This document shows, piece by piece, positions 1-49,158 of a stretch of DNA of 49,158 bases. Source of the DNA: Candidatus Thorarchaeota archaeon (GTDB taxonomy: Archaea; Asgardarchaeota; Thorarchaeia; Thorarchaeales; Thorarchaeaceae); assembly GCA_016839605.1 (NCBI GenBank), contig JAEOTX010000096.1, positions 1 through 49,158 of the forward strand, read 5' to 3'. Each line of letters starts with the position of its first letter. Within the stretch, counting starts at the first letter, position 1. Both the position numbers and the translations under genes were made by a program. The notes below the pieces were generated by a model. It searched no databases and was not told the DNA's origin. It worked only from the letters and a program-made list of their open reading frames with translations.

Positions 1-2
1 AG

Positions 3-39
3 GGATAGAAGGAGCGCGACCAGCGCCAGCTCCTTCATC
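3..39 (-). repeat. Shortened third copy of the structured repeat
   Basis: Positions 3-26 match positions 638-661 of the first full copy at 22 of 24 bases. The copy then ends early in CTCCTTCATC, which pairs with GAT(a)GAAGGAG and so rebuilds the same outer stem with the same bulge. The two inner hairpins of the full copies are missing. It lies just 3' of the ssDNA-binding protein gene. It could also be read on the minus strand as the start of a coding region cut by the window edge, but the match to the repeat favours a degenerate repeat. Confidence 0.6.
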
Positions 40-64
40 AAAACAATTCTGTGTTCGTCAAAGA

Positions 65-454
65 TTATCTTGGACGACTACCGTGATCTTCGGCAGACAT
101 GTCGACTTCCGTGTTGATTTCACCAATTGATTCTTCAGCTGAAGCAATCGAACCGAATTTACCTAGTTGAAGTCTTAGATTGCCCTTGAAGAGACCTGTG
201 TATCCATTCGAAAGGGTGTAAGATTCGCCTTCCTCTATTGTCTCGATGGTTTCATTCCAGATAGGCATTAGAACTATCCCTGTGGAATCGCCAACTTGGG
301 CATCTACTACTCGGTATGTCTCACCGTTCTTACGGGATTCAACCGATCTTTCATCACTTGTATTCATGACCTTGAAGGTAATGTTTACGCTTTTCATTCC
401 GGGCTTAAGCTCGGAAATAGTGGCCTCAACGGCCTCTGTCTTGTTGTCATACAT
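65..454 (-). CDS. OB-fold single-stranded DNA-binding protein (RPA/SSB-like)
   Basis: A 129-residue protein made almost entirely of one OB fold of the archaeal SSB/RPA-SOSS-B type. Residues 10-105 show the expected strand pattern: VNITFKVMNT, then a glycine-containing basic turn, then VVDAQVGDSTGIVLMPIWNE, a short linker, and YTLSNGYTGLFKGNLRLQLGK. The acidic tail ending in EDHGSRPR is usual for small SSBs that contact partner proteins. Such proteins bind and protect ssDNA in replication and repair. No zinc finger or second OB fold is present, so this is the short single-domain form. The gene stands alone with no repair genes beside it, so the specific role is not indicated by context. Confidence 0.85.
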   Translation of the reverse strand: MYDNKTEAVEATISELKPGMKSVNITFKVMNTSDERSVESRKNGETYRVVDAQVGDSTGIVLMPIWNETIETIEEGESYTLSNGYTGLFKGNLRLQLGKFGSIASAEESIGEINTEVDMSAEDHGSRPR

Positions 455-560
455 TGTATATCACTCGCTTTTGCGAATTCAGGTCATTCAAAACTAAGGT
501 AGTCCTCAGGTGGAAGTAAAGAAAGGTCGTTAATCCTCAATAGAACCAGTAAGAAGGTTT

Positions 561-575
561 GCATAGTTGCTATGC
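561..575. repeat. Short inverted repeat upstream of the ssDNA-binding protein gene
   Basis: GCATAG-TTG-CTATGC is a perfect 6-bp inverted repeat about 110 bases upstream of the minus-strand ssDNA-binding protein gene. It is a candidate operator or small hairpin; nothing else supports a role. Confidence 0.3.
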
Positions 576-630
576 CTGTGACTCGATGGCGTGTGAGTCT
601 GCTTATAGTGTTATGCATAATACCGAATAA

Positions 631-715
631 AGAGAAAGGATGGAAGGAGCGCGACCAACGCACTCTTGCGGTGTGTCACACCCAGCCCATTTCATTTGAG
701 GTCGTGCCTTCATTC
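631..715 (-). repeat. Structured repeat, copy 1 (downstream of nucleotidyltransferase gene)
   Basis: An 85-base element that aligns with positions 1496-1583 at roughly 85% identity by hand count, with three one- or two-base gaps. It has an outer stem (GGATG(G)AAGG with CCTTCATTC) and hairpins at GCGCGaccaaCGCAC and GGTGT-gtc-ACACC. Read on the minus strand, the TGA of its GAATGAAGG end is the stop codon of the nucleotidyltransferase gene. It is followed on that strand by the T-rich tract CCTTTCTCTTT, also seen after copy 2. The 12-bp helix that makes copy 2 SECIS-like is broken here by several mismatches, so this looks like a decayed relative. Confidence 0.75.
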
Positions 716-1276
716 TCGGTTCTTTATCTTGGCAGTAGATTCTTTCAAGAATCTCTTCCAATCATCAAGAATTTTCAACTTCTTGCACGTCGATTCGATA
801 TACGCAATATCAAGTTGTGGTTGTCTGCGAGAGAGAATGCCCAGCGCATCTCGAAGATCTTGTTCACCATGAAAAAGGATCTTGTTGATTAACGTGTCTT
901 CAGCTGTACCAAGTTTGATAGTTGTATTGAACAGCTCTATTGCAATTGCACGATCCAGAGTCATTCTGTCGAATTGGGAATTCACACCCTGAATGTCAAG
1001 CCTAAGGAGACTATCAGCAAAGAATATGGTGCTGTGTGATTTCTCTCTCAATGCGACCCTCAAATCCTCAACATTTGCATCAAACCCTTTCGAGTTAAGG
1101 AATTCGACGAAACCAGGAATCTCATCATCATTGCTTTGAATTATCAAATCAATATCTACTGTAGTCCGAGGAACACCGTGATACATCACTGCAACACCTC
1201 CTACCACAACGTAATCAATTTCACTTTCATTTAGATAAGAACATAATATTCGCAGAATCTCCGGGAACTCTTCCAT
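710..1276 (-). CDS. Nucleotidyltransferase-fold protein (MNT/AbiEii-like)
   Basis: About 188 residues. The N-terminal third carries the nucleotidyltransferase signature GGVAVMYHGVPRTT followed by VDIDLII, with the paired acidic residues (DID) that bind metal. A later LDIQGV strand could supply the third acidic residue. The family includes MNT- and AbiEii-type antitoxin/toxin and kanamycin-type enzymes; the substrate is not predictable. No HEPN or AbiEi partner lies beside it, so a toxin-antitoxin role is unsupported. I chose the ATG at 1276 because AGGTGG lies eight bases upstream; a GTG at 1288 is the alternative. The stop codon TGA is part of the structured repeat at 631-715. Confidence 0.7.
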   Translation of the reverse strand: MEEFPEILRILCSYLNESEIDYVVVGGVAVMYHGVPRTTVDIDLIIQSNDDEIPGFVEFLNSKGFDANVEDLRVALREKSHSTIFFADSLLRLDIQGVNSQFDRMTLDRAIAIELFNTTIKLGTAEDTLINKILFHGEQDLRDALGILSRRQPQLDIAYIESTCKKLKILDDWKRFLKESTAKIKNRE

Positions 1277-1312
1277 CTCAGTTCCCACCTGCTACACGTA
1301 AAGCTAAAGCTG

Positions 1313-1325
1313 AGAGTTTTAAACC
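1313..1325 (-). promoter_or_regulatory. Candidate TATA box for the nucleotidyltransferase gene
   Basis: On the minus strand this reads GGGTTTAAAACTC, an A/T-rich TATA-like core about 40 bases upstream of the chosen ATG. That would give a short leader containing the AGGTGG ribosome site. Confidence 0.4.
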
Positions 1326-1488
1326 CATTAATAAAGTTTCAAGTCCTGTGAATCGTCTTGCCTGCATTGCAGTTCTAATCTGATCATGGTCTCTACGAAG
1401 CTTCACTTGTTCTGCAATGGAGCTTGTCATTCTTTTCTCTCATTTGTGGTATATCTACTTCGCTCATATATTCTACTATGCAAAATTC

Positions 1489-1504
1489 GGAGAAAAGAGA
1501 AAGG
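1489..1504 (-). terminator. Candidate T-tract terminator of the hydrogenase operon
   Basis: On the minus strand CCTTTCTCTTTTCTCC directly follows the stable structured element behind vhuU. Pyrimidine-rich T tracts are the usual archaeal termination signal, and the same tract follows copy 1 of the element. Confidence 0.45.
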
Positions 1505-1583
1505 ATGGAAGGAGGTGCGACCAACGCACCCTTGCGGGGTGTGTCAGACCCGGCCCGTTTCGTTTACGGCCGTGCCTTCATCC
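1496..1583 (-). repeat. Structured repeat, copy 2 (3' end of vhuU)
   Basis: An 88-base element whose ends pair perfectly apart from one bulge (GGATG(G)AAGG with CCTTCATCC). It contains the hairpin GTGCG-accaa-CGCAC and a GC-rich stem built on GGCC. On the minus strand the stop codon of the vhuU peptide (1578-1580) lies inside its first arm. The 3' hairpin pairs U-A in this copy and U.G in copy 1 when read on the minus strand, which favours a minus-strand RNA. The outer stem, however, pairs better on the plus strand in copy 1. Part of this element forms the SECIS candidate described separately. Confidence 0.8.
1543..1581 (-). promoter_or_regulatory. Candidate SECIS element for selenocysteine insertion in vhuU
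   Basis: Read on the minus strand this hairpin starts with AUGA (1581-1578), followed by the arm AGGCACGGCCGU (1577-1566). An apical loop AAACGAA (1565-1559), the return arm (1558-1546) and GAC (1545-1543) complete it. The arms form about twelve pairs with one A.G mismatch and one bulged G. At the base, the GA of AUGA faces the GA of GAC, allowing the tandem sheared G.A pairs of a kink-turn. AUGA, an 11-12 bp helix and an AA apical motif define eukaryotic SECIS elements; archaeal SECIS elements normally lie in the 3' region, as here. The Sec codon is about 95 bases upstream. The classical Methanococcus GAA/A internal loop was not found. Fold and placement are seen; function is inferred. Confidence 0.55.
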
Positions 1584-1742
1584 GCCGCCGGTCACTAGCT
1601 CCTTCCTGACTATCTCGCGACACTCCCCGTCATCGTCTTCCTCAACGACGACGAAATGAGCGCCGCATGATAGTCAGCAGTCGTAACACCGCACAACCAT
1701 CTCGATGAGGTTGAGCAGTCCTTCCGGTATTTCTTCCGTCAT
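1578..1742 (-). CDS. vhuU: Selenocysteine-containing hydrogenase large-subunit C-terminal peptide (VhuU-like)
   Basis: This 54-residue gene is invisible to normal ORF calling because codon 23 is TGA (1674-1676). Read through as selenocysteine (U), residues 9-29 give LLNLIEMVVRCYDCULSCGAH. This matches the end of Vhu/Mvh [NiFe]-hydrogenase large subunits, whose last two nickel ligands sit in D-P-C-x-x-C-x-x-H. Here D21, U23, C26 and H29 are present and the usual proline is Cys22. The preceding vhuA ends before this motif, so the two genes together make one complete subunit, as in the split Methanococcus VhuA/VhuU. The 25-residue tail after His29 may be removed by a maturation protease. ATG at 1742 lies 11 bases after the vhuA stop. 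Other genes here end in TGA, so TGA is not generally reassigned. The motif is direct evidence; Sec insertion is inference. Confidence 0.85.
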
Positions 1743-1753
1743 GTTTTACACCA

Positions 1754-3070
1754 TTATCTTTTGACCATAGGCTCAGGAAGAGTTAGACTTTCATGAGCCT
1801 TGTCCTCAAATATTTGTTTGGCTGCGACCATGAGAGACTTCTCTATGCCCGCAATGTTGTTGTTAGTAGCAACGACTAGGTTTGCCTTGGTGAGCATCCC
1901 CTTGTCATCTGAGATGTAGTTGTGTAGCAGAATGCCTCTGGGGGCTTCCACGATGCCTACTCCATCTCCAGCTTTGGGTTCGACATCTGAGAGTTTCACA
2001 TCTGTACTGCAAATGTCTGGATCTTTGAGCAGTGTTGCACACCATTCAAACGCTTGTACCAACTCCACAATTCGTGCATAGTGGTAAGCGAATGTATGAT
2101 GAGAGGGTCGACCTACTAGCTCACGCATCTCCGTGAGAGCTGCATCAGCCAAAGGTGTAGCCATCTTCTCATTGACATTGCATCTTGCCAATGTGTTTGC
2201 TCTCCAGACACCCTCTGGATAGCCAGCAGGTTTGTAGTACATATGAGTAGCATAGCTATGCTTTGCTACATGTTCACCGTAGTACTTGGTGTAGTCCTTC
2301 GGTTCAAAGTCTGCAACTATTTTGCCATCTGGCTCTTGGACACGAACTGTGCCGTCGTAGATATCAAGCACACCTTCGTTTGAGAGTCCAATGTAATATG
2401 TCGGGACCACAGCGACTTTTGTGATAACATCCAGATAGTCTGTTACGACCTTCTTTGCCAAGTCCACTGTGTTTAGCGTCAGTTGCTGAATCTCCTCAAG
2501 TCGCCCTATGAAGAAATCGCGGTCTTCTTCCTTCAATGAAGTAAGCATACCTCCAGGAATTCCAGTAGTTGGATGTACAGCCTTCGCACCAATGACTCTG
2601 ATTAACTCCTGACCAAACTCCATCATCTTGATGGCCTGCACAGCCACGTCAGGTAGGTCTCTTAACACAGCTGCGACATTTCTATCAGCAGGATTTGCAA
2701 AAGGCCCGTAAACGAAGTCAGGTGCAGCTAGAGCGTAGAAGTGGATGGCGTGTGAGGAATACTGCTTCGCCTCAATCATCAGACGTCTCAGCTTGATCGC
2801 TGCAGGAGGTGGAGTCACATCCCAGGCTGCCTCAACAGCCTTGATGGATGCCAGATGATGAGGGATCGGACAGATACCACAAATCCTTGGAGCGATCCTT
2901 GGAGCTTCCTCCATGGGACGCCCTTCAAGGAATTTCTCAAAGAACCTTGTGCTATTCACATTGAACTGCACATCTTTGACCTTACCGTCCTTGCCCAATT
3001 TGATTGTCAATGAGCCATGACCCTCTAAGCGGGTCACAGGATCAACACGAATTACTTTCTCTTCACTCAT
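1754..3070 (-). CDS. vhuA: F420-non-reducing [NiFe]-hydrogenase large subunit, split form (VhuA/MvhA)
   Basis: 438 residues. It has the N-terminal VDPVTRLEGHG motif (Glu16 is the usual proton-transfer residue) and the first nickel-binding motif RICGICPIPHH at 62-72, where Cys64 and Cys67 are the nickel ligands. The C-terminal DPCxxCxxH motif present in whole large subunits is absent: the protein ends in LPEPMVKR. The missing piece is encoded by the peptide gene that starts 11 bases downstream, so the product should work only as a heterodimer with it. This is the catalytic subunit that oxidises H2 and passes electrons to VhuG, then VhuD and HdrA. It starts inside the vhuG stop codon (3067-3070 overlap). 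It is probably cytoplasmic, as no signal peptide is seen. Confidence 0.95.
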   Translation of the reverse strand: MSEEKVIRVDPVTRLEGHGSLTIKLGKDGKVKDVQFNVNSTRFFEKFLEGRPMEEAPRIAPRICGICPIPHHLASIKAVEAAWDVTPPPAAIKLRRLMIEAKQYSSHAIHFYALAAPDFVYGPFANPADRNVAAVLRDLPDVAVQAIKMMEFGQELIRVIGAKAVHPTTGIPGGMLTSLKEEDRDFFIGRLEEIQQLTLNTVDLAKKVVTDYLDVITKVAVVPTYYIGLSNEGVLDIYDGTVRVQEPDGKIVADFEPKDYTKYYGEHVAKHSYATHMYYKPAGYPEGVWRANTLARCNVNEKMATPLADAALTEMRELVGRPSHHTFAYHYARIVELVQAFEWCATLLKDPDICSTDVKLSDVEPKAGDGVGIVEAPRGILLHNYISDDKGMLTKANLVVATNNNIAGIEKSLMVAAKQIFEDKAHESLTLPEPMVKR

Positions 3071-3990
3071 TTCTCCTTCGCCTCCTCACGCTTGATTCTC
3101 ATTCGCCCAAGGTGACTAGTAGGATAGTCGAATCTCCAGAAGGTCCCGAGCGGGTCCTTCACCTCTTCCACTATCTTTTCGGGTTCCATCGGTGCATATG
3201 ATCCCAGCATCGAGATAGATGCTGCACCATGGTCCTGTGTAATCGGGGGTGGTGGACCAAAGCAGCCACGACAAGTGGAACCCATATTCACACACTGACC
3301 TTCACATAGACCCCAAGTTGAAGAGCCCACACAGATGTAACCTTGTTCGAGTAAGCATCTGTCTGGGTCCGCAATCCCTTGATATGGTCGCAGAACCTCT
3401 TCGATGGGTGTGTCCTTCTTTTCTCGGTCGCAGTAGTGACACACGGTGTGTGGTGGTAAATCAATAGGTTGACCTGATAGAAGTGCACTCACTGCTGTGT
3501 AGATAAGATCAGGGGTCGGTGGACAGCCGGGGAGGTAGATGTCAATGTCTACAAAGTCCGAGTTTGGTTTTACTACGGATGCAATTCCTGGAAGATTCTC
3601 ACTTGGAACCTCACCGCCTTCCACCGTCTTGTTGTTTCTGAATTTGACATCATAGCACTCTTCAATATCAGAGAAGTTAGCCAGTCCTGGAATACCTCCA
3701 AAACACGAGCATGAACCGAAAGCAATCAGAATCTGACACTTTTCACGCATCAGTTTTAGGAGATGAATATCCTCCTCGGTCCTGGCCATTCCTTCAAAGA
3801 AGCCTACCACTATCGACTTGTCCTCATAGCTCTCTAGGTGATGGAGCTTGAAGTCAGCCACAGCCTGCCAGTACTTTATCTCAATTGCTGGTAGTACTTC
3901 TGCGAGTCGGAGATGTATATCCACCAGACTCTGGAAGCAACCCCAGCAGCTTGACCCCTGGCCCATTGCGACTGGAACTGGATCAGCCAT
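3067..3990 (-). CDS. vhuG: F420-non-reducing hydrogenase small (FeS) subunit, VhuG/MvhG
   Basis: 307 residues of the [NiFe]-hydrogenase small-subunit family. Cluster-binding motifs in order are GQGSSCWGC (Cys15, Cys18), FGSCSCFGGIPG, YLPGCPPTPDLI, and a Cys-rich C-terminal third with CHYC, YICVGSSTWGLCEGQC and STCRGCFGPPPP. These would hold three iron-sulfur clusters that wire the nickel site to VhuD. There is no twin-arginine signal, in keeping with a cytoplasmic Mvh/Vhu enzyme. It sits two bases after the small winged-helix gene and overlaps vhuA by four bases, so translation is probably coupled. Confidence 0.95.
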   Translation of the reverse strand: MADPVPVAMGQGSSCWGCFQSLVDIHLRLAEVLPAIEIKYWQAVADFKLHHLESYEDKSIVVGFFEGMARTEEDIHLLKLMREKCQILIAFGSCSCFGGIPGLANFSDIEECYDVKFRNNKTVEGGEVPSENLPGIASVVKPNSDFVDIDIYLPGCPPTPDLIYTAVSALLSGQPIDLPPHTVCHYCDREKKDTPIEEVLRPYQGIADPDRCLLEQGYICVGSSTWGLCEGQCVNMGSTCRGCFGPPPPITQDHGAASISMLGSYAPMEPEKIVEEVKDPLGTFWRFDYPTSHLGRMRIKREEAKEK

Positions 3991-3992
3991 CT

Positions 3993-4226
3993 TTAGACCT
4001 CCCTCAGTTTGAAGACGAGCTCATGATGCTCCTCTCCGGCGATCTCTACATCGCCCCATCGAAGAAGGCCCAGAAGATTCCACATGAGCATCTTCTTGTC
4101 CATCTCTGTCTTTTCACCGATTACGCTGACACTGGCTGGGCCTTCCTTGAGCGAATCAAGGATGGATTTTCGCTGCCGTGTCACATCAGCATAGTTCTGG
4201 TCAAAGTACGTCGTGAACTCTGTCAT
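3993..4226 (-). CDS. Small winged-helix-like protein of the Vhu/Hdr operon
   Basis: About 77 residues. The central part is helix-turn-helix-like (RKSILDSLKEGPASVSVIGE, then a recognition-type helix around KMLMWNLLGLLRW). It ends in a strand-rich wing containing VEIAGEEHHELVFKL. It is a paralogue of the protein at 14716-15063, which shares the pattern (L/M)WNLL..(M/L)(K/R)W..VEIAGE. Both copies sit among hdr/mvh genes. I chose the ATG at 4226 because it overlaps the mvhD stop as ATGA. It could be a DNA-binding regulator or a small structural subunit; the tight position between mvhD and vhuG suggests it is needed with the complex. I do not recognise a named family. Confidence 0.7.
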   Translation of the reverse strand: MTEFTTYFDQNYADVTRQRKSILDSLKEGPASVSVIGEKTEMDKKMLMWNLLGLLRWGDVEIAGEEHHELVFKLREV

Positions 4227-4663
4227 ACCCACGACCTCCCTATTGGACCAACTTCTTTCACTTGTTCTATCAACTTCGTCACTCCGTCTGCGAATATCTG
4301 GGCCTCAGAGGCACTCGCCCATTGAAGTCGAATTCGCCTCGGATCGATACCAGCTTGCTTGACTGCCTCCGCCATCACTGCCCATCTTGCTCGTAGTTTG
4401 AGATTGCCTGATGTGTAATGACAGTCTCCAGGATGACATCCAGATACCAGCACGCCATCAGCGCCTTGATCTAGGGCACTCAGGATGAACTCTGTGTCTA
4501 TCCGGCCTGTGCAGTTCACCCGGATGATACGAGCGTTTGGCGGATATTGGATCCTGCTCGTTCCAGCCAAGTCGGCTCCGGCATAGGAACACCAATTGCA
4601 GCAAAATGCGACAATTCGAGGTTCCCATTCAGAATCGGTTTTTGCTTTTGATGAAGTAGTCAT
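4223..4663 (-). CDS. mvhD: Hydrogenase-Hdr linker subunit MvhD/VhuD
   Basis: 146 residues of the MvhD [2Fe-2S] protein family, which carries electrons from the hydrogenase small subunit to HdrA. Conserved cysteines are in FCCNWCSYAGADLAG (Cys21, 22, 25), VNCTGRI (Cys51), and SGCHPGDCHY (Cys76, Cys81). All are cysteine here, although some archaeal VhuD proteins carry selenocysteine. It starts as TAATG on the hdrA stop. A paralogue with a basic tail lies at 16400-16924. Confidence 0.93.
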   Translation of the reverse strand: MTTSSKAKTDSEWEPRIVAFCCNWCSYAGADLAGTSRIQYPPNARIIRVNCTGRIDTEFILSALDQGADGVLVSGCHPGDCHYTSGNLKLRARWAVMAEAVKQAGIDPRRIRLQWASASEAQIFADGVTKLIEQVKEVGPIGRSWV

Positions 4664-6429
4664 TAGGCAGCACCTCCATCAGGCTCCATGGGCGCACATA
4701 GATACGCCTCGACCATGGCCAAAATCTGGTCATCAGTCGAGTGTAGCATCATAATGGCAGAACTCGGGCACGCGGCCGCGCAAGTTCCACAGCCATGGCA
4801 CTTAGCCTCGGTGACGAGTGCAACAGGTGGGTCTTGTGACTCATCCATCGCAATCGCATTATACGGACATGCTGAGATGCAAGTGTGGCATGAGGAACAA
4901 AGCTCTGGAATCACTCGTGATACCGTAGCCTCAATCTCCACTTCTCCGCGAGCCATCAAGCCCACTGCCTTTGCAGCGGCTCCGCTAGCGTCAGTTATCG
5001 ACTCCGCAGCACCCTTGGCCGCCTGAGCTCCTCCAGCAATCATCACACCTGCAGTGTGAGTGGTGAGTGGAGCAAGCTTCACGTGCTCAGGGTTGAAGAA
5101 TCCGTCAGGGCTCCTTGTGAGGCTGAATACTTTGGAAACATCCTCAGATCCCTCAGGTGGAACCATTGCTGAAGCTAGAACCAGCAGGTCTGGCTTTAAG
5201 ATAAGATTGTCATCTGAGAAGACATCATGCCAGTGGAGCACAAGCTCCCCATCCACAATCTCCGGTCGTGGTTTCTTCTCTGGTGGAAACTTACTGTAGA
5301 TGACATGCTTGGTTCTGGCCTCTCTCTGAATCTCTTCATGGCCCTTTCCATAAGTCCTGAGGTCTTCGTACAGTATGATAATCTCATCAGCATTGTCCTT
5401 GAGCTCGCCAGCACTCTTTGCAATAGCTGTACAGCAAACTCTAGAGCAGTGCTCATGTCCCTTAACGCCAGATTCACGTGAAGCAACGCAGCCAATATAG
5501 GCGATAGTCTTTGGCGGTTTGCCATTGCTGGGTCTCAAGACATCTCCTTTGAGGCGCATCTCTTCTAGCTCTGCTAAGGTAATAATATCCGGATGGTCTC
5601 CATAGGAGTAGTAGCCATGTGGTTTGAATGGTTGAATCCCTGTCGCCACAATAATCGTGCCCACTCTATGTGTTTTGTCCGCATCATTCGTGGTCACTGT
5701 GACATCGAAATTGCCAATGTAGCCATCAAGATCAGTCACTGTCGATTCTGTCATGACCTCAATCTTGTCGTGAGTTTTGACCCGCTTGATGAGTTGGTCA
5801 GCCAATGTGTTTCCCTGCTCACCTGTTGGATAGACACTTGCTAGCTTCGCGATCTGTCCTCCGAGTTTCTTCTCTCGTTCAACAAGAATTGCATTAAAGC
5901 CGCGGTCTCCAATATCTAGAGCTGCACGCATTCCTGTGACGCCGCCCCCAACAATGAGAGCCGTTGGCTCGACTTCGACACTCTTGACTGGCAAAGACTC
6001 TAGAAGCGCAGCACGAGCAACAGACATCCTAACAAGGTCCTTTGCCTTCTCTGTTGCTTCCTCAGGCTGGCGCATATGGCACCAAGAAACATGTTCTCGG
6101 AGATTGACTTGATCAAAGAGATAGCGGTTTACATCCGCTTCTTCAACTACTCTTCTGAACGTAGGTTCATGCATCCTCGGACTGCAACTAGCAACAACTA
6201 CTCGGTTCAAGCTATGCTCCTTTATGCTGTCCTTGATGAGTTGCTGACCTGAGTCTGCACACATGAACATCGTTGTGGTCGAGAACGCTACGTATGGTAG
6301 GGTCTCAGCCATCTTTGCTACGGCCTCTACATCAACAGTACCTGCGATATTGTGGCCGCACATGCAGACGAATACGCCAATCCTAGGAGCTTCGGCTGCA
6401 GTATCTGTTCCAGTTTCTGCTTCGGTCAC
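4663..6429 (-). CDS. hdrA: HdrA-type electron-bifurcating flavoprotein
   Basis: 588 residues. It has the HdrA N-terminal domain (VCMCGHNIAG, Cys22 and Cys24; SCSPRMHEP; HVSWCHM) and an FAD Rossmann motif LIVGGGVTGMRAALD near 158-172. CSRVCC is at 328-333, and two C-terminal [4Fe-4S] motifs are CSSCHTCISACP (about 511-521) and CHGCGTCAAACP (about 544-554). It lacks the mid-protein ferredoxin insert present in its paralogues here. HdrA holds the bifurcating FAD in MvhADG-HdrABC complexes. The start is GTG at 6429, overlapping the upstream stop as GTGA. Placed directly before mvhD-vhuGAU, it is the likely docking partner of the hydrogenase. Confidence 0.93.
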   Translation of the reverse strand: MTEAETGTDTAAEAPRIGVFVCMCGHNIAGTVDVEAVAKMAETLPYVAFSTTTMFMCADSGQQLIKDSIKEHSLNRVVVASCSPRMHEPTFRRVVEEADVNRYLFDQVNLREHVSWCHMRQPEEATEKAKDLVRMSVARAALLESLPVKSVEVEPTALIVGGGVTGMRAALDIGDRGFNAILVEREKKLGGQIAKLASVYPTGEQGNTLADQLIKRVKTHDKIEVMTESTVTDLDGYIGNFDVTVTTNDADKTHRVGTIIVATGIQPFKPHGYYSYGDHPDIITLAELEEMRLKGDVLRPSNGKPPKTIAYIGCVASRESGVKGHEHCSRVCCTAIAKSAGELKDNADEIIILYEDLRTYGKGHEEIQREARTKHVIYSKFPPEKKPRPEIVDGELVLHWHDVFSDDNLILKPDLLVLASAMVPPEGSEDVSKVFSLTRSPDGFFNPEHVKLAPLTTHTAGVMIAGGAQAAKGAAESITDASGAAAKAVGLMARGEVEIEATVSRVIPELCSSCHTCISACPYNAIAMDESQDPPVALVTEAKCHGCGTCAAACPSSAIMMLHSTDDQILAMVEAYLCAPMEPDGGAA

Positions 6430-9164
6430 TTTACTTCACCTCCCCTTGCGAGGACAATAGTTGCCCTCATTGCTGCTGCACTTCCTGCTGCAACTGAGTC
6501 AGGAATGTCCTTTGGACCATCCGAGCATCCACAGGTGTAGATACCATCTACATCTGCATCAACGGGATACAGCAGCGGGTGTTCAACCTTCACATATCCA
6601 TCATTATCAAGTTCTATACCAACGTCTTCCGCGAGAATCCGCATTCCCAGTGAAGGCTGAATTCCTCCGCTCAGGACAACTAGGTCATGTTCGTTCTGCA
6701 TGAACGTCAAATCCTCAGTGTCCTCGACGCGAATCAAGGATTTCTCATCGTCGGTTTCCACAACTTCAGCAACTCGTCCTCTGACGAATTTGACACCAAA
6801 TCGGGTCTTGGCCATTTCAAAGAACTCTTCAAATCCCTTGCCAAATGCTCTGATGTCAGCGTAGTATACTGTGACATCTACATCAGGATCATGTTCTTTG
6901 GCCATGACAGCGTTTTTGATGCCATACATACAACAGACTCGGCTGCAGGCTGGTACACCTTTGCCAACATCTCTTGCGCCAACGCATTGTATGAATCCGA
7001 TAGACTTCGGTACTTTTCCATCACTCAATCGAACAAGGTGACCTGCTGTTGGACCAGCAGCGTTAATCAGTCTCTCGTACTCCATCGCGGTGATGACATT
7101 TGATTGGGTCTCATATCCAAGACGAGGATACTCCGCGACGTCAAAGAGCTTGTAGCCGGTTGACATTACAATAGCTCCAACATCGAGTTCGATTATCTCA
7201 TCTTGCTGGTTGTGGTCAATTGCTTCACGCTGACATGCCTCAACACACTCCATGCATTCTGAGCACACTGTGCAATTCAGGCATCTACCAGCCTCGGTCA
7301 TAGCTGTTTCGGCATCAAAGCCAGTTTCGACCTCTTTGAAGGTGGTCCTTCTGTTGTAGATCGATATTTTTGGCATTGATGCTCGAGGATGCACACCGAA
7401 GCGCTGTTTCTTGATGTCCTCAGGAATGACCTCGATGAACGTCTCTGGGCGCCCCTCTTTCAGTTCCTCTCCTTGGAGATACCTGTGGATCGACTCTGCA
7501 GCCACATTGCCCTGACCAACGGCTTCAACCACGAGCCCAGGACCTGTCGCCAGATCACCACCCGCAAAGACGTTTTCCATGCTTGTCTGAAGTGTGACTG
7601 GGTCGACCTCTGGAGTTCCCCATTCAGTCATATCTAGCTCCGCATGTGGACCTTTGGGATCAGCACGCTGCCCGATCGCGATGATCATATTCTCGAAGGG
7701 TATCGAGAACTCAGACCCTGGAATTGGTATCGGGCGTCTTCTGCCTGAGTCATCAGGTTCGCCGAGTTTCATCTCTATACATGTGATTCCAACAAGTCTT
7801 CCCTTGGACTCAATGGCTTCTACAGGATTTGTCAAGACCTTCAGTTCAATGCCTTCCTCGACCGCATCCTCAATCTCTTGATGAATGGCTGGCATCTCTG
7901 CACGAGACCTTCGATAGATAATTGTCACTTGCTTGACACCCAATCTCTTTGCGACACGTGCTGCATCTATAGCTGCATTTCCACCGCCGATGACAGCCAC
8001 ATTGTAGCCGAGAGGAACTTTCTCACCACGATTCACCTTATCAAGGAAATCAACTGCGTGATACACTCCAGTTGAGTCCTCACCCTTTATCCTCAGTTTG
8101 GAACTCACAGGAGCACCAGTGCCAAGGAACACAGCCTTGAAGCCTTTATTGAGCAAACTCTTGACAGATGAGATTTCCTTGCCATATTCGATTTTGACAC
8201 CCAAATCCTCTACTATCTTGATCTCGTCAGCTATTACATCTCTAGGCAGTCTGTGTTCAGGTATGCCATATCGAAGTAATCCACCTGCCTCTTCCCGTTT
8301 CTCGAAGACTGTCACTGGGTAGCCTAGTCTGATAAGCTTCTCAGCACAGGCAATACCTGCGGGTCCGGCACCGATAACAGCGACCTTCTCCTTCTTATCA
8401 ATGACAGGGATGTCCCCCTTGTAGCCTCCATGCTCTCGCTCATTATCGTAGAGCCATCGATGGAGGTTACGTATACTGACTGGGTCATCAACAGAGGCTC
8501 TCTCACACTTTTCTTCACAGAGAGCAGGACAGACACGGCCAAGCGAGCCGGGGAATGGGATTGCATCCCTGACCAATTTGAGTGCCTTGTCATTGTCACC
8601 GCTGCGCATCAGAGCAGTGAAGCCCTGAGGATTCACATGTGCTGGACAGTTAGTGTAACAGGGGGCATGGCCTCGCTTGTCAATCGTGTGTATGTTTGGC
8701 GTTGCCTGCGGAAAGGGAATATAGATGGCCTTTCTGAATCCAATCCCTTGATCGAACTCATTTGGAACCTCTATTGGGCATGCTGGCACACAGTCGCCGC
8801 AACCATTGCACTTCTCCTCATCAACATATCGAGCCTTTCTCTTGACCTTGACCTTGAAGTTCCCCGCACTCCCCAGGACCTCCTCGACTTCACTATAGGT
8901 AAGCATCTCGATGTTTGGATGACGCTGTACTTCACTAAGTCGTGGAGTTAGAATACATGCGGAGCAGTCCAAGGTTGGGAATGTCTTATCGATCATGGCC
9001 ATTCGGCCACCAATACTGCTTGATTTCTCCAGTAGATATACCTTGTAATTCTGATCAGCAATATCTAAGGCCGCTTGCATACCTGCGACTCCGCCACCCA
9101 CCACAAGCGCCTTGTTAGACCATTTGCCTTTCGTGGCACTGGTTTTCGGTTTGGCTATGGTCAC
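6426..9164 (-). CDS. Short HdrA with an inserted GltD-type NAD(P)H oxidoreductase domain
   Basis: 912 residues. It begins directly with an HdrA FAD motif (VVGGGVAGMQAALDIA, about 21-36), without the N-terminal HdrA domain. It continues with CSACILTPRLSEV and a ferredoxin motif CNGCGDCVPACPIE. After HTIDKR a roughly 465-residue glutamate-synthase small-subunit (GltD) module is inserted: CYTNCPAHVNPQGF, RVCPALCEEKCERA, the FAD motif VIGAGPAGIACAEKL, and the NAD(P) motif VIGGGNAAIDAARVAKRLG followed by YRRSR. HdrA then resumes with CLNCTVCSECMECVEACQ and CSRVCC. The paralogue at 15063-16403 is the same protein without the insert, which fixes the junctions. GltD modules move electrons between NAD(P)H and flavin/FeS, so this subunit probably links the complex to NAD(P)H. 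Confidence 0.9.
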   Translation of the reverse strand: MTIAKPKTSATKGKWSNKALVVGGGVAGMQAALDIADQNYKVYLLEKSSSIGGRMAMIDKTFPTLDCSACILTPRLSEVQRHPNIEMLTYSEVEEVLGSAGNFKVKVKRKARYVDEEKCNGCGDCVPACPIEVPNEFDQGIGFRKAIYIPFPQATPNIHTIDKRGHAPCYTNCPAHVNPQGFTALMRSGDNDKALKLVRDAIPFPGSLGRVCPALCEEKCERASVDDPVSIRNLHRWLYDNEREHGGYKGDIPVIDKKEKVAVIGAGPAGIACAEKLIRLGYPVTVFEKREEAGGLLRYGIPEHRLPRDVIADEIKIVEDLGVKIEYGKEISSVKSLLNKGFKAVFLGTGAPVSSKLRIKGEDSTGVYHAVDFLDKVNRGEKVPLGYNVAVIGGGNAAIDAARVAKRLGVKQVTIIYRRSRAEMPAIHQEIEDAVEEGIELKVLTNPVEAIESKGRLVGITCIEMKLGEPDDSGRRRPIPIPGSEFSIPFENMIIAIGQRADPKGPHAELDMTEWGTPEVDPVTLQTSMENVFAGGDLATGPGLVVEAVGQGNVAAESIHRYLQGEELKEGRPETFIEVIPEDIKKQRFGVHPRASMPKISIYNRRTTFKEVETGFDAETAMTEAGRCLNCTVCSECMECVEACQREAIDHNQQDEIIELDVGAIVMSTGYKLFDVAEYPRLGYETQSNVITAMEYERLINAAGPTAGHLVRLSDGKVPKSIGFIQCVGARDVGKGVPACSRVCCMYGIKNAVMAKEHDPDVDVTVYYADIRAFGKGFEEFFEMAKTRFGVKFVRGRVAEVVETDDEKSLIRVEDTEDLTFMQNEHDLVVLSGGIQPSLGMRILAEDVGIELDNDGYVKVEHPLLYPVDADVDGIYTCGCSDGPKDIPDSVAAGSAAAMRATIVLARGGEVK

Positions 9165-10075
9165 CTCTTTGCCTCCTGTTCACGGCGGATGACCTTCGAC
9201 TCGATTCTGTGAGCGAATTCGAGCAGGACATCTGGACTAATCTTGTTAAGCGGCATTCCGAGGGTTTCCTCATCTATACCCATGGCGGCCCCCATGAATT
9301 GTGGCAACGTGAGAACTGGAATGCGATCCTTTGGCTCTCCACCTTCACCAAACTGGACTTGTGTTAGCTGAATATTGCAGAAAACGCATGCTGTTACTAT
9401 TCCTTTGGCTCCGGCAGCCTTTACATTCGTAATCTTCTCAGAGCCAATAGCGGTGGCTACTTTCTCATCCATGGCGAGCATTGGTCCTCCACAGCAACGA
9501 ACCTTTCCTGCATAATCAACAGCATCACCACCACAGGCCTCAATGATATCATCGATAGATCTTGGCACCTCAGGATCATCTACTTGGACGATCTCAGCTG
9601 GACGAGTCACATGACATCCATAATGAGCAGCCAGTTTTACACCGTTATACGGTTGTACTATAGCTCGTCTAATCGCATCATAACCCACTTCATCTCGGAG
9701 AATCTGGAGGAGGTGCTTCACCTCGACCTTACCCGTATATTCCAAATCCTCCTCGGCAAGAATTTCATTGACCTCTGCTTTGAGATCAGGTTCAGTGTCC
9801 AGCATGTGCTTCACGTGCTTCAAAGAACCTGAACACGCTCCACAGATTGCAATCACATCTTTCCCAAACCGTTCTGCAATTGCTAGAATGCGTCCGCTCA
9901 TTGCTGCAAATGCGCTCCGATTCAACGATTCAATATATTGAGCACCGCAGCAATTGACATCCTTCATGTGGTGAGCATTCACACCAAGATGCTTCAGGAC
10001 TGCCATCGTGGCAGCTTCATAAGCAGGAAGTCTGACAGGTGTAGTACAGCCTGTATAGACGAAATAGTCTGTCAA
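9161..10075 (-). CDS. hdrB: Heterodisulfide reductase subunit B (HdrB-like)
   Basis: 304 residues with two CCG domains that hold noncubane [4Fe-4S] clusters. The first is VNCCGAQYI with ICGACSGS; the second is YGCH, VRCCGGPML and TACVFCNIQL. In HdrABC these clusters reduce the disulfide CoM-S-S-CoB. No methyl-CoM reductase genes are visible here, so the real acceptor is unknown. It overlaps hdrC by four bases and the next hdrA fusion by four bases. Confidence 0.93.
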   Translation of the reverse strand: MTDYFVYTGCTTPVRLPAYEAATMAVLKHLGVNAHHMKDVNCCGAQYIESLNRSAFAAMSGRILAIAERFGKDVIAICGACSGSLKHVKHMLDTEPDLKAEVNEILAEEDLEYTGKVEVKHLLQILRDEVGYDAIRRAIVQPYNGVKLAAHYGCHVTRPAEIVQVDDPEVPRSIDDIIEACGGDAVDYAGKVRCCGGPMLAMDEKVATAIGSEKITNVKAAGAKGIVTACVFCNIQLTQVQFGEGGEPKDRIPVLTLPQFMGAAMGIDEETLGMPLNKISPDVLLEFAHRIESKVIRREQEAKR

Positions 10076-10599
10076 TCACCTTCACCTCCGGAAAAATACT
10101 TCTTCTTCAATCTGTGAGTGAATTCATTGTCCCAACCCAAGTCGGTGTCAAGGCCTAAATCATCTCTGTCATCTTCGATGAAGTCAGAGTATGCATCGCC
10201 CAGAAGCCATCCATCACTTAGGGCCTTCTCCGCGGTTGATTTGAAAACCTCTGGTATGTGTCCTTCCCTTGTAGCGATATGTCGGACGGCTTGAAAGATT
10301 TCAGCTGGACTGACACCCTCTTGGCATCTTTCTTCGCACAATCTACATGTCATGCAAAGCCAAGGTAAATCGCTTTGCAATACTTCATCTCTCTTTCCAA
10401 TAATGATCTTTTGAATCAGCTGACGAGGACGGTATCTATCTGAAAATGAAGACACCGCACATGAGGCAGTGCATATACCACACTGAATGCATTTGCTGAT
10501 GCCTTCACCACCCGGTTCAGCTTCAATTTCTTTAGCAAAATTGGAAGAAGGAGTATGTTCAATTTCAAGTCCTTTATTGGTCTCTGTTCGAGCACCCAT
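10072..10599 (-). CDS. hdrC: Heterodisulfide reductase subunit C (HdrC-like)
   Basis: 175 residues with two [4Fe-4S] motifs, CIQCGICTASCAVS and CMTCRLCEERCQEG, each in the HdrC spacing. HdrC passes electrons from HdrA to HdrB. It starts at ATG 10599, the first gene after a 322-base gap, and its stop overlaps the hdrB start. The acidic C-terminal region (DFIEDDRDDLGLDTDLGWDN) is not typical of minimal HdrC and may be a contact surface. Confidence 0.92.
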   Translation of the reverse strand: MGARTETNKGLEIEHTPSSNFAKEIEAEPGGEGISKCIQCGICTASCAVSSFSDRYRPRQLIQKIIIGKRDEVLQSDLPWLCMTCRLCEERCQEGVSPAEIFQAVRHIATREGHIPEVFKSTAEKALSDGWLLGDAYSDFIEDDRDDLGLDTDLGWDNEFTHRLKKKYFSGGEGD

Positions 10600-10634
10600 T
10601 TTTAGGTCGACCCCTTTCAGACAGAATTATCAAG

Positions 10635-10922
10635 TTATTCTACCAATGGGATTGGGAGAACCGACTTATATCCATCTGTAATTTGTAGTGGAACTCCAGT
10701 TACAGGATGTTGCGCAGTGCAGACGAAGTGATTATATGTGTAGTGATATCGAGGTGTGCTTATTTCGTTCACCTTAGTGTTGTATAAGGAACATTCCGTC
10801 CATCCTTTGTGTTTGATATCGATATTATGGTATAGTTTCATGAATTCGTGTTCTTTTGATTCATTCATGAACGTTTTTCCTGTGCAGGCAGCACTCTCAT
10901 TGCTAATTACACGAAGATCCAT
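10635..10922 (-). CDS. Hypothetical 95-residue protein between hdrA and hdrC
   Basis: An open frame of 95 residues that fills most of the only gap in the downstream Hdr operon. Its ATG overlaps the stop of the preceding hdrA fusion as TGATG, a junction of the kind used across this cluster. The product is rich in Tyr, His, Asn and Thr (for example PRYHYTYNHFVCTAQHPVTG) and has three cysteines. I recognise no family and it lacks FeS or membrane signatures. Against it, the region is more A/T-rich than its neighbours and could be a decayed spacer. Confidence 0.4.
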   Translation of the reverse strand: MDLRVISNESAACTGKTFMNESKEHEFMKLYHNIDIKHKGWTECSLYNTKVNEISTPRYHYTYNHFVCTAQHPVTGVPLQITDGYKSVLPIPLVE

Positions 10923-13900
10923 CAAATCTGTGAATCAAGAGAGGGATGCAGCTTCCGCGATGCAACCTCTATCATGGGCATGAGTTGGCTCATCTTGTAA
11001 TGCTTCATATCTATGGCATTCTGCGGGCAAGCGGCACTGCATGTTCCACAACCTTGGCAAGCTTCACGAGCGATCACCATGGTGTCATCTTCAAGCCGCG
11101 GTGCACTATAGGGACAGACATCTGCACACAGTTCGCATTTGATGCATTTTTCAGTATCAATCTCTGCATAGATTGGTTCAATATTGAATTTCCCTGGACC
11201 CATCAGTGCTTGGGCTTTAGCTGCTGCAGCCTCACCCATTGCCACTGCCTTCGCAATGTCCATTGGCCCCAGACATGCACCACCAACAAACACACCATCC
11301 TGGAATGACTCGACAGGACGTAATTTCGGATGAGCGCAGAGGAAGTATCCATATTGGTCTGTAGTCATCTTGAGCTTACGTGCGACATCTGGATTATCTT
11401 CCTGAGGATGCAATGCAGTTGCCAACACTACTAGGTCATATGTTAGACAGATGTTCATTCCTGTGTAGAGATCTTCAGCGTAGACCTTTATCTTGTCGGC
11501 GGTCTCATCATGCTCTAGTTCTGAAGCCCTGCCCTTCACAATATTGACACCCATCTCACGTGCTCTCTGGTAGAGCTCCTCGTAGCCGAGGCCATGAGTC
11601 CGAATATCCATGGTATATATTGCTACGTCAGTGTCCGGATACTTCTCCTTTATCTGAGTCGCTTGCTTCAGTGAGTTTTCACAGCCAATATAGCAGCAAT
11701 AGTCTCTTTCAAACCGTGCGTCGCGAGATCCCACACATTGAAGGAAGGCTATACTTGACGGCGTTTTTCCATCATCTGGGCGTTTAATCTTGCCGTGGGT
11801 TGGACCAGCTGCATTTGTTAACCGCTCAAACTGTGCATTCGTTATGATATGAGGAAGAAGTCCATAGCCGTATTCACGAGTATCTAGGGGCTCGTAAGAG
11901 ATGGACCCAGTTGTCACGATAATAGTCCCAACATCTCGGTTCAGTATCTGGTCTGGCATGTCATGGTCTATTGCATTCGCTTTACAGACATCAACACACT
12001 GACCACATTCGCAGCATACTGCACAACTAATGCATCTCTCAGCCTCTTCCAATGCTCGTTTCTCGTTGAAGCCTAGTTCAACTTCAGCGAAGCTATTCTT
12101 GCGTTTGCCTCTACTAAGGACTGGCATAGCGACCCTGGGAGCTACCTGTATTCCCTCTTTATTGATTTGGTCCTCAGGTACAGCAGTTGGCTCTCCTCCT
12201 CTTCCAAGAGCTAGGTCTTCACCTGACAGGAATCTATCAATGGATATAGCTGCCTCTTTGCCAGCTCCAACTGCTTCAACAACAGTAGCAGGACCTGTCG
12301 CGACATCGCCTCCAGCGAAGACACCCTTTTTGCTTGTCTGGTAGGTGATTTCATCGACAACAACAGTGCCCCATTGAGTAAGTTCTAGCCCCTTAATCGG
12401 ACCCTTTGGATCAACCAGCTGACCAATCGCGATAATGACATCATCAACCTTCATATCAAACTCTGAATCCGGAATTGGAATAGGACGCCTCCTTCCTGAT
12501 GAGTCAGGTGCACCTAGGCGCATCTGAACACACCGAATTCCTGTCACAATTCCATCAGTTTCGAGTATCTCCACAGGTGATGACAAAATCTTGAGTTTGA
12601 TACCCTCATGTTCCGCCTCATCAATCTCACTACCAATGGCAGGCATCTCATCCCTTGAACGACGATATACGATTGTGACACGATTCACTCCAAGTCGCTT
12701 CGCACTCCTGGCAGCGTCAATAGCGGCATTTCCCCCACCTATAACAACGACATTCTGACCTAATGTGATCTTCTCACCTTGATTGAATCGATCCAAGAAG
12801 TCAAGAGCGTGATGCACTCCTTTTGCATCTTCACCACTTACTCTGAGCTTGCTGCTGAGTGAAGCTCCTGTCGCTAGGAAGAATGCTTTGTAGCCCTCTT
12901 TCTTCAAATCGCTAATTGATTCCACATTCACTCCCGTCTTCATTTCCACGCCGAGGGATTCTACCTGAGCGATTTCTTCCCGAAGAATGTTTCTTGGCAG
13001 GCGATATTCAGGAATACCATACCTAAGAAGACCTCCAGCTTCTGACTTCGCTTCGAATACAGTCACTGGATATCCCAATCTAACTAAGTCGTAAGCACAA
13101 GCGATTCCAGCGGGTCCTGCACCAATAATGGCGACTTTCTTCTTCTTACTAGCTACAATCGGTGCTATTGGCTCTTCACCCTTTGAGCGTGCGTTATCTG
13201 CTAAGAAACGATGAAGATTACGAATTGACAAGGGCTCATCGATTGTGGCTCTTTCACATTTTTCCTCACATAAGCTTGTACAGACCCTGCCTAACGAACC
13301 CGGGAATGGATTTGACTCCCTAAAGATATCAAGAGCCATGTCGAATTTCTTCTCGCGTATCAAAGTGATGAACGCATGTCCATTCACTCCAGCCGGGCAT
13401 GCAATACGGCATGCAGCTGTGCCTTTTTTGTCAATTGTAAATGTGTTGGGCACCGCCTGCGGAAAAGGGCGATAGATGGCCTTTCGAGTAGCCAAGCCGT
13501 ATTCATACTTATTTGTGACACTTACTGGACATACAGGATCACATTCACCACAACCATTGCAGAGTTCAGGATCGACATAGCCTGATTTCTTTCTAATTGT
13601 GAGCTTGAAATCACCTACATGCCCCTCAACATTTTCGAGCTCACTATATGCTAGAAGATCTATCTCTGGATGACGTTCAACGGAAGCCATGATAGGACCT
13701 AGAATACAGATGGCGCAGTCGTTCTGTGGAAATACCTTGTCCAATAGAGCCATCTGCCCTCCTATTGTTGGACGACGTTCAACAAGAGAAACTGGATAGC
13801 CGGCATTGGCAAGATCTAGAGCAGCTGATATTCCAGCTACGCCTGCTCCCACCACAGCCACTCTCGGAATGACCTCCACTGATTCCATATCCAATGGCTC

Positions 13901-14311
13901 AAGTTCGCGAGCCCGAGCGATGGCCATTTCAATCAAGCGTTTTGCCTTTTCCGTAGCTCTATCTTTCTCATCCATATGACACCAAGAAACATGTTCTCTG
14001 ATGTTCACCATCTCGAACAGAAAGCGATTGAGTCCAACCTCTTCAATGGTCTTTCGAAATACTGGCTCATGCGTCCGAGGTGTGCATGATGCGACAATGA
14101 CCCTGTTAATGTTGTGTTCCTCTATGCTTTCCTTTATCGACTTGAGCCCGTCAGACGAGCATGTGAACAGGAGATCGCTGCTGAAAACAACACCCGGAAG
14201 GTCCTTGATATGGTCACGGACAGATTCCACATCAACGGTTCCAGCAATATTCAATCCACAATGACAAGTCCATACTCCAATCCTAACGTCATCAACGTCA
14301 TCCGCTACCAC
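10922..14311 (-). CDS. Full-length HdrA with an inserted GltD-type NAD(P)H oxidoreductase domain
   Basis: 1129 residues. In order: HdrA N-terminal domain (VWTCHCGLNIAG, SCTPRTHEP, HVSWCHM); HdrA FAD motif VVGAGVAGISAALDLA; CAICILGPIM; a ferredoxin motif CNGCGECDPVCPVS. A GltD insert of about 465 residues follows (CRIACPAGVNGHAF, RVCTSLCEEKCERA, IIGAGPAGIACAYDL, VIGGGNAAIDAARSAKRLG). HdrA resumes at CISCAVCCECGQCVDVC and ends with two ferredoxin motifs, CIKCELCADVCPYS and CQGCGTCSAACPQN. The 660-residue HdrA at 16924-18906 is the same protein without the insert. The GTG start at 14311 has GGAGAGG six bases upstream. It probably pairs with the short HdrA-GltD at 6426-9164 as a two-HdrA core with NAD(P)H input or output. 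Confidence 0.92.
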   Translation of the reverse strand: MVADDVDDVRIGVWTCHCGLNIAGTVDVESVRDHIKDLPGVVFSSDLLFTCSSDGLKSIKESIEEHNINRVIVASCTPRTHEPVFRKTIEEVGLNRFLFEMVNIREHVSWCHMDEKDRATEKAKRLIEMAIARARELEPLDMESVEVIPRVAVVGAGVAGISAALDLANAGYPVSLVERRPTIGGQMALLDKVFPQNDCAICILGPIMASVERHPEIDLLAYSELENVEGHVGDFKLTIRKKSGYVDPELCNGCGECDPVCPVSVTNKYEYGLATRKAIYRPFPQAVPNTFTIDKKGTAACRIACPAGVNGHAFITLIREKKFDMALDIFRESNPFPGSLGRVCTSLCEEKCERATIDEPLSIRNLHRFLADNARSKGEEPIAPIVASKKKKVAIIGAGPAGIACAYDLVRLGYPVTVFEAKSEAGGLLRYGIPEYRLPRNILREEIAQVESLGVEMKTGVNVESISDLKKEGYKAFFLATGASLSSKLRVSGEDAKGVHHALDFLDRFNQGEKITLGQNVVVIGGGNAAIDAARSAKRLGVNRVTIVYRRSRDEMPAIGSEIDEAEHEGIKLKILSSPVEILETDGIVTGIRCVQMRLGAPDSSGRRRPIPIPDSEFDMKVDDVIIAIGQLVDPKGPIKGLELTQWGTVVVDEITYQTSKKGVFAGGDVATGPATVVEAVGAGKEAAISIDRFLSGEDLALGRGGEPTAVPEDQINKEGIQVAPRVAMPVLSRGKRKNSFAEVELGFNEKRALEEAERCISCAVCCECGQCVDVCKANAIDHDMPDQILNRDVGTIIVTTGSISYEPLDTREYGYGLLPHIITNAQFERLTNAAGPTHGKIKRPDDGKTPSSIAFLQCVGSRDARFERDYCCYIGCENSLKQATQIKEKYPDTDVAIYTMDIRTHGLGYEELYQRAREMGVNIVKGRASELEHDETADKIKVYAEDLYTGMNICLTYDLVVLATALHPQEDNPDVARKLKMTTDQYGYFLCAHPKLRPVESFQDGVFVGGACLGPMDIAKAVAMGEAAAAKAQALMGPGKFNIEPIYAEIDTEKCIKCELCADVCPYSAPRLEDDTMVIAREACQGCGTCSAACPQNAIDMKHYKMSQLMPMIEVASRKLHPSLDSQI

Positions 14312-14487
14312 GATTGTCCTCTCCAGACTAACTACCTGAGTTCAAGAAAAATGCGGTCCGGATTTATTGCATCAACGCTCACAGCTGACGTAAACGAGCG
14401 CACCGTCATAGTGCCTCCGGACAGGGGACAATCATTGAATCCATGCTATGCCTACTGAACCTATTAACATACCGCCTTCTTTTCCGA

Positions 14488-14498
14488 CATATAAATTT
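14488..14498 (-). promoter_or_regulatory. TATA box of the downstream Hdr/Vhu operon
   Basis: On the minus strand this is AAATTTATATG, a good archaeal TATA box about 180 bases upstream of the GTG of the hdrA-GltD fusion. Transcription would begin near 14465, giving a leader of about 150 bases. Confidence 0.55.
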
Positions 14499-14559
14499 GG
14501 CCAATTCATCATTGTATGATTTTCGCACTCGTTCGTCCATTCATTCAGTGTGTATGTTT

Positions 14560-14588
14560 TCGATACTTATAATGGAATATAGTATCGA
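14560..14588. repeat. Inverted repeat upstream of the downstream Hdr operon
   Basis: TCGATACT (14560-14567) and AGTATCGA (14581-14588) are perfect 8-bp inverted arms around a 13-base A/T-rich spacer. It lies about 60 bases upstream of the TATA box, so it could be a regulator site. It could also be part of the 3' end of the upstream operon, though no long T-tract follows it. Confidence 0.45.
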
Positions 14589-14715
14589 TTCCGAACAGCG
14601 CATGTTTGTAATGTAAATTTCCTTTACTTGGACGATATTGTACCAGTGTAGGGATATGCATATTTCGAGCTGGTAGATCTCCATATCTCAATGACACTAA
14701 TATCGAGCTCGGTGG

Positions 14716-15063
14716 CTAGAATTCCTTGACGGTATAGAGGTACTCTCGTTTCTGCTCGCCCGCAATTTCCACCTTGTTCCATTTCATCATGGCTAGTAGA
14801 TTCCACAGAACACGATCAGGCTCCAACTGCGTAGCCTTGGCAATGGCTGCGACTGTCTTTGGTCCGTCAGTTAGCTGCTGCATGATGTAGTTCCTGGTAT
14901 ACTCTTCATGGATAGTTTTAGTAATCAAGTCCTTGAACTTCTCTTGAGTTAGTTCACCATTTTGGACCAATACGTCGCCTTTTCCTATCAGCCATCTTAA
15001 ACGCTCATCGGCAAAAGCATCAGCCATTGCTTGCACACGCTGTAAGTCAGCGGTCTCTTTCAT
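14716..15063 (-). CDS. Small winged-helix-like protein, second paralogue
   Basis: 115 residues. The C-terminal 70 residues match the 77-residue protein at 3993-4226: a helix-turn-helix-like region (IMQQLTDGPKTVAAIAKATQ), then LWNLLAMMKW and VEIAGEQKREYLYTV. The N-terminal 45 residues are an extra charged helix (MADAFADERLRWLIGKGDVL). It starts as TAATG on the stop of the short hdrA and is the last gene of the upstream module. Its repeated occurrence beside mvhD and hdrA suggests a dedicated regulator or accessory subunit. Function unknown. Confidence 0.75.
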   Translation of the reverse strand: MKETADLQRVQAMADAFADERLRWLIGKGDVLVQNGELTQEKFKDLITKTIHEEYTRNYIMQQLTDGPKTVAAIAKATQLEPDRVLWNLLAMMKWNKVEIAGEQKREYLYTVKEF

Positions 15064-16403
15064 TATGGAGCACCTCCTTTCGCAAGAGTAATACTTGCGC
15101 GCATAGCCGCCGCGCTCCCTGCTGCAACACTATCGGGGATATCTTTTGGAGACTCAGCACATCCGCATACATAGATGCCTGGAACCGTGGTGTCTACTGG
15201 CGTGATAGTTTCATTCTCAACGGTGAGAAATCCGTCACTATCAAGTGTTAAGCCCATATGATTGGACAGATTCTTCAGTGTCTTAGGAGGCAGGATTCCA
15301 GGACTGATTACAACAAGCTCATGTTCTTTCTCCAGGAATTTGCCACTCTCCGTGTCCTCTACACGCACAATGACATTCCTGTTCTTTAGATTCTCAGAAA
15401 CCTCACCAACACGACCCCGGATGAATTTGACTCCAAATCGCTCTTTCGCCATCTCCTTGAACTCTTCAAAGCCCTTACCAAATGCTCGAAGGTCTGCATA
15501 ATAGAGTGTAACATCCTTCACATGGTCGTGAGCCAACTCAAATGCCATAACAGCATTTTTGATTGAGTACATGCAACATATGCGAGAGCAGTTAGGAACG
15601 CCCTTCTCAACATCTCTGGCACCGACACACTGAATGAAGCCAAGTGACTTTGGAATCTTGCCATCACTTAGACGCAGGAGATGTCCACCAGTTGGTCCAG
15701 CAGCATTGATGATTCGTTCATATTCCAGTGCATGCATGACATTCTTGTACGTGCCATAGCCAAGTCGGGGATACTTGGTGACGTCATAGAGCTCATAGCC
15801 CGTAGCGACAACAATTGCCCCCACAGGAATCTCGACCTCCTCATCTTCTGCATCAAGCAGTATTGCATCTCTGTCGCAAGATTTCTCGCACATACCACAT
15901 TTGATACAATTCTCAGTGTCTATTGTGTAGACCAATGGGGTGCTCTGTGGAAAGCCGATGTATATGGCTTTACGAAATCCGAGATCTTGATCAAACTCGT
16001 TTGGCACCTCGATTGGGCAATGTGGGACGCAATCACCACATCCTGAGCACTTCTCTTCATCTACCTTTCGGGCCTTTCTTAACACCCTGACACGGAAGTC
16101 TCCTGCCTTACCAGTGACTCCGACTACCTCGGAGTATGTGAGCAGTTCGATATTGGGGTGCCTAGCAACTTCAGATAGACGTGGTGTCAATATGCACGCA
16201 CTGCAGTCGAGCGTTGGGAACGTCTTGTCTAGCATAGCCATTACCCCGCCTATGGAGGGAGACTTCTCGACAAGTACCACCTTGTAGTTCTGGTCAGCTA
16301 TGTCTAACGCAGCCTGCATGCCTGCGACTCCGCCTCCTATGACCATAGCAGTTTCAGAAGGCAATAGATGGTCGTATGTTACTTGGTCACCAGCGATTGT
16401 CAT
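15063..16403 (-). CDS. Short HdrA-type flavoprotein without the N-terminal domain
   Basis: 446 residues. It starts straight into the FAD motif VIGGGVAGMQAALDIA, then CSACILTPRLSEV, the ferredoxin motif CSGCGDCVPHCPIE, a second ferredoxin motif CIKCGMCEKSCDRD, and CSRICC near the conserved QCVGARD. It ends at CGCAESPKDIPDSVAAGSAA with no C-terminal ferredoxin pair. It is the insert-free counterpart of the 912-residue fusion. Beside a full HdrA (16924-18906), it suggests a heterodimer of unlike HdrA chains rather than the homodimer of methanogens. The start at 16403 overlaps the mvhD stop as ATGA. Confidence 0.9.
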   Translation of the reverse strand: MTIAGDQVTYDHLLPSETAMVIGGGVAGMQAALDIADQNYKVVLVEKSPSIGGVMAMLDKTFPTLDCSACILTPRLSEVARHPNIELLTYSEVVGVTGKAGDFRVRVLRKARKVDEEKCSGCGDCVPHCPIEVPNEFDQDLGFRKAIYIGFPQSTPLVYTIDTENCIKCGMCEKSCDRDAILLDAEDEEVEIPVGAIVVATGYELYDVTKYPRLGYGTYKNVMHALEYERIINAAGPTGGHLLRLSDGKIPKSLGFIQCVGARDVEKGVPNCSRICCMYSIKNAVMAFELAHDHVKDVTLYYADLRAFGKGFEEFKEMAKERFGVKFIRGRVGEVSENLKNRNVIVRVEDTESGKFLEKEHELVVISPGILPPKTLKNLSNHMGLTLDSDGFLTVENETITPVDTTVPGIYVCGCAESPKDIPDSVAAGSAAAMRASITLAKGGAP

Positions 16404-16924
16404 TTCTTGGCACCTCCTTTCTTGGCTGCCTTTTTGGGCGCAGCCTTCTTCTTAGATACTGCCTCTTTCTTTGGGGCAGCTTTCTTTGGTGTGGCTTTCT
16501 TTGGCTTTCCTCTTCCATTCAAAGGACTAGGTCCTAGTTTCTTAATAATCTGAGTCATTTCAGTGATTCCATCAGCCCACTGCTGACCCTCAGAGGCACT
16601 TGCCCACAACAGCCTAAGCCTATCAGGGTGAAGCCCCATCATATCCATCGCCGTAGACAATGCATCATAACGGACCTGAGTCCGATAGTTCCCCGTCGAG
16701 TAATGACAATCACCGATGTGGCAACCGGTAATCATCACACCATCAGCACCATTCTTGAATGCCTGAAGCACCATTGATGGATCAACTCGACCCGAGCACA
16801 TTAGACGGATGACTTTCGCATTTGTTGGATATTGGATACGTGAGATCCCTGCTAGATCTGCACCTCCATAGGAACACCAGTTGCACGTGAATGCGACGAT
16901 ATTAGGTTCGAACGATTTGCTCAT
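16400..16924 (-). CDS. mvhD: MvhD-like subunit with a lysine/alanine/proline-rich tail
   Basis: 174 residues. Residues 1-135 are a normal MvhD domain with the [2Fe-2S] cysteines in FTCNWCSYGGADLAG (Cys14, Cys17), LMCSGRV (Cys43) and TGCHIGDCHY (Cys68, Cys73). Residues 138-174 are a low-complexity basic tail of repeated PKKA and AAPKK units ending in KKGGAKK, resembling histone H1 or bacterial HU tails. The paralogue at 4223-4663 lacks it. The frame is intact and overlaps the next gene, so the tail is not a frameshift product. It might bind nucleic acid, acidic membrane surfaces or acidic partner proteins. No hydrogenase gene accompanies this copy. Confidence 0.92.
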   Translation of the reverse strand: MSKSFEPNIVAFTCNWCSYGGADLAGISRIQYPTNAKVIRLMCSGRVDPSMVLQAFKNGADGVMITGCHIGDCHYSTGNYRTQVRYDALSTAMDMMGLHPDRLRLLWASASEGQQWADGITEMTQIIKKLGPSPLNGRGKPKKATPKKAAPKKEAVSKKKAAPKKAAKKGGAKK

Positions 16925-18906
16925 TATGCAACACCTCCTCTAGCACGAGCCGCACTTTCCACTTGCGGCATGACTTGGTCCTTGCGATAGTGACGCATGT
17001 CTATAGCGTTTTGAGGACATCCACCAGCACAAGTTCCGCAGCCTTGGCAGAGCTCGAACATGACTTTTCGCTCCGGACCTTCACCAGTGATTGCTCCATA
17101 TGGACACATGTCATTGCACAGTCCACAGTCGATGCAGGCCTCAGTGTCAATGTCAGCAAAGATAGGCTCAACAAGAAACTCACCAGGAGCCATCAGAGCC
17201 TGTGCTCCAGCAGCTGCAGCCTTCCCATACGCAACAGCCTTTGGAATATCCATTGGGCCAAGCACAGCTCCAGCCAAGAACACACCATCTCTGAATGAGT
17301 CAACTGGCCGCAGTTTGGGGTGTGCTTCCATGAGGAATCCTGTTTCACCTTGAGATACATTGAGTTTGCGTGCTAGCTCTTCAATGTCAGATGGAGGTAG
17401 GATTGCAGATGCAAGCACCACCATGTCATAAGTCACCTCAAGGCGCTCTCCTGTGTAGAGGTCTTCTGCTAGCACCTTCAGGTTCTTTGTCTCTGGGTTC
17501 TGTTCGATCTCCGATGGCCTGCCCTTAATGACAGTGACGCCCATTTCTCTAGCTCTACGATAGAGACCCTCATACCCGAGACCATGAGTGCGAACATCCA
17601 TGGCGAAGATATGAACGTCTGCGTCAGGGTATTTTTCCATGATTTGGGTTGCCTGTTTGAAAGAGTTCTCACAGCCATAATAGCAGCAGTAGTCCTGGTC
17701 CATCCTGCGGTCTCGAGAGCCTACGCATTGTACGAAGGCAAAGCGTTTAGGCGTCTCACCGTCGGAGGGCCTCTTCACCTTTCCATGCGTCGGTCCAGCT
17801 GCGTTTGTGAGTCGTTCAAGCTGAACATTGGTAATGACATTTTGAAAGACGCCATAGCCAAATTCCCTGGTCTCTGAGGGGTCATAAATGTCGAATCCGG
17901 TTGCTACTACAATGGTGCCGACATTGATCTCGGTGATCTTGTCTTGCATGTCATAATCAATAGCTCCAGTTGGACAATGCTTCTGACACACTCCACATTT
18001 GCCCTCGGTTATCATTCTGCATTTCTCGGGGTCTATGGTATATGTAGAAGGCACTGCCTGTGGGAATGGCCTATAGACAGCTTTCCTCTTAGCTAAGCCA
18101 AACTCGTACTCGTTGTCGACCTTTGATGGACACTTCGTCTCACACACGCCGCATCCGGTGCATTTCTCAACGTCGATGTATCGTGTCTTCTCCCTAACTC
18201 GGATTGTGAAATTCCCAACGTATCCATCTACACTCTCAACCTCACTGTAAGCCAGCAAGTGTATCTTTGGGTGACGGCCTACCTCGGACATGATAGGTCC
18301 TAGAATGCAGATACTACAATCATTCTGTGGGAACACCTTGTCAAGCAAGGCCATTTGCCCACCGATAGTAGGTCGCTTCTCAATCAGATAGGTTTCAAAC
18401 CCAGCCTTTGCTAAGTCTAATGCAGCCGAGATCCCGGCTACACCTCCCCCAATGACCGCAGTCTTCTGTATCACAGGGACTGTCTGGCGCATGAGTGGTT
18501 CGAGATTCTTGACCCTCTCCACCGACATTGCCACGAGTTCCTTCGCCTTTGTTGTGGCTTTCTCATTTTGGCCCATGTGGCACCAAGAAACATGTTCTCG
18601 CAGGTTGACCTGATCGTAGAGATACGGGTTCAGACCAGCATCCTCTACACAGGCTCTGAACACAGGCTCATGGGTCCTAGGGGTACAAGATGCAACAACG
18701 ACCCTGTTGAGATTGTGCTCCTTGATGGCCTCCTTGATGTTCTCCTGGCCATCGTCTGAACAAGCGAAGAGCAAGTCAGTCGAGTGCACTACTCCAGGTA
18801 GCTTCGCTGCGAACTTCGCAACTGCAGGACAGTCCACTGTTCCATTGATATTCAATCCACAATGGCAAGTAAATACACCAACTCTAGCTGTATCATCGCT
18901 CATCAC
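16924..18906 (-). CDS. hdrA: Full-length HdrA
   Basis: 660 residues of standard HdrA layout. N-terminal domain with FTCHCGLNI (Cys14, Cys16), SCTPRTHEP and HVSWCHM; FAD motif VIGGGVAGISAALDLA; CSICILGPIMSEV; mid ferredoxins CTGCGVCETKCPSK and CGVCQKHCPTG. The conserved QCVGSRDRR is followed by DYCCYYGCENSF. C-terminal ferredoxins are CIDCGLCNDMCPYG and CQGCGTCAGGCPQN. It sits between hdrB and mvhD with TAATG/ATGA overlaps. It should form the bifurcating core of the upstream module with the 446-residue short HdrA. Confidence 0.94.
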   Translation of the reverse strand: MMSDDTARVGVFTCHCGLNINGTVDCPAVAKFAAKLPGVVHSTDLLFACSDDGQENIKEAIKEHNLNRVVVASCTPRTHEPVFRACVEDAGLNPYLYDQVNLREHVSWCHMGQNEKATTKAKELVAMSVERVKNLEPLMRQTVPVIQKTAVIGGGVAGISAALDLAKAGFETYLIEKRPTIGGQMALLDKVFPQNDCSICILGPIMSEVGRHPKIHLLAYSEVESVDGYVGNFTIRVREKTRYIDVEKCTGCGVCETKCPSKVDNEYEFGLAKRKAVYRPFPQAVPSTYTIDPEKCRMITEGKCGVCQKHCPTGAIDYDMQDKITEINVGTIVVATGFDIYDPSETREFGYGVFQNVITNVQLERLTNAAGPTHGKVKRPSDGETPKRFAFVQCVGSRDRRMDQDYCCYYGCENSFKQATQIMEKYPDADVHIFAMDVRTHGLGYEGLYRRAREMGVTVIKGRPSEIEQNPETKNLKVLAEDLYTGERLEVTYDMVVLASAILPPSDIEELARKLNVSQGETGFLMEAHPKLRPVDSFRDGVFLAGAVLGPMDIPKAVAYGKAAAAGAQALMAPGEFLVEPIFADIDTEACIDCGLCNDMCPYGAITGEGPERKVMFELCQGCGTCAGGCPQNAIDMRHYRKDQVMPQVESAARARGGVA

Positions 18907-19814
18907 TTGCCACCTCCTTCAACTGGCGCACCAGCCTTGAGCTTAGCAGCAAATGAGGCAGTGCTGGCGGTGTGTTGTTGAAGGCCAATCTCCTTCGGAC
19001 TGAAACCAAAAGCAAGGGCAAGCAATTGAGGATAATGAAGAACAGGAATGTCGAGGTCCTCGATGCCGAACTTGTTTTTGATAATCCTCTGTCCCATGTC
19101 ATGTTGAATGTGACACAAAGAGCATACTGTGACAAGAGCATCAACATCAGCCTCCTTGGCATCAATCAGACGATCCCTCAAGACCTCATCAGCAAGATCG
19201 TCTTCGGTTCCTCTCAGAAGGCCTCCACAACATCTGTGTCTTCCAGTGTACTGCTTACTTGTAGCACCTAGGCCTTCAAGGATCTCATCGGCGAATGTAG
19301 GTCTCTCAGAGTATTCGATATTAAGAATCTCGTGTGGTTTGAGCATATGACAGCCGTATCTCAATCCAAGGTCAATGCCTTCGAAATCTTTTACAATCTT
19401 ACTCTGAATCACGTCTAATCCAATCTGGTTGTAAAGAAAGTCAACTAGATGAAACGCTTCTACGGTTCCCTCATATCTCAGACCAGCTGTTCTAAGGATG
19501 TTGTTAATTTGGTCATGCACTCCAGGATACTTCTCGATGGTATGATTCACTCTTTTGTAAGAATGAAAGCACCCACTGCATGGAGTCAACATGTCGAGTC
19601 CCATCTCTTCCGCCTTTGCAAGATTTCTGGCAGCCATTGCACGACTCGTTGCTATGTCAAGAGACTGCATCCAGAAGGGGGCGCAACATGTCTCATTCGG
19701 AACGTCAACTATCTCAACATCAAGGTGTTCCAGGACTTTGCGCGTGGCAGCTTCATATCCAAGTAATGAGCGTCTTGAAGGAACAAGACAACCCCAAGCG
19801 ATTGCCATCTTCAT
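18903..19814 (-). CDS. hdrB: Heterodisulfide reductase subunit B (HdrB-like), second copy
   Basis: 303 residues with two CCG-type domains. The second is canonical (YGCH, HRCCGGLLRG, TVCSLCHIQ). The first reads ETCCAPFW with PCSGCFHS, so the glycine after the paired cysteines is alanine; the cysteine ligands themselves are present. It differs clearly from the HdrB at 9161-10075, which argues for a different acceptor or partner rather than a recent duplication. It starts as TAATG on the hdrC stop. Confidence 0.92.
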   Translation of the reverse strand: MKMAIAWGCLVPSRRSLLGYEAATRKVLEHLDVEIVDVPNETCCAPFWMQSLDIATSRAMAARNLAKAEEMGLDMLTPCSGCFHSYKRVNHTIEKYPGVHDQINNILRTAGLRYEGTVEAFHLVDFLYNQIGLDVIQSKIVKDFEGIDLGLRYGCHMLKPHEILNIEYSERPTFADEILEGLGATSKQYTGRHRCCGGLLRGTEDDLADEVLRDRLIDAKEADVDALVTVCSLCHIQHDMGQRIIKNKFGIEDLDIPVLHYPQLLALAFGFSPKEIGLQQHTASTASFAAKLKAGAPVEGGGK

Positions 19815-20377
19815 TATGTCCTATCCCTCCCTTTGTAGAGCGCTAGTATTTTATCAAAGCCAGAGGCTTGTATGATCTTAGCAATCTCATCCATCGCAGG
19901 CTCCTGCAATGGTGGGAGATCCAGCTTGTCGCGCATCTTATTCACAGCAAAGGTCATGGGAACGACTCGGCCGTGTTCAACAACGGTCTTTGCCATCTCC
20001 AAATAGCCCTCTGCGGCGTGTCCTTCTTTTACTGCCATGTTTCGTAGTATTGTCACAATGTCGGTGAAGTTGACCTCTTGGACGCACCGTTCTTCACAAG
20101 TGAAGCATGCAGCACACATCCAGATGTCTTCACTTGAGAGGACTAAATCCTTGAGCCCAAGCAAAACATTCCCAAGCACTTTTCTGGGTCTGTAATCAGT
20201 CACTGCTCCGACTGGACAACCTCCACTGCAGGCTCCACATTTCAAGCAACGTAAGAGCCCCTCTCCCCCAACTTGATTTGCAACCTCATACTTGAATGCC
20301 CGATCTACATCTTCATCTCGTATGGGAGCATCATCTCGTTGGGTCCTGATTTCGTCAGTCTGTCCCATGTTCGTCAC
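19814..20377 (-). CDS. hdrC: Heterodisulfide reductase subunit C (HdrC-like), second copy
   Basis: 187 residues with [4Fe-4S] motifs CLKCGACSGGCPVG and CAACFTCEERCVQE. It is the first gene of the upstream Hdr module. The start is ATG 20377, with ATG at 20368 also possible. It would pass electrons between the HdrA pair and the HdrB encoded next. Confidence 0.92.
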   Translation of the reverse strand: MTNMGQTDEIRTQRDDAPIRDEDVDRAFKYEVANQVGGEGLLRCLKCGACSGGCPVGAVTDYRPRKVLGNVLLGLKDLVLSSEDIWMCAACFTCEERCVQEVNFTDIVTILRNMAVKEGHAAEGYLEMAKTVVEHGRVVPMTFAVNKMRDKLDLPPLQEPAMDEIAKIIQASGFDKILALYKGRDRT

Positions 20378-20788
20378 CCAGTACCCCTGTTCCAGATCCC
20401 TGATGAGCTGCTGATGGTGTCGGGGTTCAATCCAGTGTTTGCCTCGATGACGCGGGACAAGTAAGATACATTGCCACGCTTTCGATGTCCTTCGTTGTAT
20501 CAGGTTTCATGTCCGAATTCGTACAAATGGATATGTGTAAGTCATTCTATTATATCTCTGACGATTTTGGATTGAGGAGTTAAGAAGAATAAAGCTTGTG
20601 TTTTCAAACATCTGATGTACTTATTTGTCTGATAAGCAACATTCTACACATATATGGTGTCTTCACGGTTTGAGAGAGTCTTGAATGGAAATTAAACTCA
20701 TTTCGTCTCAGTCTGCATGGAAAACGATACCTGCCAGAAGATAATGATTGGAATAGTGCACATTTCAGTCAGCAAGTCATGTCATAAG

Positions 20789-20817
20789 CATAACATAATT
20801 GCTGGAATATTGTTATG
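20789..20817. repeat. Inverted repeat, candidate operator
   Basis: CATAACA (20789-20795) and TGTTATG (20811-20817) are perfect 7-bp inverted arms with a 15-base spacer. The centre is about 70 bases upstream of the methyltransferase TATA box. The dyad has the size of a site for a dimeric helix-turn-helix regulator. Confidence 0.45.
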
Positions 20818-20867
20818 ATTTCGTGCATGGCATGAATCATATCGAAAACTGGCTGGCCATCCTCAAA

Positions 20868-20876
20868 GTGATATAA
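20868..20876 (+). promoter_or_regulatory. TATA box of the first methyltransferase gene
   Basis: GTGATATAAG ends about 14 bases before the ATG at 20891. Archaeal initiation about 25 bases downstream of the TATA centre would fall at or next to the start codon, so the transcript may be leaderless. No Shine-Dalgarno is seen. Confidence 0.5.
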
Positions 20877-20890
20877 GTGGGATTGAATAA

Positions 20891-21925
20891 ATGAGTCTTG
20901 TGACTAATTTGGCGGTATCGGAACCTCTGGAGTTAATTGAGCAAGCACTTCGTTGTGAAGATTCTGATCGAACTCCTGTTGTGCCCCTCGTTGGACTCCA
21001 CTCCTCAGTCTACTCTGACATGGATGTGCTAGATCTAGTCCAGGACGCAGATGCACAATCAAAATCACAGCTGATGGCTTTGCGGAAGTTTGGCTATGAT
21101 GGTGTATTTACGTGCATGGACTTGACGATGGAGGCTGAAGCACTTGGAGCTGCAGTTGATTTTCCAGAGAATGCATTTCCATACGTACGGCAGCATCCAA
21201 TTGATGAACCACTTGATATCCTAGAATTAGAGATGCCACCTGTGGTTGATACTCGGATGAACATCTTTGTTGATACTGCCGAGAAACTCGTGAAAGAGGT
21301 TGGAGAAACCCATCTTGTGAGTAGCTACATGATAGGACCTTTCACACTAGCAGGGCATCTTCTTGGAGTTGAGGAGATGCTTGAGTTGTCGATGGAGGAA
21401 CAAGACCAGACAAAATCAATCGTCGGACATTGTCAAGAACTGTTGGTCCCATTAGTCGAGAAATTCGCTGAAGTTGGAACTCACAATATCGTCATTCTCG
21501 AGCCAACGGCCAGTTCCAGCATTATATCTCCACGATTCTTTCAGAAATACTCACAGCCATACCTCGCGAAACTAGTCGATGGTATTCAGAGAAGGGGTGC
21601 AAAGGCAACAGTGCATATCTGTGGAAATACACTCCCCATTATTTCTGCAATGTGTGATACGGGAGCTGATGCCTTGAGTCTTGACTCAGTGGTAGACTTG
21701 TCTGAAGCAAAAGTGAGATCAAAGGGAAGGTCTGGCATCATGGGGAATGTGGATACATCACTCATGCTCACAGGCACTCCAAAGGAAATTCACGATGCAG
21801 CACGAGATTGCCTAGATAAGGCGGCTAAAGGAGGCGGGTATATTCTGAGTACCGGCTGTGACCTTCCGCTAGAAACTCCCCCTGTGAATCTTCAGGCACT
21901 TGTTGATGTTGTTGGAGAGGTCTGA
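20891..21925 (+). CDS. MtaA/MtbA-like corrinoid-dependent methyltransferase (UroD superfamily)
   Basis: 344 residues of the uroporphyrinogen-decarboxylase-fold methyltransferases. The zinc-site pattern of methylcobamide:thiol methyltransferases is present: VHICGNT (His242, Cys244) and a later cysteine in STGCDLP (Cys323). MtaA/MtbA enzymes move a methyl group from a corrinoid protein to a thiol such as coenzyme M. The acceptor here is unknown, since no methyl-CoM reductase is seen. A UroD role in haem synthesis is less likely, because the zinc motif and the corrinoid protein downstream point to methyl transfer. It leads a plus-strand run with the arginine genes. Confidence 0.85.
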   Translation: MSLVTNLAVSEPLELIEQALRCEDSDRTPVVPLVGLHSSVYSDMDVLDLVQDADAQSKSQLMALRKFGYDGVFTCMDLTMEAEALGAAVDFPENAFPYVRQHPIDEPLDILELEMPPVVDTRMNIFVDTAEKLVKEVGETHLVSSYMIGPFTLAGHLLGVEEMLELSMEEQDQTKSIVGHCQELLVPLVEKFAEVGTHNIVILEPTASSSIISPRFFQKYSQPYLAKLVDGIQRRGAKATVHICGNTLPIISAMCDTGADALSLDSVVDLSEAKVRSKGRSGIMGNVDTSLMLTGTPKEIHDAARDCLDKAAKGGGYILSTGCDLPLETPPVNLQALVDVVGEV

Positions 21926-22055
21926 AAGGGCTCTAGCTTCCTGAAACTAGTTACGAGCTGAAACTGCTTATTCTGGCCTTCAAAGAGCATAGAAGATATT
22001 AGTCTGTTACTTCTTGAAAATGCCAAAGGCACCAGTTTCGGGGTGTGTGTAGAGA

Positions 22056-23405
22056 ATGGATGCACGACATATTGAGATTTTGAAGAGTCTTGGAGTTGAT
22101 ATCAACGAAAAGAACGCAAAAAATAGTCAACATTGGATTGAACGGACAAAATCTCACGCGCTGGCTACTCAAAATAGGGAGGTCTACGGATTCATTGATC
22201 ATACAAGAGGCGAAGGAATCCGAATGTATGACATTGACGGAAATGAATACTTAGACTTAGCTTCAGGAGTCGCTGTCAGAGCGATGGGACTTAGATACAA
22301 GCCATTTATCGAATTTGAGTCAAGTATTGTTGATGTAGTTCATGAGATTATGTCAAACAACTGGGACTCAATACCTCAGACCGCGTTCGCAGAGAAACTC
22401 ATATCGATTACTCCGGGGACTCATGAGAAGCAGGCATCTATGACCACTTCAGGAGCGCGAGCTGTTGAAAACTGCATGAAGTCTGCAATGGATAGATCAG
22501 GTCACCAGAGATTCATAGGCTTTCGGCCTTCGTTTCATGGTCGCACTGGCTATGCCTTGGCGCTGACTGCTTCAAATAAGAAGCACAAGGCAGGATTTCC
22601 TCAAGGTGTAGATGTGACGCGCGTGTTCTATCCCTATTGTTATCGTTGCCCATATGGTCAGAATGCAGAGGACTGTAATGTCGAGTGTGCTGAGGCACTA
22701 CGAGGAGCGATAGAGGTTGAGGGTGATGACATAGCAGCTACAGTCATGGAGTCGGTCTGCTGCGAAGGAGGTTTCCTTATTCCTCCAAAGAAGGCAGTCA
22801 AGGCAATCTATGATATAACCAAGGAATATGGAGGACACTTCATTGCAGATGAAGTTCAGGCAGGTATGGGTAGGACAGGAAAATGGTGGGCAATAGAGCA
22901 CTTTGATGTAGTCCCAGATTATATTGCAATGGGGAAAGCGATAGGTGTTGGATATCCACTCGGTGCGAGTGTGGGTCCAAGCCCCATGTTCTCAGCATAC
23001 TCCCGACACTCAGAAACCTTTGGTGCTGAACCAAAGATGGCTTTGCAATGTTTATGGCTTCTCAAGCATCTTGAGGACGAGAATATCCTAAGCAAAAATG
23101 CCGAGAAAGGGGCGTACATGACAAAACGTCTCACAGAACTCAAGGATAAACATGAAGTGATTGGCGATGTCCGTGGACTTGGCTTGATGACAGGCATTGA
23201 GTTTGTGAAAGACAAGAAGTCAAAGGAAAGAGATCAGAAAACCCGGAATGACATTGTTAAGAATGCAGTGCATAAGTATAAGCTCTGGGTTCTCGCAGCT
23301 GGTCACAATGTGATACGGTGGCTTCCAAGCTACATCATCACAAAGGAAGATATTGACGAATGCCTTGATAGGTTTGAGAAGGCGATCATTGACTCCAGCA
23401 AGTAG
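22056..23405 (+). CDS. Class III PLP aminotransferase (4-aminobutyrate/ornithine type)
   Basis: 449 residues, normal for the family. The PLP-binding lysine is Lys294 in YIAMGKAIGVGYPLGA and the cofactor aspartate is Asp265 in HFIADEVQAG. GARAVENCMK and FHGRTGYALALT are the usual phosphate-side motifs. The cysteine-rich YPYCYRCPYG stretch (192-201) is typical of archaeal GABA aminotransferase-like proteins. With arginine deiminase and ornithine carbamoyltransferase genes following, ornithine delta-transamination to glutamate semialdehyde is a plausible role; GABA or lysine could also be substrates. Confidence 0.85.
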   Translation: MDARHIEILKSLGVDINEKNAKNSQHWIERTKSHALATQNREVYGFIDHTRGEGIRMYDIDGNEYLDLASGVAVRAMGLRYKPFIEFESSIVDVVHEIMSNNWDSIPQTAFAEKLISITPGTHEKQASMTTSGARAVENCMKSAMDRSGHQRFIGFRPSFHGRTGYALALTASNKKHKAGFPQGVDVTRVFYPYCYRCPYGQNAEDCNVECAEALRGAIEVEGDDIAATVMESVCCEGGFLIPPKKAVKAIYDITKEYGGHFIADEVQAGMGRTGKWWAIEHFDVVPDYIAMGKAIGVGYPLGASVGPSPMFSAYSRHSETFGAEPKMALQCLWLLKHLEDENILSKNAEKGAYMTKRLTELKDKHEVIGDVRGLGLMTGIEFVKDKKSKERDQKTRNDIVKNAVHKYKLWVLAAGHNVIRWLPSYIITKEDIDECLDRFEKAIIDSSK

Positions 23406-23419
23406 AGTGGTGATAATAG

Positions 23420-24382
23420 ATGAAAAATGACAACAGATGGAACGAGCTTTATGATGTTGAGCATCCACCCCTAGTGGGTTTTGAAGAGGGAGAGATGCAG
23501 AAAGTATACGACAGCTCTAGTTTTGGAGTAGCCTCAAACTACAGCAAGCTCAAGCGTATTCTCCTGCATCGACCAAGTGAGGAGGTCAACGTAGTAAAGG
23601 AAGACCCAGTCTTTTGGCTGTGGGACGGTGTACCTGATCTAAAGATAGCACAAGAGGAGTGGGATGGACTAGCCAATCTGATACGAGATAATGGTGTAAA
23701 GGTTGAGATATTGGAGGAAGCATACCCACGCTGTGCTAAGCAATACTTCTGCCGCGACCAAGCGACGATGACACCTTGGGGGGTCATTATCAGTAGAATG
23801 GCTCTGACACAAAGGTGGGGAGAAGAGCAGCTCTTTGCGAAGAAGATGTGGGAACTGCAAATCCCAGTTCTATCAATGGTAACTGGAAAAGGTATCTTTG
23901 AAGGAGGAAATTACATCCCACTTGATCGAAACACAGTGGTCATTGGAAGAGGAATAAGATGCAATGACAGCGGCATCAACCAAGTGAAGAATGTTCTTGA
24001 GCTGATGGACATTGAAGTGATAGTGATAGACGTTCCTTCATATCTTGAACACTATGGTGGATATGTCCATGCAGATGTATGTTTGAACCCTATTGACAAG
24101 GACTTGGCACTGGTATATCCTGAGGGTCTACCATATTGGTTTCTAAACGAGCTCAGAGACCGCGGGTATGACATGATAGAGGTTGAACGTGAGGAGGTCT
24201 TGAAAATGGGGACGAATGTTCTACCGCTTGATGCAAAGAAAGTCATTCTTTCCAAGGGAAATCCTATGGTCAAGAAACGGTTAGAGGATGTAGGGGTCAA
24301 AGTATTCGAAGTAAAACTTGATGAACTCAGAAAGGGCGGCGGAGGTCCTCGCTGTCTTGTAATGGAGCTTCTAAGAGTCTAA
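23420..24382 (+). CDS. Arginine deiminase / dimethylargininase-family guanidino hydrolase
   Basis: 320 residues of the amidinotransferase-arginine deiminase superfamily. Catalytic-site residues are visible: FCRDQ (Arg112-Asp113), FEGGNY (Glu161), YVHADV (His217, Asp219) and the nucleophile Cys312 in GGPRCLV. The family hydrolyses guanidino groups, arginine to citrulline plus ammonia or methylated arginine to citrulline plus methylamine. The length fits both arginine deiminase-like and dimethylargininase-like enzymes. The ornithine carbamoyltransferase gene 15 bases downstream supports citrulline as product. Proximity to methyl-transfer genes leaves methylarginine open as substrate. Confidence 0.85.
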   Translation: MKNDNRWNELYDVEHPPLVGFEEGEMQKVYDSSSFGVASNYSKLKRILLHRPSEEVNVVKEDPVFWLWDGVPDLKIAQEEWDGLANLIRDNGVKVEILEEAYPRCAKQYFCRDQATMTPWGVIISRMALTQRWGEEQLFAKKMWELQIPVLSMVTGKGIFEGGNYIPLDRNTVVIGRGIRCNDSGINQVKNVLELMDIEVIVIDVPSYLEHYGGYVHADVCLNPIDKDLALVYPEGLPYWFLNELRDRGYDMIEVEREEVLKMGTNVLPLDAKKVILSKGNPMVKKRLEDVGVKVFEVKLDELRKGGGGPRCLVMELLRV

Positions 24383-24397
24383 AGGAGAATCAGAAAA

Positions 24398-25354
24398 ATG
24401 AAGCCCTTCGTAGGTAGAGATTTTCTTACACTGATGGACTACAACAAAGAAGAGATACTAAGGATTATCGATCTTGCTGATGAGCTGAAGAATATGCGTG
24501 CAAAAGGAGAACCACATGCATATCTACAAGGGAAGACTGTCGCGATGATCTTTGAGAAGCACTCGACTAGAACGAGGCTCTCATTCCAAGCTGGCGCAGC
24601 TCACTTAGGATTACAGGCCTTCTACATGGATCCATCAACGATGCAGATCTCCAGGGGAGAATCGCTAATAGACACTGCGAAAACTATCGATAGGTATAGT
24701 GACGCCTTAGTGATTCGGACTCACGAACAGGAGATCGTGGATGATTTTGCAAAGTACATGGACCGACCGGTACTCAATGCACTGACCAATGAATCCCATC
24801 CATGCCAGCTTCTTGCAGACATTCAACATGTACGAGAAAAGAAAGGTCGTCTAAAGAATCTGAAAATTGGATATGTGGGTGATGTCTGGAACATGGCGCA
24901 TTCTTGGGGCATTGTGAGCTCAATCTTTGGTTGGGATATGATGTTTGCACTGCCTGAGAAATACAAGCATCTGTTTTGGCCACGAGCTAAGGAATTCATT
25001 GAGAAGACCAATCAAGAAACTGGTGGGAATCTTACACTGACTCATGACCTCAAGGATGCTATCACCGATGCAGATGTTGTAGTTGGAATAACATTTGTTA
25101 GTATGACTCGAGGAGCAACTGAGGAGGACATGAAAAAGAAACTAGCAGATTTCATGCCCTATCAGATTAACGCGGAGGTCATGAGTTGGGCGAAGAATGA
25201 TGCCATCTACATGCATTGTCTACCTGCGCATCGTGGAGAAGAGGTCACCGATGAAGTCATTGACGGCCCGCAGTCATTTGTATTCGATCAAGCAGAAAAC
25301 CGTATGCATACCGAAAAGGCCTTGCTAGCATTGCTAATGGGAGGAGTCGAATAA
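24398..25354 (+). CDS. argF: Ornithine carbamoyltransferase
   Basis: 318 residues with the carbamoyl-phosphate motif STRTR (56-60), HPCQ (134-137) and the ornithine-site motif HCLPAHRGEE (273-282). It begins after a strong AGGAGA ribosome site and 15 bases after the arginine deiminase gene. Catabolically it would split citrulline to ornithine and carbamoyl phosphate. No carbamate kinase gene is in the window, so the fate of carbamoyl phosphate is not shown; a biosynthetic direction is also possible. Confidence 0.92.
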   Translation: MKPFVGRDFLTLMDYNKEEILRIIDLADELKNMRAKGEPHAYLQGKTVAMIFEKHSTRTRLSFQAGAAHLGLQAFYMDPSTMQISRGESLIDTAKTIDRYSDALVIRTHEQEIVDDFAKYMDRPVLNALTNESHPCQLLADIQHVREKKGRLKNLKIGYVGDVWNMAHSWGIVSSIFGWDMMFALPEKYKHLFWPRAKEFIEKTNQETGGNLTLTHDLKDAITDADVVVGITFVSMTRGATEEDMKKKLADFMPYQINAEVMSWAKNDAIYMHCLPAHRGEEVTDEVIDGPQSFVFDQAENRMHTEKALLALLMGGVE

Positions 25355-25415
25355 CCCCTCACGCACATTGATGAACGTATCTCGGCGATAAATGATGCAG
25401 TCTATTGGATGATGG

Positions 25416-26546
25416 CTACTTCAGTGTCTGCAGCATCTCGTCAAACAATGCAAGACCACGCTTCAGTTTGTCTTCGCTATAGCCAAAGCCTATTCGCAGG
25501 TATGTTGGCATCCCAAAGTGCTCCCCAGGAATTATGAGCAAGCTCTTCTCCTTCAACAGACGATCAACTAGCTCCAGTGAACTAATAGACAGATTGTGCT
25601 TAGGAAAGCAGATGGCAGCCGCACCGGGAGCAATGCACTCAAAGATTTCGCTTCGTTCATCAAACCAGTCCTTCATGACGCTCCAGTGGCGTTTTACGAT
25701 ACGACTTGTACGATCGAGTATCCATTCTCTTGTCTTTGGCTGCAGGGCATAGGTGGCTAACTTGTCACTCAATATTGTCGGACATATTGTTGTATAGTCT
25801 GAGTATGACCAAAGCTGTTTTGCATGTGGCTTAACTGGTGCGACAATCCATCCAAGCCTTAGTCCTGGTAGACCGTATGACTTTGAGAGACTATTAGTGA
25901 CAATAGCCTTCTCACTCAGGTCGTATATGGTTGGAGTCATAGGCCCTTCCAACTCCGCACCTTGATAGATTTCATCAGAGAGGACCCAGACGTCAGCATC
26001 CTCTGCAATCTCAGCAATTCCCTTCAGGTACTCAGTACCCAAGGTTGCCCCCGTTGGATTATTGGGATTGCAAATTGCTATTGCTGCTGTTTTCTTTGTT
26101 ATAGCCTTCTTTAGTTCTTCAAGATCGGGTATCCATTGTCCTTCCTTCATTCTTAGGTGGAAGGGAGCGACAGATCCACTGAGTCCTTTTGTAACACCAT
26201 AGACCTGCATGTAGTTTGGAAGCATCATGACTATCTCATTTGCACCCTCCTGCTCGTGCAGGAAATTCCAAATGCAGATGAAGTTCGCTTCCGCACCCCC
26301 ATTGGTGACAACGACATTGTCTTCATCAGCGCCAGGGTACATACCTGCTATCGTTTTTCTAAGAGGTATAGTGCCATTTGTTTGAGAGTAGCTGAGTTTA
26401 GTCTGAAGGATCTGCATCCTTTCTTTCTCGTCCGGGATGAGGTCAGTGATAGCCAATGGCTCAACCCCACTCTCAGTCAAGTTAATGTCTACTCTGAACT
26501 CCCACTCTGATTGCATTCTTTCCATCTCAAAGGCTTCTAGCTTCAT
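25416..26546 (-). CDS. Class I/II PLP aminotransferase
   Basis: 376 residues with CNPNNPTGATL, SDEIYQG, the PLP lysine in NSLSKSYGLPG and the downstream arginine in LRLGW, the hallmarks of aspartate-aminotransferase-fold enzymes. I place the start at ATG 26546, not the longer frame from 26657. GGGTGA lies six bases upstream of it, and the only TATA box (26601-26610) lies inside the longer version. It is convergent with argF and divergent from the corrinoid-protein gene. The substrate is not predictable; an arginine/aspartate-related amino acid is plausible from context. Confidence 0.85.
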   Translation of the reverse strand: MKLEAFEMERMQSEWEFRVDINLTESGVEPLAITDLIPDEKERMQILQTKLSYSQTNGTIPLRKTIAGMYPGADEDNVVVTNGGAEANFICIWNFLHEQEGANEIVMMLPNYMQVYGVTKGLSGSVAPFHLRMKEGQWIPDLEELKKAITKKTAAIAICNPNNPTGATLGTEYLKGIAEIAEDADVWVLSDEIYQGAELEGPMTPTIYDLSEKAIVTNSLSKSYGLPGLRLGWIVAPVKPHAKQLWSYSDYTTICPTILSDKLATYALQPKTREWILDRTSRIVKRHWSVMKDWFDERSEIFECIAPGAAAICFPKHNLSISSLELVDRLLKEKSLLIIPGEHFGMPTYLRIGFGYSEDKLKRGLALFDEMLQTLK

Positions 26547-26600
26547 CAATGTCACCCAAGAGCAGCGAAACGCTACTTCGATTCTGCCAACCAAATCCGA

Positions 26601-26610
26601 GCTATATAAG
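26601..26610. promoter_or_regulatory. Shared, near-palindromic TATA box between divergent genes
   Basis: GCTATATAAG reads as a TATA element on both strands. On the plus strand it would start transcription near 26632, 24 bases before the corrinoid-protein ATG. On the minus strand it would start near 26577, about 30 bases before the aminotransferase ATG. No other TATA-like sequence was seen in this short interval. Confidence 0.55.
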
Positions 26611-26655
26611 AAGTCGGATGTTTGTTCAGTTGCCCAGCAATGAGGAGTAGCAGTC

Positions 26656-27294
26656 ATGAATCAATCTGAAACTGTTTCTTCACTGGTTCAAGTCATAATC
26701 GCTGGAAATCGAAAGGCAGCCCCTGAACTAGCAAAAAAACTCCTCCAGTCAGGCATGGATGCGTATGAAATAGTGACTGCTGCATGTTCACCAGCCATGG
26801 AACGGGTGGGTGAATTATACCAGGAGGAAGAATACTTCGTTCCTGAAATTCTCATGTCTGCAAAGGCATTCGAAGCAGTAATGGAGATTCTAAAACCCTT
26901 GTTATTGGAGGCTCAAGGGCAATATAGCGGGACGGTAATTCTTGGGGTGTGTGAAGGAGATATTCACACCATAGGGAAGAATCTCGTTGCTACGATGCTT
27001 GAAGCAGCGGGATTCAAGGTGATAGATCTAGGTAAAGATGTTCCAGTTGACAGGTTCATTGATTCAGCTGTCGAATACGATGCTGACATAATCGGTGCTT
27101 CAGCACTGATGACAACCTCGATGATTGCGATGGAAGATATTGTTGACAGAGCCAAGACAAAGGGAATCCGATCAAAGATCATGGTGGGAGGAGGGCCTGT
27201 TACGCAATCATATGCTGACTCTATTGGGGCTGATGGCTATGGCAAAGATGCCAAAGAAGCAGTTGATGTTGCCAAACGTCTGATGGAGGGGTAG
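26656..27294 (+). CDS. Corrinoid (cobalamin-binding) methyl-carrier protein, MtaC/MtbC/MttC-like
   Basis: 212 residues. Residues 1-85 are the helical B12-cap domain (LLQSGMDAYEIVTAACSPAMERVGELY). Residues 92-212 are the cobalamin Rossmann domain with the lower-ligand motif GDIHTIG (Asp102, His104, Gly107), SALMTTSM and VGGGPVT. It carries a methyl group on cobalt between a substrate-specific methyltransferase and an MtaA-like enzyme. A GAGGAG ribosome site precedes the ATG. The stop is TAG, in frame with the next methyltransferase. No MtaB/MttB-type substrate methyltransferase is encoded beside it. Confidence 0.93.
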   Translation: MNQSETVSSLVQVIIAGNRKAAPELAKKLLQSGMDAYEIVTAACSPAMERVGELYQEEEYFVPEILMSAKAFEAVMEILKPLLLEAQGQYSGTVILGVCEGDIHTIGKNLVATMLEAAGFKVIDLGKDVPVDRFIDSAVEYDADIIGASALMTTSMIAMEDIVDRAKTKGIRSKIMVGGGPVTQSYADSIGADGYGKDAKEAVDVAKRLMEG

Positions 27295-27297
27295 AGG

Positions 27298-28335
27298 ATT
27301 CAAACATCGAAAGAACTGGTAGATATTGCATTGAGTGGAGGAATCCCAGATAGAGTTCCAGTCTCTATCGTATCATCTGCTTGGGTCTTCAGCACATATG
27401 GACTTGACTTGCAGACTGCATACAAAGATGCGGAAAGGATGACTGAAGTGTGGCGTGGTTTCAATAGGGATTTTGGTGCAGATGCAATTGTACTGTCTCT
27501 AAGCTCTACGGTCATACCCTCCTACTTCGGAACAACGTGGAAGTTTCCCAAGTCTGGTTTCCCATTGTTGATGGAACCAGCAGTCAAGGAAATGAGTGAA
27601 CTAGAAGAACTGCAGCAAATCGACCCCTCCAAAGATGAACAGCTTCAAGCTTGCTATAGACATGGAACTCAACTTGTCGAGGAATTCGGAGATGAGAGAT
27701 GCGTCTGGTTCATGACTACTGGGCCGCTGTCAAATGCAGCCCGGATAACGGAAACCGAGTTTATGATGGAGTGTCTTATTGAAGAGCCAGATTTTGTCCG
27801 AGACCTCTTCAGATTTAGTGTGGATGCATGGAAGATCGCAGTAAAGCCCATCTTAGAAATGGGTGTAGATGTTGTGGACTTCTCATCTTCTCCAGGTTCT
27901 CCAGATCTGATATCCCCTCGAATGTATCGTGAGTTCTTTTGGGAGTTTGATCGAGAGGTCATACAATGGATTCATGAGTATGGAGCTAAAGCAGTGTTTC
28001 ATATCTGTGGAAACACCCTCCGAATTATTGAGGATATGGCGAAGACGGGAGCTAATGGATTGAGCATCGATTCGATGCTTGACATGTCTCTTGCACGTGA
28101 AGCCATTGGGAAGAAAACAGCCCTGGTTGGCAACTTAGACCCCGCAAATATACTCATGAATGGCACACCTGATGATGTGATAGCTGCTAGTCTAGAAGCC
28201 ATGAAGATTGGAGGAATCAATGGAGGATTTGTCTTAGCCCCTGGGTGTGATGTGCCGCCCACCTGCCCGAGAGAGAATATAGCAGCGATGATTAACACTG
28301 CCACAGAGTATGGAGGATATCCACTAACGTATTAG
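27298..28335 (+). CDS. Second MtaA/MtbA-like methyltransferase (UroD superfamily)
   Basis: About 345 residues with the zinc motif FHICGNT (His235, Cys237 from this start) and a later cysteine in APGCDVP (about 317), as in its paralogue at 20891. The start is uncertain. The only standard-type start is TTG at 27331, which has no ribosome site and would cut off TSKELVDIA, which aligns with the N-terminal helix of the paralogue. An ATT at 27298 has GGAGGGG six bases upstream, so I use it. The frame continues in phase from the TAG stop of the corrinoid gene. Likely role: methyl transfer from the adjacent corrinoid protein to a thiol or pterin acceptor. Confidence 0.8.
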   Translation: MQTSKELVDIALSGGIPDRVPVSIVSSAWVFSTYGLDLQTAYKDAERMTEVWRGFNRDFGADAIVLSLSSTVIPSYFGTTWKFPKSGFPLLMEPAVKEMSELEELQQIDPSKDEQLQACYRHGTQLVEEFGDERCVWFMTTGPLSNAARITETEFMMECLIEEPDFVRDLFRFSVDAWKIAVKPILEMGVDVVDFSSSPGSPDLISPRMYREFFWEFDREVIQWIHEYGAKAVFHICGNTLRIIEDMAKTGANGLSIDSMLDMSLAREAIGKKTALVGNLDPANILMNGTPDDVIAASLEAMKIGGINGGFVLAPGCDVPPTCPRENIAAMINTATEYGGYPLTY

Positions 28336-28344
28336 AAGATTGGA

Positions 28345-29619
28345 TCATGTCCAGGGTTCTAGAGATACGATAATCCGATCAACAGCCGCGTTTATCTTTT
28401 CACAGGTCTGCGCGTAGGAGAGCCTCAAAAAGCCCTCTCCTCCTGAACCAAAGGAGGCACCTGAAGCAGTCAGGACTTTTGCAGCTGATGCAAGATACAT
28501 CATGGCTGTGAGTGAACCTGATTTATCAAGGTCTTCAATTCGAAACAGATACTCAGGAAGCTGCTGCAAGAATGTTTTCCCATCAGTCTTGAAATAAGCC
28601 CTCATATCCTTCTCATGGGTCTCCACAAGTTCCTGCACATTGGCCATTAAGAAGAAGCTGCCCTTTGGCATTGTTGTACTAATGAATGGAACCTCGTTAT
28701 TGATACGATCGACTAGTAGCTTCCTTCGTCTATCATACTCTTCTACCATCTCCTTAACACAATCCTGAGGCCCGTTTAACGCTGCAACCCCGGCTGCTTG
28801 GGAGGTTGTCGGTGCACATATCGTACTATATTGATGGATTTTCTTAAACCCTGCAATTATCTCTTGAGGACCTATGACCCATCCCAATCTGAATCCAGTC
28901 ATTGCATGGCTTTTGGAAAGCCCGTTTATTGTAACGGTTCTCTCAAACATCCCACTGAATGCTGCAGGACTTGTGATCTTCACGTCATCATAGACTAGCT
29001 TCTCATAGAGCTCATCTGAGAGAACAAGGAGGTCATGGTCGACAGCAAGGTCTGAGACCGCCTTCACACTTTCTCGGTTCCAAACTCCACCAGTTGGATT
29101 ATTGGGTGAACAAATGATGATCATTCTGGTCTTCGATGTGATTGATTCCGCTATCTCATCTGTGGATGGTACGAAGCTAGCTTCTTCGAGCCCAGGAACT
29201 GTGACTGGTTTTGCCTCTGCGATTCGAATGATCGGCTCATAAGCCAAATATGCAGGAGTCGGAATGACGATTTCATCGCCCCTGTTAACACATCCGAATA
29301 TTGCTCCAAACACTCCAGGACTAGTTCCTGCTGTGACCATCACTTCAGATTCCGGATTGACGTCAAACCCGTTGTCACGTTTTGTCTTATTCACTATTGC
29401 TTCTCTAAGCTCAATTGTCCCAGGATCCGGAGTATAGTGTGTGTCACCTCCTTCTAGAGATTTTATTGCCGCTTCGACTATGTGTGAAGGAGTTTCGAAG
29501 TCTGGCTCCCCAATCCCCAGACTCAGAATGTCTTTGTCTTCTCCTACATGTAAGAGAAGGGCAATGCCACTCGGAGGCAGTGTTTCAAGATTATCTCGTA
29601 TTTTCGCCAATCTCATCAT
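28345..29619 (-). CDS. Class I PLP aminotransferase, last gene of the GlcD operon
   Basis: 424 residues. Motifs are GIGEPDFETP, CSPNNPTGG, LSDELYEK, the PLP lysine in INGLSKSHAMTG and FRLGW. A charged insertion around residues 315-375 (METHEKD-like region to SGSLTAMMYLA) makes it longer than the usual 390 residues. It starts eight bases after the HdrB-like gene. Linking an aminotransferase to a 2-hydroxyacid/2-oxoacid oxidoreductase suggests a route from an amino acid through its 2-oxo acid, or the reverse. Confidence 0.85.
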   Translation of the reverse strand: MMRLAKIRDNLETLPPSGIALLLHVGEDKDILSLGIGEPDFETPSHIVEAAIKSLEGGDTHYTPDPGTIELREAIVNKTKRDNGFDVNPESEVMVTAGTSPGVFGAIFGCVNRGDEIVIPTPAYLAYEPIIRIAEAKPVTVPGLEEASFVPSTDEIAESITSKTRMIIICSPNNPTGGVWNRESVKAVSDLAVDHDLLVLSDELYEKLVYDDVKITSPAAFSGMFERTVTINGLSKSHAMTGFRLGWVIGPQEIIAGFKKIHQYSTICAPTTSQAAGVAALNGPQDCVKEMVEEYDRRRKLLVDRINNEVPFISTTMPKGSFFLMANVQELVETHEKDMRAYFKTDGKTFLQQLPEYLFRIEDLDKSGSLTAMMYLASAAKVLTASGASFGSGGEGFLRLSYAQTCEKINAAVDRIIVSLEPWT

Positions 29620-29627
29620 TTCCTCGA

Positions 29628-30350
29628 CTATAATTCCAGAACCTTGGCAACGAACTCTGGAAAGTCCATCATCTCTATATTACTCTCACTGCGTTCCACA
29701 GCTTCTCGTAAATTGAACGTGCAGAAGGGACATGCTGTTGTCAAAACCGATGCTCCAGTTTCCTCAGCTTCTTTGATTCTCGTTTCTGCAGCTCCCCTTG
29801 CCAGTTCTCTGTTGGTAGATCGCACCCCTCCCCCAGCACCGCAGCATGAAGCCTTTGCTTCATTCTGATGCATTTCTCGCATCTCCACTCCTGAAATGGA
29901 TTCGATTGCCTCTCTTGGATCCTCGTAGATTCCCATATGCCTTCCAATGTGGCAGGGATCATGATATGTTACCGCCATTTTTTCACCCTCGGGGAAGACA
30001 ATCCTATTCCCTTCTACTAGTTCCTTCAATAGGGTAGGAAAGTGTACTACCTCAAATGAGAGCTCCTCGCCAAGAAGCTCTGGGTAATCTGCTGAAATTG
30101 TTCTGAAGCATCCAGCACACGCAGTGACAACTCTTGTTGCACCCAGAGCTTTTAGCGCATCTACATTGTGTCGTGCCATTATTTTTCCATCATCAACGAA
30201 ACCTGTTCTAAAGGCGACACTGCCGCAACACCACTCATCCTCACCAAGCATGGCGAACTCAAGACCCGCATGTTTCAGGACCTTTATTGTAGCTTCAGCT
30301 ATACTGGGTAACCTATAGGTTGCCATGCATCCAGCAAAGTAGACAAGCAT
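29628..30350 (-). CDS. HdrB/GlcF-like CCG-domain iron-sulfur subunit
   Basis: 240 residues with two CCG domains: DEWCCGS with TACAGCFR, and HDPCHIGRH, SCCGAGGG, TACPFC. These bind FeS clusters and are found in HdrB/HdrD and in the GlcF/LutA subunits of hydroxyacid dehydrogenases. I chose ATG 30350, which has GGAGGGG eight bases upstream; a GTG at 30359 abuts that site. With the HdrC-like and GlcD-like genes before it, it should be the terminal electron-transfer subunit. Confidence 0.88.
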   Translation of the reverse strand: MLVYFAGCMATYRLPSIAEATIKVLKHAGLEFAMLGEDEWCCGSVAFRTGFVDDGKIMARHNVDALKALGATRVVTACAGCFRTISADYPELLGEELSFEVVHFPTLLKELVEGNRIVFPEGEKMAVTYHDPCHIGRHMGIYEDPREAIESISGVEMREMHQNEAKASCCGAGGGVRSTNRELARGAAETRIKEAEETGASVLTTACPFCTFNLREAVERSESNIEMMDFPEFVAKVLEL

Positions 30351-30355
30351 TCCTA

Positions 30356-30748
30356 TCACCCCTCCGCCAGCTTCTTCAGGCGTTCTCGCTGCGTAGCATC
30401 TTCACCAAATGGATTGTGAACTTCTCTCAGGTTCTTTGCCAGTTCCTCAGAAACCGCATGGCCATAACCTCGCTTCACCAGCTCCTCACGTGTTGCCTCA
30501 ATAACTGATGCAATGTCAAGTCCAGAGAGACATGTTGCCTCGCAGTTCTTGCATGTAGTGCACTCATACATTCGCTCCCCTACTTCATCCCAATCTAGCC
30601 AACCTTGAAGCAGTGCATAGAGGATTGACATCTTACCCTTGGCACTGTTTGATTCCAAGTTCGTCTGTTTGTAAATTGGGCAGTTGGATTGACACAGGCC
30701 GCAGCTGACACACTCCAGGATGATGTGTTTGTGTTCTTCGAATGACAT
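30356..30748 (-). CDS. HdrC/GlcF-like ferredoxin subunit
   Basis: 130 residues with two [4Fe-4S] motifs, CVSCGLCQSNCPI and CTTCKNCEATCLSG. I place the start at ATG 30748 (MSFEEHKH), four bases after the upstream stop and behind a GGAGG site. A longer in-frame version starting at 30829 would overlap the GlcD gene by 77 bases and adds no conserved sequence. Together with the CCG protein it equals a GlcF split into two chains, as in HdrD versus HdrCB. Confidence 0.88.
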   Translation of the reverse strand: MSFEEHKHIILECVSCGLCQSNCPIYKQTNLESNSAKGKMSILYALLQGWLDWDEVGERMYECTTCKNCEATCLSGLDIASVIEATREELVKRGYGHAVSEELAKNLREVHNPFGEDATQRERLKKLAEG

Positions 30749-30752
30749 CCTG

Positions 30753-32210
30753 TCAGACCTCCATGTCCTCATCTTTGACATATGCAGGATATGTGAATCC
30801 AACGTCGGTATCACGTTCCTCAGTGTCAAGTCCCATCTTACCAGGATTCAGAATCCCTTGTGGGTCAAACAACTTCTTGATTCGTCTATCAATAGCCAGC
30901 TTAGTCTCTCCCACACTCATTCTCACAAAGTTGTTCTTCACAAAACCGAATCCATGCTCAGCTGTGACCACTCCTCCAATGCTGACTACATATTCGAGTA
31001 TCTCAATCTCAGCCTTCTTCATAGCAGTCCAGTGATCCTTGTTGCTGGGATCAATAATCACTGCAGGATGGATGATCCCAATTCCTGTGTGACAGAACAC
31101 AGCCACTATGATTCCATGAGAACGAATAATGCGACCAATCTCTCTTATCGCTTCAGCCATTCTTGACAGTGGAACACAAGGATCTGCAGCGGCGAACCCA
31201 AACTCGCGGTAACCTGGATGTATCTTCATTACAGCTATATCAATATCGAGTCTTGGAGCCCACAGTATTCTTGCTGTCTCTTGATCGTGAGCAATTGTCA
31301 CCTGTTCACCGTTGTGCTCTTCAAGAATCTTTTTCATCAGTACTAATTTGCGATCAAGATTCTCCTCATCAAATCCTTCAACATCAGCAACAAAGTTGCC
31401 CTCGCATTTTGGAAACCCAAGTTCCATCACATCACTAATGGTGCTGACTGTATATCCGTCCGTGGCCTCAAGAGTACCTGCATCTACCCCAGACATATGA
31501 ATAACATGAGATGCAGCCATCAAGTCATCAAGATTCTTGAAGAAAGCGCCGATGGAAGCTGCAACCTTCTTCTTCGGTGCTAATCGCAAGATTGCCTTCG
31601 TTATTATTCCAAGAGTCCCCTCGGATCCTGCAAAGAGGGCTGATAGATTGTAGCCCATATTATATCTCGGTGCTCTTGAGCCAAGGCTAAGAGTTGAGCC
31701 ATCGAGTAGGACAACCTCCATTTCCTGTATCCAAGGACCTACTCGTCCATGCTGATATGCATGATGACCATTCGAATCTGAGGCGATGATCCCACCTATG
31801 GTAGCCGCATCGTGACTACCTACATCATGAGGAAATGTCAGCCCTTGTTTCTCAAGCTCATGCTCGAACGTTTCATATCTTACTCCAGGTTCTACAATTG
31901 CCAGCATATCATCCTTACTGATCTCTAAGATTCTGTTCATCCGACTGAGATCCAAGACAATTCCGCCTCTCACTGGAAGTGAAGAGCCTTGGAACGAGGC
32001 ACCGCCACCCCTGGGTGTGATTGGAATGCTATCCTTAGAAGCAATCTTTAGGACCTTAGCTACCTGATCCTTCGATGTGGCAAAAACAATGAGGTCAGGG
32101 ATTGCAAAATAGGGTGTGACATCACGTGCATACGCCACTCTATCGACTTTAGCTGTTACGAGGTTGTTCTCACCAACAACTGATTTCAGCTTCTCAACTG
32201 CATCAGACAT
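30753..32210 (-). CDS. glcD: GlcD-type FAD-linked 2-hydroxyacid (lactate/glycolate) dehydrogenase
   Basis: 485 residues of the FAD-linked oxidase family. The FAD pyrophosphate motif is PRGGGASFQGS (66-76), followed by FPHDVGSHDAATIGG and IIASDSNGHHA. The C-terminal EHGFGFVKNNF corresponds to the family's EHGIG motif. Such enzymes oxidise D-lactate, glycolate or 2-hydroxyglutarate; the substrate cannot be fixed from sequence. Electrons would go to the HdrC/HdrB-like subunits encoded next. A LarA-family racemase gene 5 kb away would fit lactate use. Confidence 0.88.
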   Translation of the reverse strand: MSDAVEKLKSVVGENNLVTAKVDRVAYARDVTPYFAIPDLIVFATSKDQVAKVLKIASKDSIPITPRGGGASFQGSSLPVRGGIVLDLSRMNRILEISKDDMLAIVEPGVRYETFEHELEKQGLTFPHDVGSHDAATIGGIIASDSNGHHAYQHGRVGPWIQEMEVVLLDGSTLSLGSRAPRYNMGYNLSALFAGSEGTLGIITKAILRLAPKKKVAASIGAFFKNLDDLMAASHVIHMSGVDAGTLEATDGYTVSTISDVMELGFPKCEGNFVADVEGFDEENLDRKLVLMKKILEEHNGEQVTIAHDQETARILWAPRLDIDIAVMKIHPGYREFGFAAADPCVPLSRMAEAIREIGRIIRSHGIIVAVFCHTGIGIIHPAVIIDPSNKDHWTAMKKAEIEILEYVVSIGGVVTAEHGFGFVKNNFVRMSVGETKLAIDRRIKKLFDPQGILNPGKMGLDTEERDTDVGFTYPAYVKDEDMEV

Positions 32211-32226
32211 TTTGAATCATAACCCA

Positions 32227-33327
32227 TTATTTCTTGCGGGCTCTCTTCCTCTTACGTCTTCGCCTTCGGACAAACCATATGACTATGAGTGATATGAACA
32301 GGACAATGAAAACGGCTCCATAACCCAGCAGGGCACGCTGATCGAAATATCCACCAACCACATCCAATACAGGAAGGCTGAGTAAGAAGTTGTTTAGTCC
32401 CTGTAGTGCCACATCGAGTCCAATTGCTGAGGCGAACATCCCGATGCCACCAGCAATAGCACCAACAAGTGCTGTGAAATAGACCCAAGTGATAAAGGTG
32501 GTCTCGAAGTAGAGGAGGTACATCATAAGTCCAAAACTACCTAAGACCACTAGAATGCCGAGATAATCCCTAGTCTTGAATGAGATGTCTTGCACAAAGG
32601 TACGATCCTTTCTGGCACCAAAGGCTCTCGCATTGATAGCCACCTCTAAATCCATGGCTCTACGGAACATCAACAGAAGGAGTGGCGTGATAATTGGAAT
32701 GTAGGCACGTCTTATTTTATCAAAATAGCTAGCTTGGTCTAAGTCAAATCCTCTAATCTTCTGAGCCTCTATGATACTGTCCATGCTTTCCTGAACAAGG
32801 GGAACGAATCTGAAGGCGGTCATGAACATGAAAGCCATCTTCTGTGGAACACGAATCCTTGCAAATGCAGCAGTAATTCGAGCAATGGATGACGTCATAG
32901 TAAAGATAGGGATTACAGTAACAACAGATACGACACGGAGGGCAATCAGCAATCCATAGAGTATACCTCCGACTGTCATCTCACCATAATTCGTGACAGC
33001 TAGGCCAGTATCCGCATCGATAATGGGCCAGTCAAAGAATTTGAAGAGAATAGTCTGATCCCCGAATCTATAGGTCATACCCTGTACGATAAACAGGAAT
33101 ACGAAGAGAAAGGTGAGAAGCTTCAGGAGGAAACCGAGATTCCTCAGCTCAACCTTTCCCACAATCCACCAAACTGTAGCAATACCAATCCATATGATGA
33201 GTAGACTAATACTCTCAGTGTTCCATACTTGAATCACCACCAACAGAGCTAGTGCCATATAGAATAGCTTCACAAGAGGGTTCATTCTGTCAAGAGGGGT
33301 GTCTTTCTTAACATACTCAAACGCCAT
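32227..33327 (-). CDS. ecfT: ECF transporter transmembrane subunit (EcfT)
   Basis: 366 residues with at least six hydrophobic segments in the EcfT pattern. The coupling-helix motif INARAFGARKDRT lies near residues 232-244 and is the site through which EcfT contacts the ATPases. The C-terminus is a very basic stretch (RRRRRKRKRARKK), probably cytoplasmic. It follows the double-ATPase gene by two bases. Confidence 0.9.
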   Translation of the reverse strand: MAFEYVKKDTPLDRMNPLVKLFYMALALLVVIQVWNTESISLLIIWIGIATVWWIVGKVELRNLGFLLKLLTFLFVFLFIVQGMTYRFGDQTILFKFFDWPIIDADTGLAVTNYGEMTVGGILYGLLIALRVVSVVTVIPIFTMTSSIARITAAFARIRVPQKMAFMFMTAFRFVPLVQESMDSIIEAQKIRGFDLDQASYFDKIRRAYIPIITPLLLLMFRRAMDLEVAINARAFGARKDRTFVQDISFKTRDYLGILVVLGSFGLMMYLLYFETTFITWVYFTALVGAIAGGIGMFASAIGLDVALQGLNNFLLSLPVLDVVGGYFDQRALLGYGAVFIVLFISLIVIWFVRRRRRKRKRARKK

Positions 33328-33329
33328 GA

Positions 33330-35081
33330 TTATGCACCTCCTGAGGTGAAGATGTCCGCCATCTCGTCAACCGTCACAAGATTTTGCTCAATCCCGTAAT
33401 CAGCAAGTCTCTGGCATAGCTGTGTAATCTGAGGAGGCTTCAGGTCTGCCTGTTTCAACACATCTACCATTCCGAAGATCTCTCTCTTGGGCCCATCAGC
33501 GATTATCTTAGCATCCGACATAATTACAAGTCTGTCAGCATATGTAGCAACTAGGTCCATGTCATGAGAGATCATGATTATTGTCTTGCCTTGGTCTCTC
33601 ATCCTGGCAGCTATCTGGCAAAGCACATGACGACCTCTGTAGTCTTGCGCAGTGGTAGGCTCATCAAGAATCAGAATCTCGGGATCCATAGCAATTCCTG
33701 CTGCCGCGGCAACCTTCCGTCGGTCGCCAAAGCTCAGTCTGAATGGAAAGATGTCCCTCACATCCTCTAGACCGACTTCCTTCATTGCGTTATCGACACG
33801 TATTTCTATTTCCTCATCCGAAAGACCGAGGTTCCTTGGACCAAATTCAAGTTCTTTCTGGACACTAATGCTGAAGAGCTGATAGTCAGGATTTTGTAGA
33901 ATAAGTGAGATGCTCTTTGCGATACTTCCAATAGTGAGTTCACTAGCATCCTCTCCCTCAATTCGGACTACTCCTTGGCTTGCTTCAAGAAGGCCAAGGA
34001 AGTGTTTCACCAGCGTAGTCTTACCGCTCCCATTCTGCCCTATGATTGCTATATATTCACCCTTGTGCACCTTCAGGTTAATGTCCTTAAGCGCAGTAAC
34101 GGGAATTCTTGCTGGATAGGTAAAGGTAACATTGTCCATCTCAAGAACAACTTCCTCAGATGTCCGTGGGGCTAACGGAGGATTCTTCCAGTCAATTTTG
34201 AGGAAGTTCTCATCCAATGCCTGCCTGATTAGAGATTCAGCTTCATCAAGGGTGAGAGGTATCCCTCCAGATTTCTTATAGCGCTCTTCAAATCCAGGCA
34301 CCTTTGCCGCTATTTTTGTAGCCAACGAAGTTACAGAAGGGGGATTAACACCTATAGAGGCAAGTAATTCAGTCTTTGCAAAGACTTCCTTCGGAGTGCC
34401 AAAAGCTACTGATTCACCCTCATTTAGAACAAGAATTTTAGAAGCAAGGCGGGCAACCTCGTCAGTCTTGTGACTTGTAATGAGAATCGTCATATCCTCG
34501 GTCTCAGATAGGTGGTTTACAACATCAAAGACCTCAGTCGTACCTACTGGATCAAGCTGAGAAGTTGGCTCATCGAGAATTAGAACTTCTGGAAGCATCG
34601 TAAGTCCTGCAGCAAGAGCTACCCTTTGCTTCTGTCCTCCACTCAATTCCTGTGGTTTCCTTTCTTCGAGACCTGAGATTCCGCACACTTTGGCAGCCCA
34701 ATCTGCACGACGGAAGATTTCCTCCCTCTCAACTGCGAGATTTGCTGGTCCGAACGCAAGCTCAGAGGCAACATCAGTCGTAGTGAACTGAGTTTCTGGA
34801 TCTTGGAGAACCATACATGCCTTCTGGGACATCTCAAGAATCGGAGTTTCCCATGGATCTAAGCCACACATAGTGACTCGACCCTTTTCTGTTCCAGCAT
34901 ATACAGTTGGAATGATACCATTGAGATGGAAGCAGAGCGTTGTCTTTCCAGCTCCATTAGAGCCCATGATACCTAATATTTCGCCTTTTCTCACCTCGCA
35001 GGAAACATCCTGCAAGGCCAATGGTCCTCTCTCATACGTGAAGGTAAGGTTGCTGATATTGACGACAACGTCTTCAGCCAT
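33330..35081 (-). CDS. ecfA: ECF transporter double ATPase (fused EcfA1-EcfA2)
   Basis: 583 residues holding two ABC ATPase domains. Domain 1 (about 5-240): Walker A GSNGAGKTT, signature LSGGQKQRVA, Walker B ILDEPTSQLD. Domain 2 (about 310-550): Walker A GQNGSGKTT, Walker B ILDEPTTAQD, and a degenerate signature LSFGDRRKVA. Asymmetric signature motifs suggest the two ATP sites are not equivalent. The protein powers vitamin or metal-ion uptake through EcfT and an S component. Confidence 0.93.
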   Translation of the reverse strand: MAEDVVVNISNLTFTYERGPLALQDVSCEVRKGEILGIMGSNGAGKTTLCFHLNGIIPTVYAGTEKGRVTMCGLDPWETPILEMSQKACMVLQDPETQFTTTDVASELAFGPANLAVEREEIFRRADWAAKVCGISGLEERKPQELSGGQKQRVALAAGLTMLPEVLILDEPTSQLDPVGTTEVFDVVNHLSETEDMTILITSHKTDEVARLASKILVLNEGESVAFGTPKEVFAKTELLASIGVNPPSVTSLATKIAAKVPGFEERYKKSGGIPLTLDEAESLIRQALDENFLKIDWKNPPLAPRTSEEVVLEMDNVTFTYPARIPVTALKDINLKVHKGEYIAIIGQNGSGKTTLVKHFLGLLEASQGVVRIEGEDASELTIGSIAKSISLILQNPDYQLFSISVQKELEFGPRNLGLSDEEIEIRVDNAMKEVGLEDVRDIFPFRLSFGDRRKVAAAAGIAMDPEILILDEPTTAQDYRGRHVLCQIAARMRDQGKTIIMISHDMDLVATYADRLVIMSDAKIIADGPKREIFGMVDVLKQADLKPPQITQLCQRLADYGIEQNLVTVDEMADIFTSGGA

Positions 35082-35103
35082 ATTTCAACACTCCTGAGTA
35101 AAT

Positions 35104-35118
35104 GCCAACAAAATTGGC
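35104..35118 (-). promoter_or_regulatory. Small leader hairpin before ecfA
   Basis: GCCAA-CAAAA-TTGGC is a perfect 5-bp inverted repeat 23 bases upstream of the ecfA start. It could affect ribosome access, but no ligand-binding structure is recognisable. Confidence 0.3.
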
Positions 35119-35151
35119 GTGGCATAAATCTGTTTGCTTTCGTTTTGAAAT

Positions 35152-35189
35152 AAAAAAAAGGTGAGGCACTAGCTGATAACAGCCAGTGC
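35152..35189 (-). terminator. Hairpin plus T8 terminator between the S-component and ATPase genes
   Basis: On the minus strand GCACTGGCTG-TTAT-CAGCTAGTGC (35189-35166) forms a 10-bp hairpin with one mismatch. Five bases later comes a run of eight T (35159-35152). The element lies downstream of the S-component gene and upstream of ecfA. It could make the S component transcript separate or partly attenuate ecfA-ecfT. Confidence 0.6.
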
Positions 35190-35198
35190 TTTGTGCGT

Positions 35199-35987
35199 CT
35201 ACCAGATTGCCCTTGGGATTCTCGGCAAGCCACTTCTCTTCAATGCCTCAACAAGAGGAATTGCAATCACAGTTGTGAGGATTGCTAGAACTGGCCACCA
35301 CCATGAATAGCCAAACATGTTCGACGTAAAGGACAATTCAACCGGATAGGCAAAGATCTGCCAATACGGTGCAGTCCACCAATAGTAGAATATCTCTATT
35401 CCTGCGAGCACGCCGAGGAATACTCCGATATACCGCTTCTTGGGGTCGTCCAATCTCGACCATTCAGGCACCCACGACTTCAGAACTGGTGTAAACAACA
35501 GAATGAGCCATGGAAGCCAGAAGAAAGTGGTCGAGAGATAGAACAGTGCGTCTGGTGTCTGACCGGGAACTCCTGGAAAGACATACGGATAGACGAACCA
35601 CATTGCTGTGGTGAATATCACCGAAAGTAGAGTCAGTAAGTACCACCTATTATCATCAGTGTTCATGAACAGAGCAACAAACACTGCTGGCAATATCCCC
35701 GTGAGCACCACATCTAAGAGACCTAGCGGAAACATTGCAGGACTGATGAACATCCCAATGAATCCGCCAATGATGGCCGCTATGATTCCGCCAATGGGTC
35801 CAAGAATTAATGGACCAATTGCCGTAAATGCTACAGAAAGGGGTACAAAGCCGCCGCCACCAACATATGGAAATACTGGGACGAGGGCTAGAACACCATT
35901 TATGGCACCGTAGACAGCGATGAAAGCAATGCTAGCACCGCCATAACCTACGGTTGCTCTCTCTCTAGTGCGTTCTTCTTCTCCCAT
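35199..35987 (-). CDS. ECF transporter substrate-binding (S) component-like membrane protein
   Basis: 262 residues, strongly hydrophobic, with about six to seven membrane segments. The first half (AVYGAINGVLALVPV, VAFTAIGPLILGPIGGIIAA, FIGMFISPAMFPLGLLD) resembles ECF S components, including small-residue-rich helices that pack against EcfT. The second half has a tryptophan-rich loop (IEIFYYWWTAPYWQIF). I chose ATG 35987, which has GGAGGAG seven bases upstream; an ATG at 36008 precedes that site. The substrate is unknown. Confidence 0.78.
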   Translation of the reverse strand: MGEEERTRERATVGYGGASIAFIAVYGAINGVLALVPVFPYVGGGGFVPLSVAFTAIGPLILGPIGGIIAAIIGGFIGMFISPAMFPLGLLDVVLTGILPAVFVALFMNTDDNRWYLLTLLSVIFTTAMWFVYPYVFPGVPGQTPDALFYLSTTFFWLPWLILLFTPVLKSWVPEWSRLDDPKKRYIGVFLGVLAGIEIFYYWWTAPYWQIFAYPVELSFTSNMFGYSWWWPVLAILTTVIAIPLVEALKRSGLPRIPRAIW

Positions 35988-36049
35988 TCCTAATCTCCTC
36001 CGATTCAAAATGAATCCGGATTCAACGTGATTCCAGAGAAAGTTGAACT

Positions 36050-36060
36050 CCTATTTATTA
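36050..36060 (-). promoter_or_regulatory. Candidate TATA box of the ECF S-component gene
   Basis: On the minus strand this reads CTAATAAATAG, A/T-rich and about 65 bases upstream of the chosen start, leaving a short leader with the GGAGGAG site. Confidence 0.45.
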
Positions 36061-36070
36061 GTTCGCAGCT

Positions 36071-36085
36071 TGACGAATTACGTCA
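36071..36085. repeat. Dyad in the ECF/EamA divergent promoter region
   Basis: TGACG-AATTA-CGTCA is a perfect 5-bp dyad next to the minus-strand TATA box. It is flanked by the direct repeat ATTAGTT (36058-36064 and 36086-36092). A second small dyad, TCGGC-ATTA-GCCGA, follows at 36109-36122. Candidate operator for one or both divergent genes. Confidence 0.45.
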
Positions 36086-36215
36086 TTAGTTGGTTATCTT
36101 GCCAAGTATCGGCATTAGCCGAGCTTGCCACACACAGATGTATTTTCTCACGTGGAAAGACTTTCAACATGGTCTTTGCACGAAGTCATCGATTCTAAAT
36201 GGGGTATGAGATATA

Positions 36216-37115
36216 GTGGATGATTTCACGTTCGGCGTCATTTTAGGCATCCTGAGCTCAGTGTTCTTTGCTATTCAAAATGTCATTGTCAAATGGCTTG
36301 GTGAGGATGTGCGTCCTGTCGCAGCCAACTCAATTCGATTATGGGTGTCTTTACCCATTGTGCTAATAATTGCACTTAATCCATTTCGCCAGGCAAATCT
36401 AATCATGCCACTTGAAACCATATTGATACTGGGTCTCTCTGTGGTTTTTGCCGCTGGATTTGGAGATGTCATCTATTTCCTCAGTCAAGATAGGATTGGG
36501 GTTTCAACAGCTTTTGCAATTGCTAACACCTATCCAATTGTGACCTATTTCTTGGCAATCCTCTTTCTTGGAGAGTTATTCATCCCAGCTAGATTTCTTG
36601 GGGTCATTCTTGCTATTGCTGGCATCGTCTTCATCTCACGAGAGCAACGAGATTCAAGTTCTGAAGAAGAAACTAAGCCTGATAATGTAGACAAGATAGG
36701 TTATCTTCTCGCAGGAGTCACCTGTGTCTCCTTTGCTTTGGCTACAATTTTGGTCGATGTGGGAGTTACTGGAGTGGATCCTCTAGATGCGAATGTGGTA
36801 AGACTCACGCTTGGGTCGGTGATGATTGCACCTGCATTTTACTGGTCAAACAGCAGGGGCATGCCTTTTCCATCTAGAAGAGGCATCAAGATAATGGCTA
36901 TTGCTGGATTCTTTGGCATGGCTCTAGCCTCGACCTTCTGGGTGGCATCAGTCAAATATGTTGGTGCTACGTTGAGTGCCATCATCGGATCAGTCGCACC
37001 CCTGATTGCCCTGCCTTTCTCGGTGAAGCTCCTCAATGAAAACGTGAATTGGAAAATTGGAATCGGCACTATAGCTACAATACTGGGTATCTGGATTACG
37101 CTCATTGCTGGATAG
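36216..37115 (+). CDS. EamA/DMT-family permease
   Basis: 299 residues with about ten hydrophobic segments in two EamA repeats joined by a charged loop (REQRDSSSEEETKPDNVDK). Each repeat has the pattern seen in drug/metabolite transporters, for example GDVIYFLSQDRIGVSTAFAI in repeat 1. A paralogue with the same motif lies at 44684-45598. The start is GTG. These permeases export or import amino acids or other small metabolites; the substrate is unknown. Confidence 0.85.
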   Translation: MDDFTFGVILGILSSVFFAIQNVIVKWLGEDVRPVAANSIRLWVSLPIVLIIALNPFRQANLIMPLETILILGLSVVFAAGFGDVIYFLSQDRIGVSTAFAIANTYPIVTYFLAILFLGELFIPARFLGVILAIAGIVFISREQRDSSSEEETKPDNVDKIGYLLAGVTCVSFALATILVDVGVTGVDPLDANVVRLTLGSVMIAPAFYWSNSRGMPFPSRRGIKIMAIAGFFGMALASTFWVASVKYVGATLSAIIGSVAPLIALPFSVKLLNENVNWKIGIGTIATILGIWITLIAG

Positions 37116-37196
37116 TTGGTTGACGCAATTATCTGAGTAGAAACTACTGAAGAGTTAGTTTCTTATTGCCGTCTATCAGTAGTCCGGCTGATTAGA

Positions 37197-38456
37197 ATGA
37201 AGATAAGTCTCTTTTACAATGGTAAGGATGAGCAGGTAGAGATTCCTGACTCGTGCAAGACTGAGGTCGTAGAACCAAGAGTCATTCAATTGGACAAGAC
37301 TGAAGACACGCTGATTAAAGAGGCTCTTGACTATCCGATTGATTCGCTTGCATTGAAAGATTTCCTCGAATCAAACGAATCTTTTCTTGTGATAATAAAT
37401 GACCATGCAAGGGCTACTCCTACGCCAAAGATTTTGAAACAGGTACTCCCATCTCTTCGAGGGAAACGATTTGGGGTGATAGTGGCGAGTGGAACTCATG
37501 CACTGCCATCTGAAGAAGATCTCCGCCAGCAGATCCTAGGCGAGTTTTATGATGAGTTGAGAGAGGACCTTATTTTCCATAAATCACAGATTAGCGAAGT
37601 AGTGAATCTGGGGAAAACAAGTAGAGGAACTCCAGTTGAGATTAATAAAGTCATAGAAGATTATGACGCATTCATTCCGATCAACTCTATAGAACCGCAT
37701 TACTTCGCAGGCTTTACGGGAGGAAGAAAGAGCTTTCTACCAGGAATCTCGAAGTATGACTCCATTGAAGACAATCACTCAATGGCCCTGCTTGACGAGG
37801 CCAAGATAATGGAACTGAAAGGGAATCCATTACATGAGGACTTGGAAGAGGCAGCAAGAATTGTAGTTAAGGACCATCCAACCTTTGCCATTAATGTCGT
37901 GCTTGATGGCGACCACAATATTGTGGGCGCATATGCGGGAGATGTCTTCAAACAGCTTTACATTGGAGCTGACCTTGCAAAGGAGATCTACTCACCAGTT
38001 GCTCAACAAATACCTGATGTACTCATTTCAGTAGTCCATGCACCTCTTGACCAGAATCTGTACCAGGCTCAGAAGGGATTCGAGAGCTGTCTACTAGCAG
38101 TTAAGCCTGGCGGCATCATGATCCTTGTTGCTTCATGCTATGATGGCATTGGACCTGATGATTATAGCCAAATGCTTCAGTCCGGAAGTTCACCAGAGAA
38201 TCTGCTTGCCAAGTTTGAAGAAATCAAGAAGAATTACCAGCTAGGTTGGCACAAGGTGGGTTCAATCCCCCCGTTTCTGATAGATAGGGACCTCTGGATG
38301 GTCACCGAATTGGACAACAATTCTCTAGATCGAATCTTCATCAGAGGATTCAGATCGATTCAAGAAGCAATCAACGCTGCGATTCAAAAACTAGGCTCTA
38401 ACATCAATTTCCTAGTTGTGAAAGATAGTGCTAATGTTTGTCCAATTCTGAAATAA
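37197..38456 (+). CDS. LarA-family nickel-pincer-nucleotide enzyme (lactate racemase-like)
   Basis: 419 residues of the LarA (DUF2088) family. Conserved parts are NDHARATPTP (69-78), SGTHALP (His101), and EPHYFAGFTGGRKSFLPG (His168, Lys178), which in LarA hold the nickel-pincer cofactor and catalytic histidines. Family members racemise or epimerise 2-hydroxyacids, so lactate is possible but not certain. The cofactor-making larB, larC and larE genes are not in the window. A link to the GlcD complex at 28-32 kb is inference. Confidence 0.85.
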   Translation: MKISLFYNGKDEQVEIPDSCKTEVVEPRVIQLDKTEDTLIKEALDYPIDSLALKDFLESNESFLVIINDHARATPTPKILKQVLPSLRGKRFGVIVASGTHALPSEEDLRQQILGEFYDELREDLIFHKSQISEVVNLGKTSRGTPVEINKVIEDYDAFIPINSIEPHYFAGFTGGRKSFLPGISKYDSIEDNHSMALLDEAKIMELKGNPLHEDLEEAARIVVKDHPTFAINVVLDGDHNIVGAYAGDVFKQLYIGADLAKEIYSPVAQQIPDVLISVVHAPLDQNLYQAQKGFESCLLAVKPGGIMILVASCYDGIGPDDYSQMLQSGSSPENLLAKFEEIKKNYQLGWHKVGSIPPFLIDRDLWMVTELDNNSLDRIFIRGFRSIQEAINAAIQKLGSNINFLVVKDSANVCPILK

Positions 38457-38502
38457 ACAGATTAGTCGCATGAAGAGACCCAAATTATCTTCTCCACTAG
38501 AG

Positions 38503-40383
38503 CTATTCGATACTGAAGACAGATGGCTTGATGCAATCACCATACTCTGTTTGAGCTTGTATCAGACGTGATCTCTGATCATCTATCAGGTTGTAGAGTA
38601 TGTCAGGAGCATCAGAAACATAGTCCCTGTATTCCTTTTCGATTCTATCAAGCTTCGCCAGTAGCTCTGGAACACGAATCATGAACTGCTCCTCATATTG
38701 GTCCTGAGAATACTCCTTTTCGAGATGTTCTCTGAAGAGGTTCTGTAAGTCTTCGAATAGTGGAATAAAGCCAGTAGGTGTTTTTCTGGCTTTTGCATCC
38801 CCGTGAACTCTTAGATCCATCCACTGAAGCCAGACTCTCTTGTCTGCCTTATCAGTCAAGAATTGACCATTCTCATCACGCTGGAAGTAGTTTACGCTGA
38901 ATATCTTTGGAGCTTCGGTCAATGATGAGGCGAAATCCAAGTGATTCTGGATGTATTTGCCCAAAGGAATTGAGATGAAGTCCATGTTGGAAAATGCCTG
39001 AAATTTGCGAATTCCACTTGGACCCAATGTCGCAGCAGTGGACTCTGATTCCAGACTGGCACCCATTGTAATGACACCATGAGCCCAATCAAATGACTGC
39101 TGAACTGGCACCCATGTGTCAGCATCTCGGCCTCCATAGATCACCGCACCAACTTCTACGCCATTTGGGTCTTCTAGGGTCTTGTCCACATTGGGAAGTC
39201 CCTCTAGGCCAATCGTATATCTGGCATTCTTATGGGCCAGTGGAATATCCTCACCATTTGCGTCCTTCTTACCTTCGAACCAGTCACCCGAGAAGTTAAT
39301 TCCTCTATTTGGTGCATCCCGTCCATCTTCTAGCCAGTAAGGTATACCATCATAGCTAACCAGGACATTAGAGAATATGGCGGGTTCATGAGAATTGAGG
39401 ACTGCCCATATGACTGGATCTCCCTTTGAACTGACAGAACGAATAATGCCGAAGATACCACGCTCAGCATTGGCAGCTGTGGCGACTCCCTCGATGTTCT
39501 TGATGTACGCTAAATCATCACCAACTATTGTGCAGCCAGGGATCATGGAGGTACTCGTCTTTCCGCACCCTGATGGAAACGCACCAGTCATGTAAGTCTT
39601 CCTTTCATTGGGACCCTGAACAGACATCAGAAACATATGCTCTGCTAACCAGCCTTCCCGGTCAGCTTTTCGAATTGCCAGTCGCAGAGACAGCTTCTTG
39701 AGACCAATGGAATTGCCAGCATATTGTGTATTGAAACTATAGACTGTATTCTCTTTGTAGTCTATGGCGACACCTCTGTTCTGCCAATCAATACTCACAG
39801 AATGCATTAGCTTTCCAGAGCTGTGAAGCATCTGAAAGATCTCAGCATCCTCTGGTAGCCTCCGAAAGTAGTCATAACCACGCCTATACAAGAGGTCCTC
39901 GCTGTGCGCGACATAGAAGGAGTCAGTGATTTGAATAACTGGAATCGAGAATACAGAATCTCTAGGTCCAAGACAGAAGAAGCGAACGACCATCTTCTTG
40001 TTTTCCATGCTTCCTTTAAGTCGCTCTTGCACCTTTTCCAGACCCTTCTTCCTATCCATTTGGTTCAGCTGGTCTCCAAGGGTCTCACCCTCAGGAACTA
40101 GATAGGTAGTCTGCTCCTTGTCTCGTGCCTGATCATGCAATCCATCAAAGTGAACTGTGTGTGTTGGAATAGCGAGTGGAGTTTCTTCACCTCTAGCAAT
40201 AGCGGTCTTTCTGATGTACTCGACATCCATTCGACTATCATCGCAAATGAAGACCTTCATCGGGTCGCATAGCTCAATAGTATCTGCGATGAACTTGTGC
40301 ACACTCTTGTTTGGAATTGTCAGTAATTTGCGCAGATTTGCATCAGTTAGATGCGCCTCCAGTACGGACATGTATTCATTCAC
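38503..40383 (-). CDS. pckG: Phosphoenolpyruvate carboxykinase (GTP)
   Basis: 626 residues, full length for the GTP-dependent form. The kinase P-loop is GAFPSGCGKTSTSM (267-280), with metal-binding VGDDLA just after (287-292). An R-loop region and NRGINFSGDWFEG are also present. It interconverts oxaloacetate plus GTP with PEP, CO2 and GDP. It is transcribed away from the aldehyde oxidoreductase gene across a 250-base region, so the two may share control. Confidence 0.95.
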   Translation of the reverse strand: MNEYMSVLEAHLTDANLRKLLTIPNKSVHKFIADTIELCDPMKVFICDDSRMDVEYIRKTAIARGEETPLAIPTHTVHFDGLHDQARDKEQTTYLVPEGETLGDQLNQMDRKKGLEKVQERLKGSMENKKMVVRFFCLGPRDSVFSIPVIQITDSFYVAHSEDLLYRRGYDYFRRLPEDAEIFQMLHSSGKLMHSVSIDWQNRGVAIDYKENTVYSFNTQYAGNSIGLKKLSLRLAIRKADREGWLAEHMFLMSVQGPNERKTYMTGAFPSGCGKTSTSMIPGCTIVGDDLAYIKNIEGVATAANAERGIFGIIRSVSSKGDPVIWAVLNSHEPAIFSNVLVSYDGIPYWLEDGRDAPNRGINFSGDWFEGKKDANGEDIPLAHKNARYTIGLEGLPNVDKTLEDPNGVEVGAVIYGGRDADTWVPVQQSFDWAHGVITMGASLESESTAATLGPSGIRKFQAFSNMDFISIPLGKYIQNHLDFASSLTEAPKIFSVNYFQRDENGQFLTDKADKRVWLQWMDLRVHGDAKARKTPTGFIPLFEDLQNLFREHLEKEYSQDQYEEQFMIRVPELLAKLDRIEKEYRDYVSDAPDILYNLIDDQRSRLIQAQTEYGDCIKPSVFSIE

Positions 40384-40633
40384 GTAAGCACCTCAACTCA
40401 AACTAGAGTTCCCAACAAGCGCGCATGCTTTGATTGCATTATAACATCCGCGCCAGCGGCAATGTCGCGAATGGGTCACGGCTTTAACCCTTTCTACGGT
40501 GTTAGCTGAACAGGATTCGTGTCAGCACACCTTTGGGTAAGAAGGCAACACTCAAATGTCGGGTAGACGCGAAGGCTCAAAGTGCCCAGCTTAGTGGGAG
40601 AAATGACGTTTCAAAAATGTGGAGTGTGTTTCA

Positions 40634-42820
40634 ATGCTCAAGGAACTCAAGTATGATGTACCGAAGATTGAGAAGGGATACTCCGATCATACCCTATACA
40701 TCAATCTGGATGACAACACAATCAAGATCAAACCCGTTGGCAAAGAAATGAAGGAAACCTTCACAGGCGGAAAGGGCTATGATCTTTGGCTGATGTGGAG
40801 CGGACTTCCCAAGGACCGTGTAGTGAAATGGGATGATCCAGAGAATGAGATCTGCATTGCAAATGGTCCTCTAGGAGGAGTGACACAGTACCCCGGTGCA
40901 GGTAAATCAATCGTAACTAGCATATCGCCAATGACTGGTATTCCTATCGACAGCAACGTCGGCGGCTACTTCGGACCACATCTGAAATTCTCTGGGTTTG
41001 ATGCGTTGGAGATTCAAGGCAAAGCTAAGAACGACGTCTATGTGTTCATCGATGGTGATTCAGGCAAAATTGAGATTCATGATGGCTCAGACCTACCAGA
41101 TACAGCATACGAAATCACACGAGTCCTCACCGAGCGACACACCGCTAAGGAAGGAAAGGACATCTCTGTTGTGTCAGTGGGGCCAGGTGGAGATCACGCA
41201 TACATGAGCTGCTTAAACTTCTCGTGGTGGGACATGAGAAGGAATATTCCCCGATACAAGCAGGCTGGTCGTGGAGGCATCGGTGCAGTATTCAGGAACA
41301 AGAAGATCAAAGCACTCGTTGCTAAGATTGACAAGATAACCTTGGAAATGAACGGCCCCGCAGACATTGAAGGGGTGAAGAAGGTCGGTCGTGAACATTC
41401 GAAAGAGATTCTCGACCTTGATGCGAAGCAGAATAGGATGAGAACGATAGGGACTGGGCATTTGCCATCAATAATGGATGAGTTTGATCTCCTTCCCACC
41501 AGGAACTTTCGAGCTGGAAGTGATCCTGAGGCAAAGAACCTCTTTGGCGATGTCTGGGAGAACCTCTACACAGACCACTCCAAGGGATGGGATGGTTGCT
41601 GGAGACCCTGTGCTATCAATTGCTCACATTGTATCGAGGGGTTTATGCCTAAGACTGGACCCTTCAAAGGAAAGAAGGTAGTTGTGGATGGACCCGAATA
41701 TGAGACAATCGCGGGGTGTGGTTCAAACATCGGTATTTTCGAACCTCACTGGGTAGCTGAGCTAAACTTCTACTGTGATGCCTATGGTATCGATACCATC
41801 AGTTTTGGAACCACCATGGGCTTCGTGATGGAGCTCTTTGAGGAGGGCTACATCAACGAAAAGGCCACTGGCGGTCATGTGCTGAACTGGGGTGCATCAG
41901 AAGAAGCACTTGCAGTGCTGCATGAGATTGCTGAGGGGAAGGGGTTCGGTGGCGAGCACTTTGGCAAGGGTGTCGCATATCTCAAGAAACACTTCGCAGA
42001 TGAGTATGACATCGACCCCAAACACATGCAGGATATCGGTATGGAACACAAGGGTCTCGAATACTCGGAGTATGTGACGAAAGAGAGCCTAGCTCAACAG
42101 GGAGGCTATGGCCTCACACTCAAGGGACCTCAGCATGATGAGGCATGGCTCATATTCCTGGACATGGTCCATAACTACATGCCTACGTTTGAGGACAAAG
42201 CAGAAGCACTTCATTACTTTCCGATGTGGCGAACTTGGTTTGGGCTGAACGGGCTATGCAAGTTGCCATGGAACGATGTAGTGCCAGCAGATAACGCAGA
42301 CACTGATGAACCAGCAAAGGTTCCAGGACATGTGTCATTCTACGCGCGCTTCTTTTCAGCTATGACTGGAATAGAATCGAAGGGAGATGATCTTGTTCAT
42401 AGAAGCGAGAGAGTCTACAATTTCCAGCGAATCTTCAATATCCGGCAGGGGAAGGGTCTCAGGATAAATGACTCAAACCCGCCGTACAGGAGTGTTGGAC
42501 CTGTTACAAACTGGGAATACGAGAGTCGGCCAGAGAGATATGATACCTTCCTTCAGGAGAAGTGTGGTATCGACTGCTCCAACATGTCTACATCTGAAAA
42601 AGTTGCCAAATTGCGTGGTTACAGAGAAGAGCAGTACAAGCTGTTGGCTGATGCAGCGTACAAGCGCCGTGGTTGGACTCGCAATGGGGTACCAACTATG
42701 GAAAAGGTCAAGTCTCTCGATCTAGACTGGATTCCTGAAGTTGTTGATATTGTCAAAAAGCATGAAAGCACTGCACCTCCACCAGATACACTGCCTGAGA
42801 GTGATGATGCGTGGGCATAA
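40634..42820 (+). CDS. Tungsten-containing aldehyde ferredoxin oxidoreductase
   Basis: 728 residues from the ATG at 40634, chosen because GGAG lies nine bases upstream; a GTG at 40619 gives five more residues. The N-terminal domain has the tungstopterin-binding TFTGGKGYD, GPLGG and SGFDALEIQG motifs. The [4Fe-4S] cysteines are in DGCWRPCAINCSHC (Cys322, 326, 330/333) with a fourth in NGLCKLPW. AOR-family enzymes oxidise aldehydes to acids and reduce ferredoxin; the exact aldehyde is not predictable. Oxo acids and aldehydes from the aminotransferases in this window are reasonable sources. Confidence 0.93.
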   Translation: MLKELKYDVPKIEKGYSDHTLYINLDDNTIKIKPVGKEMKETFTGGKGYDLWLMWSGLPKDRVVKWDDPENEICIANGPLGGVTQYPGAGKSIVTSISPMTGIPIDSNVGGYFGPHLKFSGFDALEIQGKAKNDVYVFIDGDSGKIEIHDGSDLPDTAYEITRVLTERHTAKEGKDISVVSVGPGGDHAYMSCLNFSWWDMRRNIPRYKQAGRGGIGAVFRNKKIKALVAKIDKITLEMNGPADIEGVKKVGREHSKEILDLDAKQNRMRTIGTGHLPSIMDEFDLLPTRNFRAGSDPEAKNLFGDVWENLYTDHSKGWDGCWRPCAINCSHCIEGFMPKTGPFKGKKVVVDGPEYETIAGCGSNIGIFEPHWVAELNFYCDAYGIDTISFGTTMGFVMELFEEGYINEKATGGHVLNWGASEEALAVLHEIAEGKGFGGEHFGKGVAYLKKHFADEYDIDPKHMQDIGMEHKGLEYSEYVTKESLAQQGGYGLTLKGPQHDEAWLIFLDMVHNYMPTFEDKAEALHYFPMWRTWFGLNGLCKLPWNDVVPADNADTDEPAKVPGHVSFYARFFSAMTGIESKGDDLVHRSERVYNFQRIFNIRQGKGLRINDSNPPYRSVGPVTNWEYESRPERYDTFLQEKCGIDCSNMSTSEKVAKLRGYREEQYKLLADAAYKRRGWTRNGVPTMEKVKSLDLDWIPEVVDIVKKHESTAPPPDTLPESDDAWA

Positions 42821-42925
42821 CATCGCCAGAAAAAATACCTATACTACAATGAAAAGCCCATACTATTTATCGATGAATGTGAAGGGATAAGTAAGACAAA
42901 TGGAACCATGGTAGGTTAGGGATAT

Positions 42926-43561
42926 ATGCTAATGCAATTTGGTTACACATTTCCGCTCACAATGGTGGCGATGGGCCTTGGTCTTTTGATAATCTATCTC
43001 TGTTGTTCAGGCTGTACAGGATCGAAATCCAAGAAATTGAGTGAACCGGAGGACACTGAGGAGCCGTACACTCCTTCGAGGGAAAGAACGTGGACAACTG
43101 AAGAAGAAAGGCCAGATCCTCGACCACGAGCGGCAGAACCAAGCAGACCTCCATCAGTTGCTGCAACTACTACGGCGCCGACGATTGGAGACTTCAGGGC
43201 AGAAAGGATGGATCCAGTCCTCTTCGAGAAACTCCTAGACGATATGACAAGTAGTGCGTTTACTTTCGAAGTGGAAGGATGGACTACAATGGAACTGAAA
43301 GAGAGGATTGACCAAGTACTTCGAGACTCTGGATTCACGGTTGTAAGAAGTATTGTAGAGGATTCCACTGCAGAGAGAGTCGAAGTTAAGATTGGCGGGT
43401 GGACTAGACAGGTCAGTACAGACAAAGGACTTGGTGTGAGAATCACACTGAAGGGAGTGCCTAATAGAGATAGGGCATTCTGCCACATGACAGTTTCTGC
43501 GGAAGACAGGAGTTTGGTGCTCCCAACAATTAACAAGCTTAGGAAGAAGATAGTATCCTAA
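42926..43561 (+). CDS. Membrane-anchored protein with proline-rich linker and a small C-terminal domain
   Basis: 211 residues. One N-terminal membrane segment (about 8-27, MVAMGLGLLIIYLCC) is followed by a charged, proline-rich linker (about 30-90, with repeated EE, RP and PS). The C-terminal domain of about 115 residues (FTFEVEGWTTMELKERIDQV onward) has alternating strands and helices. The linker implies a domain held away from the membrane, probably cytoplasmic because basic residues follow the segment. I do not recognise the family. Confidence 0.7.
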   Translation: MLMQFGYTFPLTMVAMGLGLLIIYLCCSGCTGSKSKKLSEPEDTEEPYTPSRERTWTTEEERPDPRPRAAEPSRPPSVAATTTAPTIGDFRAERMDPVLFEKLLDDMTSSAFTFEVEGWTTMELKERIDQVLRDSGFTVVRSIVEDSTAERVEVKIGGWTRQVSTDKGLGVRITLKGVPNRDRAFCHMTVSAEDRSLVLPTINKLRKKIVS

Positions 43562-43606
43562 TCTAACTGCTTCCACAAAAAGGTGACAACAAAAAAAGAA
43601 GAGTAA

Positions 43607-43633
43607 GGAAAGGGAGTATTCACTCACCTTTCC
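43607..43633 (-). terminator. Hairpin terminator of the polytopic membrane protein gene
   Basis: GGAAAG..GAGT-gaat-ACTC.CTTTCC on the minus strand forms a stem of six plus four pairs. It is followed after eight bases by TTCTTTTTTTG. It lies in the 83-base space between two convergent genes and fits the minus-strand gene best. Confidence 0.65.
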
Positions 43634-43644
43634 TTTTGAATCGG

Positions 43645-44466
43645 CTACTGTGACAACTTCTCTGCAATCCTACCCATGCCATAGATGTACAAGACAATCA
43701 ATAGGATAGCACCTAGGTTGCCTACTCCAATTATCGCCATATCTGCGAAGAAGTCTATTGATGTTGGGAACGATACTGCACCCCACGCATTAAGGAATAC
43801 ATAGGCAGTCACATTGTAAGTGATCCCCAGCAAGAAGACTAAGACCATTAGAATGTAGAATATCTTAGCCAAATCACCAAAGAACTTCCCAATCGTTTCT
43901 CCTGTGTATTTCTTAAAGAGTTTGAATAGACCATAACAGAATAGGACTATACCAAAGACAACTAACAAGCCACCACCCATGTATAGGAATGGAGGCATGA
44001 TATGATTGATGCTCGTTGTGCCAATGAAGTCGTCCAGAACCCAGTTGGCATAGAAGCCAGCTGCTAGAATGATGAAGAGCCCCTTCAGAATGTGAAAGAT
44101 GTTCTTAATCAAATCCCAGTTGCCCATCCGTGGTTCCAGGATTGGAGCCAAGAAGTACAGTAGACCCACCAAGAGGATCAAGACTGCTGCAGCTGCGTCT
44201 GCTGGTACAACGATTAGCCAAACTATTGCATTGACAATAATAGCAAGGCCGAATACAATCCATGCCATGTTTTCTTGGCCTATTGCATAGTAGAGGGGGA
44301 ACAATAGCCCCAATACAAGTGCAAAGTAGTAGACCCAAACCTCTGCACCCATTGTTGCTGCATATGACGATAGCGCTGTCCATGGCGTGTAAAGCAAGTA
44401 GAACAGTACTAACGCAACAGCAGAAAGGTACAGGATTATGGTTTTGAAGTTTATTTCTTCACTCAA
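43645..44466 (-). CDS. Polytopic membrane protein of unknown function
   Basis: 273 residues with about eight membrane segments (roughly 9-26, 42-62, 65-85, 88-108, 120-140, 155-178, 200-222, 240-265) and short loops. Few charged residues lie within the membrane and no transporter or enzyme motif is recognised. The start is TTG at 44466, supported by GAGGTG six bases upstream and a TATA box at 44524-44533. It is convergent with the anchored protein at 42926. Confidence 0.75.
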   Translation of the reverse strand: MSEEINFKTIILYLSAVALVLFYLLYTPWTALSSYAATMGAEVWVYYFALVLGLLFPLYYAIGQENMAWIVFGLAIIVNAIVWLIVVPADAAAAVLILLVGLLYFLAPILEPRMGNWDLIKNIFHILKGLFIILAAGFYANWVLDDFIGTTSINHIMPPFLYMGGGLLVVFGIVLFCYGLFKLFKKYTGETIGKFFGDLAKIFYILMVLVFLLGITYNVTAYVFLNAWGAVSFPTSIDFFADMAIIGVGNLGAILLIVLYIYGMGRIAEKLSQ

Positions 44467-44523
44467 AACTCACACCTCTATTGGCCCATAGGCCACTATA
44501 GTTAAGTCTCAACATGCACGGTA

Positions 44524-44533
44524 GCTTATATGG
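44524..44533 (-). promoter_or_regulatory. TATA box of the polytopic membrane protein gene
   Basis: On the minus strand this reads CCATATAAGC, about 60 bases upstream of the TTG start, giving a leader of about 35 bases that contains GAGGTG. Confidence 0.6.
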
Positions 44534-44683
44534 GTGGTGATATCATCGCCGAAAGTCGATACGACAAAAGCCGTATATTTCCCCTATTCTTCGATTAATC
44601 GTTACTTTTTTCCCCGATTGGCGCCAGATGCAACTTCTATTTGGGTCATATGATTAATAGGGGCTGTAAGGTCTAAATTGACA

Positions 44684-45598
44684 ATGCAGACAGGCACTGA
44701 AATCTACAATATCGGCATTTTGAGCGCATTGGCAGCAACCCTTCTCTTCGGCATCACAAATGTAGTCTACAAGAAGCTCGATAAAGAACTCAGTGCAATT
44801 GATATTACATTTACCAGGGTCTGGGTCAGTCTCTTACCTGCGTATTTCTTCGCTATACTTTCTGCAGGAACGTTCGAGTTTGAAGTACCTCCACAATCTA
44901 TGCTTCCGCTAGGGGTCTCAATGATCCTGGGAATTGTTGCGGGAGACACTGTATACTTTCTAAGTCAAGAACGAATAGGCGTAGCTAGAGCGTTCCCAAT
45001 AGCGATGAGTTATCCGCTATTGGTCTATCTGCTTGCGGCCCTATTCCTTGATGAGCCAGTCATAATTCAGAGGATTATTGGAGCAGTCTTCGTCGTGGTT
45101 GGCGTAGCAGCCATAGCTAGAACTGAAGCATCCCATGAAAATACTGAACAATCTATCGCAGATGATCAAAGAAAGCGGATAGGAGTGCTTTTGGCATTTC
45201 TCACAGTGTGTCTATGGGCTTTGAGCGATGTGATTTTCCAGTTTGGCCTTACATCAATAGGAGCTGCTGAAGCTAATTTCTTCAGGATGCTTGTTGCTTC
45301 GATAGTGTTGATTCCAATCTTCTTCATCACACATAGAGGGGGCAGGTCACTACCCAGCAGGCGTATCACTCTTCTAGCACTCTTGACTGGACTTTTCAGC
45401 ATAGCGCTAAGTCTAATCCTCTACAGTTATGCTGTGAAGTTTGTTGGTGCTACAATAACGGCAGTCATTGTCGCATCAGCGCCTATCTTCACGGCACCTC
45501 TGTCAGCCATCTATCTGAAAGAGGAGATGGGTGCAAAGGTGGTCGGCGGCACCTTGCTGACAATTATTGGAGTCATATTGGTGGTCATCCTTCTCTAA
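44684..45598 (+). CDS. EamA/DMT-family permease, second paralogue
   Basis: 304 residues with two EamA repeats of about five membrane segments each. GDTVYFLSQERIGVARAFPI matches GDVIYFLSQDRIGVSTAFAI of the permease at 36216. The central charged loop (EASHENTEQSIADDQRKR) is in the same place. ATG 44684 is chosen over TTG 44678. The substrate is unknown; the two copies are diverged, so they probably differ in specificity. Confidence 0.85.
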   Translation: MQTGTEIYNIGILSALAATLLFGITNVVYKKLDKELSAIDITFTRVWVSLLPAYFFAILSAGTFEFEVPPQSMLPLGVSMILGIVAGDTVYFLSQERIGVARAFPIAMSYPLLVYLLAALFLDEPVIIQRIIGAVFVVVGVAAIARTEASHENTEQSIADDQRKRIGVLLAFLTVCLWALSDVIFQFGLTSIGAAEANFFRMLVASIVLIPIFFITHRGGRSLPSRRITLLALLTGLFSIALSLILYSYAVKFVGATITAVIVASAPIFTAPLSAIYLKEEMGAKVVGGTLLTIIGVILVVILL

Positions 45599-45770
45599 TC
45601 AGATATTCCGGATGTTTCCCCTTAGAAGGGGAATGAAGCGGCATCCTTCTTCTGCTGCTCAACATGCTCCATGATTTCCTTGAATGTGGAATGATGCTGT
45701 CAATGCACTTCAATACGCTAATAGTCATCTTTTAGAAGGAGAAAACAGGTGCTGTTGGAAGTTGGTTCTA

Positions 45771-46961
45771 ATGAACATCAGGCGCGCAACTGAAGACGAT
45801 TTTGATGCAATAGCTGAACTCGAACGGTATGTGTACAGTCTACCGCCGGACTACATAGAAATGAGCCGCGAACGATTTCCATACACCTTCCAGGACCACT
45901 TGTTGCTTGAGGACAAGGGAGTAGCCGTTGCATCTGCACGATTAATTCCACTTCAACAGAACATTAGGAGTCGCTGGAAGAAGATGGGAGCCTTGGCCAT
46001 GATTACAAGCTATCCGGAAACACGAAGGAGAGGTCATGTTCGACAACTCACCTCTTACATGTTTCAGATCATGCATGATGAAGGGTACGCTTCAAGTGTT
46101 CTCTATCCCTTCAAAGACACGTTCTACGGCGCATTTGGGTATGTGAACTGCCCTCCAAGAATGAGAGTAGTTGCAAATCCCTCTCACCTCAGCAGATGGA
46201 TGCTGCCGGAAGGATACATTGTGAAGAGAATGTCCATGCTAGATGCAGCTGATCATTACAAGATGCTGTTCAACGAGATCGGGGTTTCAACACATGGTGC
46301 AACTGCTAGAGGCGACAAGCGCTGGAATGAGTTGACTACAGGTTCAAGAATCAATGCAGCTGTTGTGTTTGGACCAAAAGGTGAAGCAGAGGGTGTAATG
46401 CTCTATCAACACAAAGGATATTCTGATTTTATGGGCGAGGCCAATGTTGGTTCTATGAATGTTAGGGAATGGTACTGGAAGAATCATTTAGCACGAAGTG
46501 CGTTGTTGAATTTCGTCTATCTTCATTCAGACCAAATAGTGAAAGCTTCTCTCCCTGCTAATCCATCAATTGATGATTACTATCAATGGATTGAAGGAAG
46601 AAACATTCTGGAACTCAAGACTGGACTGACCTATATGGCACGTTGCATAGATGTGCAGGTCGCTTTAGAGGGCTTGCCAACGAAGAGTGATGGTCAGCTC
46701 ACCTTTCGAGTCAAGGATCCACAGTGCGAATGTAACAATCAGACGTATTGGATAGATGCTAGCGGTGGAAGTATGAAAGTAGAACCAATCGGCGATGCAG
46801 ACACAGAGATTGCTCTGACAATAAAGGGGGTATCAGCACTTCTCTATGGGACAATGAGTGCTGACGATTTAATTCCATATGATTGGATTTCAGGACCAGT
46901 CCCGAAGTTACTCAATGAATGGTTCCCAAAGAAATACACTTGGATGTATGAAGATTTCTGA
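45771..46961 (+). CDS. Eis-like GNAT acetyltransferase with C-terminal sterol-carrier-type domain
   Basis: 396 residues from ATG 45771, where the GNAT fold begins (MNIRRATEDDFDAIAELE). The acetyl-CoA loop is ITSYPETRRRGHVRQL (about 79-94). A second GNAT-like half follows. The C-terminal 110 residues (VDVQVALEGLPTKSDGQ onward, then IALTIKGVSALLYGTMSADD) resemble the SCP2-like domain of Eis enzymes. The protein ends with an aromatic C-terminus, as in Eis, where the terminal carboxylate acts in catalysis. Eis proteins acetylate amines on varied acceptors; the substrate is unknown. No clear ribosome site precedes the ATG. Confidence 0.82.
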   Translation: MNIRRATEDDFDAIAELERYVYSLPPDYIEMSRERFPYTFQDHLLLEDKGVAVASARLIPLQQNIRSRWKKMGALAMITSYPETRRRGHVRQLTSYMFQIMHDEGYASSVLYPFKDTFYGAFGYVNCPPRMRVVANPSHLSRWMLPEGYIVKRMSMLDAADHYKMLFNEIGVSTHGATARGDKRWNELTTGSRINAAVVFGPKGEAEGVMLYQHKGYSDFMGEANVGSMNVREWYWKNHLARSALLNFVYLHSDQIVKASLPANPSIDDYYQWIEGRNILELKTGLTYMARCIDVQVALEGLPTKSDGQLTFRVKDPQCECNNQTYWIDASGGSMKVEPIGDADTEIALTIKGVSALLYGTMSADDLIPYDWISGPVPKLLNEWFPKKYTWMYEDF

Positions 46962-47015
46962 CGATTCATGAAAAGACTTGCGGAATCATTGAGATTCCGC
47001 AGTCCTCTCCAAGGG

Positions 47016-47690
47016 TTATTGACTACGAGCGGGACCAAGTCTCAGCTGAGCGTGCTTATAGTCCCCGGGTTTATCACGAGATGCTATCTGTCGCTTCAAG
47101 CGTTCATAGTCCTCCTCGCAGTTGGACTCCAATTGAAATCTGGTCCACTTCAGCTTGATTTCCTCATCCGTGAATACATCAATATCCTTGGGTCCAGCAA
47201 GGAGGTCAATATCTGGCTGGACGCCTAGCTTCTCAAGGGTTTCTTCTATGAATCCACCACCTAGGAGAAGCCATACCTGGGCTTCCACATCAAACCAGAC
47301 ATCAATCACATTCCCGATCTTGATTCCATCTAAGTCGATGACCTTTGCCTTCGAAATCTGAGAGAGCTTCCTATCGGTGTCATCAATTGAGTCCTCGCAC
47401 AGAGTAGTGCAGAGAGTTTCCCCATCTACAGTCAGCGTCACTTTGTCTTCGGTGATAGCATCGATATGGTCGACGCTAAATATTGGATCCTTGTCTGGTC
47501 GTAAACCAATTGACTCCAGGAGCTCTTCTACTCGACTTCCGCCCACTATAACGGATTTGGGATTGAGTTTGTTATCGTCAATAGTGAAGATGAAATCGAT
47601 CACTGTTCCGAGAATTTCACCCTTTGAATCCACCACTGGCTTCTTTTTGATTTCACTGTACTTCATGTTGATACATGGTAACATAGGCAT
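47016..47690 (-). CDS. Double PRC-barrel domain protein
   Basis: 224 residues with two PRC-barrel-like units. The first, about 10-85, has KKKPVVDSKGEILGTVIDF and later SVDHIDAITEDKVTL. The second, about 112-180, has KAKVIDLDGIKIGNVIDVWF and later LAGPKDIDVFTDEEIKL. PRC barrels serve in RNA processing (RimM), photosynthetic reaction centres and small archaeal proteins that bind membranes or partners. A TATA box 26 bases upstream makes a leaderless start at 47690 plausible; the ATG at 47666 is the alternative. Confidence 0.85.
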   Translation of the reverse strand: MPMLPCINMKYSEIKKKPVVDSKGEILGTVIDFIFTIDDNKLNPKSVIVGGSRVEELLESIGLRPDKDPIFSVDHIDAITEDKVTLTVDGETLCTTLCEDSIDDTDRKLSQISKAKVIDLDGIKIGNVIDVWFDVEAQVWLLLGGGFIEETLEKLGVQPDIDLLAGPKDIDVFTDEEIKLKWTRFQLESNCEEDYERLKRQIASRDKPGDYKHAQLRLGPARSQ

Positions 47691-47716
47691 ACCTCGATTT
47701 GTTAACTATTGTGAAG

Positions 47717-47724
47717 TTATATAA
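47717..47724 (-). promoter_or_regulatory. TATA box of the PRC-barrel gene
   Basis: TTATATAA on the minus strand ends 26 bases before the ATG at 47690, the spacing expected for initiation at or within a base or two of the start codon. Confidence 0.65.
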
Positions 47725-47795
47725 GACTTGCCCTGTCTTTCTTGTGAAATTCAATGAAATCTATCTGCCTTAATAATCTCTGCTTTCAAGAGGGA

Positions 47796-47823
47796 TAGAA
47801 AAGAAATGAGCCCAAAAGGGCTC
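47796..47823 (-). terminator. Terminator downstream of the small unknown gene
   Basis: On the minus strand GAGCCC-TTTT-GGGCTC (47823-47808) is a perfect 6-bp hairpin followed by ATTTCTTTTCT. It lies 18 bases after the stop of the gene at 47841-48143. Confidence 0.7.
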
Positions 47824-47840
47824 GCAGTTAAGCTGAAAGT

Positions 47841-48143
47841 CTAATAGACTTCTCGAGGACTCTGCCGCAGTCTGTCGGGCAGTTGACCGCCCTCACCTAG
47901 GACTTCCAGCTCATGATCTCGGCCATAGCGGCCGCCATCACCAAACAGAAAGCCGGTCTTCTGAATCCCGCGAGCTTGGCGTTCAGCTGCTCTTCGCGTG
48001 ATCATTCCAACATTCGAGGGTACAGACAACAGCAGTTTCTTCTGTGTTTCATCAATGACGAGTAGAATGCTGTCATCACTAGTCGTCCGAGTTGTCTCAT
48101 GAAACTGCGAGTCATTTTGGTTAAACTCTAGGTAGTATGGCAT
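47841..48143 (-). CDS. Small protein of unknown function
   Basis: 100 residues. The N-terminal half alternates strand-like stretches (SILLVIDETQKKLLLSVPSN); then a basic helix (MITRRAAERQARGIQKTG) and a glycine- and charge-rich tail (GDGGRYGRDHELEVLGEGG). The gene is well supported: TATA box at 48192-48201, GGAGGA ribosome site nine to ten bases before ATG 48143, and a hairpin terminator. I do not recognise the family. The strand-helix layout could be a small ligand or protein-binding domain. Confidence 0.75.
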   Translation of the reverse strand: MPYYLEFNQNDSQFHETTRTTSDDSILLVIDETQKKLLLSVPSNVGMITRRAAERQARGIQKTGFLFGDGGRYGRDHELEVLGEGGQLPDRLRQSPREVY

Positions 48144-48191
48144 CTGAGTCTAATCCTCCATATGGGAGTATAATTGATTCTTCGTTGGATG

Positions 48192-48201
48192 CCATATATA
48201 C
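48192..48201 (-). promoter_or_regulatory. TATA box of the small unknown gene
   Basis: GTATATATGG on the minus strand, about 50 bases upstream of ATG 48143, with the GGAGGA site in the short leader. Confidence 0.6.
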
Positions 48202-48221
48202 ATTCTTTGCGTGAGTACTGC

Positions 48222-48890
48222 CTATGTAGGCAAGAGGTGTGCAGTGCCACAGTGGGAACACACAACTGCTTCTTCATAGGGCTCAGGAAGGGGAAGTGGA
48301 GCGCTACAATTCTGACATTTCAGTTCCTTAATCTCAGACCGTTCTTCTGCTGGAATGTCTAGACGAAAGACCTGTTGAGCAACATCACGGAGTGTCTTTC
48401 CAATCTTTCCCGCGGCTTGGGAGACCGCATTAGTTTCAGAGTCGGATAGAGACCCAAGTCCAACAGCCTTGAAGAAATTGTCAATAGCCCTGCCTATCTT
48501 TCCGAATAAAGACCCAGCCTTCCATGCCATTACATCGCTTACATGTAGTTCGATAAGTTCGTCATCAGGATGACCAGGAATCTGATATCCCCGCTTCCAG
48601 TCAATTCGTTCTGATCTTGTTGCTGATAGCTGCTGACCACAACTGGGACATCCAAGTCGCCATTCCTTTTTCCCAAACCAGCCTTTCTTGATCTTGATTT
48701 CCCCAGTATCATACCAACACCTCTTGTGGGCAACCTTGTCACAATTTGGACAAGAGAACAGGAAGTACTTGTCGGGCTTAGCCTGCTGTACCTTTCCAGC
48801 TGGGAGTTGAAGGTAGGCAAGGTCTCCTGAAGTATTGTTTAGGAGATATTTTCCGCAGATGAAGCATGTCTTCCCATCAAACTTGGCCAT
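48222..48890 (-). CDS. Zinc protein with RING-like N-terminal and zinc-ribbon C-terminal domains
   Basis: 222 residues from ATG 48890 (an in-frame start at 48911 adds seven). The N-terminal 90 residues have the ligand order CxxC (CFIC), CxxC (CPNC), His (AHKRCW), Cys, CxxC (CPSC), resembling a RING or other cross-brace zinc fold. Spacing is longer than in classical RING fingers. A middle helical region of about 90 residues (SLFGKIGRAIDNFFKAVG) has amphipathic helices. The end is a zinc ribbon, CQNC with CSHC. Possible roles are a ubiquitin-type ligase, an RNA or DNA binder, or a scaffold; no ubiquitin-system gene is nearby. Confidence 0.75.
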   Translation of the reverse strand: MAKFDGKTCFICGKYLLNNTSGDLAYLQLPAGKVQQAKPDKYFLFSCPNCDKVAHKRCWYDTGEIKIKKGWFGKKEWRLGCPSCGQQLSATRSERIDWKRGYQIPGHPDDELIELHVSDVMAWKAGSLFGKIGRAIDNFFKAVGLGSLSDSETNAVSQAAGKIGKTLRDVAQQVFRLDIPAEERSEIKELKCQNCSAPLPLPEPYEEAVVCSHCGTAHLLPT

Positions 48891-49096
48891 CTTATCAACT
48901 GGCACTCTCAATTATGTACGCCTCATGCAGTGCTGATTCTTTTGGTCTTAAAGCCCTTCGCACCAATGCCATAGCATCTTATGACGTTGATACGAAACAT
49001 TGACGAAGGGAAAATCATAATTCTGTCGTGCTTCATCGCGTAATAGTGACTCATATTAGCATGTAGAGGTTATGCAAGAAGAAGAGGATTTGCCAT

Positions 49097-49158
49097 ATGT
49101 TCGACTTGATCCAAGAAGGTGAAACAGGTCCGGGTCTTGTAGCGAGGACAATGGTCTA
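49097..49158 (+). CDS. Possible 5' end of a gene cut by the window edge
   Basis: An open frame from ATG 49097 runs to the last base (MFDLIQEGETGPGLVARTMV). GAGG lies about nine to twelve bases upstream. Twenty codons are too few to assign a function, and an overlapping short frame from 49074 stops after 15 codons. Confidence 0.35.
   Translation, partial: MFDLIQEGETGPGLVARTMV

Follow-up and report, generated by a model that had tools for sequence, protein, structure and literature searches.

How can a hydrogenase large subunit that lacks its C-terminal nickel motif belong to a working enzyme, and could a short downstream frame interrupted by TGA supply the missing part? The question is raised by the stretch of DNA analysed here (the window, 49,158 nucleotides from a Candidatus Thorarchaeota archaeon), for which a preliminary description, made from the letters alone, had proposed a split VhuA/VhuU hydrogenase of the kind found in Methanococcus, with selenocysteine (Sec) in the nickel motif. 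The genes concerned are these:

1578-1742, minus strand: vhuU, predicted selenoprotein subunit U, 54 residues with Sec at residue 23, motif D-C-U-L-S-C-G-A-H
1674-1676, minus strand: predicted Sec codon TGA, residue 23, a nickel ligand; kept as TGA by 80 of the 81 distinct copies from Asgards
1754-3070, minus strand: vhuA, large subunit of a group-3c [NiFe(Se)] hydrogenase, 438 aa; NCBIfam VhuA, E=1.9e-144
3067-3990, minus strand: vhuG, hydrogenase small subunit; NCBIfam VhuG, E=2.3e-68
4223-4663, minus strand: vhuD/mvhD, Cys form without in-frame TGA; Pfam FlpD, E=8.8e-52
4663-6429, minus strand: hdrA-like gene, for the subunit joining the hydrogenase to the Hdr complex; NCBIfam HdrA2, E=3.6e-162
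9161-10599, minus strand: hdrB (9161-10075) and hdrC (10072-10599), NCBIfam CoB-CoM heterodisulfide reductase subunits B and C, both matches under the curated cut-off

That vhuA ends without the nickel motif was borne out. In an NCBIfam profile search VhuA aligns to NF041785 over residues 7-421 and carries the N-terminal RICGIC motif, but its C-terminal end (...KQIFEDKAHESLTLPEPMVKR, followed by the stop) holds neither a CxxC nor a nickel motif; the nearest solved structure is 9sfi chain g. The near relatives of vhuA all come from Candidatus Thorarchaeota, and vhuG, vhuD and the Hdr genes lie upstream of and adjacent to vhuA-vhuU, as the VhuU split-hydrogenase family expects. The 54-codon frame proposed as the missing part is likewise present, on the minus strand: its ATG is at 1742, 11 nt past the end of vhuA, it has a single internal in-frame TGA, and its true stop is the TGA at 1580-1578. 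The translation, MTEEIPEGLLNLIEMVVRCYDCULSCGAHFVVVEEDDDGECREIVRKELVTGGG, matches NCBIfam VhuU (NF041786) with E=2.9e-13 and 49.4 bits, to be read against a curated cut-off of 70 bits that is reached by none of the 47 genomes of the class.

Among Thor- and Lokiarchaeal loci with readable downstream sequence, a vhuU frame is found 3' of vhuA, directly or up to ~1.5 kb on, in nearly all, the exceptions being six Thorarchaeal vhuA paralogues. At the Sec codon, TGA occurs in 37 distinct copies from Thorarchaeia and in 43 from other Asgards, and TGT in one Thorarchaeal paralogue; in all but a few copies the end of the frame lies 84 nt from the TGA, a distance that grows to 96 nt where, as here, 12 nt have been inserted in frame. 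When codons were compared among 31 distinct copies from Thorarchaeia, changes on either side of the TGA proved mainly synonymous, and the frame past it is also conserved in Lokiarchaeia and Jordarchaeia. The random stops and decay in close relatives that the preliminary description had named as fatal to its reading are thus not seen; to judge from the substitutions, the frame is under purifying selection before and after the TGA. Readings of vhuU as a pseudogene or as the product of a frameshift were rejected on the conservation of the 31 Thorarchaeal copies. The six exceptional paralogues (L071-L075 and L127) are second vhuA copies with no vhuU nearby. Four of the MAGs concerned (those of L073, L074, L075 and L127) also hold a vhuA-vhuU locus, and vhuU may therefore serve such paralogues in trans, or the paralogues may play another role.

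The genome also encodes the means to insert Sec. A single contig (C181) of the window's MAG (3.08 Mb, 80% complete) carries tRNA-Sec (anticodon TCA) together with EFSec, SepSecS and PSTK, the PSTK match being under its curated cut-off although the gene sits within this Sec cluster. In the SelD of the MAG, the active-site motif HGUSCK contains an in-frame TGA. Every component for which a search had been proposed was therefore found, which answers the objection that Sec machinery might be missing.

A Sec/Cys exchange among relatives, also proposed as a check, was found once. One Thorarchaeal genome (G005) has, besides two Sec copies of vhuU, a paralogue directly adjoining its own vhuA (L132, 2283-2465) with TGT at the Sec position and the motif D-C-C-L-S-C-S-A-F. 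The SECIS model described below finds no match in it, and the AUGA is changed to UUGA; on these characters the paralogue is a natural Sec/Cys exchange accompanied by SECIS loss. Because the motif histidine is changed too, to Phe, its activity is uncertain.

The signal that would direct Sec insertion overlaps the end of the gene:

1529-1588, minus strand: SECIS, eukaryote-like type I, from a 35-locus alignment and covariation; model match 74 bits

Its core AUGA occupies 1581-1578, the UGA being the vhuU stop codon, and its core GA 1545-1544; the upper stem has 10 positions (1577-1568 with 1555-1546) and the apical loop is GUAAACGAAACG (1567-1556). AUGA, GA and the AA of the apical loop do not vary across the 35 Thorarchaeal loci, and standard pairs fill 88.4% of the pair cells, as against 23-51% for slid partners. 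Two-sided changes number 41, compared with 14.7 in shuffles, and 11 of the 14 pairs have changed on both sides. Covariation was used here in place of single-sequence folding, which is without significance for this region (z -0.89); an Rfam scan of the vhuU/SECIS region gave zero matches. Two Lokiarchaeal vhuU copies end in TAG and still have AUGA just past it, so that AUGA is retained for the RNA and not for its stop function alone. According to Huang 2024 (PMC11227280), the frhA SECIS of Thorarchaeia has an AUGA_GA core and a G[U/G]AAA loop, and the UGA stop in Lokiarchaeia is cited there as often overlapping the SECIS AUGA. A lokiarchaeal vhuU SECIS failed to function in Methanococcus maripaludis (PMC11881835), and the trans factors on which an Asgard SECIS depends are therefore unproven. 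In the Harpocratesius locus (L114), vhuU retains the Sec TGA, its stop is TAA, and no SECIS is recognisable at the usual place.

The window holds a further copy of the element:

661-717, minus strand: decayed second SECIS copy with several broken pairs, model match 22 bits; wider repeat at 612-713 (84% repeat)

This copy sits 3' of an unrelated nucleotidyltransferase-like gene that terminates at the UGA of the copied core, and a third hairpin-like repeat at 3-60 of the window resembles the sequence 3' of the SECIS copies (GGATAGAAGGAGCGCGACCAGCGC). Copying of the SECIS throughout the genome was considered and rejected, there being two copies only, both within this window. Another locus (L055, 4015-5465) has three intact SECIS copies; both additional copies carry a fragment of the vhuU coding tail, and unrelated sequence lies in between.

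Two features that the preliminary description had regarded as oddities, the Cys-Sec pair and the acidic tail, prove to be normal for this protein. Every Sec-containing Asgard copy of VhuU has D-C-U, the Cys paralogue D-C-C, and other Thorarchaeal hydrogenases DPC. The Asp-Pro that usually precedes the ligand in the family (DPU/DPC), the proline not being itself a ligand, is absent from Asgard VhuU; since D-C-U is universal there, it is a clade-wide substitution and reflects neither damage nor a lost ligand. Past the motif histidine the tail has 25 residues here, compared with 21 in most relatives, four extra acidic residues having been inserted. Group-3 hydrogenases usually mature via cleavage past the motif histidine, and the acidic tail is probably a C-terminal extension that would be cleaved off, bearing a 4-residue insertion. 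No HycI-type protease (PF01750) was found in the window's MAG, which is 80% complete; 44 of 47 genomes of the class have one, including 13 of 13 good ones.

A second structure lies within the coding region, at the Sec codon itself:

1606-1677, minus strand: coding-region hairpin, arms 1677-1658 and 1625-1606, an inverted repeat from a blind repeat search

In the mRNA its left arm begins at the Sec codon and its inner helix ~6 nt past the UGA, so that part of the hairpin may stand while the UGA is decoded; the outer helix, which contains the UGA, cannot. Support for it comes from related Thorarchaeal sequences and the one Cys paralogue. Against a null in which codons were resampled synonymously with GC matched, 33 Thorarchaeal sequences form on average 16.4 of 18 pairs compared with 11.4 (sd 0.29, maximum 11.9 in 60 sets), and the folding (MFE) z averages -3.35, with 33/33 below -2; under the same null, 120 control windows from vhuA give a mean z of -0.37 (sd 1.05), none reaching -3.35 or below. 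In this window the 12-nt insertion lengthens the stem, and none of 300 GC-matched synonymous null sequences is as stable as the region's MFE of -52.1 kcal/mol. When the partner arm is slid, the paired fraction falls from 91% to 32-47%. Both sides have changed in three pairs, each time through an amino-acid replacement on one arm and a silent codon change on the opposite arm (GCC/GCT with GGG, GGT with GAT/GAC, TGT with CAC). In the outer helix pairs are broken in up to 8 of the 33 sequences, and RNAalifold favours a different outer pairing. The Cys paralogue forms 10 of the 18 pairs (z +0.85), selD of the window's genome has no hairpin (z 0.41), and in Lokiarchaeia no consensus hairpin was found, any signal there being weak (mean z -1.24). 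We consider it very probable that the Thorarchaeal hairpin is maintained by selection.

These observations bear on how the TGA should be read. It might be a true stop, with vhuU a decaying fragment and the hydrogenase inactive, and a standard gene caller would indeed end the frame there; purifying selection beyond the TGA in the 31 Thorarchaeal sequences, conservation of the same stretch in Lokiarchaeia and Jordarchaeia, and a TGA unchanged in 80 of 81 copies make this scarcely credible. A near-cognate tRNA (Cys, Trp or Arg) could instead read the UGA without Sec, helped by a UGA-CUA context and the hairpin. Of 80 copies, 71 have CTA immediately 3' of the Sec TGA, a codon that accounts for ~10% of Leu codons in vhuA, and eukaryotes are known to read through UGA in a UGA-CUA context, which counts for readthrough of this kind. 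So does the ability of hairpins of the Sec-redefinition element (SRE) type to support Sec-independent readthrough (PMC4561486). In Thorarchaeia, however, the third base of CUA pairs within the hairpin, which can account for the codon choice there, and the context as such is inseparable from pairing; CUA is also kept in Lokiarchaeia, which lack the Thorarchaeal hairpin. With a complete Sec machinery, a covarying SECIS, and the loss of SECIS and hairpin together in the Cys paralogue, near-cognate readthrough seems very improbable, and Sec at the TGA remains the reading we adopt.

For the hairpin there are two further possibilities. It would be a mere by-product of amino-acid sequence and GC content if the high conservation of the protein sufficed to produce it, and GC-rich single-sequence folds are readily overinterpreted; the failure of the synonymous null, the vhuA windows and the slid-partner control to reproduce it, together with amino-acid changes on one arm matched by silent ones on the other, makes this improbable. 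More plausible, though still doubtful, is a real hairpin that acts on stability or translation of the operon mRNA and not on Sec decoding, given that position alone is no proof of function and that Lokiarchaeal vhuU does without a comparable structure. Against this, the hairpin has its start at the Sec codon, the Cys paralogue lacks it, and the same position, next to the Sec codon, serves recoding in bacteria and in the Sec-redefinition elements of eukaryotes (PMC8704476). On balance we lean, by this analogy, towards an action on Sec decoding resembling Sec redefinition. The fuller proposal, that Thorarchaeal vhuU mRNAs would carry two recoding signals, a stop-codon SECIS and a Sec-codon hairpin working like an SRE or a bacterial SECIS, has in our estimate an even chance of being right.

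Taken as a whole, the locus is best explained, with a probability of roughly 0.93, by a functional VhuU selenoprotein in which SECIS-directed Sec would complete a split Ni-Fe site, the hairpin probably aiding recoding. The family match, the Sec machinery, the conserved TGA, the Cys paralogue and the covarying SECIS all support the split first proposed. The gene, its motif and conservation, the machinery, the SECIS, and the existence and selection of the hairpin are read from sequence. Sec-tRNA(Sec) would be made via SerRS, PSTK and SepSecS, with selenophosphate from the Sec-containing SelD, and EFSec would bring it to the UGA at 1676-1674, directed by a SECIS whose core stop codon lies 96 nt on. 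In Thorarchaeia the coding-region hairpin would be a second cis element, probably favouring recoding over termination as eukaryotic SREs do. VhuU would then dock on VhuA, giving Sec23 and Cys26 to the Ni-Fe site, to which VhuA would give its two N-terminal cysteines; a maturation protease would probably cut the VhuU tail past His29, and the complex would pass electrons between H2, VhuD and HdrABC. Sec insertion itself, assembly, tail cleavage, the direction of electron flow and the role of the hairpin are what we infer in this scheme. By its genes the Thorarchaeal group-3c hydrogenase would be an active-type [NiFeSe] enzyme, which ordinary annotation truncates.

We know of no earlier archaeal example of such a coding-region element. 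Mariotti 2016 reportedly treats the Asgard selenoprotein genes frhA, mvhA and vhuU and their SECIS; in the literature searched, outside of which that paper lies, no element of the Sec-redefinition type is described in archaea. VhuU selenoproteins across Sec-using Asgards, Thorarchaeia included, are covered in the portion of Huang 2024 available (PMC11227280), in which neither a Sec-codon hairpin nor a universal D-C-U is mentioned. The gene is therefore of an already known kind, a VhuU selenoprotein in a surveyed clade; what the analysis adds, as far as the literature searched shows, are the hairpin in the coding region and the D-C-U motif shared throughout the clade. If its proposed role is true, the hairpin would be the first such element known to us in archaea, and an Asgard lineage would then possess both components of the eukaryotic arrangement. 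According to a proposal by Mariotti and colleagues (PMC4561486), bacterial SECIS hairpins gave rise to the SREs of eukaryotes, and an Asgard hairpin in one gene with a eukaryote-like SECIS makes that proposal testable. The hairpin also bears on how archaeal ribosomes locate Sec UGAs without SBP2, the lokiarchaeal vhuU SECIS alone having failed in the methanogen.

Among known systems the closest is the methanococcal VhuA/VhuU pair, an F420-non-reducing [NiFeSe] hydrogenase (NF041785/NF041786) represented in the solved entries 9sfi and 9t1s. The split just before the C-terminal nickel motif is the same, as are a short VhuU with Sec as the first ligand of UxxCxxH, the neighbouring vhuG and vhuD, and the Hdr partner. 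The Asgard protein differs in having D-C-U where the methanogen chain in 9sfi has D-P-X (X being the Sec position), and the Asgard gene in a SECIS that is eukaryote-like and overlaps the stop codon, to which the Thorarchaeal genes add the coding-region hairpin. With the Asgard frhA/mvhA/vhuU selenoproteins, as described in PMC11227280, it shares gene, clade and a type I AUGA_GA SECIS with a G[U/G]AAA loop. Like the SREs of eukaryotic genes such as SELENON, the Thorarchaeal hairpin would be a coding stem-loop beside the Sec UGA combined with a 3' SECIS; the likeness is one of position, and the full Thorarchaeal stem begins at the UGA and is longer. Its position also recalls the bacterial SECIS, a coding-sequence hairpin located at the Sec UGA or immediately 3' of it; Thorarchaeal vhuU differs in its separate 3' SECIS and in Sec synthesis genes of archaeal type.
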